Source: Bdellovibrio bacteriovorus str. Tiberius (GTDB taxonomy: Bacteria > Bdellovibrionota > Bdellovibrionia > Bdellovibrionales > Bdellovibrionaceae). Taken from it: a stretch of DNA of 64,000 nucleotides. The notes beneath the pieces were generated by a model, which was not told the origin of the DNA, ran no database searches, and saw nothing but the letters and a program-made list of their open reading frames with translations. The translations under genes were made by a program, and so were the position numbers. Below are positions 1 through 64,000 of this stretch, in pieces (positions within the stretch are counted from its first letter, which is position 1; each line of letters opens with the position of its first letter). The DNA lies in contig NC_019567.1 in the NCBI RefSeq assembly GCF_000317895.1, positions 868,001-932,000 on the forward strand, read 5' to 3'.

Positions 1-487
1 GCTTTTTGATCTGGGCTATATCCGCAGAATATTCACCGTGAAAGCGTTCTGATTTGCCAGCCAGTTTGACAGCGTCAGCAAAGGTGCGGGGAAGCAGGCG
101 GAAGAAAGTTTCAAGACGTTCTTCCTTTTCCGGATTAAAAACAAAGTTGGGCGGCAGCTGCCATAAGAAGACACCCAGCTTTTCGCGCAAGTGTAAAACT
201 CCCGACGCAAAGAAATTCGCCAGCGGAATTTCGACATTCTTCAAACGAGCGATATGAGTGATGTACTGCGGTCCCTTCACGGAAAAAACGAAATCATCCG
301 GAGTTTCAGAAAACCAGTGCAGATAGGTTGAAGGCTTTTGATAAGAATAGAACGAGCCATTGATTTCAATCGAAGACAGATGTCGGCTGGCAAAGAAAAG
401 TTCTTTCTTCTGGGGAAGATCCTGGGGATAAAAGGTGTTTCTCCACGGTGGATAGACCCAACCGGAGGTTCCGACTCTGTATTCCAT
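1..487 (-). CDS. DUF72 (YecE-like) family protein, 3' end outside window
   Basis: The N-terminal 162 residues of a DUF72 protein are present; the gene runs off the left edge. The start at 487 gives MEYRVGTSGWVYPPW, the usual opening of DUF72 TIM-barrel proteins (G-T-S-G-W), and an in-frame stop lies just upstream of it. Further on there is SSIEINGSFYS and FVFSVKGPQYITH, also typical of the family. The biochemical role of DUF72 is not established; a TIM-barrel enzyme or nucleic-acid-related role has been suggested. Cytosolic, with no signal peptide. I am confident of the family, not of the function. Confidence 0.8.
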   Translation of the reverse strand, partial: MEYRVGTSGWVYPPWRNTFYPQDLPQKKELFFASRHLSSIEINGSFYSYQKPSTYLHWFSETPDDFVFSVKGPQYITHIARLKNVEIPLANFFASGVLHLREKLGVFLWQLPPNFVFNPEKEERLETFFRLLPRTFADAVKLAGKSERFHGEYSADIAQIKK

Positions 488-665
488 GTATTCATCTTAG
501 TTTGCACAAAGTTGTTTTTCATTCGGAAGTTCTTCGCTTCTTCAATATACAAAAACCGCTAACCAAATTTAGTTGGATATTTTGATGGACGCTTCTTAAT
601 TGTATCGACGTTGACGGTTGCCACTGGACTTCATCAGACTGACTTCACAAAAAAAGGAGTTCTGT

Positions 666-971
666 ATGAAAACGATTCTGATGTTTTTGATCACGGCATC
701 CTCATTGACGGCGGGTGCGAAGTTTCTGGAAAGCCACTATGGGAAATTAAGAACCAGTGGGCATGTGCACAGCTGTTCTTTCCACAACAGCACGGGTGGA
801 ACACTTGATATGAAGTATGTCGTCTTTACGTTTGCTCCTCAGTCGGGCGACAGTGCTGACTATGATGTACAAGAACGTATTGATCAGGTGGTCGAGGCGG
901 GAGATACCGCCAGTGCCTCTGTTCGTGAAGTGCGCGGCCGTCCACTGTGGTGCCGCTTCCTTGCAAGGTAA
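666..971 (+). CDS. small secreted protein of unknown function
   Basis: This 101-residue protein is not recognised. The start at 666 is preceded by a good AAGGAG ribosome site, and translation begins with a clear signal peptide (MKTILMFLITASSLTAGA). The mature part is about 83 residues with two cysteines, one near the start (VHSC) and one near the end (LWC), which could form a single disulfide in the periplasm. This layout, an N-proximal and a C-proximal Cys, recurs in other small secreted proteins of the window (37390 and 37826). It stands alone, with a terminator directly after it. Confidence 0.65.
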   Translation: MKTILMFLITASSLTAGAKFLESHYGKLRTSGHVHSCSFHNSTGGTLDMKYVVFTFAPQSGDSADYDVQERIDQVVEAGDTASASVREVRGRPLWCRFLAR

Positions 972-978
972 AGTCCAG

Positions 979-1013
979 GGGCGGATCCCGTATAAAGGTC
1001 CGCCCATTTTGTT
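979..1013 (+). terminator. Rho-independent terminator
   Basis: The arms GGGCGGA (979-985) and TCCGCCC (999-1005) form a 7-bp GC-rich stem, extendable by further pairs towards the loop, followed by ATTTTGTT. It lies 8 bases after the stop of the small secreted protein gene. Confidence 0.75.
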
Positions 1014-1139
1014 AAAGTTCTATGTGAATTGAGGATCTTTGAATCTTTCTCTGGCTTCTTGGCAAATTACCGATGCAATGGTTCCCACGATTAGGGATCC
1101 ATAGTTATCTGTTGCGGGATTAACCAAAGGAGGTTCTTT

Positions 1140-1490
1140 ATGAGTTTCGGACATTTGTTTATTGGTTTTATTGTCACTGTGGCCGCGTGCACGACGTTCG
1201 CAAAGGGCGATGATCACTATTCGACCACAACAAAAGAGACAACGACAACCAAGGCCACAGATCAGGGTATGAACGAGTCGGATACGACTTTGACCCGTTC
1301 TATTCGTGAAAAGATCAACAGCGATGGCTCCATGTCGATGATGGGAAAAAACATCACCATCGTCAGTCAGAATGGTATGGTGACCCTAAAAGGAGCAGTG
1401 GCCTCTCAGGATGAAAAGAAAAAAATCAGCAGAATCGCGAATGAAATTTCCGGTAACAAAGTCTCTGACCAGATGACGGTTAAGAAATAG
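1140..1490 (+). CDS. BON-domain secreted protein
   Basis: A 116-residue protein with an N-terminal hydrophobic export segment (about residues 4-22), then a Thr/Lys-rich linker (TTTKETTTTKAT) and one BON domain over about residues 50-115 (LTRSIREKINSD, ITIVSQNGMVTLKGAV, ISRIANEISGNKV). BON domains, as in OsmY, are periplasmic and linked to envelope or osmotic stress, probably through lipid contact. A strong AAAGGAGG site precedes the start. The stop is 9 bases before the glycine-zipper gene, so the two are likely cotranscribed as an envelope-stress pair. Confidence 0.8.
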   Translation: MSFGHLFIGFIVTVAACTTFAKGDDHYSTTTKETTTTKATDQGMNESDTTLTRSIREKINSDGSMSMMGKNITIVSQNGMVTLKGAVASQDEKKKISRIANEISGNKVSDQMTVKK

Positions 1491-1499
1491 GGGGACCAT

Positions 1500-2063
1500 A
1501 TGGAAAAAGGTCATAATTCAGTATTTGGTATTTTTAGAAATCGTGCTCAACTGGAAAATTGCGTCAACCGCCTTAAAGCGGAAGACTTCCGTAACAGTGA
1601 CATCTCTGTTCTTATGCCGCAAAAATCCGAAACCCGGGAATTCGCACACGAAAAAGGAACTAAAGCACCTGAAGGTGCCAGCGTCGGTGCTGGGGCTGGA
1701 GCCGTGATCGGCGGCAGTCTGGGCTGGCTCGTCGGCGCAGGAGTGATTGCGACCATTCCGGCCTTGGGGCCTTTGGTGGCAGCAGGTCCGATCATGAGTG
1801 CATTGGCCGGTCTTGGTGTCGGCGGCGCTGTCGGTGGGCTGGGTGGGGCCCTGGTTGGTATCGGCATTCCTGAATACGAAGCCAAACGCTATGAAGGTTA
1901 TGTGAAAGAAGGGGGAATCCTGATTTCAGTTCACGTGGATGACGGGGACTGGGCGGACAAAGCCGAACGCATCCTTAAAGAATCCGGTGGGGAAGATATC
2001 TCCAAAGCGGGTGAAGTTCGCGGGGATAAATCATCTGGGCGCGATCTGCGTTCTCATCCATAG
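1500..2063 (+). CDS. general stress 17M-like / glycine-zipper protein
   Basis: A 187-residue protein. Residues 1-45 (SVFGIFRNRAQLENCVNRL, DISVLMP) look like the ferredoxin-like domain found in general stress protein 17M relatives. Residues about 65-125 are a Gly/Ala-rich hydrophobic glycine-zipper stretch (GAGAGAVIGGSLG and GLGVGGAVGGLGG), and the C-terminal part again resembles the 17M fold (YEGYVKEGGILISVHVDD). Such proteins are often annotated as low-temperature-induced or stress proteins; the function is unproven. It probably forms an operon with the BON protein gene upstream, and a terminator follows. Confidence 0.75.
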   Translation: MEKGHNSVFGIFRNRAQLENCVNRLKAEDFRNSDISVLMPQKSETREFAHEKGTKAPEGASVGAGAGAVIGGSLGWLVGAGVIATIPALGPLVAAGPIMSALAGLGVGGAVGGLGGALVGIGIPEYEAKRYEGYVKEGGILISVHVDDGDWADKAERILKESGGEDISKAGEVRGDKSSGRDLRSHP

Positions 2064-2079
2064 TAAGTTTTAATATCAC

Positions 2080-2106
2080 GCCCCGGTTTCTGGCCGGGGC
2101 TTTTTC
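2080..2106 (+). terminator. Rho-independent terminator
   Basis: GCCCCGG (2080-2086) pairs with CCGGGGC (2094-2100), followed by a T-run. It ends the BON/glycine-zipper operon and sits just before the convergent dehydrogenase gene. Confidence 0.85.
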
Positions 2107-2109
2107 TAT

Positions 2110-3132
2110 TTAGTGAATGGGGCCTTCATTGTTTCTTTCAGCCGCGCGCTGGGATGCCGAGGTAAGAAAAGACGGCGAAACAGAAGAGTGCGCATCCCTG
2201 CCTTCAACCGCATTGGCCTGACCTGGCCCTGGCATCACCATATTTGCCAAATACATCAAATCTGAAAACATATTCGGGAATCGCGCCTGCATGGTGGCGG
2301 CAATTTTTGTGGGTAGTGACAATATCAGTTCAGCATCACCACGCACACATGCATGGAAGATGCGCTGAGCGGCTGTATCTGCGCTGGTGCTTAGCAATGG
2401 CATAGAAGCCAGAATCGAAAACCAGGCGTATTCCTTTTGAACCTGACCTTTGAAGGTGGCGTGATCGATGGAACCTGTGCGCATGACATTGGGTGAAACT
2501 GTCGTCACGTAAATGCCCTTGGCAGCAAGTTCTGAATGCAAGCCGCGGGAGTATCCCACCAACGCGTGTTTCCCCACGCAGTAGGCGGCACGGTGGGGGA
2601 TCGGAATCAGGCCGCCAATCGAGGCGATGTTCACAATGCGGCTGCCTTTGTTCATGACGGGCAGGCAGTGTTCGATGAAGTGATAGGGACCCCAGAAGTG
2701 AACCGCCAACGAATCCTCATAGTCGGCTTCGGTGACATGCTCCAGTGGTGAGGAGGATATGATCCCGGCATTGTTCACAAGCACATCGACTTTACCGAAG
2801 GTGTGAACGACTTGAGCCACGGTTTGCTCCACGTCCAAGGGGATGCGGCAGTCACAAACGAAGGTGTGAACCAGCGCTTGAGGGCTGTCCAGCTGAAGGA
2901 TATTTTGCGCCCGGCGCAGTTCGTTGCCATCCCTTGCCGTCAAAGCCACGCTGGCCCCTGCACGGCAGAATTCTTTGGCAATCAAAAGCCCCAGCCCGCG
3001 CGAGCCTCCCGAGACCAGCACCACCGCACCCTTGAATGATCGCGATCTTATCTGGGTTCGGATTTTTCTAAGAAGCAGGGCTGAAACAAAACCTGTGGCG
3101 AAACCAGTGATAATTTTTTTTGTAAGGCTCAT
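2110..3132 (-). CDS. short-chain dehydrogenase/reductase with N-terminal hydrophobic segment
   Basis: A 340-residue SDR-family oxidoreductase. Residues 5-22 are hydrophobic and may anchor it to the membrane. The Rossmann signature is VSGGSRGLGLLIA (about residues 39-51), followed by NNAG, the catalytic Ser in NIASIGG and the YxxxK motif as YCVGK. The cofactor is NAD(P)H and the substrate is unknown. The C-terminal extension of about 80 residues is longer than in a minimal 250-residue SDR. The start at 3132 has an AAAAGGAG ribosome site. Transcribed alone, and convergent with the stress operon. Confidence 0.85.
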   Translation of the reverse strand: MSLTKKIITGFATGFVSALLLRKIRTQIRSRSFKGAVVLVSGGSRGLGLLIAKEFCRAGASVALTARDGNELRRAQNILQLDSPQALVHTFVCDCRIPLDVEQTVAQVVHTFGKVDVLVNNAGIISSSPLEHVTEADYEDSLAVHFWGPYHFIEHCLPVMNKGSRIVNIASIGGLIPIPHRAAYCVGKHALVGYSRGLHSELAAKGIYVTTVSPNVMRTGSIDHATFKGQVQKEYAWFSILASMPLLSTSADTAAQRIFHACVRGDAELILSLPTKIAATMQARFPNMFSDLMYLANMVMPGPGQANAVEGRDAHSSVSPSFLTSASQRAAERNNEGPIH

Positions 3133-3195
3133 ATGAGCTCCTTTTCTTCATCATAGGTGACGAAGGGGGGAGCTCAACGTGTAAGAATGCAGGGG

Positions 3196-5112
3196 CTAGT
3201 AGTAGTAAAGCAGGCGCGCTTCGCCACGCTGAACAGAGTTGGTTTCTTCGCCAGACAGACGCAGGCTTAAAGACTTGTTCACACTGAAGTTCACGCCCAG
3301 TGTGTTTTGACGATACTCGTGTTCAAAACCTTTATAATCGTAGCGATAATAGCTTTCAGCGAAAAGAGCAAACCAGTCACGATTCCAGCGGGCACTGACG
3401 GCAGGACCGGCACCGATCTTCCATGTGTCGCCGATAAAGTCAGGGCTGGTTTGACCTGTGGCACGCAACCACAGGCTGAGATCCAGATCGTTCCAATAGG
3501 ACTTTGTGATACCAGAGCCCCCGCTCAGTTCGGTCCAGCGGCAAAGTGTGGTGCAGCCATTTTCATAGCCACGTTCCACAGACACTTTCAGGCGCCACGA
3601 AAAGCCCTGATTGAATGCATCTACTGGTGCCAGAGAGATCACTTCGTACACGGTGGCTTTGTCCAGTGCGATTTCTTCATTGTCCGGATTAAAGCTGAAG
3701 CTGAAAGCTCCCATCGTGATCTCGGCAGTTGGTGGGTAACCTTTTTTCGGATCCAGCAAATCATGCAGGGATAGTTTTGTGTCGAGCAGATAGAAGCGGT
3801 CTGAATTCCATTCGCGGTATCCCAAACCCCAGCGTCGGGATCCTTGAGCATCGTGAGGAGCTTCATTCCAGGGAGCAGGCACGGTCAATGGTTCTGAAGC
3901 TCCACCCAGTTCCGCACGGGCCAGCAGAATGTCTTTTTTAAACAGGTAAGCCCCTTGTTTGCGCAGGATTTCTTTTGGATATCTGAAATCCAGATAGTCC
4001 ATGGCGGCATCCAGAGTGTCGCGCTTTTGCTGAGTTTCAAGGCCTGCAACCAACTGAGACAGGGATTCCGTTCTTGCGAACTGGCGGATGCGTTCTTGTT
4101 CAGCCGGGCCCAGCTTTTTGTAGCGGGTGTCGAAAGTCGCGCGGATCGAAGGGCGATAGTGAATGTTCTTAACCAGATCCTTCTGCTGATAAAGCGTTCC
4201 GACCGTGTCTGCCGGCATCACCTGGGATTTGAGGTCTTTGGTGAGTTCCAGCGACGGGCGGGCGGCTTCAAGCAAAGCCAGGATGCGGTAAGAACAGTTT
4301 TCTTTGAAATAGTGATAGTTGAATTCTGCACTGATCAGTTCCCAGATGTTGGCGACGATCAGCTGGACTTCTTCCGGGGTGAAGTTCAGGTCGTATTCCC
4401 ACAAATCGCGGGATTCAAAGTCATTGTATTCACGGACTTTGTAATAGTACGGATTGATATCAAAGGTTCCGGGCATCAGGCCAGAGACGCCGAGGAAAGA
4501 ATAGATAAATGGATTGTCAGAAACCTTTACCGCCGCATAACCCACGCCATAGTCAGACAGTTCGTAGCGTTCACCATCACGGGCCGAAGCACTTTTATTG
4601 ATGCGCAGGAAGGTATGCCCGAATGCAGAGGCAGGATTGTTCAGATAGTAAGACGAGAAGACATAGGTCAAAGACTGCGGCTGAAGAATTTCGATGAATC
4701 TTTCATAGCGTTCACAGGGAACGGAGGGCAGTTTTTGTCCGCTGATTTTTTCAAGCCAGAGCTTTCGGGCGGGGAATACACAGGCCGCGGATTCATTGAA
4801 CTGGCCATCTTTGGATTTGATTTTCTTTTCCGGATCCAGAAGGGCCGAGATGGTGGCCTGCAATTCCAGAGCGGGGTTGGTTTTTCCTTCAGGATGCAGG
4901 AAAAACGCGGGGTTTTCAGCCGGACTCGTGTAGCCGCCGAAAGTGTTCTTATCGTATTGCAGAAGTCGCAACCATTGAATGTTGTCGCCCCATTTTTCAG
5001 TGGAGGCGCGAGAGGACAGATCACCGGTTGCCAGAGCCAGTGAAGATATGGTCAGTGAAAAAAGCAAAAGCCCCATTTTCATGAGGCTTTTGTTGCAGAA
5101 ACTCAAAGTCAT
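3196..5112 (-). CDS. DUF4105 envelope protein with probable C-terminal beta-barrel-like region
   Basis: A 638-residue exported protein. The start at 5112 shares a base with the upstream stop (TAATG), giving MTLSFCNKS and then a signal segment (LLLFSLTISSLALA). The DUF4105 (Lnb N-terminal) region contains FGHTFLRI and, about 120 residues later, YFKENCSYRIL; these His and Cys residues fit a papain/NlpC-like catalytic pair. The last 200 residues alternate polar and hydrophobic residues and end in LLYYY, which looks like outer-membrane beta strands. It is translationally coupled to the DUF3015 gene. Its role is unknown; cell-wall or lipid amide hydrolysis is possible. Confidence 0.8.
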   Translation of the reverse strand: MTLSFCNKSLMKMGLLLFSLTISSLALATGDLSSRASTEKWGDNIQWLRLLQYDKNTFGGYTSPAENPAFFLHPEGKTNPALELQATISALLDPEKKIKSKDGQFNESAACVFPARKLWLEKISGQKLPSVPCERYERFIEILQPQSLTYVFSSYYLNNPASAFGHTFLRINKSASARDGERYELSDYGVGYAAVKVSDNPFIYSFLGVSGLMPGTFDINPYYYKVREYNDFESRDLWEYDLNFTPEEVQLIVANIWELISAEFNYHYFKENCSYRILALLEAARPSLELTKDLKSQVMPADTVGTLYQQKDLVKNIHYRPSIRATFDTRYKKLGPAEQERIRQFARTESLSQLVAGLETQQKRDTLDAAMDYLDFRYPKEILRKQGAYLFKKDILLARAELGGASEPLTVPAPWNEAPHDAQGSRRWGLGYREWNSDRFYLLDTKLSLHDLLDPKKGYPPTAEITMGAFSFSFNPDNEEIALDKATVYEVISLAPVDAFNQGFSWRLKVSVERGYENGCTTLCRWTELSGGSGITKSYWNDLDLSLWLRATGQTSPDFIGDTWKIGAGPAVSARWNRDWFALFAESYYRYDYKGFEHEYRQNTLGVNFSVNKSLSLRLSGEETNSVQRGEARLLYYY

Positions 5113-5561
5113 TAGCCTTGGCAAGATTGAGCCAAAGTAACGATTTTTTCAGAAGAGTTCACGCCTGGAGCGTAGATCTCTTTGTAGTTCTGTTGAAGAG
5201 TGCCGTTGAATTTGGAATCACAGCCCAACATGTTATTCAAAGTGGACAGAGTCTCACCTTGGCCACGAGCGATGTCGTTTTCCAAAGCAACAGAGTTGGA
5301 TTCGATGAAAGAGTTTACTTCAGCTTTGGCAAAAAGACCTTTACCGCAGTTGGAAGTACCGGAAGTGATACCGAAAGTTTGAACACCAGTACCGTTCAAA
5401 GTTGCAGCGATAACTTGCATCGCGCCTTCTTCGTTACCGAAAACCAAGGAACCCAGACCGCAACCTGCAACGCCATAAACGCCATTGCCTTTAAGACCGG
5501 AAGCAGCTTGTACAGATACAGCAGAACCCAAAACAGCCAGTGCTACGATGAATGATTTCAC
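5112..5561 (-). CDS. DUF3015 family secreted protein
   Basis: A 149-residue protein with a signal peptide (cleavage likely after VSVQA) and the DUF3015 hallmarks GVAGCGLGSLVFG, VIAATLNGTG and QTFGITSGTSNCGKG. Members of this family are small exported proteins of unknown function, common in delta- and gammaproteobacterial relatives. It is the first gene of a two-gene operon with the DUF4105 protein, overlapping it by one base. A good promoter lies about 50 bases upstream, and a ribosome site (AAAAAGGGGA) precedes the start. Confidence 0.85.
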   Translation of the reverse strand: MKSFIVALAVLGSAVSVQAASGLKGNGVYGVAGCGLGSLVFGNEEGAMQVIAATLNGTGVQTFGITSGTSNCGKGLFAKAEVNSFIESNSVALENDIARGQGETLSTLNNMLGCDSKFNGTLQQNYKEIYAPGVNSSEKIVTLAQSCQG

Positions 5562-5608
5562 GTAATCCCCTTTTTAAAACGCCCGACTTTATTGTCGAAG
5601 ACCTAAAA

Positions 5609-5637
5609 ATTATGAAAAACGAAGTGAGACTTGGCAA
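5609..5637 (-). promoter_or_regulatory. sigma-70-type promoter for the DUF3015-DUF4105 operon
   Basis: On the minus strand, TTGCCA (5637-5632) and CATAAT (5614-5609) are separated by exactly 17 bases, about 48 bases before the DUF3015 start. Confidence 0.65.
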
Positions 5638-5708
5638 GGACTCATCAGGTGCTGACAGATAAACTTGGTGTTATTGACCCTGAAGTCTGGGTTTGCTCAA
5701 AAAACAGG

Positions 5709-7803
<2,095 letters not shown>

Positions 7804-7819
7804 AACGGGCGGGGGATCC

Positions 7820-8650
7820 ATGAATCTGACACCTTTAAAAACGCATAAAACATTCCAGGGACTGACTCAGTTCTGGGAGCACGACTCTGCTGTGACTAAA
7901 ACCAAGATGAAGTTTTCAACTTTCATCCCCGAGGGTAAAGTCAAAGGCTGCGTGATCTGGCTTTCCGGTCTGACCTGCACGGATGAAAATTTCATCACCA
8001 AGGCGGGCGCGCAGAAATATCTGGCAGAGCACCAGTTGATGGTGATTTGTCCGGACACTTCGCCGCGTGGCTTGCAGCTTCCCGGAGAACATGACAGCTA
8101 TGACTTCGGTTCCGGCGCGGGCTTTTACGTGGATGCGACAGTGGATGGTTATAAAGACCACTACAAGATGTACAGTTATGTGAATGAAGAGCTTTATTCC
8201 CTGATTCAGAAACAGTTTGAAGTTTCTGCCGAGCACATTTCCATCATGGGGCATTCCATGGGTGGGCATGGCGCTTTGGTTTTGGGTCTGCGCAATCCAG
8301 GCAAGTATCGCTCTGTCTCGGCGTTTTCACCGATTGTGAATCCGATTCAGTGTCCGTGGGGGCAAAAAGCCTTCGCAGGATATCTGGGGAACGACGGCAG
8401 TACGTGGTCGCAGTACGATGCCACAGAATTGGTAAATAGTGGGGCCCGTCATCCGGCCAAAATCCTGATTGATCAAGGGACGCAAGATGAGTTTCTGCAA
8501 AAAGGCCAGTTGCTGACTCAAAACTTTGAAGGTGCCTGCAAAACTGCGGGGCAGCCTTACGAAGTGAACTATCGGGAGCAGTACGACCATAGCTATTACT
8601 TCATTGCGACTTTCGTTGAAAGTCACATCAAGTTTCACGCAAGCGTTTAA
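7820..8650 (+). CDS. fghA: S-formylglutathione hydrolase
   Basis: A 276-residue esterase of the alpha/beta hydrolase fold. It cleaves S-formylglutathione to formate and glutathione, the step after adhC. Seen are the oxyanion region LSGLTCTDENF, the nucleophile motif GHSMGGHGAL, and the late catalytic Asp and His (LIDQGTQDEF; YDHSYYF). Length and motifs match the FGH/esterase D family. The ATG at 7820 follows GGGGGAT. It is cotranscribed with adhC, and a strong terminator follows the stop, so the pair makes a complete two-step glutathione-dependent formaldehyde pathway. Confidence 0.95.
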   Translation: MNLTPLKTHKTFQGLTQFWEHDSAVTKTKMKFSTFIPEGKVKGCVIWLSGLTCTDENFITKAGAQKYLAEHQLMVICPDTSPRGLQLPGEHDSYDFGSGAGFYVDATVDGYKDHYKMYSYVNEELYSLIQKQFEVSAEHISIMGHSMGGHGALVLGLRNPGKYRSVSAFSPIVNPIQCPWGQKAFAGYLGNDGSTWSQYDATELVNSGARHPAKILIDQGTQDEFLQKGQLLTQNFEGACKTAGQPYEVNYREQYDHSYYFIATFVESHIKFHASV

Positions 8651-8653
8651 AGT

Positions 8654-8684
8654 AAAGAGGCCGGTTTCCCGGCCTCTTTTTTTT
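8654..8684 (+). terminator. Rho-independent terminator
   Basis: An 11-bp perfect stem, AAAGAGGCCGG (8654-8664) with CCGGCCTCTTT (8669-8679), a 4-base loop and a T-run. It lies between convergent fghA and the second alcohol dehydrogenase gene and can serve both strands. Confidence 0.9.
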
Positions 8685-8692
8685 CAGCTTTC

Positions 8693-9739
8693 TTAGATTT
8701 TTCCCATATCCAGAACGAATCGATAGCGCACGTCGCTTTTCAGCACTCGTTCATAAGCCACATTCACTTGTTCCGGAGAAATCAGCTCAATTTCCGGTGT
8801 GATGTTGTGTTTGCCGCAGAAATCGAGCATCTCTTGGGTTTCTTTGATCCCACCGATTGCAGATCCTGCAAAACTTCGACGCATCAGAATCAGCGGGAAG
8901 ACATTTACAGACAGCGGTTTGTCCGGAGCTCCGACTGACACCAAGGTGCCATCCAGTTTCAGCAAGCTGAAGTAATTTGCCATTTCAAGATCTGCGGAGG
9001 AAACCGTATTGATGATCAGATCAAAGTACAAAGCATTGTCTTTGAAAGCATCGGCATTTTTAGTCAGAATAAAACGATCTGCACCAAGTTTCAAAGTGTC
9101 GTCCTGTTTGCTTTCAGAGTGACTAAGAACTGTGACTTCCGCACCCATGGCTTTGGCCAGTTTCACACCCATGTGTCCAAGGCCGCCAAGTCCCATGATA
9201 GCCACTTTTTTGCCCGGGCCGGCCTTCCAGTGTGCCAGTGGCGAATACAGCGTGATTCCCGCACACAGCAGGGGAGCTGCTTTATCCAATGGCAATGAAT
9301 CAGGGATGCGCACGACGAAGCTTTCTTTGACGACAATCACGTCGGAGTATCCACCTTGAGTGATACCGGAACCGTCGCGTTCCATGGATCCGTAAGTCAA
9401 AGTTTGACCGTCCATGCAGTATTGTTCCAGATCCTGTTTGCAGTGGGCGCATTCGGCACAAGAATCCACCAGGCAGCCCACGCCGACATGATCGCCGACT
9501 TTATATTTGGTAACTTTGGGACCTACGGCGCGAACAACGCCGGCGATTTCGTGACCGGGAACCATGGGGAATTGGCCGGGGCCCCATTCGTCGCGAACCA
9601 TGTGAATGTCAGAGTGGCAAATGCCGCAGTATTTGATGTCGATAACAACGTCATGATCTTTAGGATCACGGCGCTCAAAAGAGTAAGGTTTCAGAGGTGC
9701 TTTGGAGGTGTGGGCCGCCATGCCTTTAGCCTGGATCAT
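8693..9739 (-). CDS. zinc-dependent NAD(P) alcohol dehydrogenase (YahK/cinnamyl-alcohol-dehydrogenase type)
   Basis: A 348-residue medium-chain dehydrogenase. The catalytic zinc site is CGICHSDIH with GHE ([10 protein letters not shown]), the structural-zinc cysteines are in [20 protein letters not shown], and the nucleotide motif is GLGGLGHMG. These are the features of the NADPH-dependent aldehyde reductase group (YahK, CAD, Adh6). It likely reduces aldehydes to alcohols, complementing the formaldehyde pathway next door, but it is on the opposite strand and separately transcribed. Start at 9739, [10 protein letters not shown]. Confidence 0.9.
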
Positions 9740-9836
9740 AAGAGTTCCTTTGTTGGATGTTTCGGGATCAAACCAATACTACGGTACTGGCTGTCATTGA
9801 AAAACCATCTTCGGCTTTATGTGCTTTTAAGAATTA

Positions 9837-9867
9837 CTTAACAATTCCTGACATTTGTATTGTTAAG
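9837..9867. promoter_or_regulatory. perfect inverted repeat, operator candidate
   Basis: CTTAACAAT (9837-9845) and ATTGTTAAG (9859-9867) are exact reverse complements 13 bases apart, between two divergently transcribed genes. The arms are AT-rich with no T-run after them, so a protein-binding operator is more likely than a terminator. Confidence 0.45.
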
Positions 9868-9958
9868 ATTTGCTTAATAGCGCATGAAGAAAGGGTTCAT
9901 TCTCCTTTATAGTGAAATCGGCATATGATTTAGTAAGTTCAAGACAAGCTGGAGATTT

Positions 9959-11101
9959 ATGCGTCTATTTAAAACGGTCCTGATTGTACTGCTGGTGGGT
10001 TGTCTATTGGGTGTAGGAGGAATTGCGATGGTGGGTTGTTCTTCATTTGGATCTTTGCCTTCAAAAGAACAGGCAGAGGCTTATCAAAATTCTCCGAACT
10101 ATGACAAAGAAAGAAAAGTTTTTGTGAATCGTCGTCCACGTCTGGTGGAAGAAATGCGCAAGCGCACGATGAATTTCTCAACGACCAAGGAATTCCTGTT
10201 CGGCGGGGATGCGGAAAGAATTCCGACAGAGCATTTGCCAGAGGTCAAAACGGACTTTGCCAATTTCAATCAGGCTGGTGATGACTTCAAGGTGGTTTGG
10301 TTCGGGCATTCCAGCGTACTGATGAAGCTGGATGGAAAAAATGTTCTGATCGATCCGGTGCTTTCAACATCCACCGGACCTTTTGGATTTATGATGAAAC
10401 GATTCCAAAAGCCGGTGATTGAGCTTTCTGAATTGCCTGAAATTGATGTGATCATTGTGTCCCATGATCACTGGGATCATCTGGACATGGACTCAATCAA
10501 ATTCTTTAAAAACAAAGCCACACGTTTCGTGGTTCCGCTGGGGGTTGCCGCACACCTGACGGGCTGGGGCATTGAAGCCAGTCGGATCCAGGAATTGGAC
10601 TGGTGGCAGGGTGTGGAGATTGCCGGTATCAAGTTCACCGCAACACCGGCCCAGCATTTCTCTGGACGGGGTTTGACGAATCAGAACAAGTCCCTGTGGG
10701 CTTCATGGGTGATTAAAAGCTCCAAGCACAACATTTATTTCTGTGCGGACTCTGGTTATGACACTCACTTCAAGGATATTGGTGAAAAGATGGGGCCTTT
10801 TGATTTGGCCTTTATTGAAAATGGTCAGTACAACGAAAAGTGGCGCGAAGTCCACCTGTTGCCGGATGAATCCATTCAGGCCTTTAAGGATCTGAATGCG
10901 AAAAGATATTTCCCGATTCACTGGGGTATGTTCTCGTTGGCGTTGCATTCCTGGTCCGAGCCTATCGAAAAAATCTCGGCAGCGACGACTCGTGATGGGA
11001 TTTCTTTGGTTGCGCCACAGATCGGCGAGGTCGTGACGATCAACGATCAGTACGTGACTCAAACTTGGTGGAAGAAAAACAGCAACGCCAAGGCGGACTA
11101 A
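9959..11101 (+). CDS. MBL-fold metallo-hydrolase (NAPE-PLD/UlaG-like), exported or membrane-anchored
   Basis: A 380-residue protein. The N-terminus is a hydrophobic export or anchor segment, with AMVGCSS (about residues 22-28) as a possible lipobox. The metallo-beta-lactamase signature HDHWDHLD (SHDHWDHLDMDS) is complete, with later His residues in PAQHFSGRG and FPIHWGMF and an Asp in CADSGYD. This arrangement matches N-acyl-phosphatidylethanolamine-hydrolysing phospholipase D-like and UlaG-like hydrolases. The substrate is not known; phospholipid or lactone hydrolysis is possible. The LysR gene begins 13 bases after the stop. Confidence 0.85.
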   Translation: MRLFKTVLIVLLVGCLLGVGGIAMVGCSSFGSLPSKEQAEAYQNSPNYDKERKVFVNRRPRLVEEMRKRTMNFSTTKEFLFGGDAERIPTEHLPEVKTDFANFNQAGDDFKVVWFGHSSVLMKLDGKNVLIDPVLSTSTGPFGFMMKRFQKPVIELSELPEIDVIIVSHDHWDHLDMDSIKFFKNKATRFVVPLGVAAHLTGWGIEASRIQELDWWQGVEIAGIKFTATPAQHFSGRGLTNQNKSLWASWVIKSSKHNIYFCADSGYDTHFKDIGEKMGPFDLAFIENGQYNEKWREVHLLPDESIQAFKDLNAKRYFPIHWGMFSLALHSWSEPIEKISAATTRDGISLVAPQIGEVVTINDQYVTQTWWKKNSNAKAD

Positions 11102-11114
11102 AAAAGGGAGCCTT

Positions 11115-12014
11115 ATGCAAAGTGATCAGCTGGATGGACTTATTGCGCTGAAGCTGGTGGCGGAGAAAAGAAACTTCACCGCCGCTGCCACAGAGTTGGG
11201 CATTTCGGCCTCGGCAGTCAGTCAGGCCATCAAGCAGCTGGAAAGTCGCTTGGGGGTTGCACTGCTCAGTCGCACCACCCGCAGCACCAGTCTGACAGAG
11301 GCTGGGGATCAGTTCCTGGCCCAGGCGGGGCCTGCGTTGGATCAGATTCTGGCGGCTCTTTCCAATGTCGGCACTTACGCTCAGAAGCCGTCCGGACTTT
11401 TGCGGCTGAATATGCCACGCATGATATATCCGTGGTTTTTAGCGCCTCTTATTGTGAGCTTCCGAAAAAAGTATCCCGAAGTCGCAGTGGAGTTGTTCTT
11501 TGAAGACGCCACCTCGGATGTGATTGGCCAGGGTTTTGATGCGGGCATCAGGCTGTCGGATGTGTTGGCAAAGGACATGGTCGCGATGAAGCTGATCGGG
11601 CCAGTGCGTTTTGTGCCGGTGGCGTCCCCGAAGTATCTGAATAAAGCCGGTCGTCCGAAGCACCCCAAGGATCTGTTAAGTCATGATTGCATTGTGGCCC
11701 GTTTGAACACCGATCGGATTTATGACCGGTGGGAGTTTGAACAAAAAGGCACAGAGTTTCAGGTGCAGGTGAAGCCCGCTTTGATCTTTAATGATTCTGT
11801 GCAGGCTTTACGTGCGGCCGTTGATGGCTTGGGCATTATGTATGCGGCAGAAGAAGTCGTGGGTGATCAGCTGGCTGCTGGAAAACTGGAACTGGTGCTG
11901 AATCAGTTTTCGACCAGCAGTACGGGATTTTATTTGTATTACTCAAAACGCTCTCAGGTTCTGCCGAAACTAAGAGCGTTTATAGAACACCTCAAGTCAG
12001 AAGGCGTGGTGTAA
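11115..12014 (+). CDS. LysR-family transcriptional regulator
   Basis: A 299-residue LysR regulator with its N-terminal helix-turn-helix at residues about 8-65 (LVAEKRNFTAAATELGISASAVSQAIKQLESRLGVALLSRTTRS) and a periplasmic-binding-protein-like effector domain. An AAAAAGGGAG site precedes the ATG. It lies 13 bases after the MBL-fold hydrolase gene on the same strand and is probably cotranscribed with it, which is less usual than the divergent arrangement for LysR genes. The effector is unknown. Confidence 0.88.
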   Translation: MQSDQLDGLIALKLVAEKRNFTAAATELGISASAVSQAIKQLESRLGVALLSRTTRSTSLTEAGDQFLAQAGPALDQILAALSNVGTYAQKPSGLLRLNMPRMIYPWFLAPLIVSFRKKYPEVAVELFFEDATSDVIGQGFDAGIRLSDVLAKDMVAMKLIGPVRFVPVASPKYLNKAGRPKHPKDLLSHDCIVARLNTDRIYDRWEFEQKGTEFQVQVKPALIFNDSVQALRAAVDGLGIMYAAEEVVGDQLAAGKLELVLNQFSTSSTGFYLYYSKRSQVLPKLRAFIEHLKSEGVV

Positions 12015-12018
12015 CTTC

Positions 12019-12303
12019 CTACCAGCATTGGTGGTGGCAAGTGGATGCGGCACCACCGGCATCAACGCACTCTTTAATGCAATCGCGCAGATAGTCCCGG
12101 GCTTTTATAAACTGTCTGGGGCGAGGTGTGCTGACATCGTTCGCTGAGCAGAAATGGCGGTCCCCGGCCCAGCCGCGACCCATAGAGCAATAATAGTGGT
12201 TGCCCTGTTCGTCGCAAGGGGTCTCTGTGTAGTTGCATACTGTGGCCGCCTGGGCTGGCAGTCCCGACATTAATAACAATCCAAGTACAAAGATGTATTT
12301 CAT
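12019..12303 (-). CDS. small secreted Cys-rich protein with twin CX3C motif
   Basis: A 94-residue protein with a signal peptide (MKYIFVLGLLLMSGLPAQA). The mature 75 residues hold eight cysteines, enough for four disulfides. The last four form a twin CX3C pattern, CIKEC and CHHQC, separated by nine residues, followed by a C-terminal Trp. Not recognised as a known family. Twin CX3C patterns occur in helical-hairpin disulfide proteins, including small Tim chaperones and some peptide toxins, but homology is not claimed. It is convergent with the LysR gene, four bases apart. Confidence 0.65.
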   Translation of the reverse strand: MKYIFVLGLLLMSGLPAQAATVCNYTETPCDEQGNHYYCSMGRGWAGDRHFCSANDVSTPRPRQFIKARDYLRDCIKECVDAGGAASTCHHQCW

Positions 12304-12355
12304 TATTCATTCCTTTCGTGGTTGGGATCTGCCGTTAAAATAGTCATATTTATTA

Positions 12356-12393
12356 TTGAATAAAAGTTCATTAAAGTTATATATACATAACTT
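12356..12393 (+). promoter_or_regulatory. promoter and inverted repeat abutting the LysR start codon
   Basis: TTGAAT (12356-12361), an 18-base spacer and TATATA (12380-12385) make a promoter whose predicted transcript would begin at about the ATG (12394). Overlapping its -10 box is the inverted repeat AAGTTAT (12374-12380) / ATAACTT (12387-12393), a fitting LysR self-repression site. No Shine-Dalgarno sequence is present. Confidence 0.5.
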
Positions 12394-13263
12394 ATGGATA
12401 TAGGACGTGTTCGTTACTTTCAGGTGTTTGCAGAGACTGGATCGCTGGTAAAGGCGTCAGAGGTGTTGCACGTGTCGCAACCGGCCCTGTCCAAAGCTTT
12501 ACGTTTGTTGGAACAGGAGGTAGGCGCAAAGCTACTGGAACCTGAAGGACGGGGATTGCGCCTGACTCCAGCGGGGCAGCGCTTTAAAAATGAAACGGCT
12601 GGTCTGCTGGATCAATGGCTCAAAATCCCGGAAAATCTGCTGCGTTCCGATGCGGAAAAAAGTCCTTATCGTCTGGGCTCTTTCGAGGTTTTCACCACTT
12701 ATTTCCTTGGCCATTTGATGAAGTCAGTCGATCTGGGGCCATTGGAACTGCATGAGTATCGTCCGGGGCGACTGGAGCAGGCGATTGCGGATGGCGTGGT
12801 GGATATCGGTATTACCTATGCGCCCATTCCAAAGGCGGGTGTGGATTTTGCTGAGGTTACTAAAATAAAAATGGGAATCTTTGGCCTGAAGAAATTTAGA
12901 AGCCAGAGTTGGAGTGAGTTGCCCTTTGTTGTACCCTTGTTGCCGACGCAGGGAACGCCGTCAAAGGTGCAGGGCCTGGATGGCTGGCCGGATCATGAAT
13001 ACAATAGGCAAATTCTTTACCGTGTCACCATGATGGAATCGGCTTTGGAACTATGCCGCCAGGGGGCGTGCGTGGCTTATCTGCCCGAGTTCGTGGTAAG
13101 TCTTCATAATAAAGCAATTCTGCCAGAATTTCGCCTGATAGAGCTGGAGTCCCCTCTTCCTCAAAAAGAGCGAAAGCAGAGCGTGTTTTTGATTCAACGA
13201 AAGAACAATGTCGAAAGTACACTGTACCGGCAGATTGCCAAGAGCCTGCGTAACCTGAGTTAA
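12394..13263 (+). CDS. LysR-family transcriptional regulator
   Basis: A 289-residue LysR regulator. The helix-turn-helix is at residues about 5-62 (YFQVFAETGSLVKASEVLHVSQPALSKALRLLEQEVGAKLLE), with the effector domain following. The ATG at 12394 has no ribosome site; the upstream sequence is instead a promoter and palindrome, so the message may be leaderless. Its stop codon directly abuts the decayed alpha/beta hydrolase gene, whose N-terminal half is missing. The hydrolase may once have been its target or partner; that is inference. Confidence 0.88.
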   Translation: MDIGRVRYFQVFAETGSLVKASEVLHVSQPALSKALRLLEQEVGAKLLEPEGRGLRLTPAGQRFKNETAGLLDQWLKIPENLLRSDAEKSPYRLGSFEVFTTYFLGHLMKSVDLGPLELHEYRPGRLEQAIADGVVDIGITYAPIPKAGVDFAEVTKIKMGIFGLKKFRSQSWSELPFVVPLLPTQGTPSKVQGLDGWPDHEYNRQILYRVTMMESALELCRQGACVAYLPEFVVSLHNKAILPEFRLIELESPLPQKERKQSVFLIQRKNNVESTLYRQIAKSLRNLS

Positions 13264-13687
13264 GGGCGGCGTCTTTGTTGCCGCAAGTGAAGGCGGTCAT
13301 CAGTATGTCGGCGCAGGCTTTTGTTGAAGATCGTACCCGCAAAGGGATTGAAGATTCCAAAAAGGCTTTTGCCAGCGTGGAAAGAATTGAACGACTGGCA
13401 AAGTACCATGGCGATAAAGCCCGTTGGGTGGTGGATGCGTGGACCGAGGTGTGGTTGTCCCCTGAGTTTGCCAATTGGTCTTGCAGGATGTTTTACCAAA
13501 TGTGCATTGCCCGGTTTTAGTGATTCACGGTGATCACGATGAATACGGTTCTGTGCGCTTTCCTGATATGATTTGTGATTTGGTGTCGGGACCTTCTGTG
13601 AAAAAGATCCTGGTTGGCGGGGGCCACGTGCCCCATAAGGAAAATGAAGAGGGTGTCCTTACGATGGTGCAGGAATTTTTAGGTTAG
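13254..13687 (+). pseudogene. alpha/beta hydrolase remnant, 5' truncated and frameshifted
   Basis: Only the C-terminal half of an alpha/beta hydrolase remains. Frame one reads LPQVKAVISMSAQAF through WLSPEFANWS. After a one-base loss near 13478-13482 the protein continues in the next frame as LQDVLPNVHCPVLVIHGDHDEYGS, ending in GGGHVPHKENEEG with the expected catalytic Asp (GDHDE) and His (GGHVPH). The first roughly half, including the nucleophile elbow, is absent; the remnant begins where the LysR gene ends. Two independent lesions argue for a true pseudogene rather than one sequencing error. Confidence 0.8.
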
Positions 13688-13933
13688 TTACTGCTGACTT
13701 TCGACCTTGCACTCGGCCCATTTTTGCCAGACTTCGGCTTCCATATAGCAGGCCTTCATGTGAGCGGGCGTATCGCTAAGTTCGTCATAACAATAGTCCA
13801 TAAAGTCCGGACCGAAGTTGCTGCTTTCATCAAAGAACACGGTGGTCTTTGGTTTCAGCGCTTTGCAAGTATCTTCCTGCGCCCAGGATAAGATGGGTGT
13901 GCTTGCAATCAGACCGGCGATAAGCAATTTCAT
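13688..13933 (-). CDS. small secreted four-cysteine protein
   Basis: An 81-residue protein, not recognised. It begins with a signal peptide (MKLLIAGLIASTPILSWA). The mature part carries four cysteines (DTC, DYC, KAC, AEC) spaced for two disulfides, with many acidic and aromatic residues. Probably periplasmic or released. An AGGAGTC site precedes the start. Its stop codon abuts the hydrolase remnant tail to tail with no spacer. Confidence 0.6.
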   Translation of the reverse strand: MKLLIAGLIASTPILSWAQEDTCKALKPKTTVFFDESSNFGPDFMDYCYDELSDTPAHMKACYMEAEVWQKWAECKVESQQ

Positions 13934-13996
13934 AATGACTCCTAAAGGCTTCTTCTTATCCCAGCAAACAGAGGAAGGGAACGGCTAAGGATCGCT

Positions 13997-14860
13997 GTGA
14001 AATTTTCATCTGGTTTGCTGTTAAAGATCCCTTTAAATACATATTGGCAAACCCTGAAGGCCCGCTGTAGAACGGCTTTCATGAAAGCAATGTTGGTTTT
14101 GCTATTGTTGATGCCCGTGATAAGTTCTGCGGTCGTCGGGGGAAAGACCCTGACGGATGGGTCTTTCCGTCAGACGGTGGCTTTGACCTATAAAGCATTA
14201 CCCAATCAATCCCAGGGTGAGGTCTATTGCAGCGGCACCTTGATTGGTCCGCGCTTGGTGTTGACGGCGGCCCATTGTATTTCTTTGGGAGCCAAAGCCT
14301 TTAAAGTCACCAAAGAAGAATTCGCCCAGCGCACGTGGATCTATATCGGGGATTCCCCCGTTGAAGCCAAACCCATGGCAACGCCGCAGTTCAAAGTTCA
14401 GCGGGCCGTGATTTATCCCCCAAGTGATGCCAGTCACAGCGACCTTGCGGTGTTGGTGCTGGAACAGGAAGTGAATCTTGAAAACTATCAGATCCGTCCG
14501 GCACCTCTGATGATTGCGGGTAAGTCTTTGATCGGCCGGGAGCTGACTCATGTCGGATTTGGTCAAACCGAAAGCAAAGGCCCTAAAGGTGAAAAGGCGG
14601 CGTTCAGCCTGCCAATTCGTGGTTTGAACGGATATAACGGTCTGGAAGTGGGCGAGATGTTTAAGCCAAGTCCCGGCGCTTGCCACGGGGATTCCGGGGG
14701 CAGTGCTTATGTGACTGACGTTGATGGCAAGATGAAGTTTGTCGGAGTGGAAAACGCCATTTCAAACCATCCGTGCGGGGAAGCGGCGACATTCTTTGTG
14801 CCTGTGTCCGAGAATATGCTGCGCTGGATTCGTGCTTTAAATATGCCTTTGTTCGAGTAA
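13997..14860 (+). CDS. secreted trypsin-like serine protease (S1 family)
   Basis: An exported chymotrypsin-fold protease of up to 287 residues. The catalytic triad is seen as His in LTAAHC, Asp in HSDLAVLVL and Ser in GDSGGSAY. VVGGKTL after the signal segment resembles the activation site of trypsinogen-like zymogens. The GTG at 13997 has an AAGGA site but gives a long N-terminus; the ATG at 14081 (MKAMLVLLLLMPVISSA) gives a standard signal peptide but a poor ribosome site. Secreted serine proteases are plausible prey-degrading enzymes in a predator; that role is inferred. Confidence 0.9.
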   Translation: MKFSSGLLLKIPLNTYWQTLKARCRTAFMKAMLVLLLLMPVISSAVVGGKTLTDGSFRQTVALTYKALPNQSQGEVYCSGTLIGPRLVLTAAHCISLGAKAFKVTKEEFAQRTWIYIGDSPVEAKPMATPQFKVQRAVIYPPSDASHSDLAVLVLEQEVNLENYQIRPAPLMIAGKSLIGRELTHVGFGQTESKGPKGEKAAFSLPIRGLNGYNGLEVGEMFKPSPGACHGDSGGSAYVTDVDGKMKFVGVENAISNHPCGEAATFFVPVSENMLRWIRALNMPLFE

Positions 14861-14871
14861 ATTGCCGTCGT

Positions 14872-15780
14872 TTACGCCAACTTTTGGAATTCTTGTTTTA
14901 AGACCTCGCGAAACCAGGCTTTAAGGGGATCTTTGTGAGTCAAAGAATGCCAGATCATACGAATCTCGATCTTCGGAATATCGACCGGGCACTTTTGCAC
15001 CAGCACCGGGAAATGTTCGGCATACTTTTTCAATAACAGCGAAGGCGCAGTAAGTACCAAGTCCGTCGAAGCGACCGTCCACGCCAGTCCGGTGAAGCTG
15101 TAGGATCCAAATGCAATATGGCGTTCCAGGGTCCTTCCGTTCACACGTCTGCGCAGACCGTCTTTAAAATCTCCCTGAAGTGTGATCAGGGCATGATCGC
15201 ACTCGTAAAACTGCGCAGCTTTTAGTGTCCCTTGGATAATGGGATGATTTCTGCGATAGGCGGTGGAAAATCCGTCTTCATAGACCTTCACCTGATAAAA
15301 GCCTTCGGGCATGTTTTTATAGAAGCCGGCAATGGCCAGGTCATACACGCCACTTTCAAGCTCGGGCTTTGGCAGATCTCCGCCGGTGGGGCGGAAAGAT
15401 ATTTGCAACCCCGGGGCTTCAGTTTTCAGTCTTTTTAACAGGGCTGGCGCTAAAATCACTTCAACCATGTCCGTGGTCGCGATATTGATGCGCCCTTGGG
15501 CTTTCTTGGGATCGAACTTTTCCGACTGTTGGGCGAGGGCGCGTGCTTGTTGGGTGAAGGCTTCAACTGCAGCCCGCATGTTCTTTGCTGTTTGGGTGGC
15601 TGACATGCCTTTGGGAACGCGAACAAACAGAGGATCATTAAAATGATCGCGCAGTTTGGCCAGGGCATGGCTTGCAGCGGACTGACTCATATTCAGTTCA
15701 TCGGCTGTTTTTGAGATGTTGGACGTCCGATACAGACTTTCAATGATAAATAACAGGTTTAAATCCAAGCCTGGCTTCAT
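14872..15780 (-). CDS. LysR-family transcriptional regulator
   Basis: A 302-residue LysR regulator of the NodD/LeuO-like layout (MKPGLDLNLLFIIESLYRTSNISKTADELNMSQSAASHALAKLR...). The helix-turn-helix spans about residues 8-65 and the effector domain the remainder. It is divergent from the secreted DJ-1-like gene, with an inverted repeat of LysR-site form (ATAGCT-N8-AGCTAT) between them. It is therefore the probable regulator of that gene and of itself. It is convergent with the protease gene. Confidence 0.88.
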   Translation of the reverse strand: MKPGLDLNLLFIIESLYRTSNISKTADELNMSQSAASHALAKLRDHFNDPLFVRVPKGMSATQTAKNMRAAVEAFTQQARALAQQSEKFDPKKAQGRINIATTDMVEVILAPALLKRLKTEAPGLQISFRPTGGDLPKPELESGVYDLAIAGFYKNMPEGFYQVKVYEDGFSTAYRRNHPIIQGTLKAAQFYECDHALITLQGDFKDGLRRRVNGRTLERHIAFGSYSFTGLAWTVASTDLVLTAPSLLLKKYAEHFPVLVQKCPVDIPKIEIRMIWHSLTHKDPLKAWFREVLKQEFQKLA

Positions 15781-15812
15781 GGGTTCCTCTTAATTCGTTA
15801 TGATTATTTCAG

Positions 15813-15832
15813 ATAGCTATTATGAAAGCTAT
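15813..15832. promoter_or_regulatory. LysR-type operator candidate
   Basis: ATAGCT (15813-15818) and AGCTAT (15827-15832) form an interrupted palindrome with 8 bases between the arms, 33 bases upstream of the LysR start and 58 bases upstream of the DJ-1-like start. Further bases outside the arms (ATTTC and GAAAT) are also nearly symmetric. Confidence 0.5.
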
Positions 15833-15889
15833 GAAATTGATAGATCGACTGGAAGCAGGCATCCTGGGGCTGTAACAAAGGAGATCACT

Positions 15890-16648
15890 ATGAAAGCTCT
15901 GGCAACTGTTCTGGCTGTATTGGGACTGTCTGTAGGCGCCCAGGCCAAGGAAGCGGGTAAAACTATGAAAAAGGCACTGATTGTTGTGACAAACCATAAC
16001 GTCAAAGGCAGCACAGGTCAGCAGACGGGCTGGTATCTGTCTGAAGTGACACATATCTATTATCCTCTGGTAAAGGCCGGCTATAAAGTCGACTTTGCCA
16101 GTCCCAAGGGTGGAGTCACAACGATGGATGAATCCAGTCTTGATTTGAAAGACCCGGACAACAAGAAATTCGTCGAAGATAAAAAGCTGATGTCACAAAT
16201 GCAAAACACCTTGGCAATCGGCAAGATCAATTCCAAGGATTACCAGTTGATTCACTTTGCCGGTGGGCACGGGGCCATGTGGGACTTTACAAGCTCGGCT
16301 GACATGGACAAACTGACTGCGGCGATTTATGAAAACGGTGGCATTGTCTCTGCGGTCTGCCACGGCCCGGCGGCGTTGGTGAATGTGAAGCTTTCCAATG
16401 GGGACTATCTGGTAAAGGGTAAAGATGTCAGTGCCTTCACGGATGCGGAAGAAAATGAAGTAGGCCTTAGCAAAGTGGTGCCATTTATGCTGGAGTCCAC
16501 ATTGCGCGAGCGCGGAGCAACAATGCATCCGGTAAAAAACTGGAATTCACAGGCTGTGGTTTCAGAGCGATTGGTGACAGGTCAGAATCCCCAGTCAGGT
16601 CACGCGGTGGCAAAGAAACTGGTGGAATTATCCAAGACGTTAAAATAG
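15890..16648 (+). CDS. secreted DJ-1/PfpI-family (Hsp31-like) protein
   Basis: A 252-residue type 1 glutamine-amidotransferase-like protein. The ATG at 15890 has an AAAGGAG site and begins with a signal peptide (MKALATVLAVLGLSVGAQA). The body has the family strand KKALIVVTNHN and the nucleophile elbow AVCHGPAAL with the reactive Cys. Acidic residues upstream (YPLVKAGYKVDFASPKGG) match Hsp31/YDR533C relatives that act as glyoxalase III or redox-sensing chaperones. Most such proteins are cytosolic; this one appears exported. It is probably controlled by the divergent LysR. Confidence 0.85.
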   Translation: MKALATVLAVLGLSVGAQAKEAGKTMKKALIVVTNHNVKGSTGQQTGWYLSEVTHIYYPLVKAGYKVDFASPKGGVTTMDESSLDLKDPDNKKFVEDKKLMSQMQNTLAIGKINSKDYQLIHFAGGHGAMWDFTSSADMDKLTAAIYENGGIVSAVCHGPAALVNVKLSNGDYLVKGKDVSAFTDAEENEVGLSKVVPFMLESTLRERGATMHPVKNWNSQAVVSERLVTGQNPQSGHAVAKKLVELSKTLK

Positions 16649-16660
16649 TGCTTTTGTGGG

Positions 16661-16684
16661 TGCCCCGGTGATAGGATCGGGGCA
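16661..16684 (+). promoter_or_regulatory. hairpin enclosing the ribosome site of the alpha/beta hydrolase
   Basis: TGCCCCG (16661-16667) pairs perfectly with CGGGGCA (16678-16684); the last base of the stem is the A of the start ATG, and AGGA of the ribosome site lies in the 10-base loop. It may restrain translation, or simply punctuate the upstream gene; no T-run follows. Confidence 0.45.
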
Positions 16685-17385
16685 TGAAGCAACTTGAAAC
16701 TATTGTATTGCTGCCGGGATTTTTGTGTGATGAAAGGCTTTGGGCCCCTCTGGTGCCGGTTTTTTCTGAACACTACAATGTTCGAGTGGTGGATTTGAAG
16801 CATCCTCAGAATCTGGATGCCATGATCGAAGAAGTTGGCAAGACAGCCGACAAGACATTTCATCTGGTCGGCTTTTCCATGGGTGGGTATATCGCTGAAA
16901 CATTTGCGACCCGCTTTCCTGAACGAATTCTGTCTTTATCCCTTATAGCTGCAAGTGTGGGTGCCCTGTCTGAAAAAACACGGGCGGCGCGCCTGAAAAT
17001 GGTGGTTCTGTTAAAGCGCGGAAAATACAACGGCATCTCGGAAAAAGAGATGGATCGTTATATTCACCCGGATTTTCTGAACGATCCCCAGGTTGTGGGA
17101 CCTGTCATGCAGATGAGTGCGGATTTTTCCTCTGAACAGTATATCAACCAAACCCTGGCCACTGTGGACCGAGTCGATCAAGGTGCGGCTTTGCAGGAGC
17201 TTTCGTTCCCGGTGTTGATTGTCGCCGCTGCCAATGACCGCGTGGTTCCTTTTGATTCCCTCAAAAACCGCCATGCCCAGATAACTCGATCCAAGTTTCA
17301 CGTGATTGAGCATTGCGGGCACTATGTGCCTTTGGAACAGCCCAAACTGCTGGGTCATGCCATTCTTGATTTTGTTGGAAGGTAA
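16684..17385 (+). CDS. alpha/beta hydrolase
   Basis: A 233-residue alpha/beta hydrolase. Seen are the early oxyanion region LLPGFLCDERLW, the nucleophile elbow GFSMGGYIAE, a catalytic Asp in AANDRVVPF and the His in EHCGHYVPLEQP. It resembles BioH/MenH-sized carboxylesterases; the substrate is unknown. No signal peptide. A GC hairpin encloses its ribosome site. The next gene starts three bases after the stop, so the two are very likely one operon, and the secreted DJ-1-like gene upstream may be part of it. Confidence 0.88.
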   Translation: MKQLETIVLLPGFLCDERLWAPLVPVFSEHYNVRVVDLKHPQNLDAMIEEVGKTADKTFHLVGFSMGGYIAETFATRFPERILSLSLIAASVGALSEKTRAARLKMVVLLKRGKYNGISEKEMDRYIHPDFLNDPQVVGPVMQMSADFSSEQYINQTLATVDRVDQGAALQELSFPVLIVAAANDRVVPFDSLKNRHAQITRSKFHVIEHCGHYVPLEQPKLLGHAILDFVGR

Positions 17386-17388
17386 CTG

Positions 17389-18105
17389 ATGACGCAAACG
17401 TGGGGCATCATCGGCATGGGATGGCTGGGACAGAAGTTGTCCGAGAATTTAAGTCAAAAAGGTGTTGAAAACTGGGGCACCCGCAGTCAGGACTTTGACT
17501 GGGGACGTGATGATTTTCCGGCCAAATCCTGTGATGTGCTGTTTCTGAACACACCGCCGCTGGTGCAAATCGCCCCCGAAGCCTTCGTTGCCAAAATTCC
17601 GACAGGCGACTATCGCCGAATTATTTTTATCAGCTCTATTTCGGTCTATGGCCATCAAGCGGGTCGCATTACCGAGCAAGCCAAGACTCTGCCCAGTACA
17701 GACAGTGCGCGCTGGCTGGTGGCGGTGGAAATGCTTTTAAGTAAGAAGTTTAAAGACCACGTGACGGTGATTCGCCCCGGAGGTTTGATCGGTGGGGACC
17801 GGCACCCTGCCAAAAGTTTGTCACAAAGCCAGCGGTCCTGCGCGGGCAATGCTCCCGTGAATCTGATTCATCGTGACGATCTGGTGCAGATCATCGTTGC
17901 TGTCGCTGAAGCAGAAGCGGCACCGTCAGTCATCAACGCTGTTACTCCGTTTCATCCCACCAAAAAAGAATACTACAGCGAGTGGACAGCAAAGCTGGGG
18001 ATTGCTCCAGTCCAATTCACTGAAATGCAAGAGCCTGCAAAGATTGTCAGCTCGGATGTTCTTCCTAAGATGTATCCAGATTGGTTGTGTCCACGCTTGG
18101 ACTGA
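17389..18105 (+). CDS. NAD-binding epimerase/dehydratase-like protein (YeeZ-type)
   Basis: A 238-residue Rossmann protein. The N-terminal motif GIIGMGWLGQKL (GxGxxG) binds a dinucleotide, followed by IIFISSISVYG, VIRPGGLIGG and NLIHRDDLVQII, a pattern of atypical extended SDRs related to YeeZ and nucleoside-diphosphate-sugar epimerases. The usual YxxxK catalytic motif is not evident, so the activity is uncertain. Cytosolic. It is cotranscribed with the hydrolase gene, and a weak terminator follows. Confidence 0.8.
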   Translation: MTQTWGIIGMGWLGQKLSENLSQKGVENWGTRSQDFDWGRDDFPAKSCDVLFLNTPPLVQIAPEAFVAKIPTGDYRRIIFISSISVYGHQAGRITEQAKTLPSTDSARWLVAVEMLLSKKFKDHVTVIRPGGLIGGDRHPAKSLSQSQRSCAGNAPVNLIHRDDLVQIIVAVAEAEAAPSVINAVTPFHPTKKEYYSEWTAKLGIAPVQFTEMQEPAKIVSSDVLPKMYPDWLCPRLD

Positions 18106-18122
18106 TTGGTTTTTCAGCAGTG

Positions 18123-18152
18123 CTGCCGATAGATTTGGCAGTTCCTTGTTTT
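18123..18152 (+). terminator. weak Rho-independent terminator candidate
   Basis: CTGCC (18123-18127) pairs with GGCAG (18137-18141) and a T-rich tail (TTCCTTGTTTTT) follows, just after the epimerase-like gene. Confidence 0.5.
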
Positions 18153-18194
18153 TATTAGCAGGGAATCTGGAGGCATGGTAAGGGATTGCCTCTT

Positions 18195-19412
18195 ATGCAT
18201 CATGATGTTTCTGTGACGGACGATAAAAATATACGCAAAGATCTTTTCTTTGCGTCGTCGAATCTGCTGAAGAAAATTCGACAGCTTGAAAAAGACCATA
18301 CGGACTTTCTGCTTTGGGATCAGATCCTTTATCAGGATTGGTACAACCTGACATTTAGAAATGAACTGCAAGCGGGCGAGCTGCTTGAAAAACGTCACAA
18401 GGTTCTGACCACTTTCCAGGTGCATTTGAAATACGTTGCCAACACCTCGGACGTTCCTTTGGAGCGTGCTTACTGCATGCTGAAAGAGGAGGAAAGCCAG
18501 TATCAGGCCGGTGATGACGTATGGAAGTTTGTCATCGATAAACTGAGAAAGAACCGCTTCGACACCGCGACAAGATCATCAGCACTTCCCGGAGAGCCGG
18601 CGCCTGTCGATGACGACGAACCGGCAATCAACTTTGCCGAGATTTTCTTTAAAGACGATTCCGCCTTAAGCGGCCTTAGACGTCGCGCGCGTTCCGTGTA
18701 TCATTACCTGAATGATATTGATGACGGCATGATGGCGCGTCACTTGTCCGTGCCAATGGCTGGCTACCAGTTATTCAAAGAGACTTTCCAGATCGCGATG
18801 AAGTGCGGGGACTGGAAGCTGCTAGGCCGTCTGTGGAAGGCTGCCGATCCCGCATATCAGCAAAGATATCTGCGCAATATGCCGGTGCATCTGAAAGACT
18901 TCCTGCAGCAGATCATTGCTGAAAACGCCAGCCAGGAAGCTTTGGAAAAAGAACAGGCCGAGGCGGAAAGCCTGGTGCGCACCACGTACCGAAAGCTCGC
19001 GCGTCTGCTTCATCCCGACAAGCAGATTGGGGTTTCAAAAGAACATCAGGAATGGGCTTCGATCAAGTGGCAGCGTGTGCAGGCCGCTTACAAGTCCCAG
19101 GATCATGATGCCTTGAAACGCATCGAGCTTTTGTGCATGGCCGAGCTGGGTCAGCTGAATGATCTGACCACCGATGAAATATATCAAAGCTCGCTGGTGC
19201 TGAATGAAGAGTACGAGTCGCTGAAGAAAAATCTGAAAACCTGCCGTAAGCACCCGGCCTGGAAGTTTTCCGGTCGACGCAGTTATGAGACTTTGAAAAA
19301 ACAAGCCCGTATCGATCTGGAAAAGCGCTTCGGCCCCTTGGAGGCAGAAGTGCACATGCTGGAAAACCTGCTGAAAATGCTTTCCGCCGCCGAGATGCAG
19401 GCTGTTCATTAA
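18195..19412 (+). CDS. J-domain protein
   Basis: A 405-residue cytosolic protein. The J domain is internal rather than N-terminal, at about residues 260-310: VRTTYRKLARLLHPDKQIG, with the diagnostic HPD that stimulates DnaK ATPase. The N-terminal 240 residues are helical, charged and unrecognised; the C-terminal 90 residues look like coiled coil (LVLNEEYESLKKNLKTC). It lacks the Gly/Phe and zinc regions of DnaJ, so it is a specialised class C co-chaperone. The ATG at 18195 follows AAGGGA; a TTG nine bases upstream is less likely. Confidence 0.8.
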   Translation: MHHDVSVTDDKNIRKDLFFASSNLLKKIRQLEKDHTDFLLWDQILYQDWYNLTFRNELQAGELLEKRHKVLTTFQVHLKYVANTSDVPLERAYCMLKEEESQYQAGDDVWKFVIDKLRKNRFDTATRSSALPGEPAPVDDDEPAINFAEIFFKDDSALSGLRRRARSVYHYLNDIDDGMMARHLSVPMAGYQLFKETFQIAMKCGDWKLLGRLWKAADPAYQQRYLRNMPVHLKDFLQQIIAENASQEALEKEQAEAESLVRTTYRKLARLLHPDKQIGVSKEHQEWASIKWQRVQAAYKSQDHDALKRIELLCMAELGQLNDLTTDEIYQSSLVLNEEYESLKKNLKTCRKHPAWKFSGRRSYETLKKQARIDLEKRFGPLEAEVHMLENLLKMLSAAEMQAVH

Positions 19413-19573
19413 CCTGTCCCTTGGAAAATATTCCATTAATCAGGGGTGAACAGGCCTTAAAAGAGGTCGTTTCTGTTGGCTCCAAGCCCCTGTAATTAAT
19501 AAAAATTTCGTATTTTGCGAGGGGGCAGGGTTTCTGCTTGCGGAATTCGCTGGGTACTGGCTTATTACCGTCC

Positions 19574-22132
19574 ATGCAAACACAAAGCTTCAAACGTCCT
19601 GAACTGTTACTTCCCGTGGGTACCAAAGAGATGGCTATGGCCGCCATCCATAACGGTGCCGATGCCATTTTCATGGGTGTACCGGGTTTCAATGCCCGCG
19701 GACGAAGCTATGATTTCCAAATCGAGGAAGTTAAAGAAATCATCGACACGTGCCACCTGTACGGCGTGAAGGTGAACCTGGCCTTCAATATTTTGATCTT
19801 CCAAAACGAACTGCACAAGGCAGCCGAGACCCTTGAAAAAATTCTTCCACTAAAACCTGATGCGTTCATCGTTCAGGATCTGGGTTTGGTGCGTCTGATT
19901 CGCCAGATGGCGCCGAATCAGCGTGTGCACGGTTCCACACAAATGAGCATCAGCAACGCCGAAGCCATCATCTGGCTTGATGATCTGGGCATTCAGCGCT
20001 TCGTATTGGCGCGTGAAAACTCGATCAAAGAAATTCACTCGATCAAACAAAACACCGACAAAGAAATCGAAGTCTTTGTGCATGGCGCTCTTTGTGTGAG
20101 CTATTCAGGTCAGTGTTTTACATCCGAAAGTATTGGTGGCCGTTCTGCCAACCGCGGTCAGTGTGCACAAAGCTGTCGCTTCAATTACGAAATGTATGTT
20201 GATGAAGAAAAGCGTGACCTGGGTGGCAAGTCCTTCCTGGTGTCCCCGCAGGACCTGTGCGGCATCAACGAAGTGCCAAGCCTGCTTGAGGCCGGTGTTG
20301 ACTGCTTCAAGGTTGAAGGCCGCCTGAAAACGCCTGAATATGTTGCCACCGCAGCCCGCAGTTTTGATCAGGCGATTGAGTCTGCGCAGAATCATCAGGC
20401 CCTGATGAATCCGGTGCTTTTGAAAAAACAAATGGCCACTGCATTTTCCCGTGGCTTCTTCAGTGGCTGGTTCCATGGTGTGGATCACCAGAGGCTTGTG
20501 GAAGGCACGTTCAGTGCCCACCGTGGTTTTGAGTTCGGTAAAGTTGTTCGCGTCAAGGACAGCTCTTTGGAAGTCGAACTGACCGAAGAAAACATCCAGC
20601 AGGGGCTGAAAGCGGACTTCATCCAGGCCGGTGACGGTGTGTTGTGGGTTTATCAGGACCGCAACGGACAAAGTGCTGAAAAAGGTGGATTCGTTTTCGC
20701 GGTAAAATCCCTGAACACCCGCCGGTTTGAATTGGAATTCTCTCGCGATATCAACATGAGCGAAATGTTTATGGGTGCTCGTGTGTTCTATAATCACGAT
20801 AAAGACCTGAAACGTGACGTGGCATTAAGTGTGGAAGACAAGGAAAGAAAGAAACGTCTTCCGGTGTCTATCCGTGCAGAGGCTTCGCTGGGTCAGCCTT
20901 TGAAAGTCACCTACACGGACGGTCGTTACTCTGTTTCCGCAACTTCAGCTAACATCTGTGAGCCGGCGAAGAGCAAAGGGCTGAATTCCCTGGATTTGCG
21001 TGAAGAGCTTTTTGCTTTGATGGGAAGCCCGTTCCGCGGTGAAGAGTTCACGTGCGAACTGGACGCGGCTGCGCCGTTGTTCCTGCCTGCTCGTCAGGTG
21101 AAGGAACTGCGTCAGCAGTTGGTCAAAGAATTGACGGATCTGCGCATTCAAAATGGCGCAGCACCAGAAATCCAGACGGCATTGGCTGTCGGCGAATGGA
21201 TTGAAGGCAACAAGACGACTGAAAAAGCCGCTCCGGGTGCAAAACTGAATCTGCTTCTGCGTGAAAAAGGGCAGGTCGAAGACTTCGTTAACGCCATCAA
21301 ATCCGGCGAGCTGACGACGGCTGGTTTGAATCTGGTTATTCTGGATTTCGAATTCGGTTTGGATTTTGAACCCAGCTTGAAACTGCTGAAAGAAAACGGC
21401 ATCAAGGTGGCGATTGCGACCACTCGTATTTTGAAACCGAATGAACACCGCAATGTGAAGCATCTGTTCAATTTGAATCCGGATGCGATCCTGGCAAGAA
21501 ACTTGGGTGCGGTTCAATGGCTTCAAGCCAATAACTATCAGGGCGAGATCCTGGGTGACTTCAGCCTGAACGTGACCAATCACCTGACAGCGCAATATCT
21601 GCTGAATAAGGGCCTTCACAGCCTTTGCCTGGGTTATGATTTGAACAACGTGCAAGTCAGTGAGCTGATTCAGGCCGGTAAAGCCGCACAATTTGAAGTG
21701 ACCGCTTATCAGTACATGCCAAGCTTCCACATGGAGCACTGTGTGTTCGCCGCGTTCCTAAGCAAAGGTTCCAGCTTCAAGGATTGTGGCAAACCATGTG
21801 AAAAGCACCAGGTGAAACTGAAAGACCAATTCGGCAACTGGCACCAGATTAAGCCGGACCAGGAATGCCGTAATACCATGTACAACGGGACTTCGCAGTC
21901 AGCGGCCCGCTATGTGAAGGAATGGGAATCATTGGGTCTGGGTTATATCCGCTATGAAGCGTTGAAAGAACGTCATTCGGAGTTGATCACAAAAATTCAG
22001 GGCCATTTGGACTTCATCAGCGGCAAAAAGGATCTTGAATCTTTGATCAAGGATCTGGGGAACGTGGAAAGTTATGGTTTGTCAGAAAGCCACTTCCAGA
22101 GAGAAAAAGAATACCAAAGCCGTAAGAAGTAA
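19574..22132 (+). CDS. U32 family peptidase-like RNA hydroxylation protein (TrhP/RlhA group)
   Basis: An 852-residue U32 protein. The N-terminal TIM-barrel part has PELLLPVGTKEMAMAAIHNGADAIFMG and the family block AQSCRFNYEMYVDE preceded by FVHGALCVSYSGQC, with conserved cysteines. E. coli relatives are not proteases in vivo but hydroxylate RNA: TrhP for tRNA wobble uridine and RlhA for 23S C2501. The extra C-terminal 400 residues resemble the longer collagenase-like DUF3656 members. The ATG at 19574 has no clear ribosome site; an upstream TTG at 19538 is possible. RlmI-like and ribosomal-oxygenase genes follow. Confidence 0.85.
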   Translation: MQTQSFKRPELLLPVGTKEMAMAAIHNGADAIFMGVPGFNARGRSYDFQIEEVKEIIDTCHLYGVKVNLAFNILIFQNELHKAAETLEKILPLKPDAFIVQDLGLVRLIRQMAPNQRVHGSTQMSISNAEAIIWLDDLGIQRFVLARENSIKEIHSIKQNTDKEIEVFVHGALCVSYSGQCFTSESIGGRSANRGQCAQSCRFNYEMYVDEEKRDLGGKSFLVSPQDLCGINEVPSLLEAGVDCFKVEGRLKTPEYVATAARSFDQAIESAQNHQALMNPVLLKKQMATAFSRGFFSGWFHGVDHQRLVEGTFSAHRGFEFGKVVRVKDSSLEVELTEENIQQGLKADFIQAGDGVLWVYQDRNGQSAEKGGFVFAVKSLNTRRFELEFSRDINMSEMFMGARVFYNHDKDLKRDVALSVEDKERKKRLPVSIRAEASLGQPLKVTYTDGRYSVSATSANICEPAKSKGLNSLDLREELFALMGSPFRGEEFTCELDAAAPLFLPARQVKELRQQLVKELTDLRIQNGAAPEIQTALAVGEWIEGNKTTEKAAPGAKLNLLLREKGQVEDFVNAIKSGELTTAGLNLVILDFEFGLDFEPSLKLLKENGIKVAIATTRILKPNEHRNVKHLFNLNPDAILARNLGAVQWLQANNYQGEILGDFSLNVTNHLTAQYLLNKGLHSLCLGYDLNNVQVSELIQAGKAAQFEVTAYQYMPSFHMEHCVFAAFLSKGSSFKDCGKPCEKHQVKLKDQFGNWHQIKPDQECRNTMYNGTSQSAARYVKEWESLGLGYIRYEALKERHSELITKIQGHLDFISGKKDLESLIKDLGNVESYGLSESHFQREKEYQSRKK

Positions 22133-22134
22133 TA

Positions 22135-22164
22135 AAAAAGGGAGTCCGCAGACTCCCTTTTTTT
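22135..22164. terminator. bidirectional terminator
   Basis: A stem of GGGAGTC (22140-22146) with GACTCCC (22151-22157), flanked by A- and T-runs, lies between convergent U32 and chorismate mutase-like genes. The stop codon of the latter (22163-22165) overlaps the T-run. Confidence 0.9.
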
Positions 22165-22444
22165 ATTCAAATTTTGAACGAAGATACTTTTCGTATTCCC
22201 GTAACACCGAGTTCATGACCCCTTTCAGGAGTTCATCCATCGCGGGATCCTGCCCCTGTTTTCCGTCCATATTGACGAAGTCTTTCAGAATTTGTTCTTC
22301 ACGGGCAGCATTGAAGAAAGGCTGACCTTCCTGCTGCTTGATCTTCCAGACGGCCATCGTCAAATCACGACGGCGCAGCAATAGGGCATGCATTTCTTTG
22401 TGAACCTGATCAATTTCCTGACGGAGACTGTTGATTGTTTCCAT
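22163..22444 (-). CDS. chorismate mutase-like protein (AroQ fold)
   Basis: A 93-residue all-helical protein: INSLRQEIDQVHKEMHALLLRRRDLTMAVWKIKQQEGQPFFNAAREEQIL. This matches the AroQ chorismate mutase pattern (leading helix with Arg-Arg-Asp, then Lys and the AREEQIL motif). Chorismate mutase converts chorismate to prephenate for Phe and Tyr synthesis. I chose the ATG at 22444; an upstream in-frame start would overlap the methyltransferase gene. It sits 16 bases after that gene on the same strand, so they form an operon. Whether all catalytic residues are kept cannot be settled by eye. Confidence 0.8.
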   Translation of the reverse strand: METINSLRQEIDQVHKEMHALLLRRRDLTMAVWKIKQQEGQPFFNAAREEQILKDFVNMDGKQGQDPAMDELLKGVMNSVLREYEKYLRSKFE

Positions 22445-22460
22445 GTCGATAACCTTCCAA

Positions 22461-23678
22461 TTAGTCCAGGCGGAACAGGGCAAATTTCAGATAGCGAAGT
22501 TCTTCCATCGCCAAAGGATAGGGGTGATCCACGGGCTGGCCGCCAATGTAAACCAACGTGGCCTTCTTACGGGCGCGGGAAAAGGCTTCCTGACAGATAT
22601 CCATAAACTCTTTGGTAGAGATATGGCTGGAACAAGAACTTGCTGCAAACAGGCCTTCAGGATTCACCAGTTTGATGGAGTTAGAGAATACTTTGGTGTA
22701 AGCGGCCTTGGCTTGTTCGACCGATTTTTCATTCGGGGCAAAGCTTGGCGGGTCGGTGATCACGATGTCGTATTTTTTCTTTTCGGTGTTCAGTTGCTCA
22801 AGATAGGCAAAGGCATCGGTGGCCACATCATGGTGAACAGTTTTTAGGTTGTTGATTTCAAAATTGCGGGCCACGGCCTGAATAGCGACTTTCGCGATAT
22901 CCACGCTCGTGACTTCGGTGGCGCCACCTTTGGCGGCAAAGATCGAAAAGCCCCCGGTATAGCTGAACAGGTTCAGCACCGTTTTGTCTTTGGCAAAGTG
23001 CTGAATCATCTTTCGGTTGTCACGCTGATCCAGGAAGAAGCCGGTCTTTGCAGCGTCACGGATATTGGATGCGAACAGGACGCCGTTTTCCAGGAACTGA
23101 ACTTCCGGGGCCAGGGTCCCTACGATGTTTACGCCTTTTTCTTCCGCGTCGTTACGGCGCTTCAGATAGACGCATTTCACCTGAGGGAAGGCTTCCTGGA
23201 TTTTTTCGGCAATGGCCGGGGCATTCCAGGTTTTTTCCATGATCGGGTGGTCGTGTTTGATCACGGCCGTGTCGTTATAGACGTCCACGACCAGGCCCGG
23301 CAGACCGTCGCCTTCACCGTTGATCAGGCGGAACGAGTTGGTCACAGATAGATCAAAAGTTTTACGAATCTGAACGGCTTTGCGCCACTGGCTGTCGAAG
23401 TACAATTCAAGCGTGCGCTTCATGTTGTTGCGGCGGAAGATAGGCTCTTCGGCCAAAACCAGAACTCTGAAACGCAATTGAGTGTCGCCCTGCCAGATGC
23501 CCAGAGCCAGAGCCTCGCCCTTATAGTTCAGCAGGTGAATCCCGGATTTCAGGTTGCGGCTGGGATCAAAGCAGTTGGCGAAAAGCCAGCGGTGACCTTG
23601 TTTTAAGTGCTTGGTCACATCACGTTTTAGCTCGATGGTTTCAATGGTGTTTTCAAATGTGACGGCAGCAGAAGTCAT
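22461..23678 (-). CDS. class I rRNA methyltransferase, RlmI-like
   Basis: A 405-residue SAM-dependent methyltransferase. The N-terminus (IELKRDVTKHLKQGHRWLFANCFD) resembles the PUA domain of the RlmI family; the middle carries GDGLPGLVVDVYND; the Rossmann domain has VLNLFSYTGGFSIFAAKGGATEVTSVD and motif IV DPPSF. RlmI makes m5C1962 in E. coli 23S rRNA; the exact target here is inferred. The start at 23678 has a GGAG site. The chorismate mutase-like gene follows in the same operon. Confidence 0.9.
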   Translation of the reverse strand: MTSAAVTFENTIETIELKRDVTKHLKQGHRWLFANCFDPSRNLKSGIHLLNYKGEALALGIWQGDTQLRFRVLVLAEEPIFRRNNMKRTLELYFDSQWRKAVQIRKTFDLSVTNSFRLINGEGDGLPGLVVDVYNDTAVIKHDHPIMEKTWNAPAIAEKIQEAFPQVKCVYLKRRNDAEEKGVNIVGTLAPEVQFLENGVLFASNIRDAAKTGFFLDQRDNRKMIQHFAKDKTVLNLFSYTGGFSIFAAKGGATEVTSVDIAKVAIQAVARNFEINNLKTVHHDVATDAFAYLEQLNTEKKKYDIVITDPPSFAPNEKSVEQAKAAYTKVFSNSIKLVNPEGLFAASSCSSHISTKEFMDICQEAFSRARKKATLVYIGGQPVDHPYPLAMEELRYLKFALFRLD

Positions 23679-23865
23679 AGTTCAGGGTCTCCAAAGCGAG
23701 GGCTCTTTTTATGCTAAATCGTCCCTGTTCGCAAGGTGTTAGCAGGGGCTTGGCCGGGGGTACTTAAGTGGGTGGCAAATTTACAGGCCGGACCTTCTGT
23801 TTGACTCCCAGATCAATCTCAACGACTCTGGCGCCTTCAAATTCGCTCTTAAAACGGAGTATTCC

Positions 23866-25125
23866 ATGGCGCAAAAAAACGGCACCCCCAAGGCTGCATC
23901 CACCGTGCTTGATCAGAAGTTCTGGCAGAACTTCGCCAAGAACCATTGGGAGAAAAAGCCCCTGGTTGCCCGCAATGTGAAGTCCGGTCTGCTGGAGATG
24001 ACGGATGCCGAGATCTTCGAGCTTTTGGTCAGCTATAGTGATCGTTGCCGTGAAATGAATGACCCCGAAGGTTTGAAGTTCTTCATTGATGGCGCTAAAG
24101 CCGACCCGGAAGAAGTTTTAGAGTTGCTTCCGGAAAAGTCCGACAAATCCTTGTTGGGATATCACAAACGTATGAATGCCCAGTTCCCGGATTATTGCCT
24201 GGTCTGTGACGAGCTTTTGCAGGTGAATCTGAAAAAGCAGCATCTGTTGCAGGACTTTACCGACGATCTTTTCCGCCATGTGGGTTTTCCAAATCGTTTT
24301 TCTGAAATCGGACTTTATCTGGGGAATTATCGCAAGACTCCGTTCGGGGTTCATGTGGATTCCTGCGGGGTCTTCAGCTTCCCGGTGGCGGGGGTGAAAA
24401 GATTCCGTCTGTGGCCTGCGGCGTATGGAGATAAACATCCCGAACTGGATCGCACGTTCAATTATGAAAAACACAAAAAACATTCCCAGCTTGTCGAAGT
24501 CGGCCCGGGGGACATGACGTATTGGCCATCTTCAGAGTGGCATATCGCTGAATCTGACGGTTCCTTCAGCGCGACGTGGAGTCTGGGTGTGTGGGTCGAT
24601 CAGACTCATCGGGATATGTTCGGGACGGCATTGAAGAATCTGGTTGATGCGAGGCTGGATTCAGCGGGGTTGAAAGTCACAACACCGTTTAAGACGTTGC
24701 ATGACAAGTCCGGTGAAGTCGGGGAGCTGCCAAAGATGTATCAGGACTCTTTGAAAGCGTTGAAGTCCCTGAGTGCCGCAGAACTTGAAGAGGCTTTCTT
24801 GAAATCCTGGATGAAGCACATTTCGCTTCAAGGGTTTAAGACCGTGCCTGTATCGACCGTGAAGGTCACTGCGAAATCGCGCTTACAGCTTCGCAGTGTG
24901 CGGTCGCCCGTGTTGTGGCAGCAGAGTGCGGTGAATAAGAAAAGTTTCAGTTTGAGCTTCGGCGGAGTTTTGGTTCAGAGCTCTGCCGCCGGACTTTTGA
25001 AGCTGGTGAAAGATTTGAATGCCGGGAAAGTCTGTGTTCCCAGTCAGTACTTGAAAACCAAAGGAGACAAGCTGGACCAGCGCTTGCTGCAAGAGCTGGC
25101 TGATGCTGGGGCGTTTCACGTTTGA
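23866..25125 (+). CDS. JmjC/cupin ribosomal oxygenase-like protein (RoxA/YcfD type)
   Basis: A 419-residue Fe(II)/2-oxoglutarate oxygenase. The iron site is H163 and D165 (GVHVDSCGVFSF) with H226 (SEWHIAES). VKRFRLWPAAYGD and GDMTYWPSSEWH follow the JmjC pattern seen in YcfD (RoxA), which hydroxylates an arginine of ribosomal protein L16. The C-terminal part would be the dimerisation and winged-helix region. No partner genes are in an operon, but it lies beside two rRNA-modification genes. A truly different protein substrate is possible. Confidence 0.82.
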   Translation: MAQKNGTPKAASTVLDQKFWQNFAKNHWEKKPLVARNVKSGLLEMTDAEIFELLVSYSDRCREMNDPEGLKFFIDGAKADPEEVLELLPEKSDKSLLGYHKRMNAQFPDYCLVCDELLQVNLKKQHLLQDFTDDLFRHVGFPNRFSEIGLYLGNYRKTPFGVHVDSCGVFSFPVAGVKRFRLWPAAYGDKHPELDRTFNYEKHKKHSQLVEVGPGDMTYWPSSEWHIAESDGSFSATWSLGVWVDQTHRDMFGTALKNLVDARLDSAGLKVTTPFKTLHDKSGEVGELPKMYQDSLKALKSLSAAELEEAFLKSWMKHISLQGFKTVPVSTVKVTAKSRLQLRSVRSPVLWQQSAVNKKSFSLSFGGVLVQSSAAGLLKLVKDLNAGKVCVPSQYLKTKGDKLDQRLLQELADAGAFHV

Positions 25126-25266
25126 CGCTGCGGGGGCAGGACACAAAAGTGGTCCTGTTGCCCGGAAAACAGGCATAATTTCCAGCTTTTCCCATGACAG
25201 AGGCTTTCAGCGGGTTTAAATTCTTCGGGATAGCTAATTCGCCAAACCCTTGAAAGGAACCAGCTT

Positions 25267-26274
25267 ATGAAAGCTCCTGTTCGTGTTGCAGTTACCGGCG
25301 CTGCCGGCCAAATCGGTTATGCACTTCTTTTCCGTATCGCTAGTGGTGCGATGTTGGGTGCAGATCAACCGGTGATCCTTCAACTTCTAGAAATCCCAGA
25401 TGAAAAAGCTCAAAAAGCGCTGAAAGGCGTGATGATGGAGCTTGATGACTGCGCGTTCCCTTTGTTGCACTCCATGATCGCTACAGGTGATCCGGCAGTT
25501 GCTTTCAAAGACGCTGATGTTGCTTTGCTTGTTGGTGCACGTCCCCGTGGCCCGGGCATGGAACGTAAAGACCTTTTGACTGCAAACGGCCAGATCTTCA
25601 CTGGTCAAGGTGAAGCGATTGGTAAATACGCAAATCCAAATGTAAAAGTTTTGGTTGTTGGTAACCCGGCAAACACGAACGCTTACATCGCAATGAAATC
25701 CGCGATGAAGCACGGTCGCGTACAGGCGAAAAACTTCACAGCAATGCTTCGTTTGGATCACAACCGCGCATTGTCTCAGTTGGCGACTAAAACTGGTAAA
25801 CCAGTTGCTTCCTTCAAAAAGGTTGCAGTTTGGGGTAACCACAGCCCAACGATGTACCCGGATGTTCGTTTCGCAACAGCTGACGGTGCAAAAGTTCCTG
25901 AGTTGCTTAAACTTGGTACCACTGAAGGTGATGCCTGGAATAAAGACACGTTCATCCCGACAGTGGGTAAACGTGGCGCTGCGATCATCGAAGCTCGTGG
26001 TTTGTCTTCTGCCGCTTCTGCAGCCTCTGCAGCAGTTGATCACATCCGTGACTGGTGGTTGGGCACAAACGGTGAGTGGGTTACAATGGGTATTCCTTCT
26101 GACGGTTCTTACGACATCCCAGAAGGCATCATGTACGGTTTCCCTGTCACTTGCAAAAACGGCGAATACGAGATCGTAAAAGGTCTTGAGATCGACGCTT
26201 TCTCTCGCGAGAAAATGAACAACACGTTGAAAGAGCTGACTGAAGAACGCGACGCTGTTGCTTCAATGCTTTAA
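25267..26274 (+). CDS. mdh: malate dehydrogenase
   Basis: A 335-residue NAD-dependent malate dehydrogenase of the type 2 (cytosolic-like) class. It interconverts malate and oxaloacetate in the TCA cycle. Seen are the nucleotide motif [17 protein letters not shown], the substrate arginines in [14 protein letters not shown], the [14 protein letters not shown] block, LDHNRA, and the catalytic His in [21 protein letters not shown] site precedes the ATG. It is transcribed alone and ends at a strong terminator. Confidence 0.96.
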
Positions 26275-26300
26275 TATTAAATTCAAATTTTGAATTGGAG

Positions 26301-26329
26301 AAGGCCGGGCGAAAACCCGGCCTTTTTTT
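26301..26329. terminator. Rho-independent terminator
   Basis: AAGGCCGGG (26301-26309) pairs with CCCGGCCTT (26316-26324) before a T-run; it separates mdh from the convergent pentapeptide-repeat gene. Confidence 0.9.
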
Positions 26330-26888
26330 ATAGATCCACTTTCGCACCCAGCGCTTCGATCAGAACCAAAACTTCCGGGAAAGAAAACTGTGCGTCTTTG
26401 ATTTTTGTGAACTTGGGATCAATAAAGTATTCCCGGGCGCCGCGGAAGTCGGCTTTTTCGATATTGGCATTGGTGAAAGATGTCCCAGCCAGAGAGGCTC
26501 CGTTAAAGCTGACTTTGGAAAGGTTGGCGCCAGCAAAGTCAGACTCGCGAACCACGCAGTTAACGAAGTCCGAGCCCCGCAGATCCACCCCTTGGAAACT
26601 TGCATAATCCAATTTGCATCCCTTAAATGAATAGTTGCCGTTCTTGCGCACTTCTGTCCAGTTAGTGCCCATCAGATTGCAGTCTTCAAACACGACCCCG
26701 CGGAAAGTGACATTCATCAGGGAACAATTCGCAAAGTGGCACCCGACGAATTTACAGTCAGTGAAAAGGGCACTTTTCAGACTGACCTCAGTGAAGTCCA
26801 TCTTGATAAACTCAAATCCCGAGATTTCCGTATCCGGGGTGTTCAGCATTTGCAGCATCTGGCTTTCGGTGGCTTCGATGTAGTTCAT
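26328..26888 (-). CDS. pentapeptide-repeat protein
   Basis: A 186-residue protein. Residues about 25-160 are pentapeptide repeats of the A(D/N)LXX form (FTEVSLKSALFTDCKFVGC; DLRGSDFVNC; ADFRGAREY), which fold into a right-handed quadrilateral beta helix. Some relatives (Qnr, MfpA) mimic DNA and protect gyrase, but most have no known role, and nothing here marks it as Qnr-like. Cytosolic, no signal peptide. A GGAGACG site precedes the start at 26888. Single gene. Confidence 0.85.
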   Translation of the reverse strand: MNYIEATESQMLQMLNTPDTEISGFEFIKMDFTEVSLKSALFTDCKFVGCHFANCSLMNVTFRGVVFEDCNLMGTNWTEVRKNGNYSFKGCKLDYASFQGVDLRGSDFVNCVVRESDFAGANLSKVSFNGASLAGTSFTNANIEKADFRGAREYFIDPKFTKIKDAQFSFPEVLVLIEALGAKVDL

Positions 26889-27109
26889 GATCGTCTCCTT
26901 GCAAGGAAGCTAGCACTGTTTGTTGTAAGGGTTGAAACGATTTTGTGTTTTCCCAGAGTGGAAAATTAACGCCTAGCGGTTGAAATCCAACGGTTTTTGT
27001 ATATCTGCGCAGAAAGAATCAGGACTTTTAATTTTGTAATTGCACCGGGATTTCCATATTGAGTTGGCAAATACGAAGTAAATCGTAACGTGGGAGTGGG
27101 GGATGCATC

Positions 27110-27991
27110 ATGAAGTTCAAGCAGCGTTTTTCAAGTTTTCTGGATCAGATCAGCAAGCATGAGGTCTTTATTCTTTCATCATCCATAGCCTACACCACAG
27201 GTTTGGCACTGGCTCCTTTTGTTCTGATCCTGTTGTCCCTGGCGACTTTGTTTGGGGATGCGACTCGCGATAAGATCTTTGCCGGTTTTTCGGACGTTGT
27301 GGGTCAGCAGGCCAGTGGCTCTATTAAGATGATCGTTGAAAATGCAGAAAAGAATCCGCAAGGGACAGGTATTTCAGGGGCCATTGGTTTCATCGTGTTG
27401 TTGGTGTCGGCCTCTGCCATTTTTTCGCAGTTGCGGTATGCACTGGATAAAATCAATGAACACAAAGCCACCGAAAAAGAACAGGGGATGATGGGGTTTG
27501 TGAAGGACCGCTTCTTGTCCATGGGGCTGTTACTGGGGTTTGTTTTTCTGACGATCACATCAATGATTTTAACGACAACATTGACCTTGGTTCTGCCCGA
27601 ACAAGACGGGTGGTTCTGGCAGTCGTTGGTTTTCGTAATTACTTTGATGGTGTTTTCGCTGCTTTTTACCGCGATCTATCGTTTTGTCCCGACGGACAAG
27701 GCGTCCTGGAAAAGATGTGCGGTGGCCGGGGTGACCAGCGCGGTCTTTTTTAATATTGGCAAGACGCTGATTGGACTTTATCTGGGCACCGCAGGCCTTG
27801 AAAAATCGTACGGCGCGGCAGGGTCGATTGTGGTCTTTCTGGCGTGGGTTTATTACAGCGGGCTGACTCTGCTGGTAAGCTATGAGTTCGCGAATGGGGT
27901 GCTGTTGCGGGTGCCGCCTCACACGAAAATCGTGAGGTCGACACCGCGGTCAAAAGAGTCCCGGAATCAGATCACGCTTAACACAAACTAA
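27110..27991 (+). CDS. YihY/BrkB family inner-membrane protein
   Basis: A 293-residue polytopic membrane protein with about six transmembrane segments and family motifs SSSIAYTTGLALAPF, LRYALDKINEH, YRFVPTDKASWKRCAVAGVTSAVFFNIGK and GAAGSIVVFLAWVYYSGLTLLVSYEFANG. The family is often annotated as ribonuclease BN by an old error; it is more likely a transporter or a membrane-stress protein of unknown function. The C-terminal tail is basic and cytosolic. Convergent with the endonuclease I gene. Confidence 0.88.
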   Translation: MKFKQRFSSFLDQISKHEVFILSSSIAYTTGLALAPFVLILLSLATLFGDATRDKIFAGFSDVVGQQASGSIKMIVENAEKNPQGTGISGAIGFIVLLVSASAIFSQLRYALDKINEHKATEKEQGMMGFVKDRFLSMGLLLGFVFLTITSMILTTTLTLVLPEQDGWFWQSLVFVITLMVFSLLFTAIYRFVPTDKASWKRCAVAGVTSAVFFNIGKTLIGLYLGTAGLEKSYGAAGSIVVFLAWVYYSGLTLLVSYEFANGVLLRVPPHTKIVRSTPRSKESRNQITLNTN

Positions 27992-27996
27992 AGGGA

Positions 27997-28740
27997 TTAG
28001 AACTTAGAGATTTGATCAACGTATTCCGGGTGATCAATGAATGGATTGCGGTTGCCTTGAATTCTTTCAATGGCATTGTTGCGTTCCAATTCTGACTGGT
28101 CGACAGGATCCAGCTTGTTCCAGCGGCGAAGAGTCGCTTCCTGTGCCGCAGGGATTGGGAAGTCATAGCGAACCGCGAAGTAGAAGATCGCTCTGGCAAC
28201 ATTGCCTTTGTGTTTTACAGGTGGTTCAAAAACCAGATCGCTGCCACCGCCGCTGCCCAGTTTGGATTCTGTGGAAATGTCCTGTCTTTGTTCATCAAAG
28301 CATTTTGGCGTGTTTTTGATGGTGCCCACGTCACCAAACGCAAAATTGCCGCGCATGGAATTGGCTCTGGAATCAGACGGGTAAAGGTGGTGCAGGTCTG
28401 CTTTGCCTACGTTGAAATAGTGGCGTCCCTTGAACCAGGATTGTGCAACTGTGTGTTCAACGTTGATGATCATGGAAGAAGGTTCTTTTCTTGGGCCCAC
28501 GCCGTTACCCAGATGGGTTTTACCATATGGTGTGGAGCAGTAGACTTCGTCGATGGCATAAGAGCCGTCGGTCAGTCGGATCAGAGCTACGTTGCCAAGC
28601 AGCTCTACTTGGGCTTTGTCATAAGAAATTGGATCGTGCTTGGAAATGACGTCTTTTTTTAGATCGCTGCGAAGGTCGGCTTTGGCAGCAATAGAAGTTA
28701 AAATTAGTGCAGCAGATAGCAAAATGAATGATTGGCCCAC
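27997..28740 (-). CDS. endonuclease I family secreted nuclease
   Basis: A 247-residue exported nuclease. The start is a GTG at 28740 with a strong AAGGGGG site, giving a signal peptide (VGQSFILLSAALILTSIAAKA). The catalytic region is VEHTVAQSWFKG followed by KADLHHLYPSDSRANSMRGNFAFG, the endonuclease I (EndA/Vvn-type) beta-beta-alpha metal site with its catalytic His. It probably degrades DNA in the periplasm or outside the cell; in a predator it would help use prey DNA, which is inferred. Confidence 0.9.
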   Translation of the reverse strand: MGQSFILLSAALILTSIAAKADLRSDLKKDVISKHDPISYDKAQVELLGNVALIRLTDGSYAIDEVYCSTPYGKTHLGNGVGPRKEPSSMIINVEHTVAQSWFKGRHYFNVGKADLHHLYPSDSRANSMRGNFAFGDVGTIKNTPKCFDEQRQDISTESKLGSGGGSDLVFEPPVKHKGNVARAIFYFAVRYDFPIPAAQEATLRRWNKLDPVDQSELERNNAIERIQGNRNPFIDHPEYVDQISKF

Positions 28741-28966
28741 AGTTCCCCCTTGTAGACACGAGACGAGTATCAAAGGGGTGTAAACGTTTCAATCTTGAAA
28801 GGTTCGATGCCTTGGCGCGGCAGAGGATAAAGACGGATTCCTGACAATTCCTATTCCCAAGCCATCAGTCATTATGATCGTGAAACATATGAGGTTTAGT
28901 ATTGTCGGAAGGCGCATTGTGGTTCACGTTGCGCTTTCACATGCATTAAATAGTAGGAGCTGCCTC

Positions 28967-29629
28967 ATGCGTTCTTTTGTCATTGCGGTTGTTATTTTCT
29001 TTGCGACAACCTTCGCCCATGCAGAAACTTTCGTGGAATTCATCGTCGTCGGCAAAGTGTGGCCTGAACACAAGTGGGGCCACGTTTCCTTGCGTGTGAA
29101 AGATGCGGAAACAGACTTGGTTTTTGATTTTGGTCGTTATGGCCGGATGTGGGGGCTGTTTAATTCGCAGGGTGAGGCTATTTTGCGCGTCTGGAAAAAT
29201 GCACGCAGTCACCTGGAGGCGCAACAAGAGGGAGGACCTGTTATTCGTGCGATTCGCTTCCCGGCAACATCGACCCAGGCTCAAGGTGTGCTGAAGTATT
29301 TTGAACGTATCGCGGGAACAAGGCTTTACCATCGGTCTGTAGATGCGGATTGGTACCATATTAGCAGCACGACTTTTCATCCAATCAATAACAATTGCGT
29401 CACTATGGCGATCAAAGGCTTCATGAATGGATTGCCCACAATCAACGTCAATCGCAGTTCATATGCAAAGGGCGACGGTCTTTACATGTGGGCTCGGGGT
29501 AAAGCCAGAGGGAGTTCTTATAACTCTTCAACAAAAACCTGGAAGCATATCTGGTGGCCCCAGGATCTTTTGACGCTCTTGCAGAGGGAATACGTGGCCA
29601 AGGGGCTGGCTGTGGGGAAGGTTTACTGA
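28967..29629 (+). CDS. secreted DUF4105-like protein with His/Cys pair
   Basis: A 220-residue protein. The ATG at 28967 (GTAGGAG site) gives a signal peptide (MRSFVIAVVIFFATTFAHA). The mature part has KWGHVSLRV, VFDFGRYG and, 90 residues later, NNNCVTMAIKGFMNG. These His and Cys positions match those of the DUF4105 protein at 3196 (FGHTFLRI and ENCSYRIL), so it is likely a papain/NlpC-like amide hydrolase in the envelope. No partner gene is evident. Family assignment is by motif similarity only. Confidence 0.65.
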   Translation: MRSFVIAVVIFFATTFAHAETFVEFIVVGKVWPEHKWGHVSLRVKDAETDLVFDFGRYGRMWGLFNSQGEAILRVWKNARSHLEAQQEGGPVIRAIRFPATSTQAQGVLKYFERIAGTRLYHRSVDADWYHISSTTFHPINNNCVTMAIKGFMNGLPTINVNRSSYAKGDGLYMWARGKARGSSYNSSTKTWKHIWWPQDLLTLLQREYVAKGLAVGKVY

Positions 29630-29648
29630 AGCCGCCAGTTCTTTGAAT

Positions 29649-29843
29649 CTATTTATTCTGCTTAAAGATCTCGTCGATATTGGCGTGAAGCTTTGAGGTC
29701 AGGCTTTCCATCAGCGTCTTCGTGAAATCCTCAAGCGTGTCAGCGGATTCAAAGTTTTCTTCAAGCAGTTCGGCTTCTGCTGTCAGTTGTTCAGAGGCCT
29801 CTGTTGGCGCAGTTTGATTTTTTGGATCTTGAGACTGAGGCAT
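29649..29843 (-). CDS. small acidic protein of unknown function
   Basis: A 64-residue acidic, Glu/Thr-rich protein, not recognised. The first 20 residues are polar and likely disordered; the rest is predicted helical by its heptad pattern (TLEDFTKTLMESLTSKLHANIDEIF), possibly a coiled coil. A TCAGGAG site precedes the start. It lies downstream of tRNA-Pro on the same strand, but the tRNA terminator separates them. Cytosolic. Confidence 0.55.
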   Translation of the reverse strand: MPQSQDPKNQTAPTEASEQLTAEAELLEENFESADTLEDFTKTLMESLTSKLHANIDEIFKQNK

Positions 29844-29857
29844 AATTACTCCTGAAA

Positions 29858-29892
29858 CGAAAAAAGCCTTTTGAGTTCATCAAAAGGCTTTA
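29858..29892 (-). terminator. terminator after tRNA-Pro
   Basis: On the minus strand, AAAGCCTTTTGA pairs with TCAAAAGGCTTT around a 5-base loop, followed by a run of T. It is the third hairpin downstream of the tRNA. Confidence 0.85.
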
Positions 29893-29915
29893 ATAAAATT
29901 CAAACTTTAGGTCCT

Positions 29916-29975
29916 ACTTCGGTGAAGCCGAAGTGCAGACAGCCATTTTTCCCAGCCAAAGGCTGGAGAGAAAAA

Positions 29976-29978
<3 letters not shown>
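29916..29978 (-). other. two hairpins in the tRNA-Pro 3' trailer
   Basis: Hairpin A: CCATTTTT (29943-29950) with AAAAATGG (29971-29978) and inner CCAGCC/GGCTGG with an AAA loop; the encoded CCA end of the tRNA is part of the outer stem. Hairpin B: ACTTCGG (29916-29922) with CCGAAGT (29928-29934). Both precede the terminator. Confidence 0.6.
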
Positions 29979-30052
<74 letters not shown>

Positions 30053-30065
30053 ACAGAGTCAGAAA

Positions 30066-30093
30066 ACTACATAATCCCTAGGCCAGTTGTCAA
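30066..30093 (-). promoter_or_regulatory. promoter for tRNA-Pro
   Basis: A consensus TTGACA (30093-30088 on the minus strand), then 16 bases and TGTAGT (30071-30066), about 14 bases before the tRNA 5' end. Confidence 0.55.
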
Positions 30094-30134
30094 ACTACTA
30101 GATTCTAACGCGTAATATTAGTACCCTTTTTTTC

Positions 30135-30797
30135 ATGGAAAACTTTCTGAACTCTTTGCCGAAGCCTGTTCTTGCCATTTTGGTCCTGGTGGTTGCCATC
30201 ATCGCCTTCATGATCATGAGCCCGCCTCATTCGGTCTGCGACACTCAAGCCGACGCGTTCAAGGAGTTGCAAAAAGGCAACATCTTCCCAACAGACTACA
30301 AGAAATCCAAAATTCCGCCGACCGTCGTGCGCGCCAAAGAGGCTTGTCAGCTGGGGAACAGTGCGGGGTCCTGCTATGAATACTTCACCATTCTGCGCGA
30401 GGTGGCTGAAGGTGTCGGCAAAGCCTCTGCCGAATGTACCTCCCAGTTGTATGGGATTAACGAAGTTCGTTCCAACTTGAATGATGGGATTGAATTGATG
30501 GCGCGTTTGGCCTGGGGAACCAAGCCTCCGGAAATGGGGCTTGAGCGTTTTGGATGGATGCAAGATGCCGAGATCGCGATCTTCTGTCGTTTGAAGAACA
30601 TCTATACTCGGGCTAACGGGGAAGAGGCGTGGACGAACTTCCGTAAAAAAGTTTATGAAAAATTCCCGGGCGAAGAACTGCCGCCGTCCGCGGATCCGGC
30701 TCTTGTTGCTGTCGAGCCTCGTAAGGCCACGCAGGTTCTTTCAGAGCAGGATATCTGGAATCGCAGTTTGTTCTCGGTCCGTTGCGAGGTCTATTAA
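30135..30797 (+). CDS. membrane-anchored protein of unknown function
   Basis: A 220-residue protein with one N-terminal transmembrane segment (LAILVLVVAIIAFMIM) and a soluble remainder outside the membrane, with six cysteines between VCDTQ and VRCEVY (among them AKEACQLG, GSCYEY, AECTSQ and IFCRLK). The domain is mostly helical and not recognised. No clear ribosome site precedes the ATG (upstream is CCCTTTTTTTC), so expression may be weak. The C-terminal end is tail to tail with the next small gene, overlapping it by a few bases. Confidence 0.7.
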   Translation: MENFLNSLPKPVLAILVLVVAIIAFMIMSPPHSVCDTQADAFKELQKGNIFPTDYKKSKIPPTVVRAKEACQLGNSAGSCYEYFTILREVAEGVGKASAECTSQLYGINEVRSNLNDGIELMARLAWGTKPPEMGLERFGWMQDAEIAIFCRLKNIYTRANGEEAWTNFRKKVYEKFPGEELPPSADPALVAVEPRKATQVLSEQDIWNRSLFSVRCEVY

Positions 30798-31000
30798 AGC
30801 GACACCACCTCCAGGGACTTCCAGCGAGGTTTTTTGTCGCGGTATTCAAGTTGTCCATACATAGCGAACTGTTCGTCCTGGGTGTTCTGAAGCAGGTAAC
30901 CCAGGGCCTGGATCTTTTGCAGGCTCCATTCGGCCGGATTCAGGCCAAAAGATTTCAGTTCAGTTTGCAGTTTCAAAAGTTTCAATTCGTTGGTTTCCAT
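30794..31000 (-). CDS. small conserved-looking cytosolic protein
   Basis: A 68-residue protein, not recognised. It starts METNELKLLKLQTELKS, a helix rich in Leu and Lys, then has aromatic residues near the C-terminus (YGQLEYRDKKPRWKSLEVVSL). A strong TAAGGGGGC ribosome site before the start and a coding-like composition support it as real. Its stop overlaps the 3' end of the membrane-anchored gene on the other strand. Confidence 0.6.
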   Translation of the reverse strand: METNELKLLKLQTELKSFGLNPAEWSLQKIQALGYLLQNTQDEQFAMYGQLEYRDKKPRWKSLEVVSL

Positions 31001-31145
31001 TTAAGCCCCCTTAAAAGGTTTCGTTGTTCGGATAACCCCTATTGCAAGGCGGTTGCCGGACAGTTCGGCCTTCAAATCAAAATAAACGGGTGCTGGGCAT
31101 GCTTCCCCCTTGAGTTGTCTGCGGGGGTGGACTAGCTTCTTGGAT

Positions 31146-31538
31146 ATGAGACGAAATGCTTTTCTAGGATATTTGATAGCAGAAGTGATTGTGATCCTGG
31201 CAGTAATGGCCTTGTTCAGGGGCATCCCTGATCGTCAGATTGCGGCGACCCTGGCGGGGGTTCTTTTTGTGATGCTGCCAGTCATTTTAATGGTGATGGA
31301 GTACCGTCGGGCGGAGCTGGGTCAGTTTGTTTGGTTCGTGGTCGTTATGCAGTTCTGGACCCTGTTTGCGTTACCTATATTAGGTATCAGGCTGATGAAC
31401 TGGGGCGTGCCGTTTGAGCAGCTGTCATTTATAGGTATTCCGGGGCCGGTGCTGCACCAGTGGTCGAGTAAAAGTTACATGCTGATGATGGCGGCGACGG
31501 TCTGGAGCTGGTGGAAAGTCAGCCGGGAGAAGGCTTAA
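31146..31538 (+). CDS. small integral membrane protein
   Basis: A 130-residue protein with about four transmembrane helices (YLIAEVIVILAVMALF; IAATLAGVLFVMLPVILMVM; FVWFVVVMQFWTLFALPILG; MLMMAATVWSWW). The family is not recognised. The ATG at 31146 gives the basic N-terminus MRRNAF; a TTG 36 bases upstream is an alternative. A strong terminator follows. Single gene. Confidence 0.7.
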   Translation: MRRNAFLGYLIAEVIVILAVMALFRGIPDRQIAATLAGVLFVMLPVILMVMEYRRAELGQFVWFVVVMQFWTLFALPILGIRLMNWGVPFEQLSFIGIPGPVLHQWSSKSYMLMMAATVWSWWKVSREKA

Positions 31539-31543
31539 AACGC

Positions 31544-31573
31544 AAAAAAGCCGGTTTTCACACCGGCTTTTTT
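31544..31573 (+). terminator. Rho-independent terminator
   Basis: AAAAAAGCCGG pairs with CCGGCTTTTTT around an 8-base loop; it can work in both directions between the membrane protein and rpsR. Confidence 0.9.
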
Positions 31574-31614
31574 GTCTTCCCAATCAGGAAATCAGTACTC
31601 TTATTCGTTTCGGA

Positions 31615-31884
31615 TTAGATCTCGAAAGGAACTGGAGAGATTGCTTCTGCTCTATGGAATGTATCGAAAGAGTCAGAACCAGATGGCAATAGAGCCAAGT
31701 TACGAGATTTCTTAACTGCTGCTGCTACTCTTTTTTGTTGAGCAACGGACAATTTAGAGATTCTGGATGGAGTGATTTTACCACCGTCACCAATGAAACG
31801 AGTCAAAGATGCTGGATCTTTGTAATCGAATACGTGGTCACCAGAGAATTCCTGACGGTATTTGCTACGTGTTGTCTTTTTCAT
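31615..31884 (-). CDS. rpsR: 30S ribosomal protein S18
   Basis: An 89-residue S18 (bS18), a platform protein of the small subunit that contacts S6. Hallmarks are FDYKDPASLTRFIGDGGKITPSRISKLSVAQQKRVAAAVKKSRNLALLP, close to the family consensus. In most bacteria rpsR lies with rpsF and rplI; here it is alone and divergent from rpmB, with overlapping promoters. A TAGGATAG site precedes the ATG. Confidence 0.97.
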   Translation of the reverse strand: MKKTTRSKYRQEFSGDHVFDYKDPASLTRFIGDGGKITPSRISKLSVAQQKRVAAAVKKSRNLALLPSGSDSFDTFHRAEAISPVPFEI

Positions 31885-31926
31885 TACTATCCTACTTTCG
31901 ATTTCCTGTTGGTTAGCGAGTTCTTG

Positions 31927-31955
31927 TGTATACGAGAAAAAACAGTTGCCATCAA
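31927..31955 (-). promoter_or_regulatory. promoter for rpsR
   Basis: Minus strand TTGATG (31955-31950), exactly 17 bases, then TATACA (31932-31927), about 42 bases before the rpsR start. Its -35 box overlaps that of the rpmB promoter by two bases. Confidence 0.7.
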
Positions 31956-31974
31956 GTGTCTTTTTACTTTATAT
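31946..31974 (+). promoter_or_regulatory. promoter for rpmB-rplX
   Basis: Plus strand TTGCCA (31946-31951), exactly 17 bases, then TTATAT (31969-31974). The leader of about 100 bases contains a small GC hairpin (GCGCC/GGCGC near 31997-32011). Confidence 0.65.
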
Positions 31975-32078
31975 GGTTGTTTCTTGTTTTTCGCGCCAAT
32001 AGGCGCCAACCCAGACTTGTAGCTAGTTTTAAGGCATCCGAAGGGGTGCCCTATGTAAGAGAGCCAGAGGAGCTTAGA

Positions 32079-32366
32079 ATGAGCAAATGTGAAGTAACCG
32101 GAAAAGGTCCAGTTGTTAAAAACTTGGTATCCCACTCCAACATTAAAACAAAATCAACTGCTCTACCAAATGTTCAGAAAAAACGCATCTTTAGCCGCGT
32201 TTTGAACCAAATGGTAAGACTTTCAATCGCAGCTAGTGCTATCCGTGATATGGAGCACGTAGGTGGTTTTGATAATTTCATCCTTAATCAAGACGATTCC
32301 AAGCTTTCTAAAAGAGCTTTGACCGTTAAGATGAGAATCAAAAAGAAAATTTCTTCTAAGAACTAA
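32079..32366 (+). CDS. rpmB: 50S ribosomal protein L28
   Basis: A 95-residue L28 (bL28), a large-subunit protein near the E site. It begins SKCEVTGKGPVVKNLVSHSN and continues with LPNVQKKR and LTVKMRIKKKI, matching the family. Only one cysteine remains, so it is the non-zinc form. An AGAGGAGC site precedes the ATG. It is followed 15 bases later by an L24 gene rather than the usual L33 gene. Expressed from a promoter that overlaps the divergent rpsR promoter. Confidence 0.95.
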   Translation: MSKCEVTGKGPVVKNLVSHSNIKTKSTALPNVQKKRIFSRVLNQMVRLSIAASAIRDMEHVGGFDNFILNQDDSKLSKRALTVKMRIKKKISSKN

Positions 32367-32381
32367 TTAAGGTTGGCCACA

Positions 32382-32642
32382 ATGAAATTGAAAATCAAAA
32401 AAGGCGCGACAGTACAAGTTATCACAGGCTCTGACAAAGGTAAGAAGGGCACTGTTATCGCTGTAGACGCTACTGCAATGAAAATCCAAGTTCAAGGTGT
32501 GAAAGTACAAACACACTACGATAAAAAAGACGGTCTTTTGAAAAAAGAAGGCTTCATCGACTACTCCAACGTGAAGTTGGTAGAAGCTGCTTCTAAAGAG
32601 AAGAAGACTTCCAAAAAGGCTACTAAGTCTAAGTCCGCTTAG
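32382..32642 (+). CDS. rplX: 50S ribosomal protein L24 (KOW protein)
   Basis: An 86-residue KOW-domain protein matching L24: MKLKIKKGATVQVITGSDKGKKGTVIAVD, then VQGVKVQTHYDK and FIDYSNVKLV. L24 starts assembly of the 50S subunit on 23S domain I. The last 17 residues are Lys/Ser/Ala-rich. It is unusual to find it outside the S10/spc operon; whether a second copy exists there cannot be seen from this window. Cotranscribed with rpmB, 15 bases apart. Confidence 0.85.
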   Translation: MKLKIKKGATVQVITGSDKGKKGTVIAVDATAMKIQVQGVKVQTHYDKKDGLLKKEGFIDYSNVKLVEAASKEKKTSKKATKSKSA

Positions 32643-32651
32643 TCTTAAAGT

Positions 32652-32701
32652 CCGGTCCGTCGCATAGATTGACCGGGCAAAGTTTGCCTAAGACAAAGTC
32701 T
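32652..32701 (+). other. three tandem short hairpins after rplX
   Basis: CCGGTC/GACCGG (32652-32657, 32671-32676), GGCAAA/TTTGCC around one base (32676-32688), and AGAC/GTCT (32691-32701). There is no T-run, so this is not a standard terminator; it may protect the 3' end or be a processing site. Confidence 0.4.
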
Positions 32702-32814
32702 AAATTTGGTCCTTAAGGCGATCTCTTCGTTTTAGTCTCTTACATAGCTGCGTAAAATCTAAGTTGGGTTTAGAAACATTAATTTCGCCCCACTTGTTAA
32801 AAGAGGAGAGCAGC

Positions 32815-33168
32815 TTGAAACAGGACCAAATCTCTAAAGCAAAAAACATAAAAGCACTGTTGTCGGCGACGATCACGGTGCTTTTTTTTTCGTCTTTCAG
32901 TCACGCGGCTGAATTAGGGGAGTCTCTTGTTCTTTGCAAAAGCAACAAGACGGTTCGCACTCTGCGTGTGGAAATTGGCACTGATCAGATCTGCCGCGCG
33001 ATCTACACAAAACAAGGTGTGGATGAAACCATCGGCTCTGGACAAAATCATCAGTCCTGCCATGACTTCGTAACAAATGTCCGAAAAAATCTGGAAGAAG
33101 CCAAATGGAACTGCCGCGAAGTTAAAGAGGCGCGCACTTCCAATGTTCTGATTAACAGCGAAGATTAA
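32815..33168 (+). CDS. secreted four-cysteine protein, TTG start
   Basis: A 117-residue protein, not recognised. The best start is TTG at 32815, preceded by AGAGGAGAG; no ATG is suitable. A basic N-terminus precedes the hydrophobic export segment (ALLSATITVLFFSSFSHA). The mature part has four cysteines (LVLCKS, QICRA, QSCHDF, WNCREV) spaced for two disulfides. The nitrilase gene begins 10 bases after the stop, so both may be on one message. Confidence 0.65.
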   Translation: MKQDQISKAKNIKALLSATITVLFFSSFSHAAELGESLVLCKSNKTVRTLRVEIGTDQICRAIYTKQGVDETIGSGQNHQSCHDFVTNVRKNLEEAKWNCREVKEARTSNVLINSED

Positions 33169-33178
33169 GAGGTCCCTG

Positions 33179-34009
33179 ATGAGTTCAGAGTTGGTTGTCG
33201 CAGCAGTGCAAATGACTTCGGTCGATGATGTAACAACCAACGTGGCTCAGATGGAAGAGCTCTTGAAAGAAGCCTTCAAAACCGCGCAACCGCGCTTTGT
33301 TTCTTTCCCTGAAAACTGCCTGTATTTGCGTCTGAAAGAAGGCGAAAAGATCGAGGGGCTTACTCTCAGTCATCCGGCCTTTGCGCGTCTTTCCGAGCTG
33401 GCAAAACACTACAATACTTATCTGCACCTGGGTTCGATTCCTCTGTATCTTGAGGGGCATCTTTACAATTCCTCGACGCTGATCACTCCGGAAGGGGAGG
33501 TTCAGCCCACGTATCAGAAAATGCACTTGTTCGACATCCAGCTGGAAGGTCAGGAACCCATCCGTGAATCCGACGTATTTCGCCATGGTCAGACTCCGCA
33601 TGTGATCGAAATCGACGGCTGGAAGGTTGGCGAGGCGATCTGTTATGACGTGCGTTTTGCTGAGCTGTTTTCCCAGTACGCCCGTCGTGAAGTGGATGTG
33701 ATTTTGCTGCCGGCGGCGTTCCTGGTAAAAACCGGCGAAGCGCACTGGGAAATTCTGCTGCGCGCCCGTGCGATTGAGAATCAATCTTATGTGATTGCTG
33801 CTGCTCAAGGGGGCACCCACACGGGGCTTCGTGGTGGTACGCGGGAAACCTATGGTCACAGCCTGATTATCGATCCTTGGGGGGCTGTTGTGGGCCAGGT
33901 GGAAAAGCGTCAGCCCGGGGTGACGATCTCTAAATTCACACGTGAGCGGATCGATTCTGTTCGACGCCAAATACCGATGAAGTTCCATCGCCGCCTTCCC
34001 GTAGGTTAG
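33179..34009 (+). CDS. carbon-nitrogen hydrolase (nitrilase superfamily, Nit1/Nit2-like)
   Basis: A 276-residue amidase. The Glu-Lys-Cys triad is seen as E45 in FPENC, Lys in YQKMHLFD and Cys in AICYDVRF. RARAIENQSYVIAAAQGG and GHSLIIDPWG are typical of the Nit branch, which removes deaminated glutathione or alpha-ketoglutaramate as metabolite repair. That fits a glutathione-using organism, in keeping with adhC-fghA. Cytosolic. The ATG at 33179 follows AAGAGGTCC. Confidence 0.9.
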   Translation: MSSELVVAAVQMTSVDDVTTNVAQMEELLKEAFKTAQPRFVSFPENCLYLRLKEGEKIEGLTLSHPAFARLSELAKHYNTYLHLGSIPLYLEGHLYNSSTLITPEGEVQPTYQKMHLFDIQLEGQEPIRESDVFRHGQTPHVIEIDGWKVGEAICYDVRFAELFSQYARREVDVILLPAAFLVKTGEAHWEILLRARAIENQSYVIAAAQGGTHTGLRGGTRETYGHSLIIDPWGAVVGQVEKRQPGVTISKFTRERIDSVRRQIPMKFHRRLPVG

Positions 34010-34048
34010 GTGTTTACCCCCTCGAAAAACATGGGCTGGGCCGCGCCA

Positions 34049-34074
34049 GAGTTCTGGACTGAAAACCAGAATTC
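34049..34074 (+). other. hairpin of unknown role
   Basis: GAGTTCTGG (34049-34057) pairs with CCAGAATTC (34066-34074) with one G-U. No T-run follows. It lies between the nitrilase gene and the next promoter and may act as a weak terminator. Confidence 0.4.
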
Positions 34075-34088
34075 CTGCACTATTTCTA

Positions 34089-34118
34089 ATGACAACTTTC
34101 TCAGTTAGCTTTTAATAT
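34089..34118 (+). promoter_or_regulatory. promoter for the small secreted protein gene
   Basis: ATGACA (34089-34094), 18 bases, TAATAT (34113-34118), about 31 bases before the start at 34150. Confidence 0.45.
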
Positions 34119-34149
34119 GCGCGCGAAGCGCGGAAGACAGGAGCGGGTT

Positions 34150-34407
34150 ATGATCCGAGTTTTCTTATGTTTGTTTCTGCTATCCTCAGTAGGTGTTCAA
34201 TTTGCGCACGCGCAAGACGCCACGGGAATTCAGACGGAGCCTCAGTACGATGAGGCTCGTGAAGCAGAGATTGCGATGAAGGCCAAGAAGCGCCTTTATC
34301 CCGGGGGACGGGATGAAGAAGAGCTGAAGGTTCAGTCCCAACTGGCCACTCCGGCGCGCAAGCTGGCTCCGCAGGCGGAAGTCAAAGACGAGTCGATGGA
34401 AGAATAG
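34150..34407 (+). CDS. small secreted charged protein
   Basis: An 85-residue protein, not recognised. The ATG at 34150 (ACAGGAG site) gives a signal peptide ending SVGVQFAHA. The mature 60 residues are highly charged and probably disordered or helical (YDEAREAEIAMKAKKRLYPGGRDEEELK). No cysteines. It sits upstream of the ETF-ubiquinone oxidoreductase gene with 52 bases between them; a functional link is not evident. Confidence 0.6.
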   Translation: MIRVFLCLFLLSSVGVQFAHAQDATGIQTEPQYDEAREAEIAMKAKKRLYPGGRDEEELKVQSQLATPARKLAPQAEVKDESMEE

Positions 34408-34459
34408 GGCAAGCCAGCCCCGGGTTTCGAGTTTTTGTATTGAATTGAATGGAGAGAAT

Positions 34460-36196
34460 ATGTCTGTATACGATCAACTGCCAGAAGGTGTAACACGCGA
34501 AACGATGGACGTGGATGTCCTGATCGTCGGTGGTGGTTCCGCGGGTATGTCCTGCGCATTGCACCTGCAAAATCAAATTCAAAAACACAACGAAGACGTT
34601 GCTGCCGGTAAAAAGCAGGGCGAGCAAATCCCGGAACAGATGATCGTTGTTCTGGAAAAAGCTTCGGAAGTGGGCGCGCACAGTTTCTCGGGCGCGGTTT
34701 TGAATCCGAAGGCTTTGACTGAGCTTATTCCGAACTTCAAAGAAGAAGGCTGCCCGATTGACTCTGAAGTCAAAAAAGATGCGGTTTATTATCTGGGTTC
34801 TGACTTTTCTTTCAAGCTGCCAATCACTCCGCCGCCGTTCCATAACGAAGGCAATTACATTATCTCTCTTTCCAAGTTCAACCGCTGGTTGGGCACAAAG
34901 TGTGAAGAAAAAGGCATCAACATCTTCCCGGGCTTTGCGGCGGTGGAAGCACTGTATGAAGGCGACAAGATCGTCGGCATTCGCACCGGCGACAAGGGTC
35001 GCGATAAACACGGCAATCCAAAGGCGAACTTTGAGCCGGGTCTGATTCTGAAATCCAAAGTTGTGATCTTCGCTGAAGGCACGCGTGGTTCCCTGTTCCA
35101 GAAGGTTGAAAAGAAACTGAATCTGCGCGCAGGTAAAAACAAAGAAGTCTTCGAAGAAGGCGTGAAAGAAATCATCCAGATGCCAGCGGGCACGGTGGAA
35201 GCAGGCCAGGTTATTCATACCATGGGCTTCCCATTGTCCAAATCCATCGGCGGTACTTTCATCTACACCCTTCCAGGGGACAAGATCATCGTGGGCCTGG
35301 TTGCTTACCTTGATACCCAGGATCCTTTGCTGGATCCGCATCGTGAACTGCAAAAACTGAAAACCCATCCGTTCCTGCAAAGCATGCTTAAGGGCGGTAA
35401 AGTCATCGCTTACGGCGGTAAGACCCTGCCTGCGGGCGGCTGGTATTCCATGCCGAAACTGTACGGTAACGGCTTTATGGTCTGCGGTGACTCTGCCAGC
35501 ATGGTGGACGTGCAGAAGCTGAAGGGTATCCACTTGGCGATGAAATCCGGCATGCAGGCGGCGGAAGCCGTTATTGACGGGTTGATCAAGGGTGGCGATT
35601 TCTCTGAGGAAGTGACCAAGGGTTATTCCGACCGTATTGAAGCCGGCTTCGTAAAAGAAGAGCTTTACCGCGTTCGTAACTTCCACCAGGCGCTAAGCAA
35701 GGGGATCGTGGAAAGCATGCCACTGTTGGCCCTGCAAGAGCTGACCGGCGGCCGTGGTCTGCAGGATCCAATGCCGATTGACCATATCGACGCTGAAACC
35801 ACTGAAAAAGTCCTGGATATCTGGGGCCCTTACGGCCTGGATCACGAGGATAACAAGCTTCCAAAACCGGACGGCGAGCTGTTCTTTGATAAGCTATCCA
35901 GTGTTTACCTGACCGGGACCATGCACGACGAAGATTCCCCAAACCACCTTATTTTGAAGGACGGGGATATTTGCCGTACGGTATGTGAGCCTCAGTACAA
36001 ATCACCATGTAATCATTTCTGCCCGGCGGCGGTTTATGAGATGGTGCCGTCTACAAAAGAGGCAGGTAAGAAGGACTTACAAATCAATTATACCAACTGT
36101 ATTCACTGCAAAACTTGTGATATTAAGTGCCCATTCGAAAATATCGAGTGGACCGTTCCTGAAGGGGGCGGTGGACCACAATACCGCGAAACATAG
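34460..36196 (+). CDS. electron-transfer flavoprotein-ubiquinone oxidoreductase
   Basis: A 578-residue ETF-QO. It passes electrons from reduced ETF, fed by fatty-acid and amino-acid dehydrogenases, to the quinone pool at the membrane. The N-terminus holds the FAD motif VLIVGGGSAGMSCALHL; the middle has VVLEKASEVGAHSFSGAVLNPKAL; the C-terminus carries the 4Fe-4S cluster cysteines CIHCKTCDIKCP with IEWTVPEGGGGP. Length and ends match the family, so it is complete. A GGAGAG site precedes the ATG at 34460. The ETF subunits are not in this window. Confidence 0.95.
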   Translation: MSVYDQLPEGVTRETMDVDVLIVGGGSAGMSCALHLQNQIQKHNEDVAAGKKQGEQIPEQMIVVLEKASEVGAHSFSGAVLNPKALTELIPNFKEEGCPIDSEVKKDAVYYLGSDFSFKLPITPPPFHNEGNYIISLSKFNRWLGTKCEEKGINIFPGFAAVEALYEGDKIVGIRTGDKGRDKHGNPKANFEPGLILKSKVVIFAEGTRGSLFQKVEKKLNLRAGKNKEVFEEGVKEIIQMPAGTVEAGQVIHTMGFPLSKSIGGTFIYTLPGDKIIVGLVAYLDTQDPLLDPHRELQKLKTHPFLQSMLKGGKVIAYGGKTLPAGGWYSMPKLYGNGFMVCGDSASMVDVQKLKGIHLAMKSGMQAAEAVIDGLIKGGDFSEEVTKGYSDRIEAGFVKEELYRVRNFHQALSKGIVESMPLLALQELTGGRGLQDPMPIDHIDAETTEKVLDIWGPYGLDHEDNKLPKPDGELFFDKLSSVYLTGTMHDEDSPNHLILKDGDICRTVCEPQYKSPCNHFCPAAVYEMVPSTKEAGKKDLQINYTNCIHCKTCDIKCPFENIEWTVPEGGGGPQYRET

Positions 36197-36210
36197 GAAG
36201 CCTGGCGTTC

Positions 36211-36246
36211 GGACTGGGCTTTCTTAACAAAGGAAAGGCTCAGTCC
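36211..36246 (+). promoter_or_regulatory. hairpin sequestering the ribosome site of the RlmL-like gene
   Basis: A 15-bp stem with one bulge: GGACTGGGC (36211-36219) with GGCTCAGTCC minus one G-U step (36238-36246), then TTTCTT (36220-36225) with AGGAAA (36231-36236), loop AACAA. The whole purine-rich ribosome site AAAGGAAAGG lies inside the stem, two bases from the ATG. A competing stem, AAGCC (36198-36202) with GGCTT (36217-36221), would open it. Confidence 0.65.
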
Positions 36247-36247
36247 C

Positions 36248-37372
36248 ATGCCTCAGTTTTTTGCCTCCACAGCCCGTGGACTTGTTGAACCCCTGGAACT
36301 TGAATTGAAAGAGCTTGGCCTGAAGGTCACAGACCGTTACATCGGTGGTGTGTTCTTCGAAAGCAACTGGGAAGGCTGCTATAAAGCGAACCTTCATTCC
36401 CGTTTGGCCAGCCGTATTCTGAAGCCTGTACTGGATTTCACGGCGTATCAGCCGGAAGAACTGTACAGCCAGATTCTTCGTCACGATTTCACCAAATACA
36501 TCAAACCGAATCAGACGATCTCCATCGACGCCAGCGTCAATGAATCCAAAATGCGTGACCAGCGTTTTGTGGCGATGAAAGTCAAAGACGCTATCGTCGA
36601 TCAGTTCCGCGAAAAATTCGGCGTGCGCCCGGATGTTGATAACACCAACCCGGATCTGCGCATTCACGTGCGCGCGATCAAAAATCAGTTCAACATCGCG
36701 ATCGACACTTCCGGTGACAGCTTGTTCAAGCGTGGTTACCGCAAAGAAGTCGGCGAAGCTCCATTGAAAGAAAACCTGGCAGCGGGTCTGCTGCGTTTGT
36801 CCGAGTGGGACCGTCAAAGCCCGCTGGTGGATTTCATGTGCGGTTCCGGGACATTCCTGATTGAAGCTGCGATGATGTCCATGAACATTGCTCCTGGTAT
36901 CAACCGCAAAGGTTTTGGTTTCCAGAACTGGTTGAACTATGAAGAAGAAACCTGGGAAAAAGTGATCCAGGAGGCTATGGACGCTGAAAAAGAAGAACTT
37001 GATTTCAAGTTCTATGGCTTTGATATCGACAAGCGCGTTTTGATGAATGCGAAAGACAACGCCAAGCGTGCCGGTGTTGACGAAGTTATCGAATTCAAAA
37101 AAGAATCCGTGGCGACTGTGGAGCCACCGGTTGAAAAAGGTCTGATCATCGTGAATCCGCCTTATGGCGCGCGTATCGGTGATGAAGACAACCTGCGTGA
37201 CGTGTACCGTGACCTGAGCTTCACCATGAAGCACAGATTCAAGGGCTGGGACGCATGGATCCTTTCCGGCAACAAAGAGCTGATCGCGGATTTGAAACTG
37301 AAATCCACGCGCAAGCACTTCGTGTTCAACGGCAATATCGAATGCCGCTTCCTTAAATACTCCATGTTCTAA
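36248..37372 (+). CDS. THUMP-domain rRNA methyltransferase (RlmL-N/YpsC-like)
   Basis: A 374-residue SAM-dependent RNA methyltransferase. The N-terminal region (FFASTARGLVEPLELELKELGL; DLRIHVRAIKNQFNIAIDTSG) is a ferredoxin-like plus THUMP RNA-binding module; the catalytic part has VDFMCGSGTFLIEAAMM and the NPPYG motif of N2-guanine or N6-adenine methylases. RlmL makes m2G2445 in 23S rRNA; this is the single-domain form. Translation may be controlled by the hairpin covering its ribosome site. Confidence 0.9.
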   Translation: MPQFFASTARGLVEPLELELKELGLKVTDRYIGGVFFESNWEGCYKANLHSRLASRILKPVLDFTAYQPEELYSQILRHDFTKYIKPNQTISIDASVNESKMRDQRFVAMKVKDAIVDQFREKFGVRPDVDNTNPDLRIHVRAIKNQFNIAIDTSGDSLFKRGYRKEVGEAPLKENLAAGLLRLSEWDRQSPLVDFMCGSGTFLIEAAMMSMNIAPGINRKGFGFQNWLNYEEETWEKVIQEAMDAEKEELDFKFYGFDIDKRVLMNAKDNAKRAGVDEVIEFKKESVATVEPPVEKGLIIVNPPYGARIGDEDNLRDVYRDLSFTMKHRFKGWDAWILSGNKELIADLKLKSTRKHFVFNGNIECRFLKYSMF

Positions 37373-37389
37373 GGAATAAAGGGGGGGAT

Positions 37390-37785
37390 ATGAAACTGCT
37401 TTTGGCTTTGTTGCTGCTTGTGCCGGTTTCGGCGATGGCGGGACTGACTTCCAAGGATGTGTATCAGAAAATCGACTGCCGTCTGTTGAATGACGGCGTG
37501 TTGCTGAAAACACATTCGGAATACATGATGAATGTTAAAACCGATATTGGTTATGCGAAATTTTCGCAGATCCAGTTCGGCGATGAAGCGCTGAAGATTC
37601 AGTATCAGCTGTTCATCGAGGATGACATTAATGGGGCGATCCCGGAATCGTTGATCTTTTTGCAGAACCTGATGATCGGCGAAACAGAGTCTTCTGTTGA
37701 GATTTCCGGTCAGAAGGTCAGTTGGGTCAAGTCGACATTGAAGGGTTTCGCCGTTCAGTGTGAGTTGGCTGAACCGATCCAGTAA
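37390..37785 (+). CDS. small secreted protein of unknown function
   Basis: A 131-residue protein with a signal peptide (MKLLLALLLLVPVSAMA) and a mature part rich in alternating beta-strand residues, with two cysteines, one near each end (KIDCRLL and AVQCELA). Not recognised. A strong AAGGGGGGG site precedes the ATG. It starts 17 bases after the RlmL-like stop. The next gene encodes a secreted protein of the same size and Cys layout, so the two may be distant relatives. Confidence 0.65.
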   Translation: MKLLLALLLLVPVSAMAGLTSKDVYQKIDCRLLNDGVLLKTHSEYMMNVKTDIGYAKFSQIQFGDEALKIQYQLFIEDDINGAIPESLIFLQNLMIGETESSVEISGQKVSWVKSTLKGFAVQCELAEPIQ

Positions 37786-37825
37786 TTGATTTATTTTTTT
37801 GCAGTACGTTTATTTGGAGTAAAAG

Positions 37826-38200
37826 ATGAAAAAGTTGATGTTGGCGTTGGCAGCACCCTTGTTGTTCTCTGTACCTTCCTTGGCGGCTAAGAAGTTTTCC
37901 TGTCAGGGCCTGACGGAAGAACAGGTTCCGGTGTCTATCACGGTTTCTGTTGATGTGAATGACTATGCTGAAGTGAAGTTTTCCAGTGCAGACTTTGAAA
38001 ACAGCTGGGTGGGGGAGCACACACGCCTGTACCGCACTATCGGTGGCATGACCAAGCTGACAACAGCTTTGGGTGATCGCACAGAGTACTTTGTGAAACT
38101 GGAAGTGGCTGACAACGGTCAGGGCACTTTGGAGTATGAAGAGAACGATTCCGGCTGGGAATATTTCGCTTCAGCCCGCGTTCAGTGCACCCGTCAATAG
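37826..38200 (+). CDS. small secreted protein of unknown function
   Basis: A 124-residue protein with a signal peptide (MKKLMLALAAPLLFSVPSLA). The mature part alternates like a beta sandwich and holds two cysteines, near the start (KFSCQG) and at the end (RVQCTR), as in its upstream neighbour. Not recognised. TTGGAG precedes the ATG. It is followed by a strong terminator, so it likely closes the transcript with the 37390 gene. Confidence 0.65.
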   Translation: MKKLMLALAAPLLFSVPSLAAKKFSCQGLTEEQVPVSITVSVDVNDYAEVKFSSADFENSWVGEHTRLYRTIGGMTKLTTALGDRTEYFVKLEVADNGQGTLEYEENDSGWEYFASARVQCTRQ

Positions 38201-38205
38201 ACAAT

Positions 38206-38237
38206 AAAAAAACCGAGGCTTGTAACCTCGGTTTTTT
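38206..38237. terminator. bidirectional terminator
   Basis: AAAAACCGAGG pairs with CCTCGGTTTTT around a short loop, with A- and T-runs on both sides, between two convergent transcripts. Confidence 0.9.
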
Positions 38238-38260
38238 GTTTTTTAAGTCGTGTGATTTAA

Positions 38261-38626
38261 TTAGAACGGTTTGTTGATCGCAAAGATCGCTGCCGTGGTT
38301 CCCAGAACCAAAAGCAGGATGGCAATCGGCCATCCGATATAGCCTTTTCTTTTCACCAAAGAAACCGCCAGACCCAAAAGCATCCAGATGATCAGCTTGC
38401 CGTACAACCAGCCCGGCATTGCGCCCATGATGCCGAGTTTCGCCATCATTCCGAAGCCGCCGATCAAAAGCAGCATCAAGCCCAGGCCATGAGTCACAAA
38501 TGTCATGATGCGAGCTTGTTTGGTCAAAGTCACTTTGGCATAGTTCGCCACCAGCAGGCCGCCCAATCCGAAGAACAGGGTCATCAAACCCAGGAAGTGC
38601 ATGATTTTATAAAACTGATATGTCAT
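38261..38626 (-). CDS. small integral membrane protein
   Basis: A 121-residue protein with four predicted transmembrane helices (IMHFLGLMTLFFGLGGLLVANY; IMTFVTHGLGLMLLLIGGFGMMA; LIIWMLLGLAVSLV; PIAILLLVLGTTAAIFAI). The family is not assigned; the pattern recalls small YeaQ/SirB2-like membrane proteins, without certainty. AAGGAGACC precedes the ATG. It lies 15 bases downstream of lpxD on the same strand, so is probably in its operon. Confidence 0.7.
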   Translation of the reverse strand: MTYQFYKIMHFLGLMTLFFGLGGLLVANYAKVTLTKQARIMTFVTHGLGLMLLLIGGFGMMAKLGIMGAMPGWLYGKLIIWMLLGLAVSLVKRKGYIGWPIAILLLVLGTTAAIFAINKPF

Positions 38627-38641
38627 TGAGGGGTCTCCTTG

Positions 38642-39688
38642 TTATTCGTCTTTCAGGCCCAGGTGTTTGATTACGCGGGATACGTCTTTGCGCAGTCGCG
38701 TAAGGTGGGTTTTGTTAGTCAGGGTTTTCAGGGCGTCACGCAGTGGCTCCAGCGGGTAGCCGCCGTATTGACCAGGCTCGGTCAGGTTGTAAGTCACTGC
38801 GCCACGGCCTGCGATAATAATGCGGTCGCCGACAGTGATGTGGTCTGAAACGGCCACTTCGCCACCGAACATGCAGTTGTTACCAACTTTGCTGGAACCG
38901 GCGATGCTGAATTTTGCCGCCATCACGTTGTTTTCGCCGATGATCACGTTGTGGGCGATATGACAGAAGTTATCCATCTTGGTGCCGTTACCGATGCGGG
39001 TTTCAGTCAAAGCAGCGCGGTCAATGGCGCAGTTCGCACCCAGCTCCACGTTGTTGCCGATAACCACGCGGCCGATCTGCGGGATCTTTTTTTGAGTGCC
39101 GTCTTTTTGCATGGCAAAGGCGAATCCGTCCGAACCAATGGTGGTGTGCGGATGGATTTCGCAATGAGATCCCAAAACGCAGTGGGACCCGACAAAGACA
39201 TGGGGATGCAACAGGGTGTGATCGCCGATTTCCGCGTGGGATTCCACCAAGGTGTGAGCACCGATGGTTGCGCCGTCGCCGATCTTGGCATGTTCGCCGA
39301 TGACCACATAAGGACCCAGGCCGACATTTTTACCCAAGTGGGCCGTTTCGTGAACGATCGCCGTCGGGTGGATTTTCGTCGCCTGATTGAAACGGTTCAT
39401 CTTGCCGTCAAATAGTGGAAGAATCGCGGCCATGCCCAGCTGAACAGAACCCGCAGTGAAGAAGGCGGCCGTGCTGTCCGTCGGAACGGTCAGGGATTTG
39501 TGAGCCACGATAATCGGGGCCTGGGCTTTCAGTGCCAGAGCCAGTTGATCCGGCTTGGACACAAAAACCAGACTTTCAGAATCGCACTGTTCAGGGGGAA
39601 GAACCTTCGATGCTACGGCGGAAAGTGGGCCGGAGACGAAGTTCAAATCGGAAGAATTTAACTCTTTAATGACTTCTGCTGTGATCAT
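38642..39688 (-). CDS. lpxD: UDP-3-O-acylglucosamine N-acyltransferase
   Basis: A 348-residue LpxD. It adds the amide-linked fatty acid to UDP-3-O-acyl-glucosamine in lipid A synthesis, using acyl-ACP. The N-terminal uridine-binding domain is followed by a left-handed beta helix of hexapeptide repeats from [34 protein letters not shown] onward, and the conserved [16 protein letters not shown] block with the catalytic His. The ATG at 39688 follows GCGAGGC; the longer frame to 39709 adds only seven residues. lpxA/lpxC are not in this window, so this may be one of several LpxD-like proteins. Confidence 0.92.
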
Positions 39689-39814
39689 AGTGATGCCTCG
39701 CGCTAACACTTTACTATTATTTTTTTGATGTCAAGACACTGGGTGATAGTATAAAGCTGCTTATATAGACACTTTTTGATTCTTTCTCACCTTTAATTTT
39801 GGAGAGGAAACGCG

Positions 39815-40432
39815 ATGGCGAAAAAGGCAGCAAAAAAGGAAGCACCTGCGGCAAAGAAAACGGCGAAGCCTGTGGCGAAAAAAGCCCCGGCGAAGGCAGC
39901 CCCTGTGAAGGCGGCAAAACCTGCCAAGCCGGCTGCGAAATCTGCTGCTAAGCCTGTGGCAAAAGCTGCTCCGAAGCCAGTTGCAAAACCGGTAAAAGAA
40001 GTTAAAGCGGCCAAAGCTCCGGTAAAAAAAGAAGCTGCCGCTCCGGTAAAACCAGTCAAAGCTGAAAAAGCAGCGCCTGCTCCGAAAGCGGCGAAAGCTG
40101 AAAAAGCTCCGAAGGCAGAAAAGCCAGAGAGAAAATTGAAGCTGGTTGAAGATGCTCCGGCGGTTGTTGCTGAAGCTCCGAAAAAAGAAAAAAAGGTCAA
40201 AATCGACAAAACCGGAATGTCTGATGATCAGGTGAAATGGCACGAACTTCATGAGAAGTACAAAGTCATGAAAGCCCCGAACTATAGCATTTCTGGCCAA
40301 TTCGAGGCGAAAACTCCACTGCAGCACAAAATCTTCGGCTGGGGTTTCATCCTTTCCAATGAATACGATCGCTTGGAAGTCCTTTTTGAGGACGGAAAAC
40401 GCATGCTGATCAGCAATAGAAAGCTGTCTTAA
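39815..40432 (+). CDS. Lys/Ala/Pro-rich protein with C-terminal Tudor-like domain
   Basis: A 205-residue protein in two parts. Residues 1-105 are histone H1-like low complexity of the KAPAKKAA/KPVAK type. Residues about 130-205 form a compact domain: VKWHELHEKYKVMKAPN and then LQHKIFGWGFILSNEYDRLEVLFEDGKRMLISNRKL. That pattern (H-x-x-FGxGxI, VxFxDGxKxL) resembles the Tudor-like C-terminal domain of PcrA/UvrD helicases, which binds RNA polymerase. A nucleoid- or polymerase-associated role is inferred. TTTGGAGAGG precedes the ATG. Confidence 0.75.
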   Translation: MAKKAAKKEAPAAKKTAKPVAKKAPAKAAPVKAAKPAKPAAKSAAKPVAKAAPKPVAKPVKEVKAAKAPVKKEAAAPVKPVKAEKAAPAPKAAKAEKAPKAEKPERKLKLVEDAPAVVAEAPKKEKKVKIDKTGMSDDQVKWHELHEKYKVMKAPNYSISGQFEAKTPLQHKIFGWGFILSNEYDRLEVLFEDGKRMLISNRKLS

Positions 40433-40449
40433 GTAAGTCCAAAACTCAT

Positions 40450-40495
40450 GTTTCGGGGTGCGATGGGCAGAAAACTATTGCAAGGCCCCGGAAAC
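40450..40495 (+). other. long-loop hairpin before infA
   Basis: GTTTCGGGG (40450-40458) pairs with CCCCGGAAAC (40486-40495) with one bulged G around a 27-base loop. The 3' arm lies inside the infA promoter spacer; it may also be the 3' end structure of the upstream transcript. Confidence 0.4.
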
Positions 40496-40506
40496 TGACC
40501 TAGAAA
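40478..40506 (+). promoter_or_regulatory. promoter for infA, near-leaderless
   Basis: TTGCAA (40478-40483), exactly 17 bases, TAGAAA (40501-40506). The expected transcription start, 6-8 bases on, is only about 2-4 bases before the infA ATG at 40516. Confidence 0.5.
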
Positions 40507-40515
40507 TTTATCTGC

Positions 40516-40734
40516 ATGGCAAAAGACGATTTGGTACAAATTGACGGAAAAGTGATCGACGCCCTAGCGGGTGGTCTATACAAAATTGAACTTGATAATA
40601 AAGTTATCATTAACGCAAAACTTTGCGGAAAAATGAGACGCTTTAATATCCGCGTGGTTGTTGGTGACCGTGTGAGCGTAGGGGTTTCTCCTTACGACCC
40701 ATCTCACGGCTTGATCCAATTCCGTCATAAATAA
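40516..40734 (+). CDS. infA: translation initiation factor IF-1
   Basis: A 72-residue IF-1, the OB-fold factor that blocks the ribosomal A site during initiation and assists IF-2 and IF-3. It matches the family along its length: DDLVQIDGKVIDAL, YKIELDNKVIINAKLCGKMRRFNIRVVVGDRVSVGVSPYDPSHGLIQFRHK. No ribosome site precedes the ATG (ACCTAGAAATTTATCTGC), and the promoter is so close that the message may be leaderless. tex follows 47 bases later. Confidence 0.97.
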   Translation: MAKDDLVQIDGKVIDALAGGLYKIELDNKVIINAKLCGKMRRFNIRVVVGDRVSVGVSPYDPSHGLIQFRHK

Positions 40735-40781
40735 TACCGATTTAATTCCTTCTAACATTTCCAATTAAATCTAGAGGTTCT

Positions 40782-43124
40782 ATGGATCAGGCTCTTCAGA
40801 GTTATTTGGCTCGTATTGCTCCAACCGTTACCGCAAAGTCAGCACAGGCTGTGATCGAACTGGCGGCAGAAGGGGCAACCGTTCCGTTCATCGCACGTTA
40901 CCGTAAAGAGAAAACCGGCAATTTGGACGAGGTTCAAATTCGCGCGGTTATCGAAGGTCACGAAACTTTCAACGAAATCGTCAAGCGTAAGGCGTTCCTG
41001 ATTAAAGAAATCGGCGAACAAAACAACCTGACGGCAGAAATCCAGAAGCGTATCGAGCTTTCCTGGGATTTGGGCGAGTTGGAAGAAATCTACAAACCAT
41101 TCAAAAAGAAAAAGAAAACCAAAGCGACCATCGCACGCGAAGCGGGCCTGGAACCTTTGGCAAACTGGATCTGGGATATGGGTCATGGCACGATCAAAGA
41201 CGATCAGACCATGGAGATGAAGGCGAAAAACTTCCTCAATCCAACTGCAAAAATCGCGACTTACGAAGAAGCGCTTAAAGGCGCTCAGGACATCATCGTT
41301 GAGAGAATCGCCAATGATGCCGATCTTCGTGCCATGGTGGCGAAAAACTACAACGACAGCGGTCGTGTGGTTGCCAAAGCGGCAAAAGGCTACAAAGCAA
41401 ACTCCAAGTACGAAATGTACAAGGAATTTGAAGAGCCGGTTAAGAACCTTCTGGATGCAAAAAACAATCACCGCTATCTGGCGATGAGACGTGGCTGGCA
41501 GGAAGAAGAGCTGACCGTTGACGTTAAAGGCGACGACGAAGCTATCTTGAAATCCTATGAAAACTTCGCGACATCCACTCCGGACAATGCGATCGGCGAT
41601 TACCTGAAGCAGTGTGCTCGTCTGGCATTGAACGTTTACGTTCTTCCTTCTGTTGTGAACGAAGTTCACCGTCAGTTGAAAGAAAAAGCGGATCAGGATG
41701 CGATCACGGTCTTTGCTGAAAACGTGCGTAAGCTTTTGCTGGCTTCCCCGTACGGGCCAAAATGTGTATTGGGCGTGGATCCTGGTTTAAGAACGGGCTG
41801 TAAAGTGGCTCTGATCGACAAATCCGGTGCATTCATTTCTCACACGGTTCTTTACACTTTGGGTGATGATGCTGACAGAAAAGCCAAAGTTCTGTTCGGC
41901 GACGTGATGAAGCAGATTCAGATCGAGGCTATCGCCGTGGGTAACGGAACTGCCGGTCGTGAGACTGAAGCCTTCCTGAAGAAAGTCCTGAAAGACCTGG
42001 GTAAAAACATCCCGGTTGTGATGGTATCTGAGTCCGGAGCTTCCGTGTACTCGGCTTCTGAAGTGGCTCGTGAAGAGTTCCCGGATTTGGACGTGACTGT
42101 AAAAGGTGCGATCTCTATCGCGCGTCGTTTGCAGGATCCGTTGGCAGAGCTGGTTAAAGTTGATCCTAAATCCATCGGCGTTGGTCAGTACCAGCACGAC
42201 GTGAATCAGTCCCAGTTGAAAAAATCCCTGGAAGCAGTGGTTGAGTCCTGCGTGAATAACGTGGGCGTAGACGTGAACACAGCTTCAGCAGCGCTTCTTT
42301 CCCACGTGGCGGGTATTGGCCCGGCATTGGCGAAAGGGATCGTTGAGGCCCGCAAGAAGACCTTGTTCAACGACCGTACTGAGCTTTTGAAAATTCCCAA
42401 GTTCTCTGCAAAAGTTTTCGAACAAGCTGCAGGTTTCCTGAGAATTCCTCAAAGCAAACAGGTTCTGGATTCCACAGGTATTCACCCTGAGCGTTACCAG
42501 GCGGTGACGGACATGGCGAAAGACCTGGGCGTGTCTTTGTCCGATGTTATCGGTGAAGGTGCAAAAAAACTGGTTTCCCAAAGAACCAAATGGGCTCAAT
42601 TGGTGGGTGAATTCACCTTTGATGACATCGTAAAAGAGCTTGAAAAACCAGGCCGCGATCCGCGTGATCCGTTCAAGGTGTTCCAGTTCCGTGATGACAT
42701 CATGGAAGTGAAGGATCTGACTGAAGGCATGATCTGCCCGGGTATCGTGACTAACGTGACTAATTTTGGTGCGTTTGTGGATATCGGTGTTCACCAGGAT
42801 GGTCTGGTGCATATCTCTGCATTGTCTCACAAGTTCGTGGATGATCCTCGTAAAGTGGTGAACCCTGGTGACCATGTGACAGTAAAGGTTCTGAAAGTGG
42901 ATGTGGTTAAAAACCAGATCTCTTTGACGATGAAGATGGACGATGCTCCGGAAGCTTCCGCACCTCGTGGTGAAAGACGTCCGGAAAACCGTGGTGCTTC
43001 CCGCCCAATGGGTCAGGGTCAGCGTCCGCCGGCAGGAAAACCTGCACAGGCTCCAATGAAACCTGCAAACCCGTTTAACAACCCGTTTGCAGCTTTGATG
43101 AATGTTCCGACTAATAAGAAATAA
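40782..43124 (+). CDS. tex: Tex family RNA-binding transcription accessory protein
   Basis: A 780-residue Tex homologue. Order: N-terminal helical region (VPFIARYRKEKTGNLDEVQIR), a YqgF/RNase H-like domain (VLGVDPGLRTGCKVALID), the HhH block (NVGVDVNTASAALLSHVAGIGPALAKGIVEAR) and a C-terminal S1 RNA-binding domain (GMICPGIVTNVTNFGAFVDIGVHQDGLVHIS). The last 55 residues are Pro/Arg/Gly-rich and probably disordered. Tex binds nucleic acid and affects transcription. TAGAGG precedes the ATG. A 31-codon basic gene follows after 14 bases. Confidence 0.95.
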   Translation: MDQALQSYLARIAPTVTAKSAQAVIELAAEGATVPFIARYRKEKTGNLDEVQIRAVIEGHETFNEIVKRKAFLIKEIGEQNNLTAEIQKRIELSWDLGELEEIYKPFKKKKKTKATIAREAGLEPLANWIWDMGHGTIKDDQTMEMKAKNFLNPTAKIATYEEALKGAQDIIVERIANDADLRAMVAKNYNDSGRVVAKAAKGYKANSKYEMYKEFEEPVKNLLDAKNNHRYLAMRRGWQEEELTVDVKGDDEAILKSYENFATSTPDNAIGDYLKQCARLALNVYVLPSVVNEVHRQLKEKADQDAITVFAENVRKLLLASPYGPKCVLGVDPGLRTGCKVALIDKSGAFISHTVLYTLGDDADRKAKVLFGDVMKQIQIEAIAVGNGTAGRETEAFLKKVLKDLGKNIPVVMVSESGASVYSASEVAREEFPDLDVTVKGAISIARRLQDPLAELVKVDPKSIGVGQYQHDVNQSQLKKSLEAVVESCVNNVGVDVNTASAALLSHVAGIGPALAKGIVEARKKTLFNDRTELLKIPKFSAKVFEQAAGFLRIPQSKQVLDSTGIHPERYQAVTDMAKDLGVSLSDVIGEGAKKLVSQRTKWAQLVGEFTFDDIVKELEKPGRDPRDPFKVFQFRDDIMEVKDLTEGMICPGIVTNVTNFGAFVDIGVHQDGLVHISALSHKFVDDPRKVVNPGDHVTVKVLKVDVVKNQISLTMKMDDAPEASAPRGERRPENRGASRPMGQGQRPPAGKPAQAPMKPANPFNNPFAALMNVPTNKK

Positions 43125-43138
43125 CAAGGAGAACTAAA

Positions 43139-43234
43139 ATGGCAGCTAAAGGTAAATCCAGAAAAGGTATCCGCGCTAGAAAAAAACGCATCTTGACCAA
43201 GAAGCGTATGTACAAAGCGAAAATCCGCAAGTAA
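43139..43234 (+). CDS. 31-residue highly basic protein (ribosome- or RNA-associated candidate)
   Basis: A 31-codon gene starting MAAKGKSRKGIRARKKR and ending in YKAKIRK; 16 of 31 residues are Lys or Arg. It has a strong ACAAGGAGAAC ribosome site 8 bases before the ATG, lies 14 bases after tex and is followed at once by a strong terminator, so it is a planned gene rather than chance. The size and charge recall small ribosomal proteins such as bTHX, or the AURKAIP1/COX24 (mS38-like) group, but I cannot assign it. It would help to check it as a ribosome component. Confidence 0.7.
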   Translation: MAAKGKSRKGIRARKKRILTKKRMYKAKIRK

Positions 43235-43255
43235 TTCGCTTTTAAGTTTGAAAAT

Positions 43256-43297
43256 AAAAAACCCACAACTTTAACCGGTTGTGGGTTTTGTTTTTTT
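43256..43297 (+). terminator. Rho-independent terminator
   Basis: AAAACCCACAAC pairs with GTTGTGGGTTTT (to 43289) around an 8-base loop, then a T-run; it ends the infA-tex-small peptide transcript and faces the convergent operon. Confidence 0.9.
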
Positions 43298-43320
43298 AGG
43301 AAAGAGTGAAACTCAAACCT

Positions 43321-44682
43321 TTAAGGCTTTGTGGTCTGAGCCGCTTCCTGAAGCAGCAGTAGATCCTTGTATGTGAAGATGCGGTCTTCACGGGTTGTTT
43401 TCAAGTCATGGTCCGTGACGTTCGCATAAGAAGCCGCAAAGATGCTGGCGCCCAGATCCTTGCCCTTCATTTCAATCGTGCGCGAAGCAAAGCGGATGCT
43501 GCCTTCACGAAGCGCAGTCAGGCTGGTAAAGCGAGCCGCTGCCACCGTCGGCAGATTCGAAAGGGTCGCGACCAGACTGGTTTCAATCGCCAGCAAAGTG
43601 TTGCCCACGCTTTGTCCGGCAAAGAACAACGCCAAAGTCGAATACATCACGCGGGCTTCAGATGTTTTCAAAGCCGTGTGGCTTTGCGCCCCGGTCAGCC
43701 ACAGGGCGAAGTTGTCGCGCATGCGATGATAGTCATCGTAAAGCTGTTTGCCGGTAATTGCGGCGGCCGTGCCTCCGCAAGCCAAAGATACCGGCCATGC
43801 CTGAAGGACTGCCGCCACCAATGAACAGGTGGAAAGAGCGGCTAGTTTGATGCTTGGCGAGTTTCTTTCAATCCACGCTTTCAAGCCCACAGCGTGTTTT
43901 TGCTGGCGCAGCAGGCTTTCGATGATGGCTTTGCTTTGCGGGCTTTCTTCCACGATGCTTTTTACGATCGGTTCGTAGACTAAGAAACTTTCCAGCGGGT
44001 TTTTCTGGGTGTCGTAAAGCTCGCCCAGTGCCTTGTTCACGCGTTCGATGTATTTACCCAGAGCCACGGCGATTTCCTGATCCGGAGCCTTGTCGGTTTT
44101 CATGTAAATCACAAACGGCACCTGATGAATGATCAGCAGGGCTTGCATGTTATAAAACTGTGTCGCAGTGGAAAGTTCGTTTTGAATAATATAGCCTTCC
44201 AGGTTCACGTAAGGACTTTTTGGCTTGTCCTTGAACATCTCGGCGGCTTTATCGGAAATCGCACGGTAGTCTTCCTGATACAGACGGCGGATTAGTTTCA
44301 TTTCCGTCTGGTCCTTGTCGAATCTAGTTTCATACTGCACAAATGGCAGGGTCATTCCGATGCGGGCCGCGGAACCTGAATTCATCAGGCTTTGCGCGTT
44401 CGCAAGGCCCACCAGCAGGCGGTACTCCTCGGACTTTTGTTTGATGGCGTTGCGGATCAGCGGCAGTTTTTCTTTCACGTCCGGATCACACAAGGTGATG
44501 AAGGCAAAGCATCGGCGCAGTTTTTCGGCCTCCAGCTTTTGTCTTTCGACCAGCTCGATGGTTTTGGTTTTAATGTTTGTCAAGACGGCCTCTTCCGCCG
44601 CCGTGAAGGACGGGGAGGTGGCGGCATGGGCCGAGGCCGAGGTGACCAGTAGCAGGCTTAACAGTACAGCAGAAACGTTCAT
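43321..44682 (-). CDS. secreted or membrane-associated protein of unknown function
   Basis: A 453-residue protein with a signal peptide (MNVSAVLLSLLLVTSASAHA) and mainly helical content. Residues about 280-320 hold a hydrophobic stretch (IKLAALSTCSLVAAVLQAWPVSLACGGTAAAITG) that could span or insert in a membrane; a second hydrophobic region follows (VMYSTLALFFAGQSVGNTLLAIE). Not recognised. It starts three bases after the methyltransferase-like gene and so is its operon partner. Two cysteines near residue 60 (RRCFAFITLCD) may pair. Confidence 0.7.
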   Translation of the reverse strand: MNVSAVLLSLLLVTSASAHAATSPSFTAAEEAVLTNIKTKTIELVERQKLEAEKLRRCFAFITLCDPDVKEKLPLIRNAIKQKSEEYRLLVGLANAQSLMNSGSAARIGMTLPFVQYETRFDKDQTEMKLIRRLYQEDYRAISDKAAEMFKDKPKSPYVNLEGYIIQNELSTATQFYNMQALLIIHQVPFVIYMKTDKAPDQEIAVALGKYIERVNKALGELYDTQKNPLESFLVYEPIVKSIVEESPQSKAIIESLLRQQKHAVGLKAWIERNSPSIKLAALSTCSLVAAVLQAWPVSLACGGTAAAITGKQLYDDYHRMRDNFALWLTGAQSHTALKTSEARVMYSTLALFFAGQSVGNTLLAIETSLVATLSNLPTVAAARFTSLTALREGSIRFASRTIEMKGKDLGASIFAASYANVTDHDLKTTREDRIFTYKDLLLLQEAAQTTKP

Positions 44683-44685
44683 GAC

Positions 44686-46242
44686 TTAAATTTCCTCAAA
44701 GAAAGGAAGCGGAAGGCCGTCTTTGCCTTCCGTGGTTCCCATCAGTTTTAGTTTTGGTATTTTAATTTTATTGCGATCCTTGATAGTGACCTTCAGGAAG
44801 GTCCATTCGCCACCCGTCCAGTGGTAACCACCACGGAATAAGCTGGTGTTCACACCCGGAATCTGGCGCAACCACTGGCGAAGCGGCATTTGCGTTCCAT
44901 CTTTGCGCATGACCATGCTGTCAGAACCAAAGCCGCCGTATTCTTTGCCGGTGTACAGATAGATCTCGCCCTTGTTGGACAGGGACTCCAGATAACGGCC
45001 AAGCACGATGTCTGGAGCAAACGACGACATAAAGTCCCCGTGATAGTCGGTGATCAGCTTCACGTCGCGCACGTCTTTCAGCAGGGCTGAATCGGACACG
45101 GGGGTGTAGTTGATTTTGTCGGTGTTGATGCGTGAAGCTCTCCAGCGGATGAACTTTTGTGAAAGACCCACGAACACCGACGTGTCGCTGTAGTCATAGT
45201 CTTTCGACTTCATCCCTGCGAACACTTGGGCACCGACTTCGGATGAATTCACCCAGCGGTCTTCGCGTTTCAGGCCTTTGATGCTGGCAATCAGCGGGTG
45301 GCGCAGTTCGCCGCCGCGGAAGGCGTCCAGGAATTCGGTGGCCGTGATGTTTTTGGATCTTTCACGGAACGTGGCGCGGGCCTTTTCCTGCAAGGATGCG
45401 TGGTTGGTCAGGCCGTTGTTGGCGACTTCTTTAAAGGACATCACAGGTGGTGCGCCCTCTTTAAAATGGATCATTTCGACGGCAGGCACCTTTGCGTTTT
45501 CGTCGGTCTTGGTGATTTTTATGGTCCACATTTCATAGCGGGTGCCATCGTCTTCTTTCGGGGTTTTCACCAGTTCAGCGCGGATGCCCGGGATGGTTTC
45601 AAGCCACTGCCCCAGATTCAGCACTTCACCCTTCGCGGTGATCACTTTATTGAATTCGCCGTACAGTTCATGGCGTGCTCCCAGGAAAATGTAGATCTCG
45701 CCATCGGGCTTCAGGTTGTTCAGGTACTTTTGCATCACCTGATGGGGTTGGCCGGAATAGGCCAGGGGGCCAAAGACATCGGTGATTAGATCGCTCTTGG
45801 CGATTTCTTTATCGGCAATGGTTTCAAGGAACCGGCCGGAAATCACATTCAGGCGTTCGGCGGATTTGGCTGAAGTTTCATAAGCGACAACGGTGGACTT
45901 TAGATATTGACCTTCCGGGGCTTGCAAGGCTTGCCTGACGGCGAAAGCGTGGCCAGCGCCGGAATCAAACCAGTGGCCGTCCTGCTTTTGCAGGACACGG
46001 GACAGGGACTGGGCAAAGTCATTACCAAGAACAACCTTGTAAGTTTCCAGACCACGACCTTTGGTGAACAGCTGCTCATATTTCGTCAGGTTTTCAAAGG
46101 CGCGGGGATCACTTTTTTCGACCTTGGCAAAAGTGAATATGGCTTCACAACGGGCTGCAGCCGACGCCTGTGCCGCAAAAGGCAGCGCCGTTGTCAAAAT
46201 GCTCGACAAGCCCAGGACGGCTAGTGTTGTTTTAAGGCCCAT
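44686..46242 (-). CDS. exported protein with methyltransferase-like fold, duplicated
   Basis: A 518-residue exported protein (signal peptide to about residue 29). Residues 93-97 are DSGAG followed by HAFAVRQAL, like a SAM-binding motif I, and residues 150-190 (DLITDVFGPLAYSG, YLNNLKPDGEIYIFLGAR) like motifs IV-V of class I methyltransferases. A second copy of the latter half is seen at about 388-435 (LITDYHGDFMSSF, YLESLSNKGEIYLYTGK), each followed by L-x-QWL-x-x-IPG. SAM is not expected outside the cytoplasm, so it may be a non-enzymatic fold. ATG 46242 follows AGAGGTG, within a small hairpin. Confidence 0.7.
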   Translation of the reverse strand: MGLKTTLAVLGLSSILTTALPFAAQASAAARCEAIFTFAKVEKSDPRAFENLTKYEQLFTKGRGLETYKVVLGNDFAQSLSRVLQKQDGHWFDSGAGHAFAVRQALQAPEGQYLKSTVVAYETSAKSAERLNVISGRFLETIADKEIAKSDLITDVFGPLAYSGQPHQVMQKYLNNLKPDGEIYIFLGARHELYGEFNKVITAKGEVLNLGQWLETIPGIRAELVKTPKEDDGTRYEMWTIKITKTDENAKVPAVEMIHFKEGAPPVMSFKEVANNGLTNHASLQEKARATFRERSKNITATEFLDAFRGGELRHPLIASIKGLKREDRWVNSSEVGAQVFAGMKSKDYDYSDTSVFVGLSQKFIRWRASRINTDKINYTPVSDSALLKDVRDVKLITDYHGDFMSSFAPDIVLGRYLESLSNKGEIYLYTGKEYGGFGSDSMVMRKDGTQMPLRQWLRQIPGVNTSLFRGGYHWTGGEWTFLKVTIKDRNKIKIPKLKLMGTTEGKDGLPLPFFEEI

Positions 46243-46247
46243 AGTCA

Positions 46248-46262
46248 CCTCTGCGTTAGAGG
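46248..46262 (-). promoter_or_regulatory. small hairpin covering the ribosome site
   Basis: On the minus strand CCTCT-AACGC-AGAGG; the 3' arm is the AGAGG ribosome site of the methyltransferase-like gene, 5 bases before its ATG. A 5-bp stem is modest. Confidence 0.4.
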
Positions 46263-46300
46263 TATTTCAAGCGCCGTTCCAATTGACCCCAAAATATCAG

Positions 46301-46319
46301 GGTATCAAGAGATGATACC
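46301..46319. promoter_or_regulatory. inverted repeat between divergent genes
   Basis: GGTATCA (46301-46307) and TGATACC (46313-46319) are perfect complements around AGAGA. It lies midway between the methyltransferase-like operon and tldD; operator or leader hairpin. Confidence 0.4.
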
Positions 46320-46415
46320 GGATCAGTCCTTCTGGCCTCTGACGCGACCTCCGGGGATTTCTTCTTGGGGGGCATCAGGACTTGAGCTATTCTTTGAAGA
46401 CCTTAAGGAGGCCCT

Positions 46416-47804
46416 ATGATTATTCAACCTCACATTCTGTCCAAGGCTCTGGATGCGGCTTTAAGCACGGGTGCTGATTTCGCGGATATTTTTGTTGAAG
46501 ACACTTATTCTTCCCAACTGACTGTTCTGAATTCCAAAGCGGATCAGGCTATCGTGGGCCAGCTTTACGGTGCAGGCATTCGTCTGTTCTTCGGCCACGA
46601 GATTGTCTATGTGACGACGAATGATCTTTCTGAAGTGGGCCTGGTGAAGGCGGCGCTGAACGCGGCTCAAAGCCGTGGCACCGGGGCGGCTTCCAAATCC
46701 ATGCCACTGATGCAAGTTCCTTTTGATTCTGTTCACACCTTTGGTGAAAAGCCTTGGGAGATGAACCGCGAACGCAAGTTCAAATGGCTGAACGGAATTG
46801 ATCAGCACGCTCGTGCCCGCAACTCGGCAGTGACGCAAGTTGAAGCCGGATTGAATGAAAAGTTCCAGCGTGTGCAAATCGCCAACTCTCGCGGTTTGAT
46901 GGCGTATGATGAACGTGCTTACTCCCGTATCCGCATGCAGACCTTTGTTGAAAGCAATGGTGTGAAAGAAAGCTCTGCGGACGATGAAGGCCACATGGGA
47001 ACTTCGGAAGTTTATGATCAGATTGATCTGAAATCTTTGGCAGAAGGCGCGGTGGACCGTGCGATGCTGCTGACGAAGGCGGCTTATGCTCCGGCCGGGG
47101 ACATGCCTGTTTTGATCGATAATGCCTTCGGGGGCGTTTTGTTCCACGAAGCTTGTGGTCACGGCCTGGAAACAACAGGTGTTGCGAAGGACTCTTCCGT
47201 ATTCTGCGGCAAGATGAACCAGAAAATCGCACACGAGTGTGTGACAGCGATTGATGATGGCACCATCGAAAACGGATGGGGCTCTTTGAACATGGATGAC
47301 GAGGGCAACAAGACCAAGAAAACGACTTTGATCGAAAACGGTGTTTTGAGATCCTATATCGTTGATGAAATGGGTTCCCGCCAGACCGGTTATGAAATCA
47401 CTGGCAGCGGTCGTCGTCAGTCTTACAAATATGCTCCGGCTTCGCGCATGAGAAACACTTTCATCGCGGCTGGTAAAGACAAGTTTGAAGACATGGTTCG
47501 CGATGTGGACTATGGCCTTTATGCAAAACGCATGGGTGGTGGTTCTGTGAATCCGGGCACCGGGGATTACAACTTCCAGGTGGCTGAAGGTTACATCATC
47601 CGCAATGGTCGCATCGAAGAAGCGGTGAAGGGGGCCTGCCTGATCGGTCGTGGTATCGATACGCTGGGTAAGATCACCCGAGTTTCTGATGATCTGAAAC
47701 TGGCGCGCGGTATGTGCGGATCTGTCAGCGGGACGATTCCAGCAGCTGTGGGTCAGCCTCAAGTTCTGGTTTCCAGCCTGATGGTTGGTGGGAGAGCAAA
47801 ATAA
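46416..47804 (+). CDS. tldD: metalloprotease TldD
   Basis: A 462-residue TldD. With its partner TldE/PmbA it forms a heterodimeric protease that cuts unfolded peptides through a narrow channel; in E. coli it processes microcin B17 and degrades CcdA. The zinc site HEACGHGLE (about residues 244-252, HExxxH) is intact, with the downstream Cys in the DIDTLGKITRVSDDLKLARGMCGSVSG region. AAGGAGGC precedes the ATG. The stop overlaps the pmbA start (TAATG). Confidence 0.93.
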   Translation: MIIQPHILSKALDAALSTGADFADIFVEDTYSSQLTVLNSKADQAIVGQLYGAGIRLFFGHEIVYVTTNDLSEVGLVKAALNAAQSRGTGAASKSMPLMQVPFDSVHTFGEKPWEMNRERKFKWLNGIDQHARARNSAVTQVEAGLNEKFQRVQIANSRGLMAYDERAYSRIRMQTFVESNGVKESSADDEGHMGTSEVYDQIDLKSLAEGAVDRAMLLTKAAYAPAGDMPVLIDNAFGGVLFHEACGHGLETTGVAKDSSVFCGKMNQKIAHECVTAIDDGTIENGWGSLNMDDEGNKTKKTTLIENGVLRSYIVDEMGSRQTGYEITGSGRRQSYKYAPASRMRNTFIAAGKDKFEDMVRDVDYGLYAKRMGGGSVNPGTGDYNFQVAEGYIIRNGRIEEAVKGACLIGRGIDTLGKITRVSDDLKLARGMCGSVSGTIPAAVGQPQVLVSSLMVGGRAK

Positions 47805-49147
47805 TGGATACTATTAAAAAGAACTTCCAAAAGTTGACTGAACAGGCCCGTAAAGACGGTGCCAAAATTGAAATGCTGGTGACCGGGGGCGAAGCCCTGA
47901 GCATCGGTTATTCCAAACGCAAGCTGGAATCGTTTGAGTCCACACAGACTCAGATGGCAGGTTTGCGTGTGATCCTGGGTGCGAATCAGGGTTATGCTTA
48001 CACGGAAAATCTTTCTGAAGAATCCCTGCTGCGCACTTACGGTGAGGCTTTGAACAACGCCAAGACCGTGCAGACGGGTGAAACAAAACCAGTTGAGCTG
48101 GTGAAGCCTCAGGCCGTGAAAGCGATGCCGGAACTGTTTAAGCCAGAGGAAATCGCCATGGAAAAAAAGCTGGAAGTGGCAAGACTTCTGGAAGAGCTGT
48201 GCCTGGCAAAAGATTCCCGTGTGACGAATGTGCCTTATTCTGGATTCAATGAATCCGTGGTGTTCAAGCGCATTTTGAATTCAGAAGGTCTGGATCAGGA
48301 GTTCAAACAGAACTACTACAGTGGTTACACTTATCCTCTGGCCAAAGACGGTGAAAATTCAAAAATGGACGGCGAAGGTTTCTTTGCCCGCAAGTTTGAT
48401 GACATCAACACCGAAGAAGTGACGGGCGAAGGTGTACGTAAAGCCTTGGCTCGTTTGGGAGCGACTCAGCTTCCGACGGGTAATTATGCAGTGGTGATCG
48501 ACCGCGAGCAGTTCCCGACGGTTTTGCAGATGATTCATGATTATTTCTCTGCGAAAGAAGTCCACGAAGGTAAATCCCTGTTCAAAGGCAAGCTGGGTCA
48601 GAAGATCGCCAGCGACAAATTTGAGCTGTTGGACGATCCGTTTGAAACTCGGGGGACGTCAGTACGTCCGTTTGATGATGAAGGTGCGCCTTCTCAGAAG
48701 ACCGTGCTGTTTGATAAGGGTGTATTGAAAAACTATCTGTCCAATCTTGAGTATGCCAACAAGATGAATCTGCCGCACACAGCTCATGCCAGCCGCGGTC
48801 CTGCTTCCCAGCAGGCGATTGCGCCGACAAATTTGGTTGTGGCAAACGGAGAGAAGTCTTTGCAGGATCTGCTGACATCTTATGACAAGGTCATCCATCT
48901 GGCAGGATTCGAGGGTGGTTTGCACGCGGGCTTTAAACAGTCCACGGGTGATTTCTCGATGCCGGCGTCTGGTTTCTTGCATGAAAAAGGCCAGAACATG
49001 GGTCCGATTGAACAGTTTGTGATGTCTGGAAACGTGCTTGAACTGCTTCGTGATATCGAGGCGGTGGGCCGTGACTACAACAAACCAGGCAATTCCTTTA
49101 TCTGTCCTGATGTTCTGATCAAGTCTTTGAGTTTCGCAGGAGCATAA
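47804..49147 (+). CDS. pmbA: PmbA/TldE, partner of TldD
   Basis: A 447-residue member of the same family without the HExxxH zinc motif, as expected for the non-catalytic TldE/PmbA subunit. Visible family blocks are MAGLRVILGANQGYAYTENLSEESL, FKGKLGQKIASDKFELLDDPFETRGTSVRPFDDEGAPSQKTVLFDKGVLKNYL and GFLHEKGQNMGPIEQFVMSGN. The start at 47804 overlaps the tldD stop by one base, so the two subunits are translationally coupled. Confidence 0.92.
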   Translation: MDTIKKNFQKLTEQARKDGAKIEMLVTGGEALSIGYSKRKLESFESTQTQMAGLRVILGANQGYAYTENLSEESLLRTYGEALNNAKTVQTGETKPVELVKPQAVKAMPELFKPEEIAMEKKLEVARLLEELCLAKDSRVTNVPYSGFNESVVFKRILNSEGLDQEFKQNYYSGYTYPLAKDGENSKMDGEGFFARKFDDINTEEVTGEGVRKALARLGATQLPTGNYAVVIDREQFPTVLQMIHDYFSAKEVHEGKSLFKGKLGQKIASDKFELLDDPFETRGTSVRPFDDEGAPSQKTVLFDKGVLKNYLSNLEYANKMNLPHTAHASRGPASQQAIAPTNLVVANGEKSLQDLLTSYDKVIHLAGFEGGLHAGFKQSTGDFSMPASGFLHEKGQNMGPIEQFVMSGNVLELLRDIEAVGRDYNKPGNSFICPDVLIKSLSFAGA

Positions 49148-49149
49148 TC

Positions 49150-49596
49150 ATGAAGAAGTTCGCACTTGTTACATTGTTGTTGTTTCAGATGGTGGTAAGT
49201 GCGGGCTGCTCCAGCTTGTTTGGTTATGCCGAGGAACCGAAGGTTCAGTTGAATCAGGTGTATGTGCGTGATGCGGACTTCACCGGGGCGACCTTGATCT
49301 TTGTGGTGAATGTGCAAAACCCGAACAAGAGCGATATCAAAGTCAAAGAGATCGCCTACAAGGTCTTTATTTCTGGGAAAGAGCTGACCGAGGCCAAGAC
49401 GGAAAAGCCCATTCTGGTTCCGGCCAACGCTGCCACTGACATCGAAGTTCCACTGCCGGTCAAATACACGGCGATCCTTGGTAATCTCGGGGACATCCTG
49501 ACGGCTCGTGAGGTTGCCTATCGTATTGATGGCAGCGCCAAGACGGGCTTCTTTAGCATTCCGTTTTCCAAAGAAGGAAAAGTCGAACTTCGCTAA
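49150..49596 (+). CDS. LEA type 2 (WHy domain) lipoprotein
   Basis: A 148-residue lipoprotein; lipobox VSAGC with Cys at residue about 20. The mature part is one late-embryogenesis-abundant type 2 domain (VQLNQVYVRDADFTGATLIFVVNVQNPNKSDIKVKEIAYKVFISGKELTEA), a fibronectin-like beta sandwich. Such proteins appear in stress and envelope contexts. Residue +2 after the Cys is Ser, favouring the outer membrane. It starts two bases after the pmbA stop, so it shares the operon. Confidence 0.85.
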   Translation: MKKFALVTLLLFQMVVSAGCSSLFGYAEEPKVQLNQVYVRDADFTGATLIFVVNVQNPNKSDIKVKEIAYKVFISGKELTEAKTEKPILVPANAATDIEVPLPVKYTAILGNLGDILTAREVAYRIDGSAKTGFFSIPFSKEGKVELR

Positions 49597-49637
49597 ATTC
49601 CTGATGGCTAGTTTTTCTGTGGTGAATTGAAGTCCAC

Positions 49638-49666
49638 TTGCCGCAACTTCTTCAGAGTCCTATGCT
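49638..49666 (+). promoter_or_regulatory. promoter for the frameshifted envelope gene
   Basis: TTGCCG (49638-49643), 17 bases, TATGCT (49661-49666), about 23 bases before the start at 49689. Confidence 0.5.
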
Positions 49667-49688
49667 TTTTCACAAAGTAAGAGGGCTT

Positions 49689-50485
49689 ATGAAGTTCATT
49701 TCTGTTTTGATTTTCCTGTTCACATCCATTTCATTCGCACAAACAGTGTCTCGTATTCAAGGGACCGAGGCGACCATCAATCTGGAAGGTCACGAAGGAC
49801 TGATTGTGGGCGATCGTGTGCATTTCCTGAATTCACAGCTAAGCACGGCGGGCGAGGGCGAAGTTTCGCGCGTTTCTGCTGGTGGCAAAAAGGCCTTGGT
49901 GAAAATCCTTTCCGGTAAAGTGAAGACGGGAATGACGCTAGAGAAAATTTCATCCTCTGTGAATGCACCTAAAGAAACTGCGGCGCAAAGTTCTGCCGGA
50001 ACGGCTATGCGTGCCGATGGTATTTCTTATGCTTCTTTGAGTGAAAGCGACCGTGCGATTCTGGAGCGTGGTGAGATTTCTCAGACGCGCTATGTGGTGG
50101 GTGGTATCTTGGCGACGTATCCATTGGTCTTGGAATCGGTCATGCCGTTCAAGGACGCTATATGGAAAAGGGCTGGATCTTTACAGTCGGTGAGCTGGCA
50201 TCCCTGATGGTGTTCATGGCGGGAGTGGGTGATTGCGTGGACGATGCCTGGAGTTCCAATAGCAACTGCAGTAATAGAGGTGGGCTGTTGTTCGCCGGGG
50301 CGTTTGGTTTTGTCGGCTTCCGCATCTGGGAAGCGGTGGATGCGTGGGCGACTCCGCCCGAACAAAACCGCCGTTATCGTGAATTGAAATCCCGTTTGCC
50401 GGCCAGCGAAGACACGATCACCTTTGAACCAGGGTTCATGCCTTTGGCTGGCGGAGGCGCATTAGGCCTTCGTGTGACTTTTTAA
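49689..50485 (+). pseudogene. secreted protein gene with central frameshift
   Basis: Signal peptide (MKFISVLIFLFTSISFA), then a short SH3-like domain (IQGTEATINLEGHEGLIVGDRVHF, then GEGEVSRVSAGGKKALVKIL), then RYVVGGILATYPL. At about 50127-50132 the frame breaks; the +1 frame at once continues as GLGIGHAVQGRYMEKGWIFTVGELASL up to a fitting end LGLRVTF at 50485. One G missing in TTGGTCTT would join both halves into a 265-residue protein. GIGHAVQGRY and a C-terminal aromatic suggest an outer-membrane-associated protein. Pseudogene, sequencing error, or programmed shift. Confidence 0.7.
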
Positions 50486-51247
50486 GATCGCTTTTGCAAT
50501 TTCAGTGAAACCCAACCCACCTCGGTCTTTAGAGACATAGGTGGGTTTGTTTTTTATCTGATCGATAAAGTTCTGAATGTTCGCCACCGCAAAGCTGTGC
50601 GGGAAGTAAGCAAACATCGGTTCGTCATTCGGGGAGTCCCCACTGAAGGCACAGACTTTTTTCGCCTCTTCCGCGCTGACACCGAATTCCTTTTCCAAAA
50701 ATCTTAAAGACATGGTCAGTTTGTCATAGCTTCCGAACCAGCCGTTGACGTGGATGGAGCTGACTTTGGCTTGAGCACCGACGGCATGAAACAGGTCCAC
50801 GATCTTTTGCACTTCGGTTTTAGGCAGGGCAGGAACATCTTCGCAGAAGTCGATGGCCAGGTCCATCAGGCGACAGAACTGGTCGCTGGCCAATGCCGAG
50901 CCCGGGACTTTTTGCAGAATCTCTTTTTCAAGTTGCTGAAGTTTTGTGCGATTTTCTTTCTGAATCTTTTCATCAAAGAAGAAATGACGGTGCATGGTTT
51001 TATTGTGATAGCGGAAATAGAAGCCACCGTTTTCACCCACGATGCCGCTGACGGGCCAGACGCGGGCGATCATTTCGCACCAGCCAGCAGGGCGGCCTGT
51101 GACCGGAATCACATGGATTCCGGCATTGTGCAGATTCCACAAAGCTTGATAAGCCTCCGGACCCAAATGTCCTTCGTCAGTCAAAGTGTCGTCGATATCA
51201 GTCAGAAGAAAGCGCAAGGGACTTGAGAATTCAGAGGCATTTTTCAT
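50462..51247 (-). CDS. HAD-superfamily hydrolase (Cof/IIB-like)
   Basis: A 261-residue phosphatase-type HAD protein. Motif I is LLTDIDDTLTDEG (Asp nucleophile), motif II VTGRPAGW, motif III a Lys near the middle, and motif IV GDSPNDEPMF. VGENGGFYF is typical of the IIB (Cof/sucrose-phosphatase-like) cap class. The substrate is unknown, often sugar phosphates. I chose the ATG at 51247, although its ribosome site is weak; the upstream TTG has no site either. Its 3' end overlaps the frameshifted gene by 24 bases tail to tail. Confidence 0.88.
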   Translation of the reverse strand: MKNASEFSSPLRFLLTDIDDTLTDEGHLGPEAYQALWNLHNAGIHVIPVTGRPAGWCEMIARVWPVSGIVGENGGFYFRYHNKTMHRHFFFDEKIQKENRTKLQQLEKEILQKVPGSALASDQFCRLMDLAIDFCEDVPALPKTEVQKIVDLFHAVGAQAKVSSIHVNGWFGSYDKLTMSLRFLEKEFGVSAEEAKKVCAFSGDSPNDEPMFAYFPHSFAVANIQNFIDQIKNKPTYVSKDRGGLGFTEIAKAILKSHTKA

Positions 51248-51405
51248 TTCTGCAGTATATCTGCTGATCTTGCGAAGGTCTAAGTTGATATGGCTCGTCA
51301 AAATTTAGACTTGCACGGGCGGGCATTCGCCTTCATGTTTTGTCTATTATATAGGGGTCGCTACAGATATCCTCTGGAAGGTGACACCTAGACGAAGGAC
51401 TTAGC

Positions 51406-54135
51406 ATGGCCAAAAAAAGTGACGCAACAGATGGTATCAAGCTTGTCATCGTGGAGTCTCCCACGAAGGCAAAGACCATTCGCAAGTTCCTGGGAAGAGA
51501 TTATGTGGTGGAGTCCTGCATGGGCCACATCCGTGACCTTCCTCAGTCCGCAAAAGACATCCCGGAAAAGGTGAAAAAAGAAAAGTGGGCGCAACTCGGC
51601 GTGAACGTCGATAAAAACTTCGAGCCCCTTTACTGCGTTCCCAAGGATAAAACCAAGGTCGTCAAAAACCTGAAAGACAAACTTGAAGAAGCCTCAGAGC
51701 TGTACCTCGCGACGGATGAAGACCGCGAAGGGGAATCTATCAGCTGGCACTTGCTGGAAGTTTTGAAGCCGAAAGTTCCAACCAAGCGCATGGTATTCCA
51801 TGAGATCACCAAAGACGCGATTCAAAAAGCTTTGAAAGACACCCGTGAAATCGACTTCAACCTGGTGCGTGCCCAAGAAGCCCGCCGTGTTCTGGATCGT
51901 TTGGTGGGTTACACGATTTCTCCGCTGCTTTGGAAAAAAGTAGCTTACGGTCTTTCTGCGGGCCGTGTTCAGTCCGTGGCGGTTCGCCTGATCGTGGAAA
52001 GAGAACTTGAGCGCGTGCGCTTTAAAAAGTCCTCTTACTGGGGCGTGCTTGCGGAGCTGAGCAAAGACGGTGTGGCTTTTGAATCCCGTCTGCAACAATA
52101 CAAAAATCAACGGGTAGCAACCGGTAAGGACTTTGATGGTCTGACGGGTCAGCTGACGGCAGGTAAAGACGTTCTGGTTCTGGATGAAACGACCGCGGGC
52201 AAACTGTCCATGGATTTGAAATCCGGCAACTGGCAGGTGACGGATGTCGAGGAAAAACCGACCTTCCGTAAGCCAGCGCCTCCGTTTATCACGTCCACTT
52301 TACAGCAGGAATCCAATAGAAAATTGGGTCTCAGCTCGCGTGAAACCATGCAAGTGGCGCAGAAGCTGTACGAACAAGGTTTCATCACCTATATGCGTAC
52401 GGATTCCACATTCCTTTCCAATGAAGCTATCACTGCTTCCCGTGATTGCATCGAAAGCAAGTACGGAAAAGACTATCTGACACCTCAGCCGCGCAATTAC
52501 GCTGCTAAGAAAGTCAAAGGCGCTCAAGAGGCCCACGAAGCGATCCGTCCTGCCGGGAACCAGTTTATGGATCCGGATGAAACGGGTCTGACGGGGACTC
52601 AGTTCCGTCTTTATGATCTGATCTGGAAACGTACGATTGCGTCCCAGATGGTGGATGCCCGTCAGAAACAAGTCAGCGCAAAAATCACCGTGGGTGATGC
52701 GTTGTTTGGTGCTTCCGGCATGACCATTGAATTCCCGGGCTTCTTGCGAGCTTACGTGGAAGGCAGTGATGATCCAGAAGCGGATCTGGCTGAACGTGAA
52801 GTGCGTCTGCCGGCTTTGAAAGTCAAAGACGGTGTGAAGTGCGCGAAACTGGATCCAACGTCCCACGAAACCAAACCACCAGCTCGTTATACAGAGGCAA
52901 GCCTTGTTCAAACGATGGAAAAAGAGGGCATCGGCCGTCCTTCCACGTACGCTTCTGTTATCGGAACCATCATTGACCGTGGCTACGTTCGTAAGAACGG
53001 AACGGCGTTGGTGCCGACCTTCACGGCGATGATTGTTTCAAAACTTCTAAGTCAGCATTTGTCCCAGTATGTGGATTTGGGCTTCACTTCCGAAATGGAA
53101 CAAAGCCTGGATAATATCGCTGACGGGGAACTGGATTGGGAAAGCTACCTTGCGTCCGTGTACAAAGGCCCTAAGGGCTTGCGTGCGATGGTCGACAATC
53201 AAGGTGACAAGATTGATCCAAACGAAGCCCGTACAATGACCTTGGAAGGCATGGACAAATACAAATTCCATGTCGGCCGTTACGGTGCTTATGTGACCAC
53301 TCAGCGTGATGGTGAAGATGTCAGTGCCTCTTTGCCTGACAATGAATCTCCGGCGGATATCACTCCGGAAATCGCTGAAAAACTGATTGATCAGAAAATC
53401 AACGGTGCTGATTCTTTGGGTAATGACCCGGAAACAGATCTGCCGGTTTATGTTCTGAACGGCCGTTATGGTCCGTATGTTCAATTGGGTGATGTGACTC
53501 CGGAAGACGACAAGCCGAAACGTGCGTCGCTTCCTCCGGGCACGCAGCCTGAACAGGTGGATCTGGCGATGGCGCTCAGCCTGCTGCAATTGCCAAAGAC
53601 CTTGGGGACTCACCCGGGCACGGGCAAAGACATCAAAGCGGGCTTGGGTCGTTTTGGTCCGTTCGTGGTTCACGACGGCGACTATCGTTCGATTCCAAAA
53701 GGTGAAAGCATCTTTAATATCACCTTTGAAAAAGCCATGGAGATGCTGGCTCAACCGAAAAAAGGACGTGGTCGTGCGGCTCCGTTGAAAGAGCTGGGCG
53801 CGCATCCGGATTCAGGCGATGCGATTCAGGTCTTCAATGGTCCTTACGGTCCGTACATCAAGTGCGGCAAGGTCAATGCTTCTTTGCCAGAGGGTGCGAC
53901 GCCAGACACGGTGACCCTGGAGCAAGCTGTTGCTTTGATCAATGAAAAGGGCCCGGCAAAAGGCAAAGGTAAAGCTAAAGGAAAGGCGAAAGCCGCTCCG
54001 AAAGCCAAAGCCGCTAAAGCTGATGGCGAAAAGCCTGCTGCAAAAAAGCCCGCTTTGAAGAAAGCCGCTAACGCCAAAGAAAAAGCCGAAGCTTTGGGTG
54101 TCAAAAAAGTAGTCACTCGCAAGTCCAAGAAGTAA
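51406..54135 (+). CDS. topA: DNA topoisomerase I
   Basis: A 909-residue type IA topoisomerase. The TOPRIM domain opens it (LVIVESPTKAKTIRKFLG, and YLATDEDREGESISWHL), the active-site Tyr is Y329 (FITYMRTDST), and EKEGIGRPSTYASVIGTI follows. Instead of Cys4 zinc fingers the C-terminal region has four repeats of the YGPYV type (HVGRYGAYVTTQ; NGRYGPYVQLG; LGRFGPFVVHD; NGPYGPYIKCG). The last 70 residues are Lys/Ala-rich, histone H1-like. It relaxes negative supercoils. GAAGGAC precedes the ATG. Confidence 0.96.
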   Translation: MAKKSDATDGIKLVIVESPTKAKTIRKFLGRDYVVESCMGHIRDLPQSAKDIPEKVKKEKWAQLGVNVDKNFEPLYCVPKDKTKVVKNLKDKLEEASELYLATDEDREGESISWHLLEVLKPKVPTKRMVFHEITKDAIQKALKDTREIDFNLVRAQEARRVLDRLVGYTISPLLWKKVAYGLSAGRVQSVAVRLIVERELERVRFKKSSYWGVLAELSKDGVAFESRLQQYKNQRVATGKDFDGLTGQLTAGKDVLVLDETTAGKLSMDLKSGNWQVTDVEEKPTFRKPAPPFITSTLQQESNRKLGLSSRETMQVAQKLYEQGFITYMRTDSTFLSNEAITASRDCIESKYGKDYLTPQPRNYAAKKVKGAQEAHEAIRPAGNQFMDPDETGLTGTQFRLYDLIWKRTIASQMVDARQKQVSAKITVGDALFGASGMTIEFPGFLRAYVEGSDDPEADLAEREVRLPALKVKDGVKCAKLDPTSHETKPPARYTEASLVQTMEKEGIGRPSTYASVIGTIIDRGYVRKNGTALVPTFTAMIVSKLLSQHLSQYVDLGFTSEMEQSLDNIADGELDWESYLASVYKGPKGLRAMVDNQGDKIDPNEARTMTLEGMDKYKFHVGRYGAYVTTQRDGEDVSASLPDNESPADITPEIAEKLIDQKINGADSLGNDPETDLPVYVLNGRYGPYVQLGDVTPEDDKPKRASLPPGTQPEQVDLAMALSLLQLPKTLGTHPGTGKDIKAGLGRFGPFVVHDGDYRSIPKGESIFNITFEKAMEMLAQPKKGRGRAAPLKELGAHPDSGDAIQVFNGPYGPYIKCGKVNASLPEGATPDTVTLEQAVALINEKGPAKGKGKAKGKAKAAPKAKAAKADGEKPAAKKPALKKAANAKEKAEALGVKKVVTRKSKK

Positions 54136-54143
54136 TTTGTTCA

Positions 54144-54163
54144 CCCCCCTTTTCCGAGGGGGG
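54144..54163 (+). terminator. GC hairpin after topA
   Basis: CCCCCC (54144-54149) pairs with GGGGGG (54158-54163) around TTTTCCGA, 9 bases after the topA stop; there is no T-run, so termination would be weak. Confidence 0.5.
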
Positions 54164-54226
54164 AATCTCTGATAAATTCGTTCCGCATAGTTACAGATCC
54201 CATCACTGGGCATCGAAAGGTGTGTT

Positions 54227-55126
54227 ATGAGCGACAGTCCCCTGAAGGGACAATTGGAGTTAGGAATCAACCGTTCCAAGGAGAAGGATAGAAACTTCCA
54301 CCTTGGCGGTCGCAGTTTCTATTTCTTCGATTTCGACGACAACATCGCCTTTTTGACGACGCCGCTGATTCTTTTCCATAAAAGCGACAAATCTGAAGTG
54401 CAGATCTCCAGCGGGGACTTTGCCCAGCACCATCAAACTATTGGCAGCAGTGGTCCCTTTGCGGACTATAATATCGACTATTGCGATGTGACCGGCACCT
54501 TCCGTAATTTCCGTGACCACCATGTGGATGAACTGGAAAAACTGGAAGGCAAGAAGCAGATTTTCGTGCAAGACGTGGCCGCGGCTTTGGGTTATCCCGA
54601 CTTCCAATGGAAGGGGCCTTCCTGGGAGTGTTTCTATCACGCGGCCTTTAATCAGCGCCCGCTGTCTGTGATCACGGCACGTGGTCACCATCCGGAAACA
54701 ATGAAAGACGGTATTCGGGTCTTTGTTCAGAAAAAAGTTCTGCCATTGGAGCCCAACTATCTCAGTGTGTATCCGGTGAGTCATAAAGAGACACGTCAGC
54801 TTCTGGGTGATTCGGACTTCAAAGAAGGCACTGCAGAATTAAAACAAAGAGCCATCCGCGCCAGCGTGGAGCAGGCGATTGATCTTTATGGTTACAATCC
54901 GCATCACCGCTTCGGGATGTCGGATGATGATCCTAAGAATATCCAGCTGATTGTTGAGGAAATGACTCGACTAAAGGCGAGATTCCCCGAGATGTCGTTC
55001 TTTATGATCGAGACTCAGCATGGCAGTTTCATCAAGCATGAGGTCAAATTGAACGGCCTACGTGGCGACAAAGTGGAAAACCTTTCCCAGCTATCCTTCT
55101 TCGAAGAAGATCGACGAAAGTCTTAA
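54227..55126 (+). CDS. HAD-like protein of unknown function
   Basis: A 299-residue cytosolic protein. HAD-like motifs are YFFDFDDNIAFL (motif I with two Asp), SVITARGHHPETM (motif II) and FGMSDDDPKNIQLI (motif IV). The spacing is longer than in standard phosphatases because of an insert around residues 40-110. A phosphatase or nucleotidase is likely; the substrate is unknown. GAAAGGTG precedes the ATG. Separated from topA by 91 bases with a GC hairpin. Confidence 0.78.
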   Translation: MSDSPLKGQLELGINRSKEKDRNFHLGGRSFYFFDFDDNIAFLTTPLILFHKSDKSEVQISSGDFAQHHQTIGSSGPFADYNIDYCDVTGTFRNFRDHHVDELEKLEGKKQIFVQDVAAALGYPDFQWKGPSWECFYHAAFNQRPLSVITARGHHPETMKDGIRVFVQKKVLPLEPNYLSVYPVSHKETRQLLGDSDFKEGTAELKQRAIRASVEQAIDLYGYNPHHRFGMSDDDPKNIQLIVEEMTRLKARFPEMSFFMIETQHGSFIKHEVKLNGLRGDKVENLSQLSFFEEDRRKS

Positions 55127-55139
55127 GAATCCTTTCTAC

Positions 55140-55212
55140 GTCCTAATTTATGACGTGCTTCATAAATTGAATGCTCTCAGCTAATTATTTGATAATCTAA
55201 TGCAATTAGGAC
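55140..55212 (+). promoter_or_regulatory. nested inverted repeats and promoter before prc
   Basis: An outer pair GTCCTAATT (55140-55148) / AATTAGGAC (55204-55212), 9 of 9 complementary, encloses an inner pair AATTTATG (55145-55152) / CATAAATT (55161-55168). The two share the AATT segment and cannot form together. Inside lies a promoter, TTGAAT (55167-55172), 18 bases, GATAAT (55191-55196). Confidence 0.55.
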
Positions 55213-55213
55213 T

Positions 55214-55230
55214 GCTCCCGTTCGGGGAGC
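55214..55230 (+). other. hairpin in the prc leader
   Basis: GCTCCC (55214-55219) pairs with GGGAGC (55225-55230) around a short loop; the ribosome site GGAAGGA follows outside it. Confidence 0.4.
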
Positions 55231-55245
55231 CATGGAAGGATCAGC

Positions 55246-57267
55246 ATGAGTTCATTCTCAAAAGGCGTTAGAGGTTTCATCATTGCCGGATCATTGGCAG
55301 TTTCATCTTTGGCATCGGCCCAACTGAAAGAAGGCCTTGAGTGCCGTTACCTGACAGTGATTGAACAGGGCTTCCTTGCCAACCACGTGAAGTATTCCAA
55401 CCGCGACACTGACTTGCAAAATCGTGTGATCGAGCAGTATCTGAAAAGACTGGATCCTTCCAAAATCTATCTGACTCAAGGTGATGTTGATTCCATCCGC
55501 AAGGCTGCAGGCAACGTTTTTGATAAAACCAAAAACCGTGACTGTTCATTCCTGGATGCAGCTCAGAAGATCGTTCTGGAGCGCGTGAAAGACCGCTCTG
55601 AATTTGCAAAAAAATATCTGGGCAAAGACTTCAAATTTGAATCCGCAACTGAATTCACGTTCGATCCAGAAAAGAAAACCTGGCCGAAAGATTCCGCTGA
55701 AGCGAATGAATACCTGAAAAAATACATTCAGTTCCAGATCGGGAACTACATGGCGACAGACATGAAGATGGATGAAGCCAAAAAGAACGTGATCAAAAAC
55801 TATGAGCGTGCAGTGAAAAGAACCGCTGACACAACTCAGGATGATCTGTTCTCGGGTTACCTGGATTCCTTTGCTCGTGCGTTGGATCCGCATTCCAGCT
55901 TCTTCTCTCGTGATGTGCTTGAAGATTTCGAAATCCAGATGCGTTTGTCCCTGGAAGGTATCGGCGCGACACTTTCTTCCCAGGACGGTTTCACAGTTGT
56001 TGAACAACTGGTTCCGGGTGGGGCAGCGGCTAAATCCGGTCTGATCGAACCACAGGATAAAATCGTGGCTGTCGGTCAGGAAAAAGGCCAGATGGAAAAC
56101 GTGATCGACATGGATTTGAAGGACGTTGTCAAAAAAATCCGTGGTAACAAGGGCACGAAAGTGCGCCTGACGATCTTAAGAAAATCCGGTGAAGGCAAAA
56201 AACGTTTTGATGTCACTTTGACCCGTGAAAAGGTGAATCTGGAGGACGAAGCAGCGTCCATCATCTATCAGGATCGTGAAATCAACGGTCAGAAAAAGAA
56301 AATCGGCGTTATCAATTTCCCATCCTTCTATGCGGATTCCCGTCGTGGCGGCAGATCTTCTGCGGCTGACATGAAAAAGCTGATCAAGGAAGCCAACGAA
56401 AAGAAAGTCGACGGCCTGGTGCTGGATCTTTCCAACAACGGTGGTGGTTCCCTTGAAGACGCGGTGAAAATCGCGGGTCTGTTCTTCCAGACCGGGAACG
56501 TGGTGAAGCAGTCCTCTAAAAATGAAGGCCGTGCAGAATCCGCACTTCGTGACACAGATCCAATGGTGGACTGGGCAGGTCCGCTGGTTGTATTGACCAG
56601 CCGTATTTCTGCTTCCGCTTCCGAGATCGTGTCCGGCACTTTGCAGGACTATAAACGTGCTGTCGTAATCGGTGGTGATCACACTTACGGTAAAGGCTCT
56701 GTTCAGTCTGTTCTTCCAATCCCGAACAATCTGGGAGCTATCAAGGTGACTGTGGGCATGTTCTTCGTGCCAGGTGGTAAATCCACTCAGCACCGTGGTG
56801 TGGATGCGGATATCGTGTTGCCAGGTCCATTCAGCACTGATGACATCGGTGAGAAATACATGGATTACTCTTTGCCGCCAAAAACGATTGAATCCTTCCT
56901 GTCCCCGGATGCCTACGTGAAAGAAGGCCCGGGCGCCTGGAAAGAAATCAAACCAGAGTGGTTGAAGTCCCTGCGTGAAAGATCCGGCGAACGAGTTGGC
57001 AAAAACGATGAATTCAAGAAAATCGTGGAAGAGCTGAACAAAGCCAAAGCCCGCGGTAAAGTGATCCGCGTGAGCGAAGTTCTTAAAGACAAGAACGAAA
57101 AAGAAAAGAAAGACAAAGCTAAAAAGACCGCTACCAAGGCCAAGAAAAACGAAGAGTATCTGAAGCGTCCTGATGTTCAGGAAGCTGAAAATGTTCTTCT
57201 GGATCTGATTCAGCTTGAGGACGGGAAATCCCTGGTGCCTCAGCAGAAGCAGGCTAACGCCAAGTAG
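55246..57267 (+). CDS. prc: C-terminal (tail-specific) processing protease, S41 family
   Basis: A 673-residue periplasmic S41 protease with a signal peptide (to about residue 25). An N-terminal helical domain (VKYSNRDTDLQNRVIEQYLKRLDPSKIYLTQGD) is followed by a PDZ domain (GIGATLSSQDGFTVVEQLVPGGAAAKSGLIEPQDKIVAVG) and the catalytic core: Ser in TSRISASASEIVSG (residue about 455) and Lys in TYGKGSVQ (about 483). The C-terminal DUF3340-type tail is Lys-rich. Such proteases trim envelope proteins and clear SsrA-like tails. The length matches Prc rather than short CtpA. Confidence 0.93.
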   Translation: MSSFSKGVRGFIIAGSLAVSSLASAQLKEGLECRYLTVIEQGFLANHVKYSNRDTDLQNRVIEQYLKRLDPSKIYLTQGDVDSIRKAAGNVFDKTKNRDCSFLDAAQKIVLERVKDRSEFAKKYLGKDFKFESATEFTFDPEKKTWPKDSAEANEYLKKYIQFQIGNYMATDMKMDEAKKNVIKNYERAVKRTADTTQDDLFSGYLDSFARALDPHSSFFSRDVLEDFEIQMRLSLEGIGATLSSQDGFTVVEQLVPGGAAAKSGLIEPQDKIVAVGQEKGQMENVIDMDLKDVVKKIRGNKGTKVRLTILRKSGEGKKRFDVTLTREKVNLEDEAASIIYQDREINGQKKKIGVINFPSFYADSRRGGRSSAADMKKLIKEANEKKVDGLVLDLSNNGGGSLEDAVKIAGLFFQTGNVVKQSSKNEGRAESALRDTDPMVDWAGPLVVLTSRISASASEIVSGTLQDYKRAVVIGGDHTYGKGSVQSVLPIPNNLGAIKVTVGMFFVPGGKSTQHRGVDADIVLPGPFSTDDIGEKYMDYSLPPKTIESFLSPDAYVKEGPGAWKEIKPEWLKSLRERSGERVGKNDEFKKIVEELNKAKARGKVIRVSEVLKDKNEKEKKDKAKKTATKAKKNEEYLKRPDVQEAENVLLDLIQLEDGKSLVPQQKQANAK

Positions 57268-57297
57268 TGTGATTTGAGGAAACGTTTGTTGTTGTTG

Positions 57298-57329
57298 AAG
57301 CCCGGAGCCACAGTCTCCGGGCTTTTTTT
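57298..57329 (+). terminator. Rho-independent terminator
   Basis: A 10-bp perfect stem, AAGCCCGGAG (57298-57307) with CTCCGGGCTT (57315-57324), and a T-run. Confidence 0.92.
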
Positions 57330-57443
57330 ATTTGTCTTCGCGAACAGAAGTTCGGTCCAGAAATGTATTAAGGGGTCCAGAGTGGATGACTTGTAATTGT
57401 TAAAAAAAATTGACGTACGACACACTGAAACAGTGGAGGGTTT

Positions 57444-59033
57444 ATGTCGTACGTTTTAGGTCTTCTGCTTTTGTGCGTTGTTGTGCAGGTCTCTGCAGCA
57501 TCCGCCCCATCGTCTGGCTCTGTCGAGCAATTGCGAATTTTTCTGAACCAGAACCCTTATGACAACAATGTCCGTCGCCACCTGATTGAAAAACATCTGG
57601 AGCTTCATCAAAGCGCTGAAGCTCATGCGGAGTTTGCCTCTTACAAGAAGTTGGATCCCCATCTGAACGTCGATGGTGGAAATGCCCTGCAGATGCGGCT
57701 GGATATGCTTGATGGAAAGTTTGGTGCTGCCAAACACCTAGCCTTGAAACTATTGACTGTGGCCCAGCTGGGGGCGGAAGACCGCTACCGAGCACATTTA
57801 ACTTTGGGCGATCTGGCCTATGTTCGCTTTACCTCGGGGGATGCGGTTTCCCGGTATAAAAAAGCTCTTTCGGTCAAGCCGGTCCCGGAGGCGAAACATC
57901 GACTGGCGCGTGCTTACCTTCAGAACAAAAAGTACGGCCGTGCTCAGGGTATACTGAGCGACCTGATCGGAGTGGGCTACGCCTCGGATCCGGTTCGTTA
58001 CGATTATCTGCAAAGTTTGCTGGAGGCCGGACAGAACCAGGCCGCAGCCCTGCGTTTGAGTCAATGGTACAGCGAAGAGCCGGGCAATCCATGGATTGTG
58101 ACAGCCCATGCGCGTTTTTTACTAAGTCTGGGACAGGACGAATCGGCGCGTATGATACTTCAGCAGTATGCTGAGATCTATCAACCAACTACGGAAATCG
58201 ATGAGCTGTTGCGAAGCACTCAGCCGCAGCGTACCCCAACGGCGGAGACCGTCATGGTGCTTGGGCTGCGCCCGGAGATGCCGGTCAATGCAGGAGTGGT
58301 GCGGGGAGCTGCCTCTGCCGGAGAGGTCGCGGGGAAGCAGGCAATGGAATCGTCTTTGAGCCCGCGACACTGGCAGATGCAGGCCGTGGCTGGATATCAG
58401 ATGATTAATAACCGGGTGGAAGGGCAGGGATTTAATTCCCTGCTAAGTCCCGAGGCGGGTTACGTTGCAGGTGTTGCCGCCGAAACTGACAATGAAGGTT
58501 CCGCCTATTCCTTTGTGGGCAGGGCCCGCACGTCTTGGCAAACCTATAAAATTCCTTCTGGGCTTCAGCAGAATGGAGACCGGTCTCAGGCATTTGATAT
58601 TGCCGGAGGACTGCAGACTCTGTTGGCAGCGGACTGGCAGTTGCAAATGCAGCTTAACTATCGTTCACGCAGTGGCATTGAGTCGGCGACCAACACTTAT
58701 GTGTCGGGTTATCAGATGCTGGGTGTGCAGGCGGGAGTTTCAAAAACCTGGCAGCTTCGTTTTCCGTGGAGCTTTGAAGTCCACGCTGATCTGACTTTGC
58801 CCGTGTACTTTACCGAGTCCACGGCCGAATCAGGTCAGTTGCGGTTTGGCTATTTTTCAAGCCTGCAGGCACTGGCGCAGTATCCGCTGCGTGAAGGACT
58901 GGCCTTTCGCGCAGGTTTGGGTCTTGTGCGCAACGAGATTCAGTTCAATGGCAATGGGTCCCGCGGTGTGACCGATGCCACAGATTCCGAAGAAGGTTTG
59001 ATGATTCCAGTCAGTCTTACGTGGGTTTATTAG
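57444..59033 (+). CDS. TPR protein with C-terminal outer-membrane beta-barrel (Slam-like architecture)
   Basis: A 529-residue exported protein (signal peptide to about residue 20). Residues about 25-240 are helical tandem repeats of TPR type (LRIFLNQNPYDNNVRRHLIEKHLELHQSAEAHAEF; AKHRLARAYLQNKKYGRAQGIL; FLLSLGQDESARMILQQYAEIY). From about residue 305, alternating strands begin (HWQMQAVAGYQM; WQLQMQLNYRSRSG; FRAGLGLVRNEIQF) and the protein ends in VSLTWVY, an outer-membrane-type C-terminus. This TPR-plus-barrel order is that of Slam translocons. It is followed 9 bases later by a large lipoprotein gene. Confidence 0.7.
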   Translation: MSYVLGLLLLCVVVQVSAASAPSSGSVEQLRIFLNQNPYDNNVRRHLIEKHLELHQSAEAHAEFASYKKLDPHLNVDGGNALQMRLDMLDGKFGAAKHLALKLLTVAQLGAEDRYRAHLTLGDLAYVRFTSGDAVSRYKKALSVKPVPEAKHRLARAYLQNKKYGRAQGILSDLIGVGYASDPVRYDYLQSLLEAGQNQAAALRLSQWYSEEPGNPWIVTAHARFLLSLGQDESARMILQQYAEIYQPTTEIDELLRSTQPQRTPTAETVMVLGLRPEMPVNAGVVRGAASAGEVAGKQAMESSLSPRHWQMQAVAGYQMINNRVEGQGFNSLLSPEAGYVAGVAAETDNEGSAYSFVGRARTSWQTYKIPSGLQQNGDRSQAFDIAGGLQTLLAADWQLQMQLNYRSRSGIESATNTYVSGYQMLGVQAGVSKTWQLRFPWSFEVHADLTLPVYFTESTAESGQLRFGYFSSLQALAQYPLREGLAFRAGLGLVRNEIQFNGNGSRGVTDATDSEEGLMIPVSLTWVY

Positions 59034-59042
59034 GGGGACGTT

Positions 59043-61772
59043 GTGTTGAAATATGTTTTGATGGCCTGTCTTTTTCTGAGTGCCTGCAATTTTTCTGAAG
59101 AGTCTAAAGTCACAGGAAACACTCCGCAAAGCACTCCGGAGACTGATCCTGCGCCAGGAAGTTCCGCGCCGTCTTGGGTGGATGTGCGTGCGTTGGTATC
59201 AACAGGTGAAAACCTCAGCTTCAACAATCAAACCGGCGGGCCCCACGATCTGGCTTTGAACCCGTTAACGGGGCAACCGGGTGTGGCATATTATGATAAG
59301 TCCGCGACGGCGGGGGGCAGTGGTGCAACCCCGACGATAGGCGCACTGAAGTACGCCTGGATGGATGAGTTTGGCACCTGGAATGTGGAAGTCGTCGATC
59401 TCAACTATGGAACAGCCCTCTGCGGAAATTTGAATTCAGTTTGCGTTGGTGCGCCGAACTCGGCTACCGCCGGGCAGTTGAATCAGGGAAAAATTCTGCG
59501 GGTGGCATTTAAGTCCGACGGCAACCCCGTCATCGCCTATGTATATGGATCAAGCCAGAACACCACTTTGCTTGCCGGAAGCGGGACCAAGGACATTCGA
59601 TTTGCCGAGCGCAGTTCCAGTGGTGTTTGGTCGGTGACAACAGCTTTTCAAGCCCCGGTCAGTGCGGCACCCACAAATGTGGCTGTGGCCACCATTGATC
59701 CGATGAAGGCACTTCGCCTGGTGCTGGACAGCGAGGACCGGCCTCACATCACTTTTTCATTCTTCACTCAGACCTCCACAAACAGCCAGGTGAAATATCT
59801 TTTCCGTTCCAGCACGGGTGTGTGGTCTTCAATGAACGTGGCGCCACTGGTGTCGCTGGCGGGGACCATCACGGCGGCCAATCAGGCCGGCATCAGTTCA
59901 GGGCTGGCGTTGTGCCCGGTGAACGGAGCGCCGATCCTGGGTTTCACCACGACAACGGGGGCGGCAGGGACTTTGAACAACCCTTCAGTGGCAAGATGCA
60001 CGGGATTGGATGCGGATGGAAAATGTCAGGCCTTTGAAGTCGTGAATCTTTTGCGGGGGTGTGCGGGCAGCACTACTTGTATTTCCGGTTTGGTGAATAC
60101 GAATCATAACGGTGGAACACATCTGGATTTGAAAGTCGAGCCCACCACCCATCGTGCGGTGTTGGCATTTTATTCTGTGGGCAATCCGAACACCACAGGC
60201 CTGCATATTCGCAGCCCCGTGGCCTGCGATGTGGCTCAGGATGGGGCCACCAACTCTTGGGGGCCGGCGACCACCATTGCGGCGGCTTCCACAGGGGCTT
60301 CCGGAATCTCTTTGGCTATTAAAGGTGTGACAGACTATCTGGTTTCTGCCGGAGTGGCGACCACGTCGGTAGCCATGAGCAAATTCAACGGCACAGCCTG
60401 GTTTGCGGCGAATCACGGGATTGAAACAACGACGGTCGCGCAAGAAGGGGTGTCACTTGCTTATGATGCTGCCAGCGACACAGCTTTCACCAGCTATGCC
60501 CAGCTTCCCGCCGCGGCAGGTGGCGCTGTCGGCAATGACCTGAAGGTCGCGCAGATTGATCCGGATGACCTGGTGACAGGGGGAGCCGCAGGAAGCTTTG
60601 TAATTTCTGTGGTCGACAACCGTGGCAATGTGTTTCCGAACACGGCCTCTTTCCCGGTGATCAGTGCCGCCAAGGCACCGGATGGCAGAGTCGGCTATGC
60701 ATACTATTTTTATGACAACAACAACACTCACGCCAGTTCCAAACTTTATTTCGGAACACGCGGGGGCACATTTGTAGAGCCGTATTTCTCTGAAAAATTT
60801 GTGACCAGCCATCAACAAAGCGCTTCGGCCACGGCGGCGGTGGGAAATATGCCGTCATTGGCCTTCGACAGTAACAGCAATCCGATGATTGCCGCCTACA
60901 ATGGTGTGGCGACTGAGCAGAATCTGATTCTGGCCAGATCCAGTGATCGAGGTGTGAGTTTTACAATCACGGTCGTGGATGATTCCGTAGTCAACGTCGG
61001 TCAGTACGCAAGTGTCGCCCTGAGTGGTGATGCCATCGGAATCGCGTATTATGATGTCACCAACACGGCCTTGCGTTTTGCCAGATGGACAAAACAAAAA
61101 GGCTGGAAAAGATTTGTCGTGGACGGCGCCGCGGGAGCGGGCTCTTGCGGTAACGCCACTGCGGATGCGGGGAAATTTGCGAAGCTCCAGTTTACGAGTT
61201 CTGGACAGCCTGCGATTGCCTATCAGTACGACACAGGGGTGCGAGTGGCTTTTGCCAGTGAATCGCTAAGTTCCGCCAGCTATGTGTGGAATTGTGTGGC
61301 GATTGAAAATTCCGGATCCACTTTGGGTGCGGGAATTGATTTCAAACTGGATGCTTTGAACAGGCCCTTTGCGGCTTATGTGGATACAACGGCGGGTTCA
61401 GTTCGCTATGCAAGTTGTGCTTCGGCCGTTGCAACATGTTTGACCACCGGGACTAGTGCGTTCACGGCCGGTGTCGTGGAGGTGACTGGGGTGACCTCTT
61501 TGTTGGGTGAGTCTGCGCCGACGTTGGGGGTAGGCAGTGATGGAGCCAAATACGTGGCCTTCCATAGCTCAGTCAGTAAGGCCTTGCGTCTGGGGACCCT
61601 GGCTGCGGCAGGCGGCAGTTTTGTCTTTGAAAGCATTGAACAATCAGTCCTGCCGGCGCCCTCATTTGTGGGGCAGTACGGGGCGCTTTTGATTAATTCC
61701 TACGACCGCCCGACGGTCTTTTATCGCAGCTCAGAAAACTGGCTGCGCTACTATTCCCGCGAGCAGGAATAG
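59043..61772 (+). CDS. 909-residue lipoprotein with propeller-type repeats
   Basis: A lipoprotein: GTG start with AGGGGGA site, lipobox LSAC (Cys15), then a Thr/Pro/Ser-rich linker of about 25 residues. The body contains at least ten copies of a strand motif of the form (F/L)xSxGxPxIAY: KSDGNPVIAYVY, DSEDRPHITF, DSNSNPMIAAY, TSSGQPAIAYQY, DALNRPFAAYV, NSYDRPTVFYR. This spacing suggests one or two beta-propellers. Residue +2 is Asn, favouring outer-membrane sorting. The function is unknown; a surface or adhesive role is inferred from its barrel partner upstream. Confidence 0.72.
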   Translation: MLKYVLMACLFLSACNFSEESKVTGNTPQSTPETDPAPGSSAPSWVDVRALVSTGENLSFNNQTGGPHDLALNPLTGQPGVAYYDKSATAGGSGATPTIGALKYAWMDEFGTWNVEVVDLNYGTALCGNLNSVCVGAPNSATAGQLNQGKILRVAFKSDGNPVIAYVYGSSQNTTLLAGSGTKDIRFAERSSSGVWSVTTAFQAPVSAAPTNVAVATIDPMKALRLVLDSEDRPHITFSFFTQTSTNSQVKYLFRSSTGVWSSMNVAPLVSLAGTITAANQAGISSGLALCPVNGAPILGFTTTTGAAGTLNNPSVARCTGLDADGKCQAFEVVNLLRGCAGSTTCISGLVNTNHNGGTHLDLKVEPTTHRAVLAFYSVGNPNTTGLHIRSPVACDVAQDGATNSWGPATTIAAASTGASGISLAIKGVTDYLVSAGVATTSVAMSKFNGTAWFAANHGIETTTVAQEGVSLAYDAASDTAFTSYAQLPAAAGGAVGNDLKVAQIDPDDLVTGGAAGSFVISVVDNRGNVFPNTASFPVISAAKAPDGRVGYAYYFYDNNNTHASSKLYFGTRGGTFVEPYFSEKFVTSHQQSASATAAVGNMPSLAFDSNSNPMIAAYNGVATEQNLILARSSDRGVSFTITVVDDSVVNVGQYASVALSGDAIGIAYYDVTNTALRFARWTKQKGWKRFVVDGAAGAGSCGNATADAGKFAKLQFTSSGQPAIAYQYDTGVRVAFASESLSSASYVWNCVAIENSGSTLGAGIDFKLDALNRPFAAYVDTTAGSVRYASCASAVATCLTTGTSAFTAGVVEVTGVTSLLGESAPTLGVGSDGAKYVAFHSSVSKALRLGTLAAAGGSFVFESIEQSVLPAPSFVGQYGALLINSYDRPTVFYRSSENWLRYYSREQE

Positions 61773-61789
61773 CCAACTGCCTAAAGAGG

Positions 61790-61806
61790 GGGCACATTGT
61801 GTGCCC
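61790..61806 (+). terminator. hairpin after the lipoprotein gene
   Basis: GGGCACA (61790-61796) pairs with TGTGCCC (61800-61806) around TTG; followed by TTGAGG, so a weak terminator at best. Confidence 0.5.
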
Positions 61807-61866
61807 TTGAGGACTTAAACCCCTTTAAAATTGATTTGAAGAGACTTCTCACCGTGGCAAATGGGC

Positions 61867-61896
61867 GTGACAAAAGCCTCTCTTTTCGCTTAGATA
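61867..61896 (+). promoter_or_regulatory. promoter for the E1 alpha/beta genes
   Basis: GTGACA (61867-61872), 18 bases, TAGATA (61891-61896), about 25 bases before the E1 alpha start. Confidence 0.45.
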
Positions 61897-61920
61897 GACG
61901 CGAATATGGAGGCCCTGAAA

Positions 61921-63051
61921 ATGGCTAAAAAGACCACTGTGAAAGCAGGGGGTAAGGCGGCTGCTGGTAAGACTACCAAGAAGGCTGCAAAACCTGCTGC
62001 AAAGTCCACTGTGAAAGCTTCTAAAAAAGCGACTGCTCCTGCAAAAAAGAAGCAGAGCTTTGGTGGATTGTCTGAAGAAATTTTGCTTCGCATGCATAAC
62101 CTGATGGTTAAATCCCGCGTGCTTGAAGAACGTCTGATCAAAATTTATAAAGCCGGTGAGGCTTACTTCTGGATTGGTGGACCTGGTGAGGAAGCCTGGG
62201 GTGTTGCCTTGGGTATGCTGGCGCGCAAAGGCTCTGGCCCAGAGAACGACTGGTTGCACCTGCACTATCGCTGTACTCCGACGATGGTGGCTTTGGGCAT
62301 GGACATGATTGATTCCATCCGCTTGATGATGAACCGTGCGACGGATCCATCCACAGGTGGTCGTAACTTCTCCAGCCACTATTGCTTCCCGCAGTGGAAC
62401 GTGGCTCCGGTGACGTCTCCTTTGGAAGTTCAATATCCGATCGCGTGTGGTACGGCTCACGTGCAAAAGCGTGCGGGTAAAGGTGCGATCTCTATCGTGA
62501 CTGGTGGTGACGCTGGGACTGCTGAAGGTGACTTCGCATCCTGCTTGATTCTTGCCTCCCGTAAGGGCCAGGAACTTCCGATGCTGATCACTGTTCAGAA
62601 CAACGGCTACGGTATTTCGACTCCGTATGAAGGTCAGCACGGTGAAACGAACATCGCGGATCGCGCTGCTGCGTTCAACATCCGTTCCCGTGTGATCAAC
62701 GGCAATGACCCGATTGAAACTTATCTGGCTCTGAAAGAAGAGATGGAATACATCCGTAAAACCGGCAAACCATCCTTCATCGAAGCGAAGGTGACTCGTT
62801 TGTACGGTCACTCTTCCGCGGACGGCGCCAATAAAAAACCACACTTGTTTGACCCGGTTCTGACTTTCGAAAAAAACCTGATCGATGCTGGCATTCTGGA
62901 TCCGAAGGCTGCGAAGAAGATCTGGGAAGACTATGAAGCCGAAGGCGTCAACGCCCAGGAACAAGCCCGCCAGGAACCGGTGCCGACTCCGGAATCTGTT
63001 TGGGATCATGTTTACGTTAACAGCGAAAATGCAGATTGGAGAAAATTCTAA
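61921..63051 (+). CDS. 2-oxoacid dehydrogenase E1 component, alpha subunit, with Lys/Ala-rich N-terminal arm
   Basis: A 376-residue E1 alpha, TPP-dependent, of a pyruvate or branched-chain 2-oxoacid dehydrogenase. The TPP and Mg site is GGDAGTAEGDFASCLILASRKG with NNGYGISTPYEGQ, closer to the branched-chain type. Residues 1-45 are an extra arm of the KKAAKPAAKSTVKASKK type, not part of the usual fold. The ATG at 61921 has GGAGG eight bases upstream. Its stop overlaps the E1 beta start (TAATG), coupling both subunits. Confidence 0.9.
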   Translation: MAKKTTVKAGGKAAAGKTTKKAAKPAAKSTVKASKKATAPAKKKQSFGGLSEEILLRMHNLMVKSRVLEERLIKIYKAGEAYFWIGGPGEEAWGVALGMLARKGSGPENDWLHLHYRCTPTMVALGMDMIDSIRLMMNRATDPSTGGRNFSSHYCFPQWNVAPVTSPLEVQYPIACGTAHVQKRAGKGAISIVTGGDAGTAEGDFASCLILASRKGQELPMLITVQNNGYGISTPYEGQHGETNIADRAAAFNIRSRVINGNDPIETYLALKEEMEYIRKTGKPSFIEAKVTRLYGHSSADGANKKPHLFDPVLTFEKNLIDAGILDPKAAKKIWEDYEAEGVNAQEQARQEPVPTPESVWDHVYVNSENADWRKF

Positions 63052-64000
63052 TGGCAAGTATTGCTCAGGCCATCAGAATGGCCCTTCACTATGGTGAAGC
63101 CAACATGGGAGTTAAAGACATCTTCGGTCAGGACGTGGGCGCACCACTGGGGGGCGTTTTCACAGCGACTCAAGGTTTGGAAACGGCGTGGAACTCCACT
63201 CTGGATGAACGTGGGATCATCAGCATGGCGATGGGTATCGCGATGGGTGGTGACCGCTGCGTGGCTGAAATCCAGTTTGCGGACTATATCTTCAACACCA
63301 TCGATCTTTTGAAAATTGCCGGTAACACTTTGTGGTGCACAAACGGTCAGATTCAATTGCCAATGGTGGTGATGACTCCGGTGGGTGCGGGGATCTTTGG
63401 TTCCGTTTACCACTCTCATTCCTTCGATGCATGGGCCTCCCGCCTGCAAGGCTGGAAGATCGTGATGCCGTCCAATCCGTTGGATGCTTACGGTTTGATG
63501 CTTTCTGCGATCGAAGATCCAAATCCGGTTCTTTATTTGAAATCCAAGGCGTTGATGCGCCATAAAGGTGATGAGCTGATCCCGGGTGAGCCTGCGGATG
63601 AAAAAGAGCTTAAAGCCATGATCGACAAACCAGTTCAGAATTCTGAAGGCTGGAAGCCGCGCTGGCCGGAACTTGAAAAATACATGGTTCCAATCGGCAA
63701 GGGCAAGATCACTCACGCGGGTGAACACATCACGGTTGTCACATACAGCCGCATGGTGCACCTGTGTGACGAAGTGGCGGTGAAACTGGCAGAAGAAGGC
63801 ATCTCAGTTGAGGTGATCGATCTGCGCTCGATTTATCCATACGACTGGCCGATGATTAAAGAATCCATCGAAAAAACCGGCCGCGTATTGTTCGTGAACG
63901 AGGACACGGAAGTGACCAACTTCGGTGAGCACTTGGCGTACCGTGCGACTCAAGAGTGCTTCTATCAACTGATGGCGCGTCCGCGTGTTCTGGCTGGTAA
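63051..64000 (+). CDS. 2-oxoacid dehydrogenase E1 component, beta subunit, 3' end outside window
   Basis: The first 316 residues of an E1 beta subunit; the gene runs off the right edge. Family features: MASIAQAIRMALHYGEANMGVKDIFGQDVGAPLGGVFTATQGLE with the TPP-contacting acidic residue region, EIQFADYIFNTIDLLKIAG, and VVTYSRMVHLCDEVAVKLAEEGISVEVIDLRSIYPYDW. It pairs with E1 alpha to decarboxylate the 2-oxoacid and pass the acyl group to E2 lipoamide. Start at 63051 overlaps the E1 alpha stop by one base. Confidence 0.93.
   Translation, partial: MASIAQAIRMALHYGEANMGVKDIFGQDVGAPLGGVFTATQGLETAWNSTLDERGIISMAMGIAMGGDRCVAEIQFADYIFNTIDLLKIAGNTLWCTNGQIQLPMVVMTPVGAGIFGSVYHSHSFDAWASRLQGWKIVMPSNPLDAYGLMLSAIEDPNPVLYLKSKALMRHKGDELIPGEPADEKELKAMIDKPVQNSEGWKPRWPELEKYMVPIGKGKITHAGEHITVVTYSRMVHLCDEVAVKLAEEGISVEVIDLRSIYPYDWPMIKESIEKTGRVLFVNEDTEVTNFGEHLAYRATQECFYQLMARPRVLAG

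Follow-up and report, generated by a model that had tools for sequence, protein, structure and literature searches.

Mutually exclusive hairpins before an RlmL-like rRNA methyltransferase gene of Bdellovibrio suggest a possible translational switch conserved beyond the genus

In Bdellovibrio bacteriovorus str. Tiberius, the gene for an RlmL-like 23S rRNA methyltransferase lies shortly downstream of that for an electron transfer flavoprotein-ubiquinone oxidoreductase (ETF-QO), and the short leader between them raises the question of whether its RNA can adopt two alternative structures, one of them hiding the ribosome-binding site, and whether both have been maintained by selection. We examined this leader in a window of 64,000 nucleotides (the whole stretch of DNA analysed, to which all coordinates refer) within the 3.99-Mb genome, labelled G000, together with its counterparts in related bacteria. 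The ETF-QO gene occupies 34445–36196 on the + strand (Pfam Fer4_ETF_QO, 5e-41, and ETFQO_UQ-bd). After a gap of 51 nt, the RlmL-like gene extends on the same strand from an ATG at 36248 to 37372. Its product contains the domains RlmL_1st, THUMP and UPF0020 and matches the NCBIfam RlmK/RlmL model with 407.9 bits, under the 466-bit cut-off; since the match covers model positions 5–381 of 704, the gene encodes the RlmL half only, without RlmK. The start at 36248 is supported by 59 of 66 family genomes, in which the match begins at query residue 1 or 2. The protein is present in all 24 genomes of the genus and in 60 of the 66 of the family (the latter at E below 1e-60). We examined 76 leaders, 24 from the genus, 35 from elsewhere in the family and 17 from elsewhere in the order. 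G036, whose match is without the N-terminus, was left out of all leader sets, five more family genomes had no match, and the starts of G048 and G043 were shifted by script, that of G048 being doubtful.

The original prediction had placed a hairpin immediately before the RlmL-like gene, with the ribosome-binding site in its stem, and had proposed that an upstream pairing could compete with it. Both pairings exist at the expected positions. The larger hairpin, here P2, joins a 5′ strand at 36211–36225 (+ strand, GGACTGGGCTTTCTT) to a 3′ strand, segment C, at 36231–36246 (+ strand, AGGAAAGGCTCAGTCC) across the loop AACAA (36226–36230, + strand), which belongs to an A/C-rich linker. Segment C contains the Shine-Dalgarno sequence (SD; AGGAAAGG, 36231–36238), and the single base C36247 separates the stem from the ATG. 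The suggested folding of 36190–36260 gave −28.5 kcal/mol against −17.6 ± 2.8 for shuffled sequences (z −3.86; 1 of 200 shuffles as stable), confirming the buried SD as a computed structure; the opposite strand folded unremarkably (z −1.06). Mimicry of a tRNA minihelix, considered from an AACCA in the linker between upstream stem and SD, was dropped because ACCA is not kept. The competing pairing had been described as AAGCC (36198–36202) with GGCTT (36217–36221), and these turn out to be the core of a longer stem. This 11-bp hairpin, P1, pairs a 5′ strand, segment A, at 36195–36205 (+ strand, AGGAAGCCTGG) with a 3′ strand, segment B, at 36214–36224 (+ strand, CTGGGCTTTCT) around the loop CGTTCGGA (36206–36213, + strand), and it begins inside the ETF-QO stop codon, which occupies 36194–36196 in the sequence. 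Segment B is also part of the P2 5′ strand and, with 10–11 bases in common in G000, the two hairpins are mutually exclusive.

P1 is the constant and better conserved feature of the leader when compared with P2. In an alignment of 23 Bdellovibrio leaders, 21 of them distinct, 99.1% of the P1 cells are paired against 84.3 in shuffles, and 8 of the 11 pairs show compensatory changes on both sides; the covariation score is 0.731 against 0.381 shuffled, and 0 of 500 shuffles did as well on either measure. Slid registers of the stem were far worse than the true one, with 33–71% of cells paired, and RNAalifold, run free on this alignment, returned P1. The loop has an invariant leading CG and an invariant trailing GGA in all 23 aligned leaders. 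Column counts for both hairpins come from this genus alignment; an alignment across the family, in which the mixing of distant genera put the stems out of register, contributed no counts. Beyond the genus we relied on an automated test (stem end 12–28 nt before the start codon, −7 kcal/mol or lower, GGA at the 3′ end of the loop) and on reading by eye. The automated test was positive for 23 of the 24 leaders of the genus, for 14 of the 35 from elsewhere in the family and for 0 of the 17 from elsewhere in the order, against shuffle expectations of 1.0, 0.8 and 0.35. By eye, P1 was recognised in 42 of the 59 leaders of the family, in ten genera, and this hand-read set, thus chosen for P1, underlies the counts out of 42 given below; it was not seen by eye in the remaining 17, for instance in the six leaders of genus g6. 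G065, one of the 14 automated positives, sits inside the ETF-QO coding sequence and does not belong to the hand-read set, and G066 is in that set yet was missed by the automated test. The gap between the two genes widens to 229 nt in G018, 460 in G012 and 194 in G009, with the P1-to-ATG distance unchanged. In G004, P1 is kept about 30 nt further upstream, and a 9-bp GC-rich hairpin, TACTCCGGC-GAA-GCCGGAGTG, stands between it and the SD; this leader was left out of the genus alignment and of the P2 permutation tests.

The conservation of P2 had to be approached differently. Column-wise covariation is absent in the genus alignment, in which 69.5% of the P2 cells are paired against a shuffle mean of 70.0, with 361 of 500 shuffles as high. 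The bulges of P2 vary in position from species to species, which column counting is unable to track; we therefore took the P1 3′ strand of every species and compared its duplex with the SD-to-AUG region of the same species to its duplexes with those of other species. As the species are related, the resulting permutation counts are not independent trials. Within the genus, the own duplex is modestly better (−14.6 against −13.2 kcal/mol for mismatched partners in 21 leaders; 3 of 2000 permutations). For nine other genera, represented by 18 leaders, the difference grows to −10.5 against −6.4 (0 of 2000). Both tests were run without the near-identical G023 and G013. Across ten genera the values are −12.8 and −7.8 kcal/mol; for 200 random picks of one leader per genus, none of the 500 permutations made with each pick was as low. 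The preference had a median p of 0.003 at strand shifts 0 and −6, and control strands 12–100 nt further upstream showed none (median p 0.30–0.88). In G034, G035, G059 and G030, whose sequences are quite unlike that of Bdellovibrio, the P2 strands are near-perfect complements. In 9 of 41 leaders the own duplex does not reach −9 kcal/mol; among them are G018, G001 and G012 in the genus and G087, G027 and G069 outside it. P2 thus appears selected in much of the family but not in all of it, and is weak or lost in some species. In three genus leaders whose P2 is weak or missing, G018, G001 and G008, the SD sits in the loop of a small ACGG/CCGT hairpin, and the stretch ACGGAAAG of these leaders also matches 23S rRNA.

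Since P1 covaries, and since own P2 partners beat mismatched ones where shifted controls do not, both pairings appear to be under selection. The covariation sought in homologous leaders is therefore found in P1, fails column by column in P2 and reappears there by own-partner permutation; the idea of two exclusive stems retained across the family has held, but it is the stem originally given the minor role that carries the covariation, and the headline hairpin yields none by columns. Overlapping P1 and P2 of −7 kcal/mol or lower occur together in 26 of 42 leaders against 27 of 420 mononucleotide shuffles. As a control, 57 ORF starts of the window were listed mechanically, taking the first ATG of ORFs of 150 aa or more on either strand rather than curated genes; 3 of them have such a pair of stems, that of the RlmL-like gene included. 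In translational riboswitches and in attenuator leaders of the A-B-C type, one strand is common to an anti-sequestering stem and to a stem sequestering the SD. The leader studied here shows this arrangement, with a stem that includes the SD, an exclusive upstream stem on the same strand and conservation of both pairings, and on balance we lean towards reading it as a bistable translational switch of the A-B-C type.

Computed folds suggest how such a switch might work. When the RNA ends before the SD, as in a nascent transcript, the P1 marker pair has a probability of at least 0.68 in 39 of 42 leaders; at full length and 30 °C it is below 0.5 in 23 of 42. G000 is among the latter, its P2 state (−31.4) being 8.5 kcal/mol better than the fold with P1 forced (−22.9). 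In G070, P1 is lost at full length yet the SD is open (0.92), so that loss of P1 is not always gain of P2. In the proposed mechanism, the B segment (36211–36225) would pair either with A (36195–36205) as P1 or with C (36231–36246) as P2. P2, burying the SD beside the AUG, would be the OFF state and P1 the ON state. P1 would be transcribed and folded first, and a new transcript would start without P2; the leader would be born open and then close, B being captured by the downstream strand if nothing holds P1 and no ribosome has loaded. A trans-acting factor may read the P1 loop. How far P1 opens the SD depends on the length of RNA folded. When the leader is cut at the AUG, the mean SD openness is 0.67 with P1 enforced and 0.34 with the A strand prevented from pairing, the SD being more open in 32 of 42 leaders and less in 4. 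With 15 coding bases added, the values are 0.41 with P1 enforced and 0.37; with 30 they are 0.33 and 0.35, and 13 leaders open and 13 close of the 42. In G000 with P1 forced, the computed partner of the SD is the U-rich beginning of the coding sequence, and this predicted pairing would explain why P1 stops opening the SD in longer RNAs. The earlier suggestion that the alternative stem frees the SD thus stands for leaders cut at the AUG but not for RNAs with 30 coding bases, and the label of P1 as ON, which comes from leader-only folds, is weakened because the effect vanishes with coding bases. Several minimum-energy folds also contain an outer stem, in which the A strand, once free, pairs with the coding start; it was rejected because own pairing was no better than mismatched (permutations as low: 668 of 2000 in 21 genus leaders and 1112 of 2000 in 18 others).

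In another explanation only P1 matters, acting in mRNA stability, as a ribosome standby site or as insulation from ETF-QO, and P2 is incidental. Any CUUUC strand complements a purine-rich SD, P1 is far more regular than P2, mismatched species partners within the genus still pair at about −13 kcal/mol, some leaders have P1 without P2, and the SD is not clearly opened by P1 once coding sequence is included. Such an account would nevertheless have to accommodate the strong advantage of own partners between genera, which is confined to the P1 3′ strand, and the near-perfect P2 complements in the unrelated sequences of G034, G035, G059 and G030, and we consider it unlikely. The position of P1 invites two further explanations. 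If ribosomes finishing ETF-QO melted P1, initiation at rlmL would report upstream translation, as the original prediction had allowed in proposing a coupling sensor; indeed the stop codon of ETF-QO contains the start of P1 in the window, and in 20 of 42 leaders P1 starts in the last ETF-QO codons or at most 15 nt from the stop. In the other 22, genus leaders that pair equally well among them, it starts 16–408 nt beyond the stop, too far for such coupling to be general, which makes this explanation quite improbable. P1 might instead be the intrinsic terminator of the ETF-QO transcript, considering that its 3′ side is U-rich (TTTCTT) in the genus and that the stem of G012 ends in a T run. However, a scan for terminators does not list P1, no U tract follows it in G024, G059, G030, G066, G069 and G080, and five of the 42 P1 loops exceed 30 nt; as a GC-rich stem with a U tract is not kept across homologues, we rejected this very improbable reading. 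A thermosensor had been suggested as well. The SD does sit inside a hairpin, and in 7 of 42 leaders raising the folding temperature from 20 to 45 °C adds more than 0.1 to its computed openness; yet the other 35 show no such rise, the unpaired probability in G000 going from 0.24 at 20 °C to 0.26 at 45 °C, and an RNA thermometer melting with temperature is hardly credible.

If the leader is a switch, the question becomes what reads P1. The leading candidate, in which we place clearly less than even confidence, is CsrA. P1 presents a GGA in its loop and releases the GGA of the SD from P2, and for this reason CsrA is the most likely reader; it may hold the leader open, or may bridge both GGAs and repress. 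GGA ends the P1 loop in 38 of 42 hand-read leaders, being its best-kept letters, and occurs in the SD zone in 36, six leaders having no SD GGA; as a control, an SD-zone GGA is present at 25 of 46 mechanically listed ORF starts of the window. Both GGAs are present in 32 of the 42 leaders, 13–54 nt apart (13–25 nt in 31 of the 32, 18 nt in G000). A csrA match over cut-off exists in 65 of the 66 family genomes, and in G000 the gene directly precedes another ORF that, from its position and from recall, we take to be fliW. The spacing fits the CsrA bridging range of 10–63 nt reported in PMC7652899. The same paper describes CsrA SELEX sites as having mostly at most 4 contiguous pairs and hexaloops (PMC7652899). 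The leaders do not offer an ANGGAN-type hexaloop on a short stem, loops having at least 7 nt and stems about 11 bp in the genus; the second base before the loop GGA is often U, so that ANGGA is not kept in the 42 hand-read leaders, and CsrA provides no explanation for the invariant CG on the 5′ side of the genus loops.

That same loop signature, CG...GGA, invariant in the genus, would suit a gene-specific operator, and the RlmL-like enzyme itself could bind P1 in an autogenous circuit with P2 as the closed state. KsgA and Sgm are rRNA methyltransferases with self-regulated mRNAs, controlled at translation initiation. The distribution of the element also suits such a circuit. Searched against its own genome, a 61-base leader query gave no second match below E 0.2, and a covariance model built from the 21 genus leaders plus G070, G072 and G024, with which 66 family genomes were searched, gave no other convincing copy below E 0.001; every match lies at the rlmL-like gene except one in G060. 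Stricter filters were used, with 93 candidates scored per genome, and matches at E 0.02–1 were left uninspected; the model misses the leaders of most other genera, so that the search describes the Bdellovibrio form and says nothing on distant forms elsewhere. The extra match in G060 is a terminator-like hairpin rather than a second copy. The autogenous reading fares less well against the rRNA. Mimicry by the leader was tested against both 23S strands, including that of m2G2445, at what we take to be the RlmL/RlmK target positions, and exact words in common beat shuffles (p ≤ 0.05) in only 4 of 42 leaders, three of which match through the SD purine tract. A repressor would moreover be expected to stabilise the closed state rather than P1, and we regard an autogenous operator as rather unlikely.

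Taking a switch as the preferred reading, with CsrA as the leading candidate for its reader, the leader can be placed among known systems. It shares with translational riboswitches and A-B-C attenuators a B strand that serves both P1 and the SD-sequestering P2. Unlike riboswitches, its conserved core is a hairpin with a short loop signature only, without an Rfam match at the gathering threshold. At that score the only Rfam match in the window is a tRNA (29979–30052), and there is none in ten related loci; on 36100–36320, seven sub-threshold matches, the best to an animal microRNA family (26.5 bits against a 71-bit threshold), look like chance. A likeness to the KsgA and Sgm leaders would lie in the class of gene, that of an rRNA methyltransferase, and in control at translation initiation; unlike them, the rlmL leader shows no clear target mimicry, and self-binding is hypothetical. 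In the CsrA/RsmA leaders ymdA, moaA, phz2 and psl, structures compete and protein binding alters SD access (PMC7652899). The rlmL leader would resemble them in that access to the SD depends on RNA structure, GGA motifs lying within or close to it. It differs in its longer P1 stem, its larger loops, the lack of a kept ANGGA, the invariant CG that opens the genus loop and the rRNA methyltransferase gene as target, and CsrA is here only a candidate.

The switching principle is therefore already known, and the rlmL element itself appears undescribed. Searches of open-licence literature on rlmL leaders or untranslated regions, on rRNA methyltransferase autoregulation, on Bdellovibrio with CsrA or riboswitches and on exclusive leaders contained no description of it in the titles and abstract starts among the matches listed. 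To our knowledge, few cis-regulatory RNAs have been described in Bdellovibrionota. In the main text of PMC3627812, the word 'methyltransferase' occurs 0 times. A farther-reaching reading, which we hold to be less likely than not, is that an undescribed family-wide RNA switch ties the output of an rRNA methyltransferase of the peptidyl-transferase centre to a regulator reading the P1 loop. Should CsrA (and FliW) be that regulator, modification of rRNA would be tied to the transition of the predator between its motile attack phase and its growth phase, connecting ribosome maturation to the predatory life cycle; should the reader be the enzyme itself, the leader would be a new case of autogenous control of an rRNA methyltransferase. 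A leader of about 50 nt whose two alternative pairings have survived thorough sequence turnover would also lend itself, as a compact natural example, to tests of co-transcriptional RNA switching.

Other hairpins occur in the window. At 16650–16690, a start-site hairpin (TGCCCCG...CGGGGCATG) precedes an ORF at 16684, named by eye as alpha/beta-hydrolase-like, with the AUG paired and AGGA in the loop. The third mechanically listed ORF start at which competing stems overlap is that at 18195, with stems of −11.1 and −8.3 kcal/mol. At 38207–38237 lies a strong, nearly symmetrical hairpin resembling an intrinsic terminator, flanked by A and T runs and listed on both strands.

Follow-up and report, generated by a model that had tools for sequence, protein, structure and literature searches.

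We have found in Bdellovibrio bacteriovorus str. Tiberius a pair of adjacent genes that may be the form taken in this species by an uncharacterised outer membrane module of the Bdellovibrionota, made of a TPR scaffold, a barrel of around ten strands and a double-propeller lipoprotein, in which the barrel would hold the propeller outside the cell by means of a tether. We give this reading about even odds (a probability near 0.5). The window analyzed is a stretch of 64,000 nucleotides (contig NC_019567.1, positions 868,001 to 932,000 of the forward strand), and the features discussed here are listed with coordinates counted from its first letter.

57297..57325, + strand: terminator-like hairpin of 11 pairs with a T-rich tail, between the upstream S41 protease gene and the pair.
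57335..61859, no strand assigned: 4.5-kb segment with both genes, found in G000 and G003; G006 lacks it as a whole.
57444..59033, + strand: fusion protein of TPR and outer membrane barrel, 529 aa, ATG start, signal peptide at about residues 1-19.
57528..58217, + strand: TPR part, residues 29-258 (PF14559 TPR_19, helix pairs in the model), presumably periplasmic.
58230..58361, + strand: linker, residues 263-306, modelled at low confidence (pLDDT < 50).
58368..59033, + strand: C-terminal barrel, residues 309-529, around ten strands according to the model and the relatives, ending in Y.
59043..61772, + strand: lipoprotein gene, 909 aa, GTG start, lipobox LSAC with the cysteine at residue 15.
59085..59177, + strand: lipidated cysteine followed by a tether with a high S, T, P and G content, residues 15-45, read from the sequence (pLDDT < 50 over residues 1-57).
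59109..59120, + strand: lipid-proximal motif V-T-G-N, residues 23-26, identified by comparison among relatives.
59214..61757, + strand: residues 58-905, predicted to form a multi-bladed propeller, with 54 modelled strands in some 13-14 four-stranded blades.

Both open reading frames are exactly where the original prediction had placed them, on one strand and 9 nt apart, the second coding for a lipoprotein of 909 residues. A stretch resembling a ribosome-binding site (AGGGGGA) lies ahead of its GTG start. The hairpin upstream of the pair was the strongest of the terminator-like sites of the region, which were not more numerous than in shuffled sequences. The pair has a GC content of 54-55%, versus 48-51% in the neighboring genes and 50% over the window, with an ordinary third-position GC, and we found in the GC content no firm sign of a recent foreign origin. 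A search of the open-access literature through the locus tags (inferred from TopA = Bd0964) retrieved nothing on the pair.

The TPR-like N-terminal half that had been proposed for the first protein is confirmed by a match to TPR_19 (E 7.1e-15, above the 25-bit cut-off of the Pfam search) and by the helix pairs that AlphaFold2 placed over approximately residues 41-258. The C-terminal domain of about 225 residues, predicted to be built of beta strands and to end in an aromatic residue, was modelled with nine strands and two poorly modelled gaps and does end in Y; reading the sequence by eye suggests about ten strands, in agreement with the earlier estimate, a count that is approximate given the mean pLDDT of 56. 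Structure prediction, which had been suggested as a check, thus does return a beta-strand barrel domain at the C-terminus, at a modest pLDDT, and the models of both proteins were built from four-row alignments (the window plus related loci). A C-terminal F or Y is found in 19 of 20 members of the barrel family. The free-standing barrel homologue of another genus (G065) scores 30.6 bits with PF13505 (OMP_b-brl), against a curated cut-off of 28.7 that the window's own barrel domain does not reach. Fold searches with the TPR-barrel protein returned only low TM-scores (FadL, BcsC, OprG, OmpA, TPR proteins), which were not used for assignment, and sequence-profile searches of the PDB gave nothing meaningful for either the barrel or the lipoprotein family.

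The body of the lipoprotein is all-beta in its model (pLDDT 60), and its best fold matches in the PDB were 7-bladed propellers (BACINT_00347, BT3686), sialidases and multi-propeller proteins such as DDB1. The earlier guess of a propeller is in this way borne out, and the protein probably consists of two 7-bladed propellers, as far as the model goes. No Pfam domain was matched in it. The resemblance to 7-bladed glycoside hydrolases would make glycans reasonable ligands to consider first. It also brings to mind an uptake pair in which the lipoprotein would be a capture lid on a small channel, as BtuG on BtuB or SusD on SusC, since BtuG of Bacteroides is a 7-bladed propeller surface lipoprotein that is held on, and caps, a barrel (PMC10404256). 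We regard this as improbable. BtuB is a TonB-dependent receptor, while here the barrel has around ten strands, the propeller is probably double, and neither the plug nor the barrel of such receptors was matched; the window barrel, of about 225 aa, falls short of half the strand number of the 22-stranded receptor barrel. Besides, no transporter or enzyme genes were conserved nearby in the neighborhoods fetched.

We searched for the module with separate profiles for the barrel (A3, A6) and the lipoprotein (A4, A11) in 144 genomes of the class and 369 of the phylum. With one sequence as query, the barrel protein had been found in two genomes only, G003 being the second one with both proteins at 99%, plus weak matches to residues 313-527 in other genera. 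These weak matches turned out to be free-standing barrels of about 250 aa with a signal peptide. A TPR gene lies before them, and a relative of the window's lipoprotein comes next. The order TPR, barrel, lipoprotein is common to divergent families. Over the 369 genomes, barrel and lipoprotein genes are adjacent, barrel first and on the same strand, at 19 distinct loci of 17 species, not counting the near-identical second strain G003 (the window, G033, G036, G045, G058, G065, G069, G206, G228, G237, G258, G319, G344, G347, G354 and two copies each in G076 and G303, in which the whole module is doubled). The distance from the barrel stop to the likeliest lipoprotein start ranges from -13 to +14 nt, with several possible start codons at a few loci. 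An adjacency that recurs at 19 divergent loci is beyond chance, and the claim that the genes form a real functional pair holds; the pair is also an old one. The trees of barrel and lipoprotein showed no supported conflict, and the two proteins very probably form a complex. In two genomes (G027, G035) the lipoprotein is present without an adjoining barrel, which may therefore be dispensable or located elsewhere in them. Searches beyond the Bdellovibrionota consisted of two pattern scans of genome contigs: that with the TPR-barrel protein found no relative, and that with the lipoprotein alignment only the G069 and G076 loci again. Plasmids and phages gave no match to the pair.

Several other arrangements were seen around these loci. 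In G278 an unrelated barrel-like protein of 244 aa (L089:5214-5945) directly precedes the lipoprotein, an apparent non-orthologous replacement, and in G063 the usual place of the barrel is taken by an OMP-like protein of about 200 aa. The latter protein is of a family of OMP-like proteins of about 200 aa found near the module in three genomes (L014:10452-11072, L017:13461-14036, L044:8373-8954). Five genomes have beside the module a smaller lipoprotein family, of about 310-390 aa where complete (L072:9262-10314, L016:10264-11310, L075:3388-4323, L044:9683-10453, L046:8236-9405), with a weak NHL/lactonase propeller score in one member and its own OMP of about 200 aa adjoining in some. Downstream of the intact lipoprotein gene, G354 carries a second, apparently frame-broken copy (L073:4899-7627). 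A protein of about 530-590 aa whose C-terminal part has a weak similarity to the barrel family (E 1e-12 to 1e-4; for example L052:7045-8637) is widespread in the order; an OMP family of about 540 aa weakly matched by the barrel profile was set aside as a different protein.

Within the predatory genus the pair was found in 2 of 24 genomes, while the upstream S41 protease gene is present in all 24 (in G018 and G020 as fragments on broken contigs only). In a close relative, G006, some 120 bp replace positions 57335..61859, the flanks match at 57001-57334 (91%) and 61860-62200 (97%) with no homology between them, and the flanking proteins are 98.7% identical to those of the window. Such a clean empty site shows that the two genes were gained or lost together. 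As judged from its distribution, the module is an accessory trait that is not needed for predation. The suggestion that the lipoprotein serves in prey contact is not supported by a pair found in so few genomes of the genus and missing from a relative as close as G006.

TPR and barrel are in one chain in the window and in G003 only. Elsewhere a separate TPR gene lies immediately 5' of the barrel (G033, G036, G045, G058, G065, G206, G228, G237, G258, both copies of G303 and G354, where it is cut by the contig end) or one gene further upstream, behind a LysM-like gene recognised by eye only (G319, G344, G347); neither copy in G076 adjoins a dedicated TPR gene, and in G069 the contig ends at the module. 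A local fusion of proteins coded by separate genes in relatives indicates, following the Rosetta-stone argument, that TPR and barrel work together. The TPR protein carries a C-terminal, peptidoglycan-binding LysM in G206, G228, G237, G258, both copies of G303 and G141. The last genome is peculiar in having a TPR-LysM protein, the barrel, another OMP and a lipoprotein of 163 aa without the giant propeller (L051:6059-9283), and the TPR-LysM and barrel platform may serve other cargo there.

A TPR part followed by a barrel is also the layout of polysaccharide exporters of the BcsC/PgaA kind. BcsC did come up as a weak fold match, and PgaA/BcsC models gave weak scores with the TPR regions of the relatives. 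Even so, that the pair is such an exporter is hardly credible: BcsC and PgaA have barrels of 16 strands, for which the window barrel is too small, no synthase or glycosyltransferase was conserved beside the module in the neighborhoods fetched, and the partner that recurs is a propeller lipoprotein. The Glt gliding complex of Myxococcus similarly combines TPR proteins, small outer membrane proteins and outer membrane lipoproteins in one envelope machine, and homologous glt loci exist in Bdellovibrio (PMC3169522). We discarded it, as the window proteins matched no Glt equivalog and the barrel profile found only itself in its own genome. The score of the G141 TPR protein with GltE was far below the cut-off.

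The same parts could be assembled facing inward. Propeller lipoprotein, TPR and barrel are also the part list of BAM, in which BamB is a propeller and BamD a TPR protein, and the LysM of the TPR partner suggests a periplasmic position. The propeller would then be a periplasmic scaffold in the manner of BamB and BamD, or would take part in envelope sensing like RcsF with OmpA. But the barrel is not of the Omp85/BAM type, with no Pfam match to POTRA or to the Omp85 barrel in the window protein or its relatives, and the module is accessory and cleanly lost in a close relative. The propeller itself, which belongs to a fast-diverging family (20-43% identity) and hangs on a low-complexity tether that follows the cysteine in the paired lipoproteins, also fits poorly with such a role. 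An inward-facing complex is to our mind a real possibility, if a rather unlikely one, and we are somewhat inclined to place the propeller on the outside.

The original prediction had read the pair as a Slam-like system (type XI secretion), though a divergent one, with the barrel as translocon and the lipoprotein as its substrate. The likeness to Slam and NilB (PF04575; PMC8406197, PMC5449769) is in the TPR, the outer membrane barrel, the neighboring lipoprotein gene and the proposed surface display. In the window a single chain with TPR and barrel does adjoin a lipobox protein with a long tether, and TPR_Slam (PF24575) gave weak scores, 15.7 bits for the window protein and at most 30.2 for its relatives, under the cut-off of 35.2. 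The HMM search against PF04575 that had been suggested returned no match at E values up to 10 in the window protein and none in its own genome. The search did work as a positive control, with a match above cut-off in one of the 369 Bdellovibrionota genomes, G105 (L105, G105:C277:8887-9744), which is without the barrel-lipoprotein module. The Slam barrel has 14 strands (PMC8406197), while the window barrel has around ten in about 225 residues, at low model confidence and in a length that makes 14 unlikely, and belongs to a different family. The single-chain layout found in the window and G003 is a local resemblance, since TPR and barrel are separate genes in the relatives, where the TPR is split off, often with LysM, or absent. 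Finally, an 8-stranded barrel domain marks the Slam-dependent lipoproteins (PMC5449769), and the window lipoprotein has the lipobox and a propeller fold but no such TbpB-like domain. A membership in Slam/T11SS is therefore not upheld and a divergent Slam exporter has little probability; the barrel-propeller pair is probably an undescribed surface-holding machine built unlike the Slam exporters.

We have counted the pattern [VILA][STAE][GN][VILAGN], with [VIL]-[ST]-[GN]-[VIL] as its core form, at 14 residues or less from the lipidated cysteine in 15 of 19 lipoproteins paired with an A6-type barrel (VTGN in the window; VSNL, ISGV, VSGV or LEGV in others) and in none of six without it (G027, G035, G063, G278, G327, G356). 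Shuffling the same residues gave a mean of 1.2 and a maximum of 5 over 2000 runs, figures that are optimistic because the motif was defined post hoc and the rows are mutually related, and the control lipoprotein set had only nine proteins. That this motif goes with one barrel family is, at the level of sequence, a strong lead and not a result; such a specificity fits G063 and G278 having a different barrel-like gene at the same upstream place. A comparable case is the LES of Bacteroidetes, a short motif right after the lipidated cysteine that is linked to surface location (PMC5080379). It reads C-X-K-(D/E)2, while here the motif is hydrophobic-[ST]-[GN]-hydrophobic and tied to one barrel family.

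Barrel-assisted surface display of the lipoprotein is thus a reasonable reading. What the sequences show directly is the presence of three parts in a conserved, tightly coupled order, the fusion, the duplication and the presence or loss as a unit, and a motif tied to the barrel family. In the proposed module the barrel would be the dedicated outer membrane partner of the lipoprotein, docking the flexible tether with its motif or passing it through the lumen, and would thereby keep the propeller on the outer face of the outer membrane, where its role would be in binding or catalysis. Below, the periplasmic TPR/LysM part would either fix the barrel on the cell wall or deliver the lipoprotein to the barrel; whether it ties the complex to peptidoglycan we consider evenly balanced. 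The lumen of 10-strand barrels is normally narrow or filled, which makes threading of the tether uncertain, and export of so large a protein would need BAM-like help, or else docking would take its place. That the barrel is needed for the outward position of the propeller and reads the motif is doubtful, if conceivable. Still less likely, in our opinion, is a separate display route of the Bdellovibrionota that would rely neither on Slam or LES nor on TonB receptors and in which a small barrel would recognise [VIL]-[ST]-[GN]-[VIL] and pass or flip the tether, with the giant propeller outside and the peptidoglycan-bound TPR/LysM below.

To our knowledge, the routes of lipoproteins to the surface are understood for few systems only: Slam, RcsF/OMP and partly the Bacteroidetes LES. 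RcsF with OmpA and other OMPs, BtuG on BtuB and LES are precedents for separate steps of the proposed mechanism (PMC4942254, PMC10404256, PMC5080379). In Escherichia coli the N-terminal part of RcsF goes with an OMP barrel (PMC4942254). RcsF uses general OMPs, however, and has no dedicated neighbor gene, propeller or TPR/LysM partner. Two protein families that lack a specific Pfam or NCBIfam model are here placed in a defined operon and given a role that can be tested. The module has two or three genes and a single barrel for each cargo. With its candidate signal motif, and with the empty site that a near-identical genome offers naturally, it makes lipoprotein display directly testable in a predatory bacterium.
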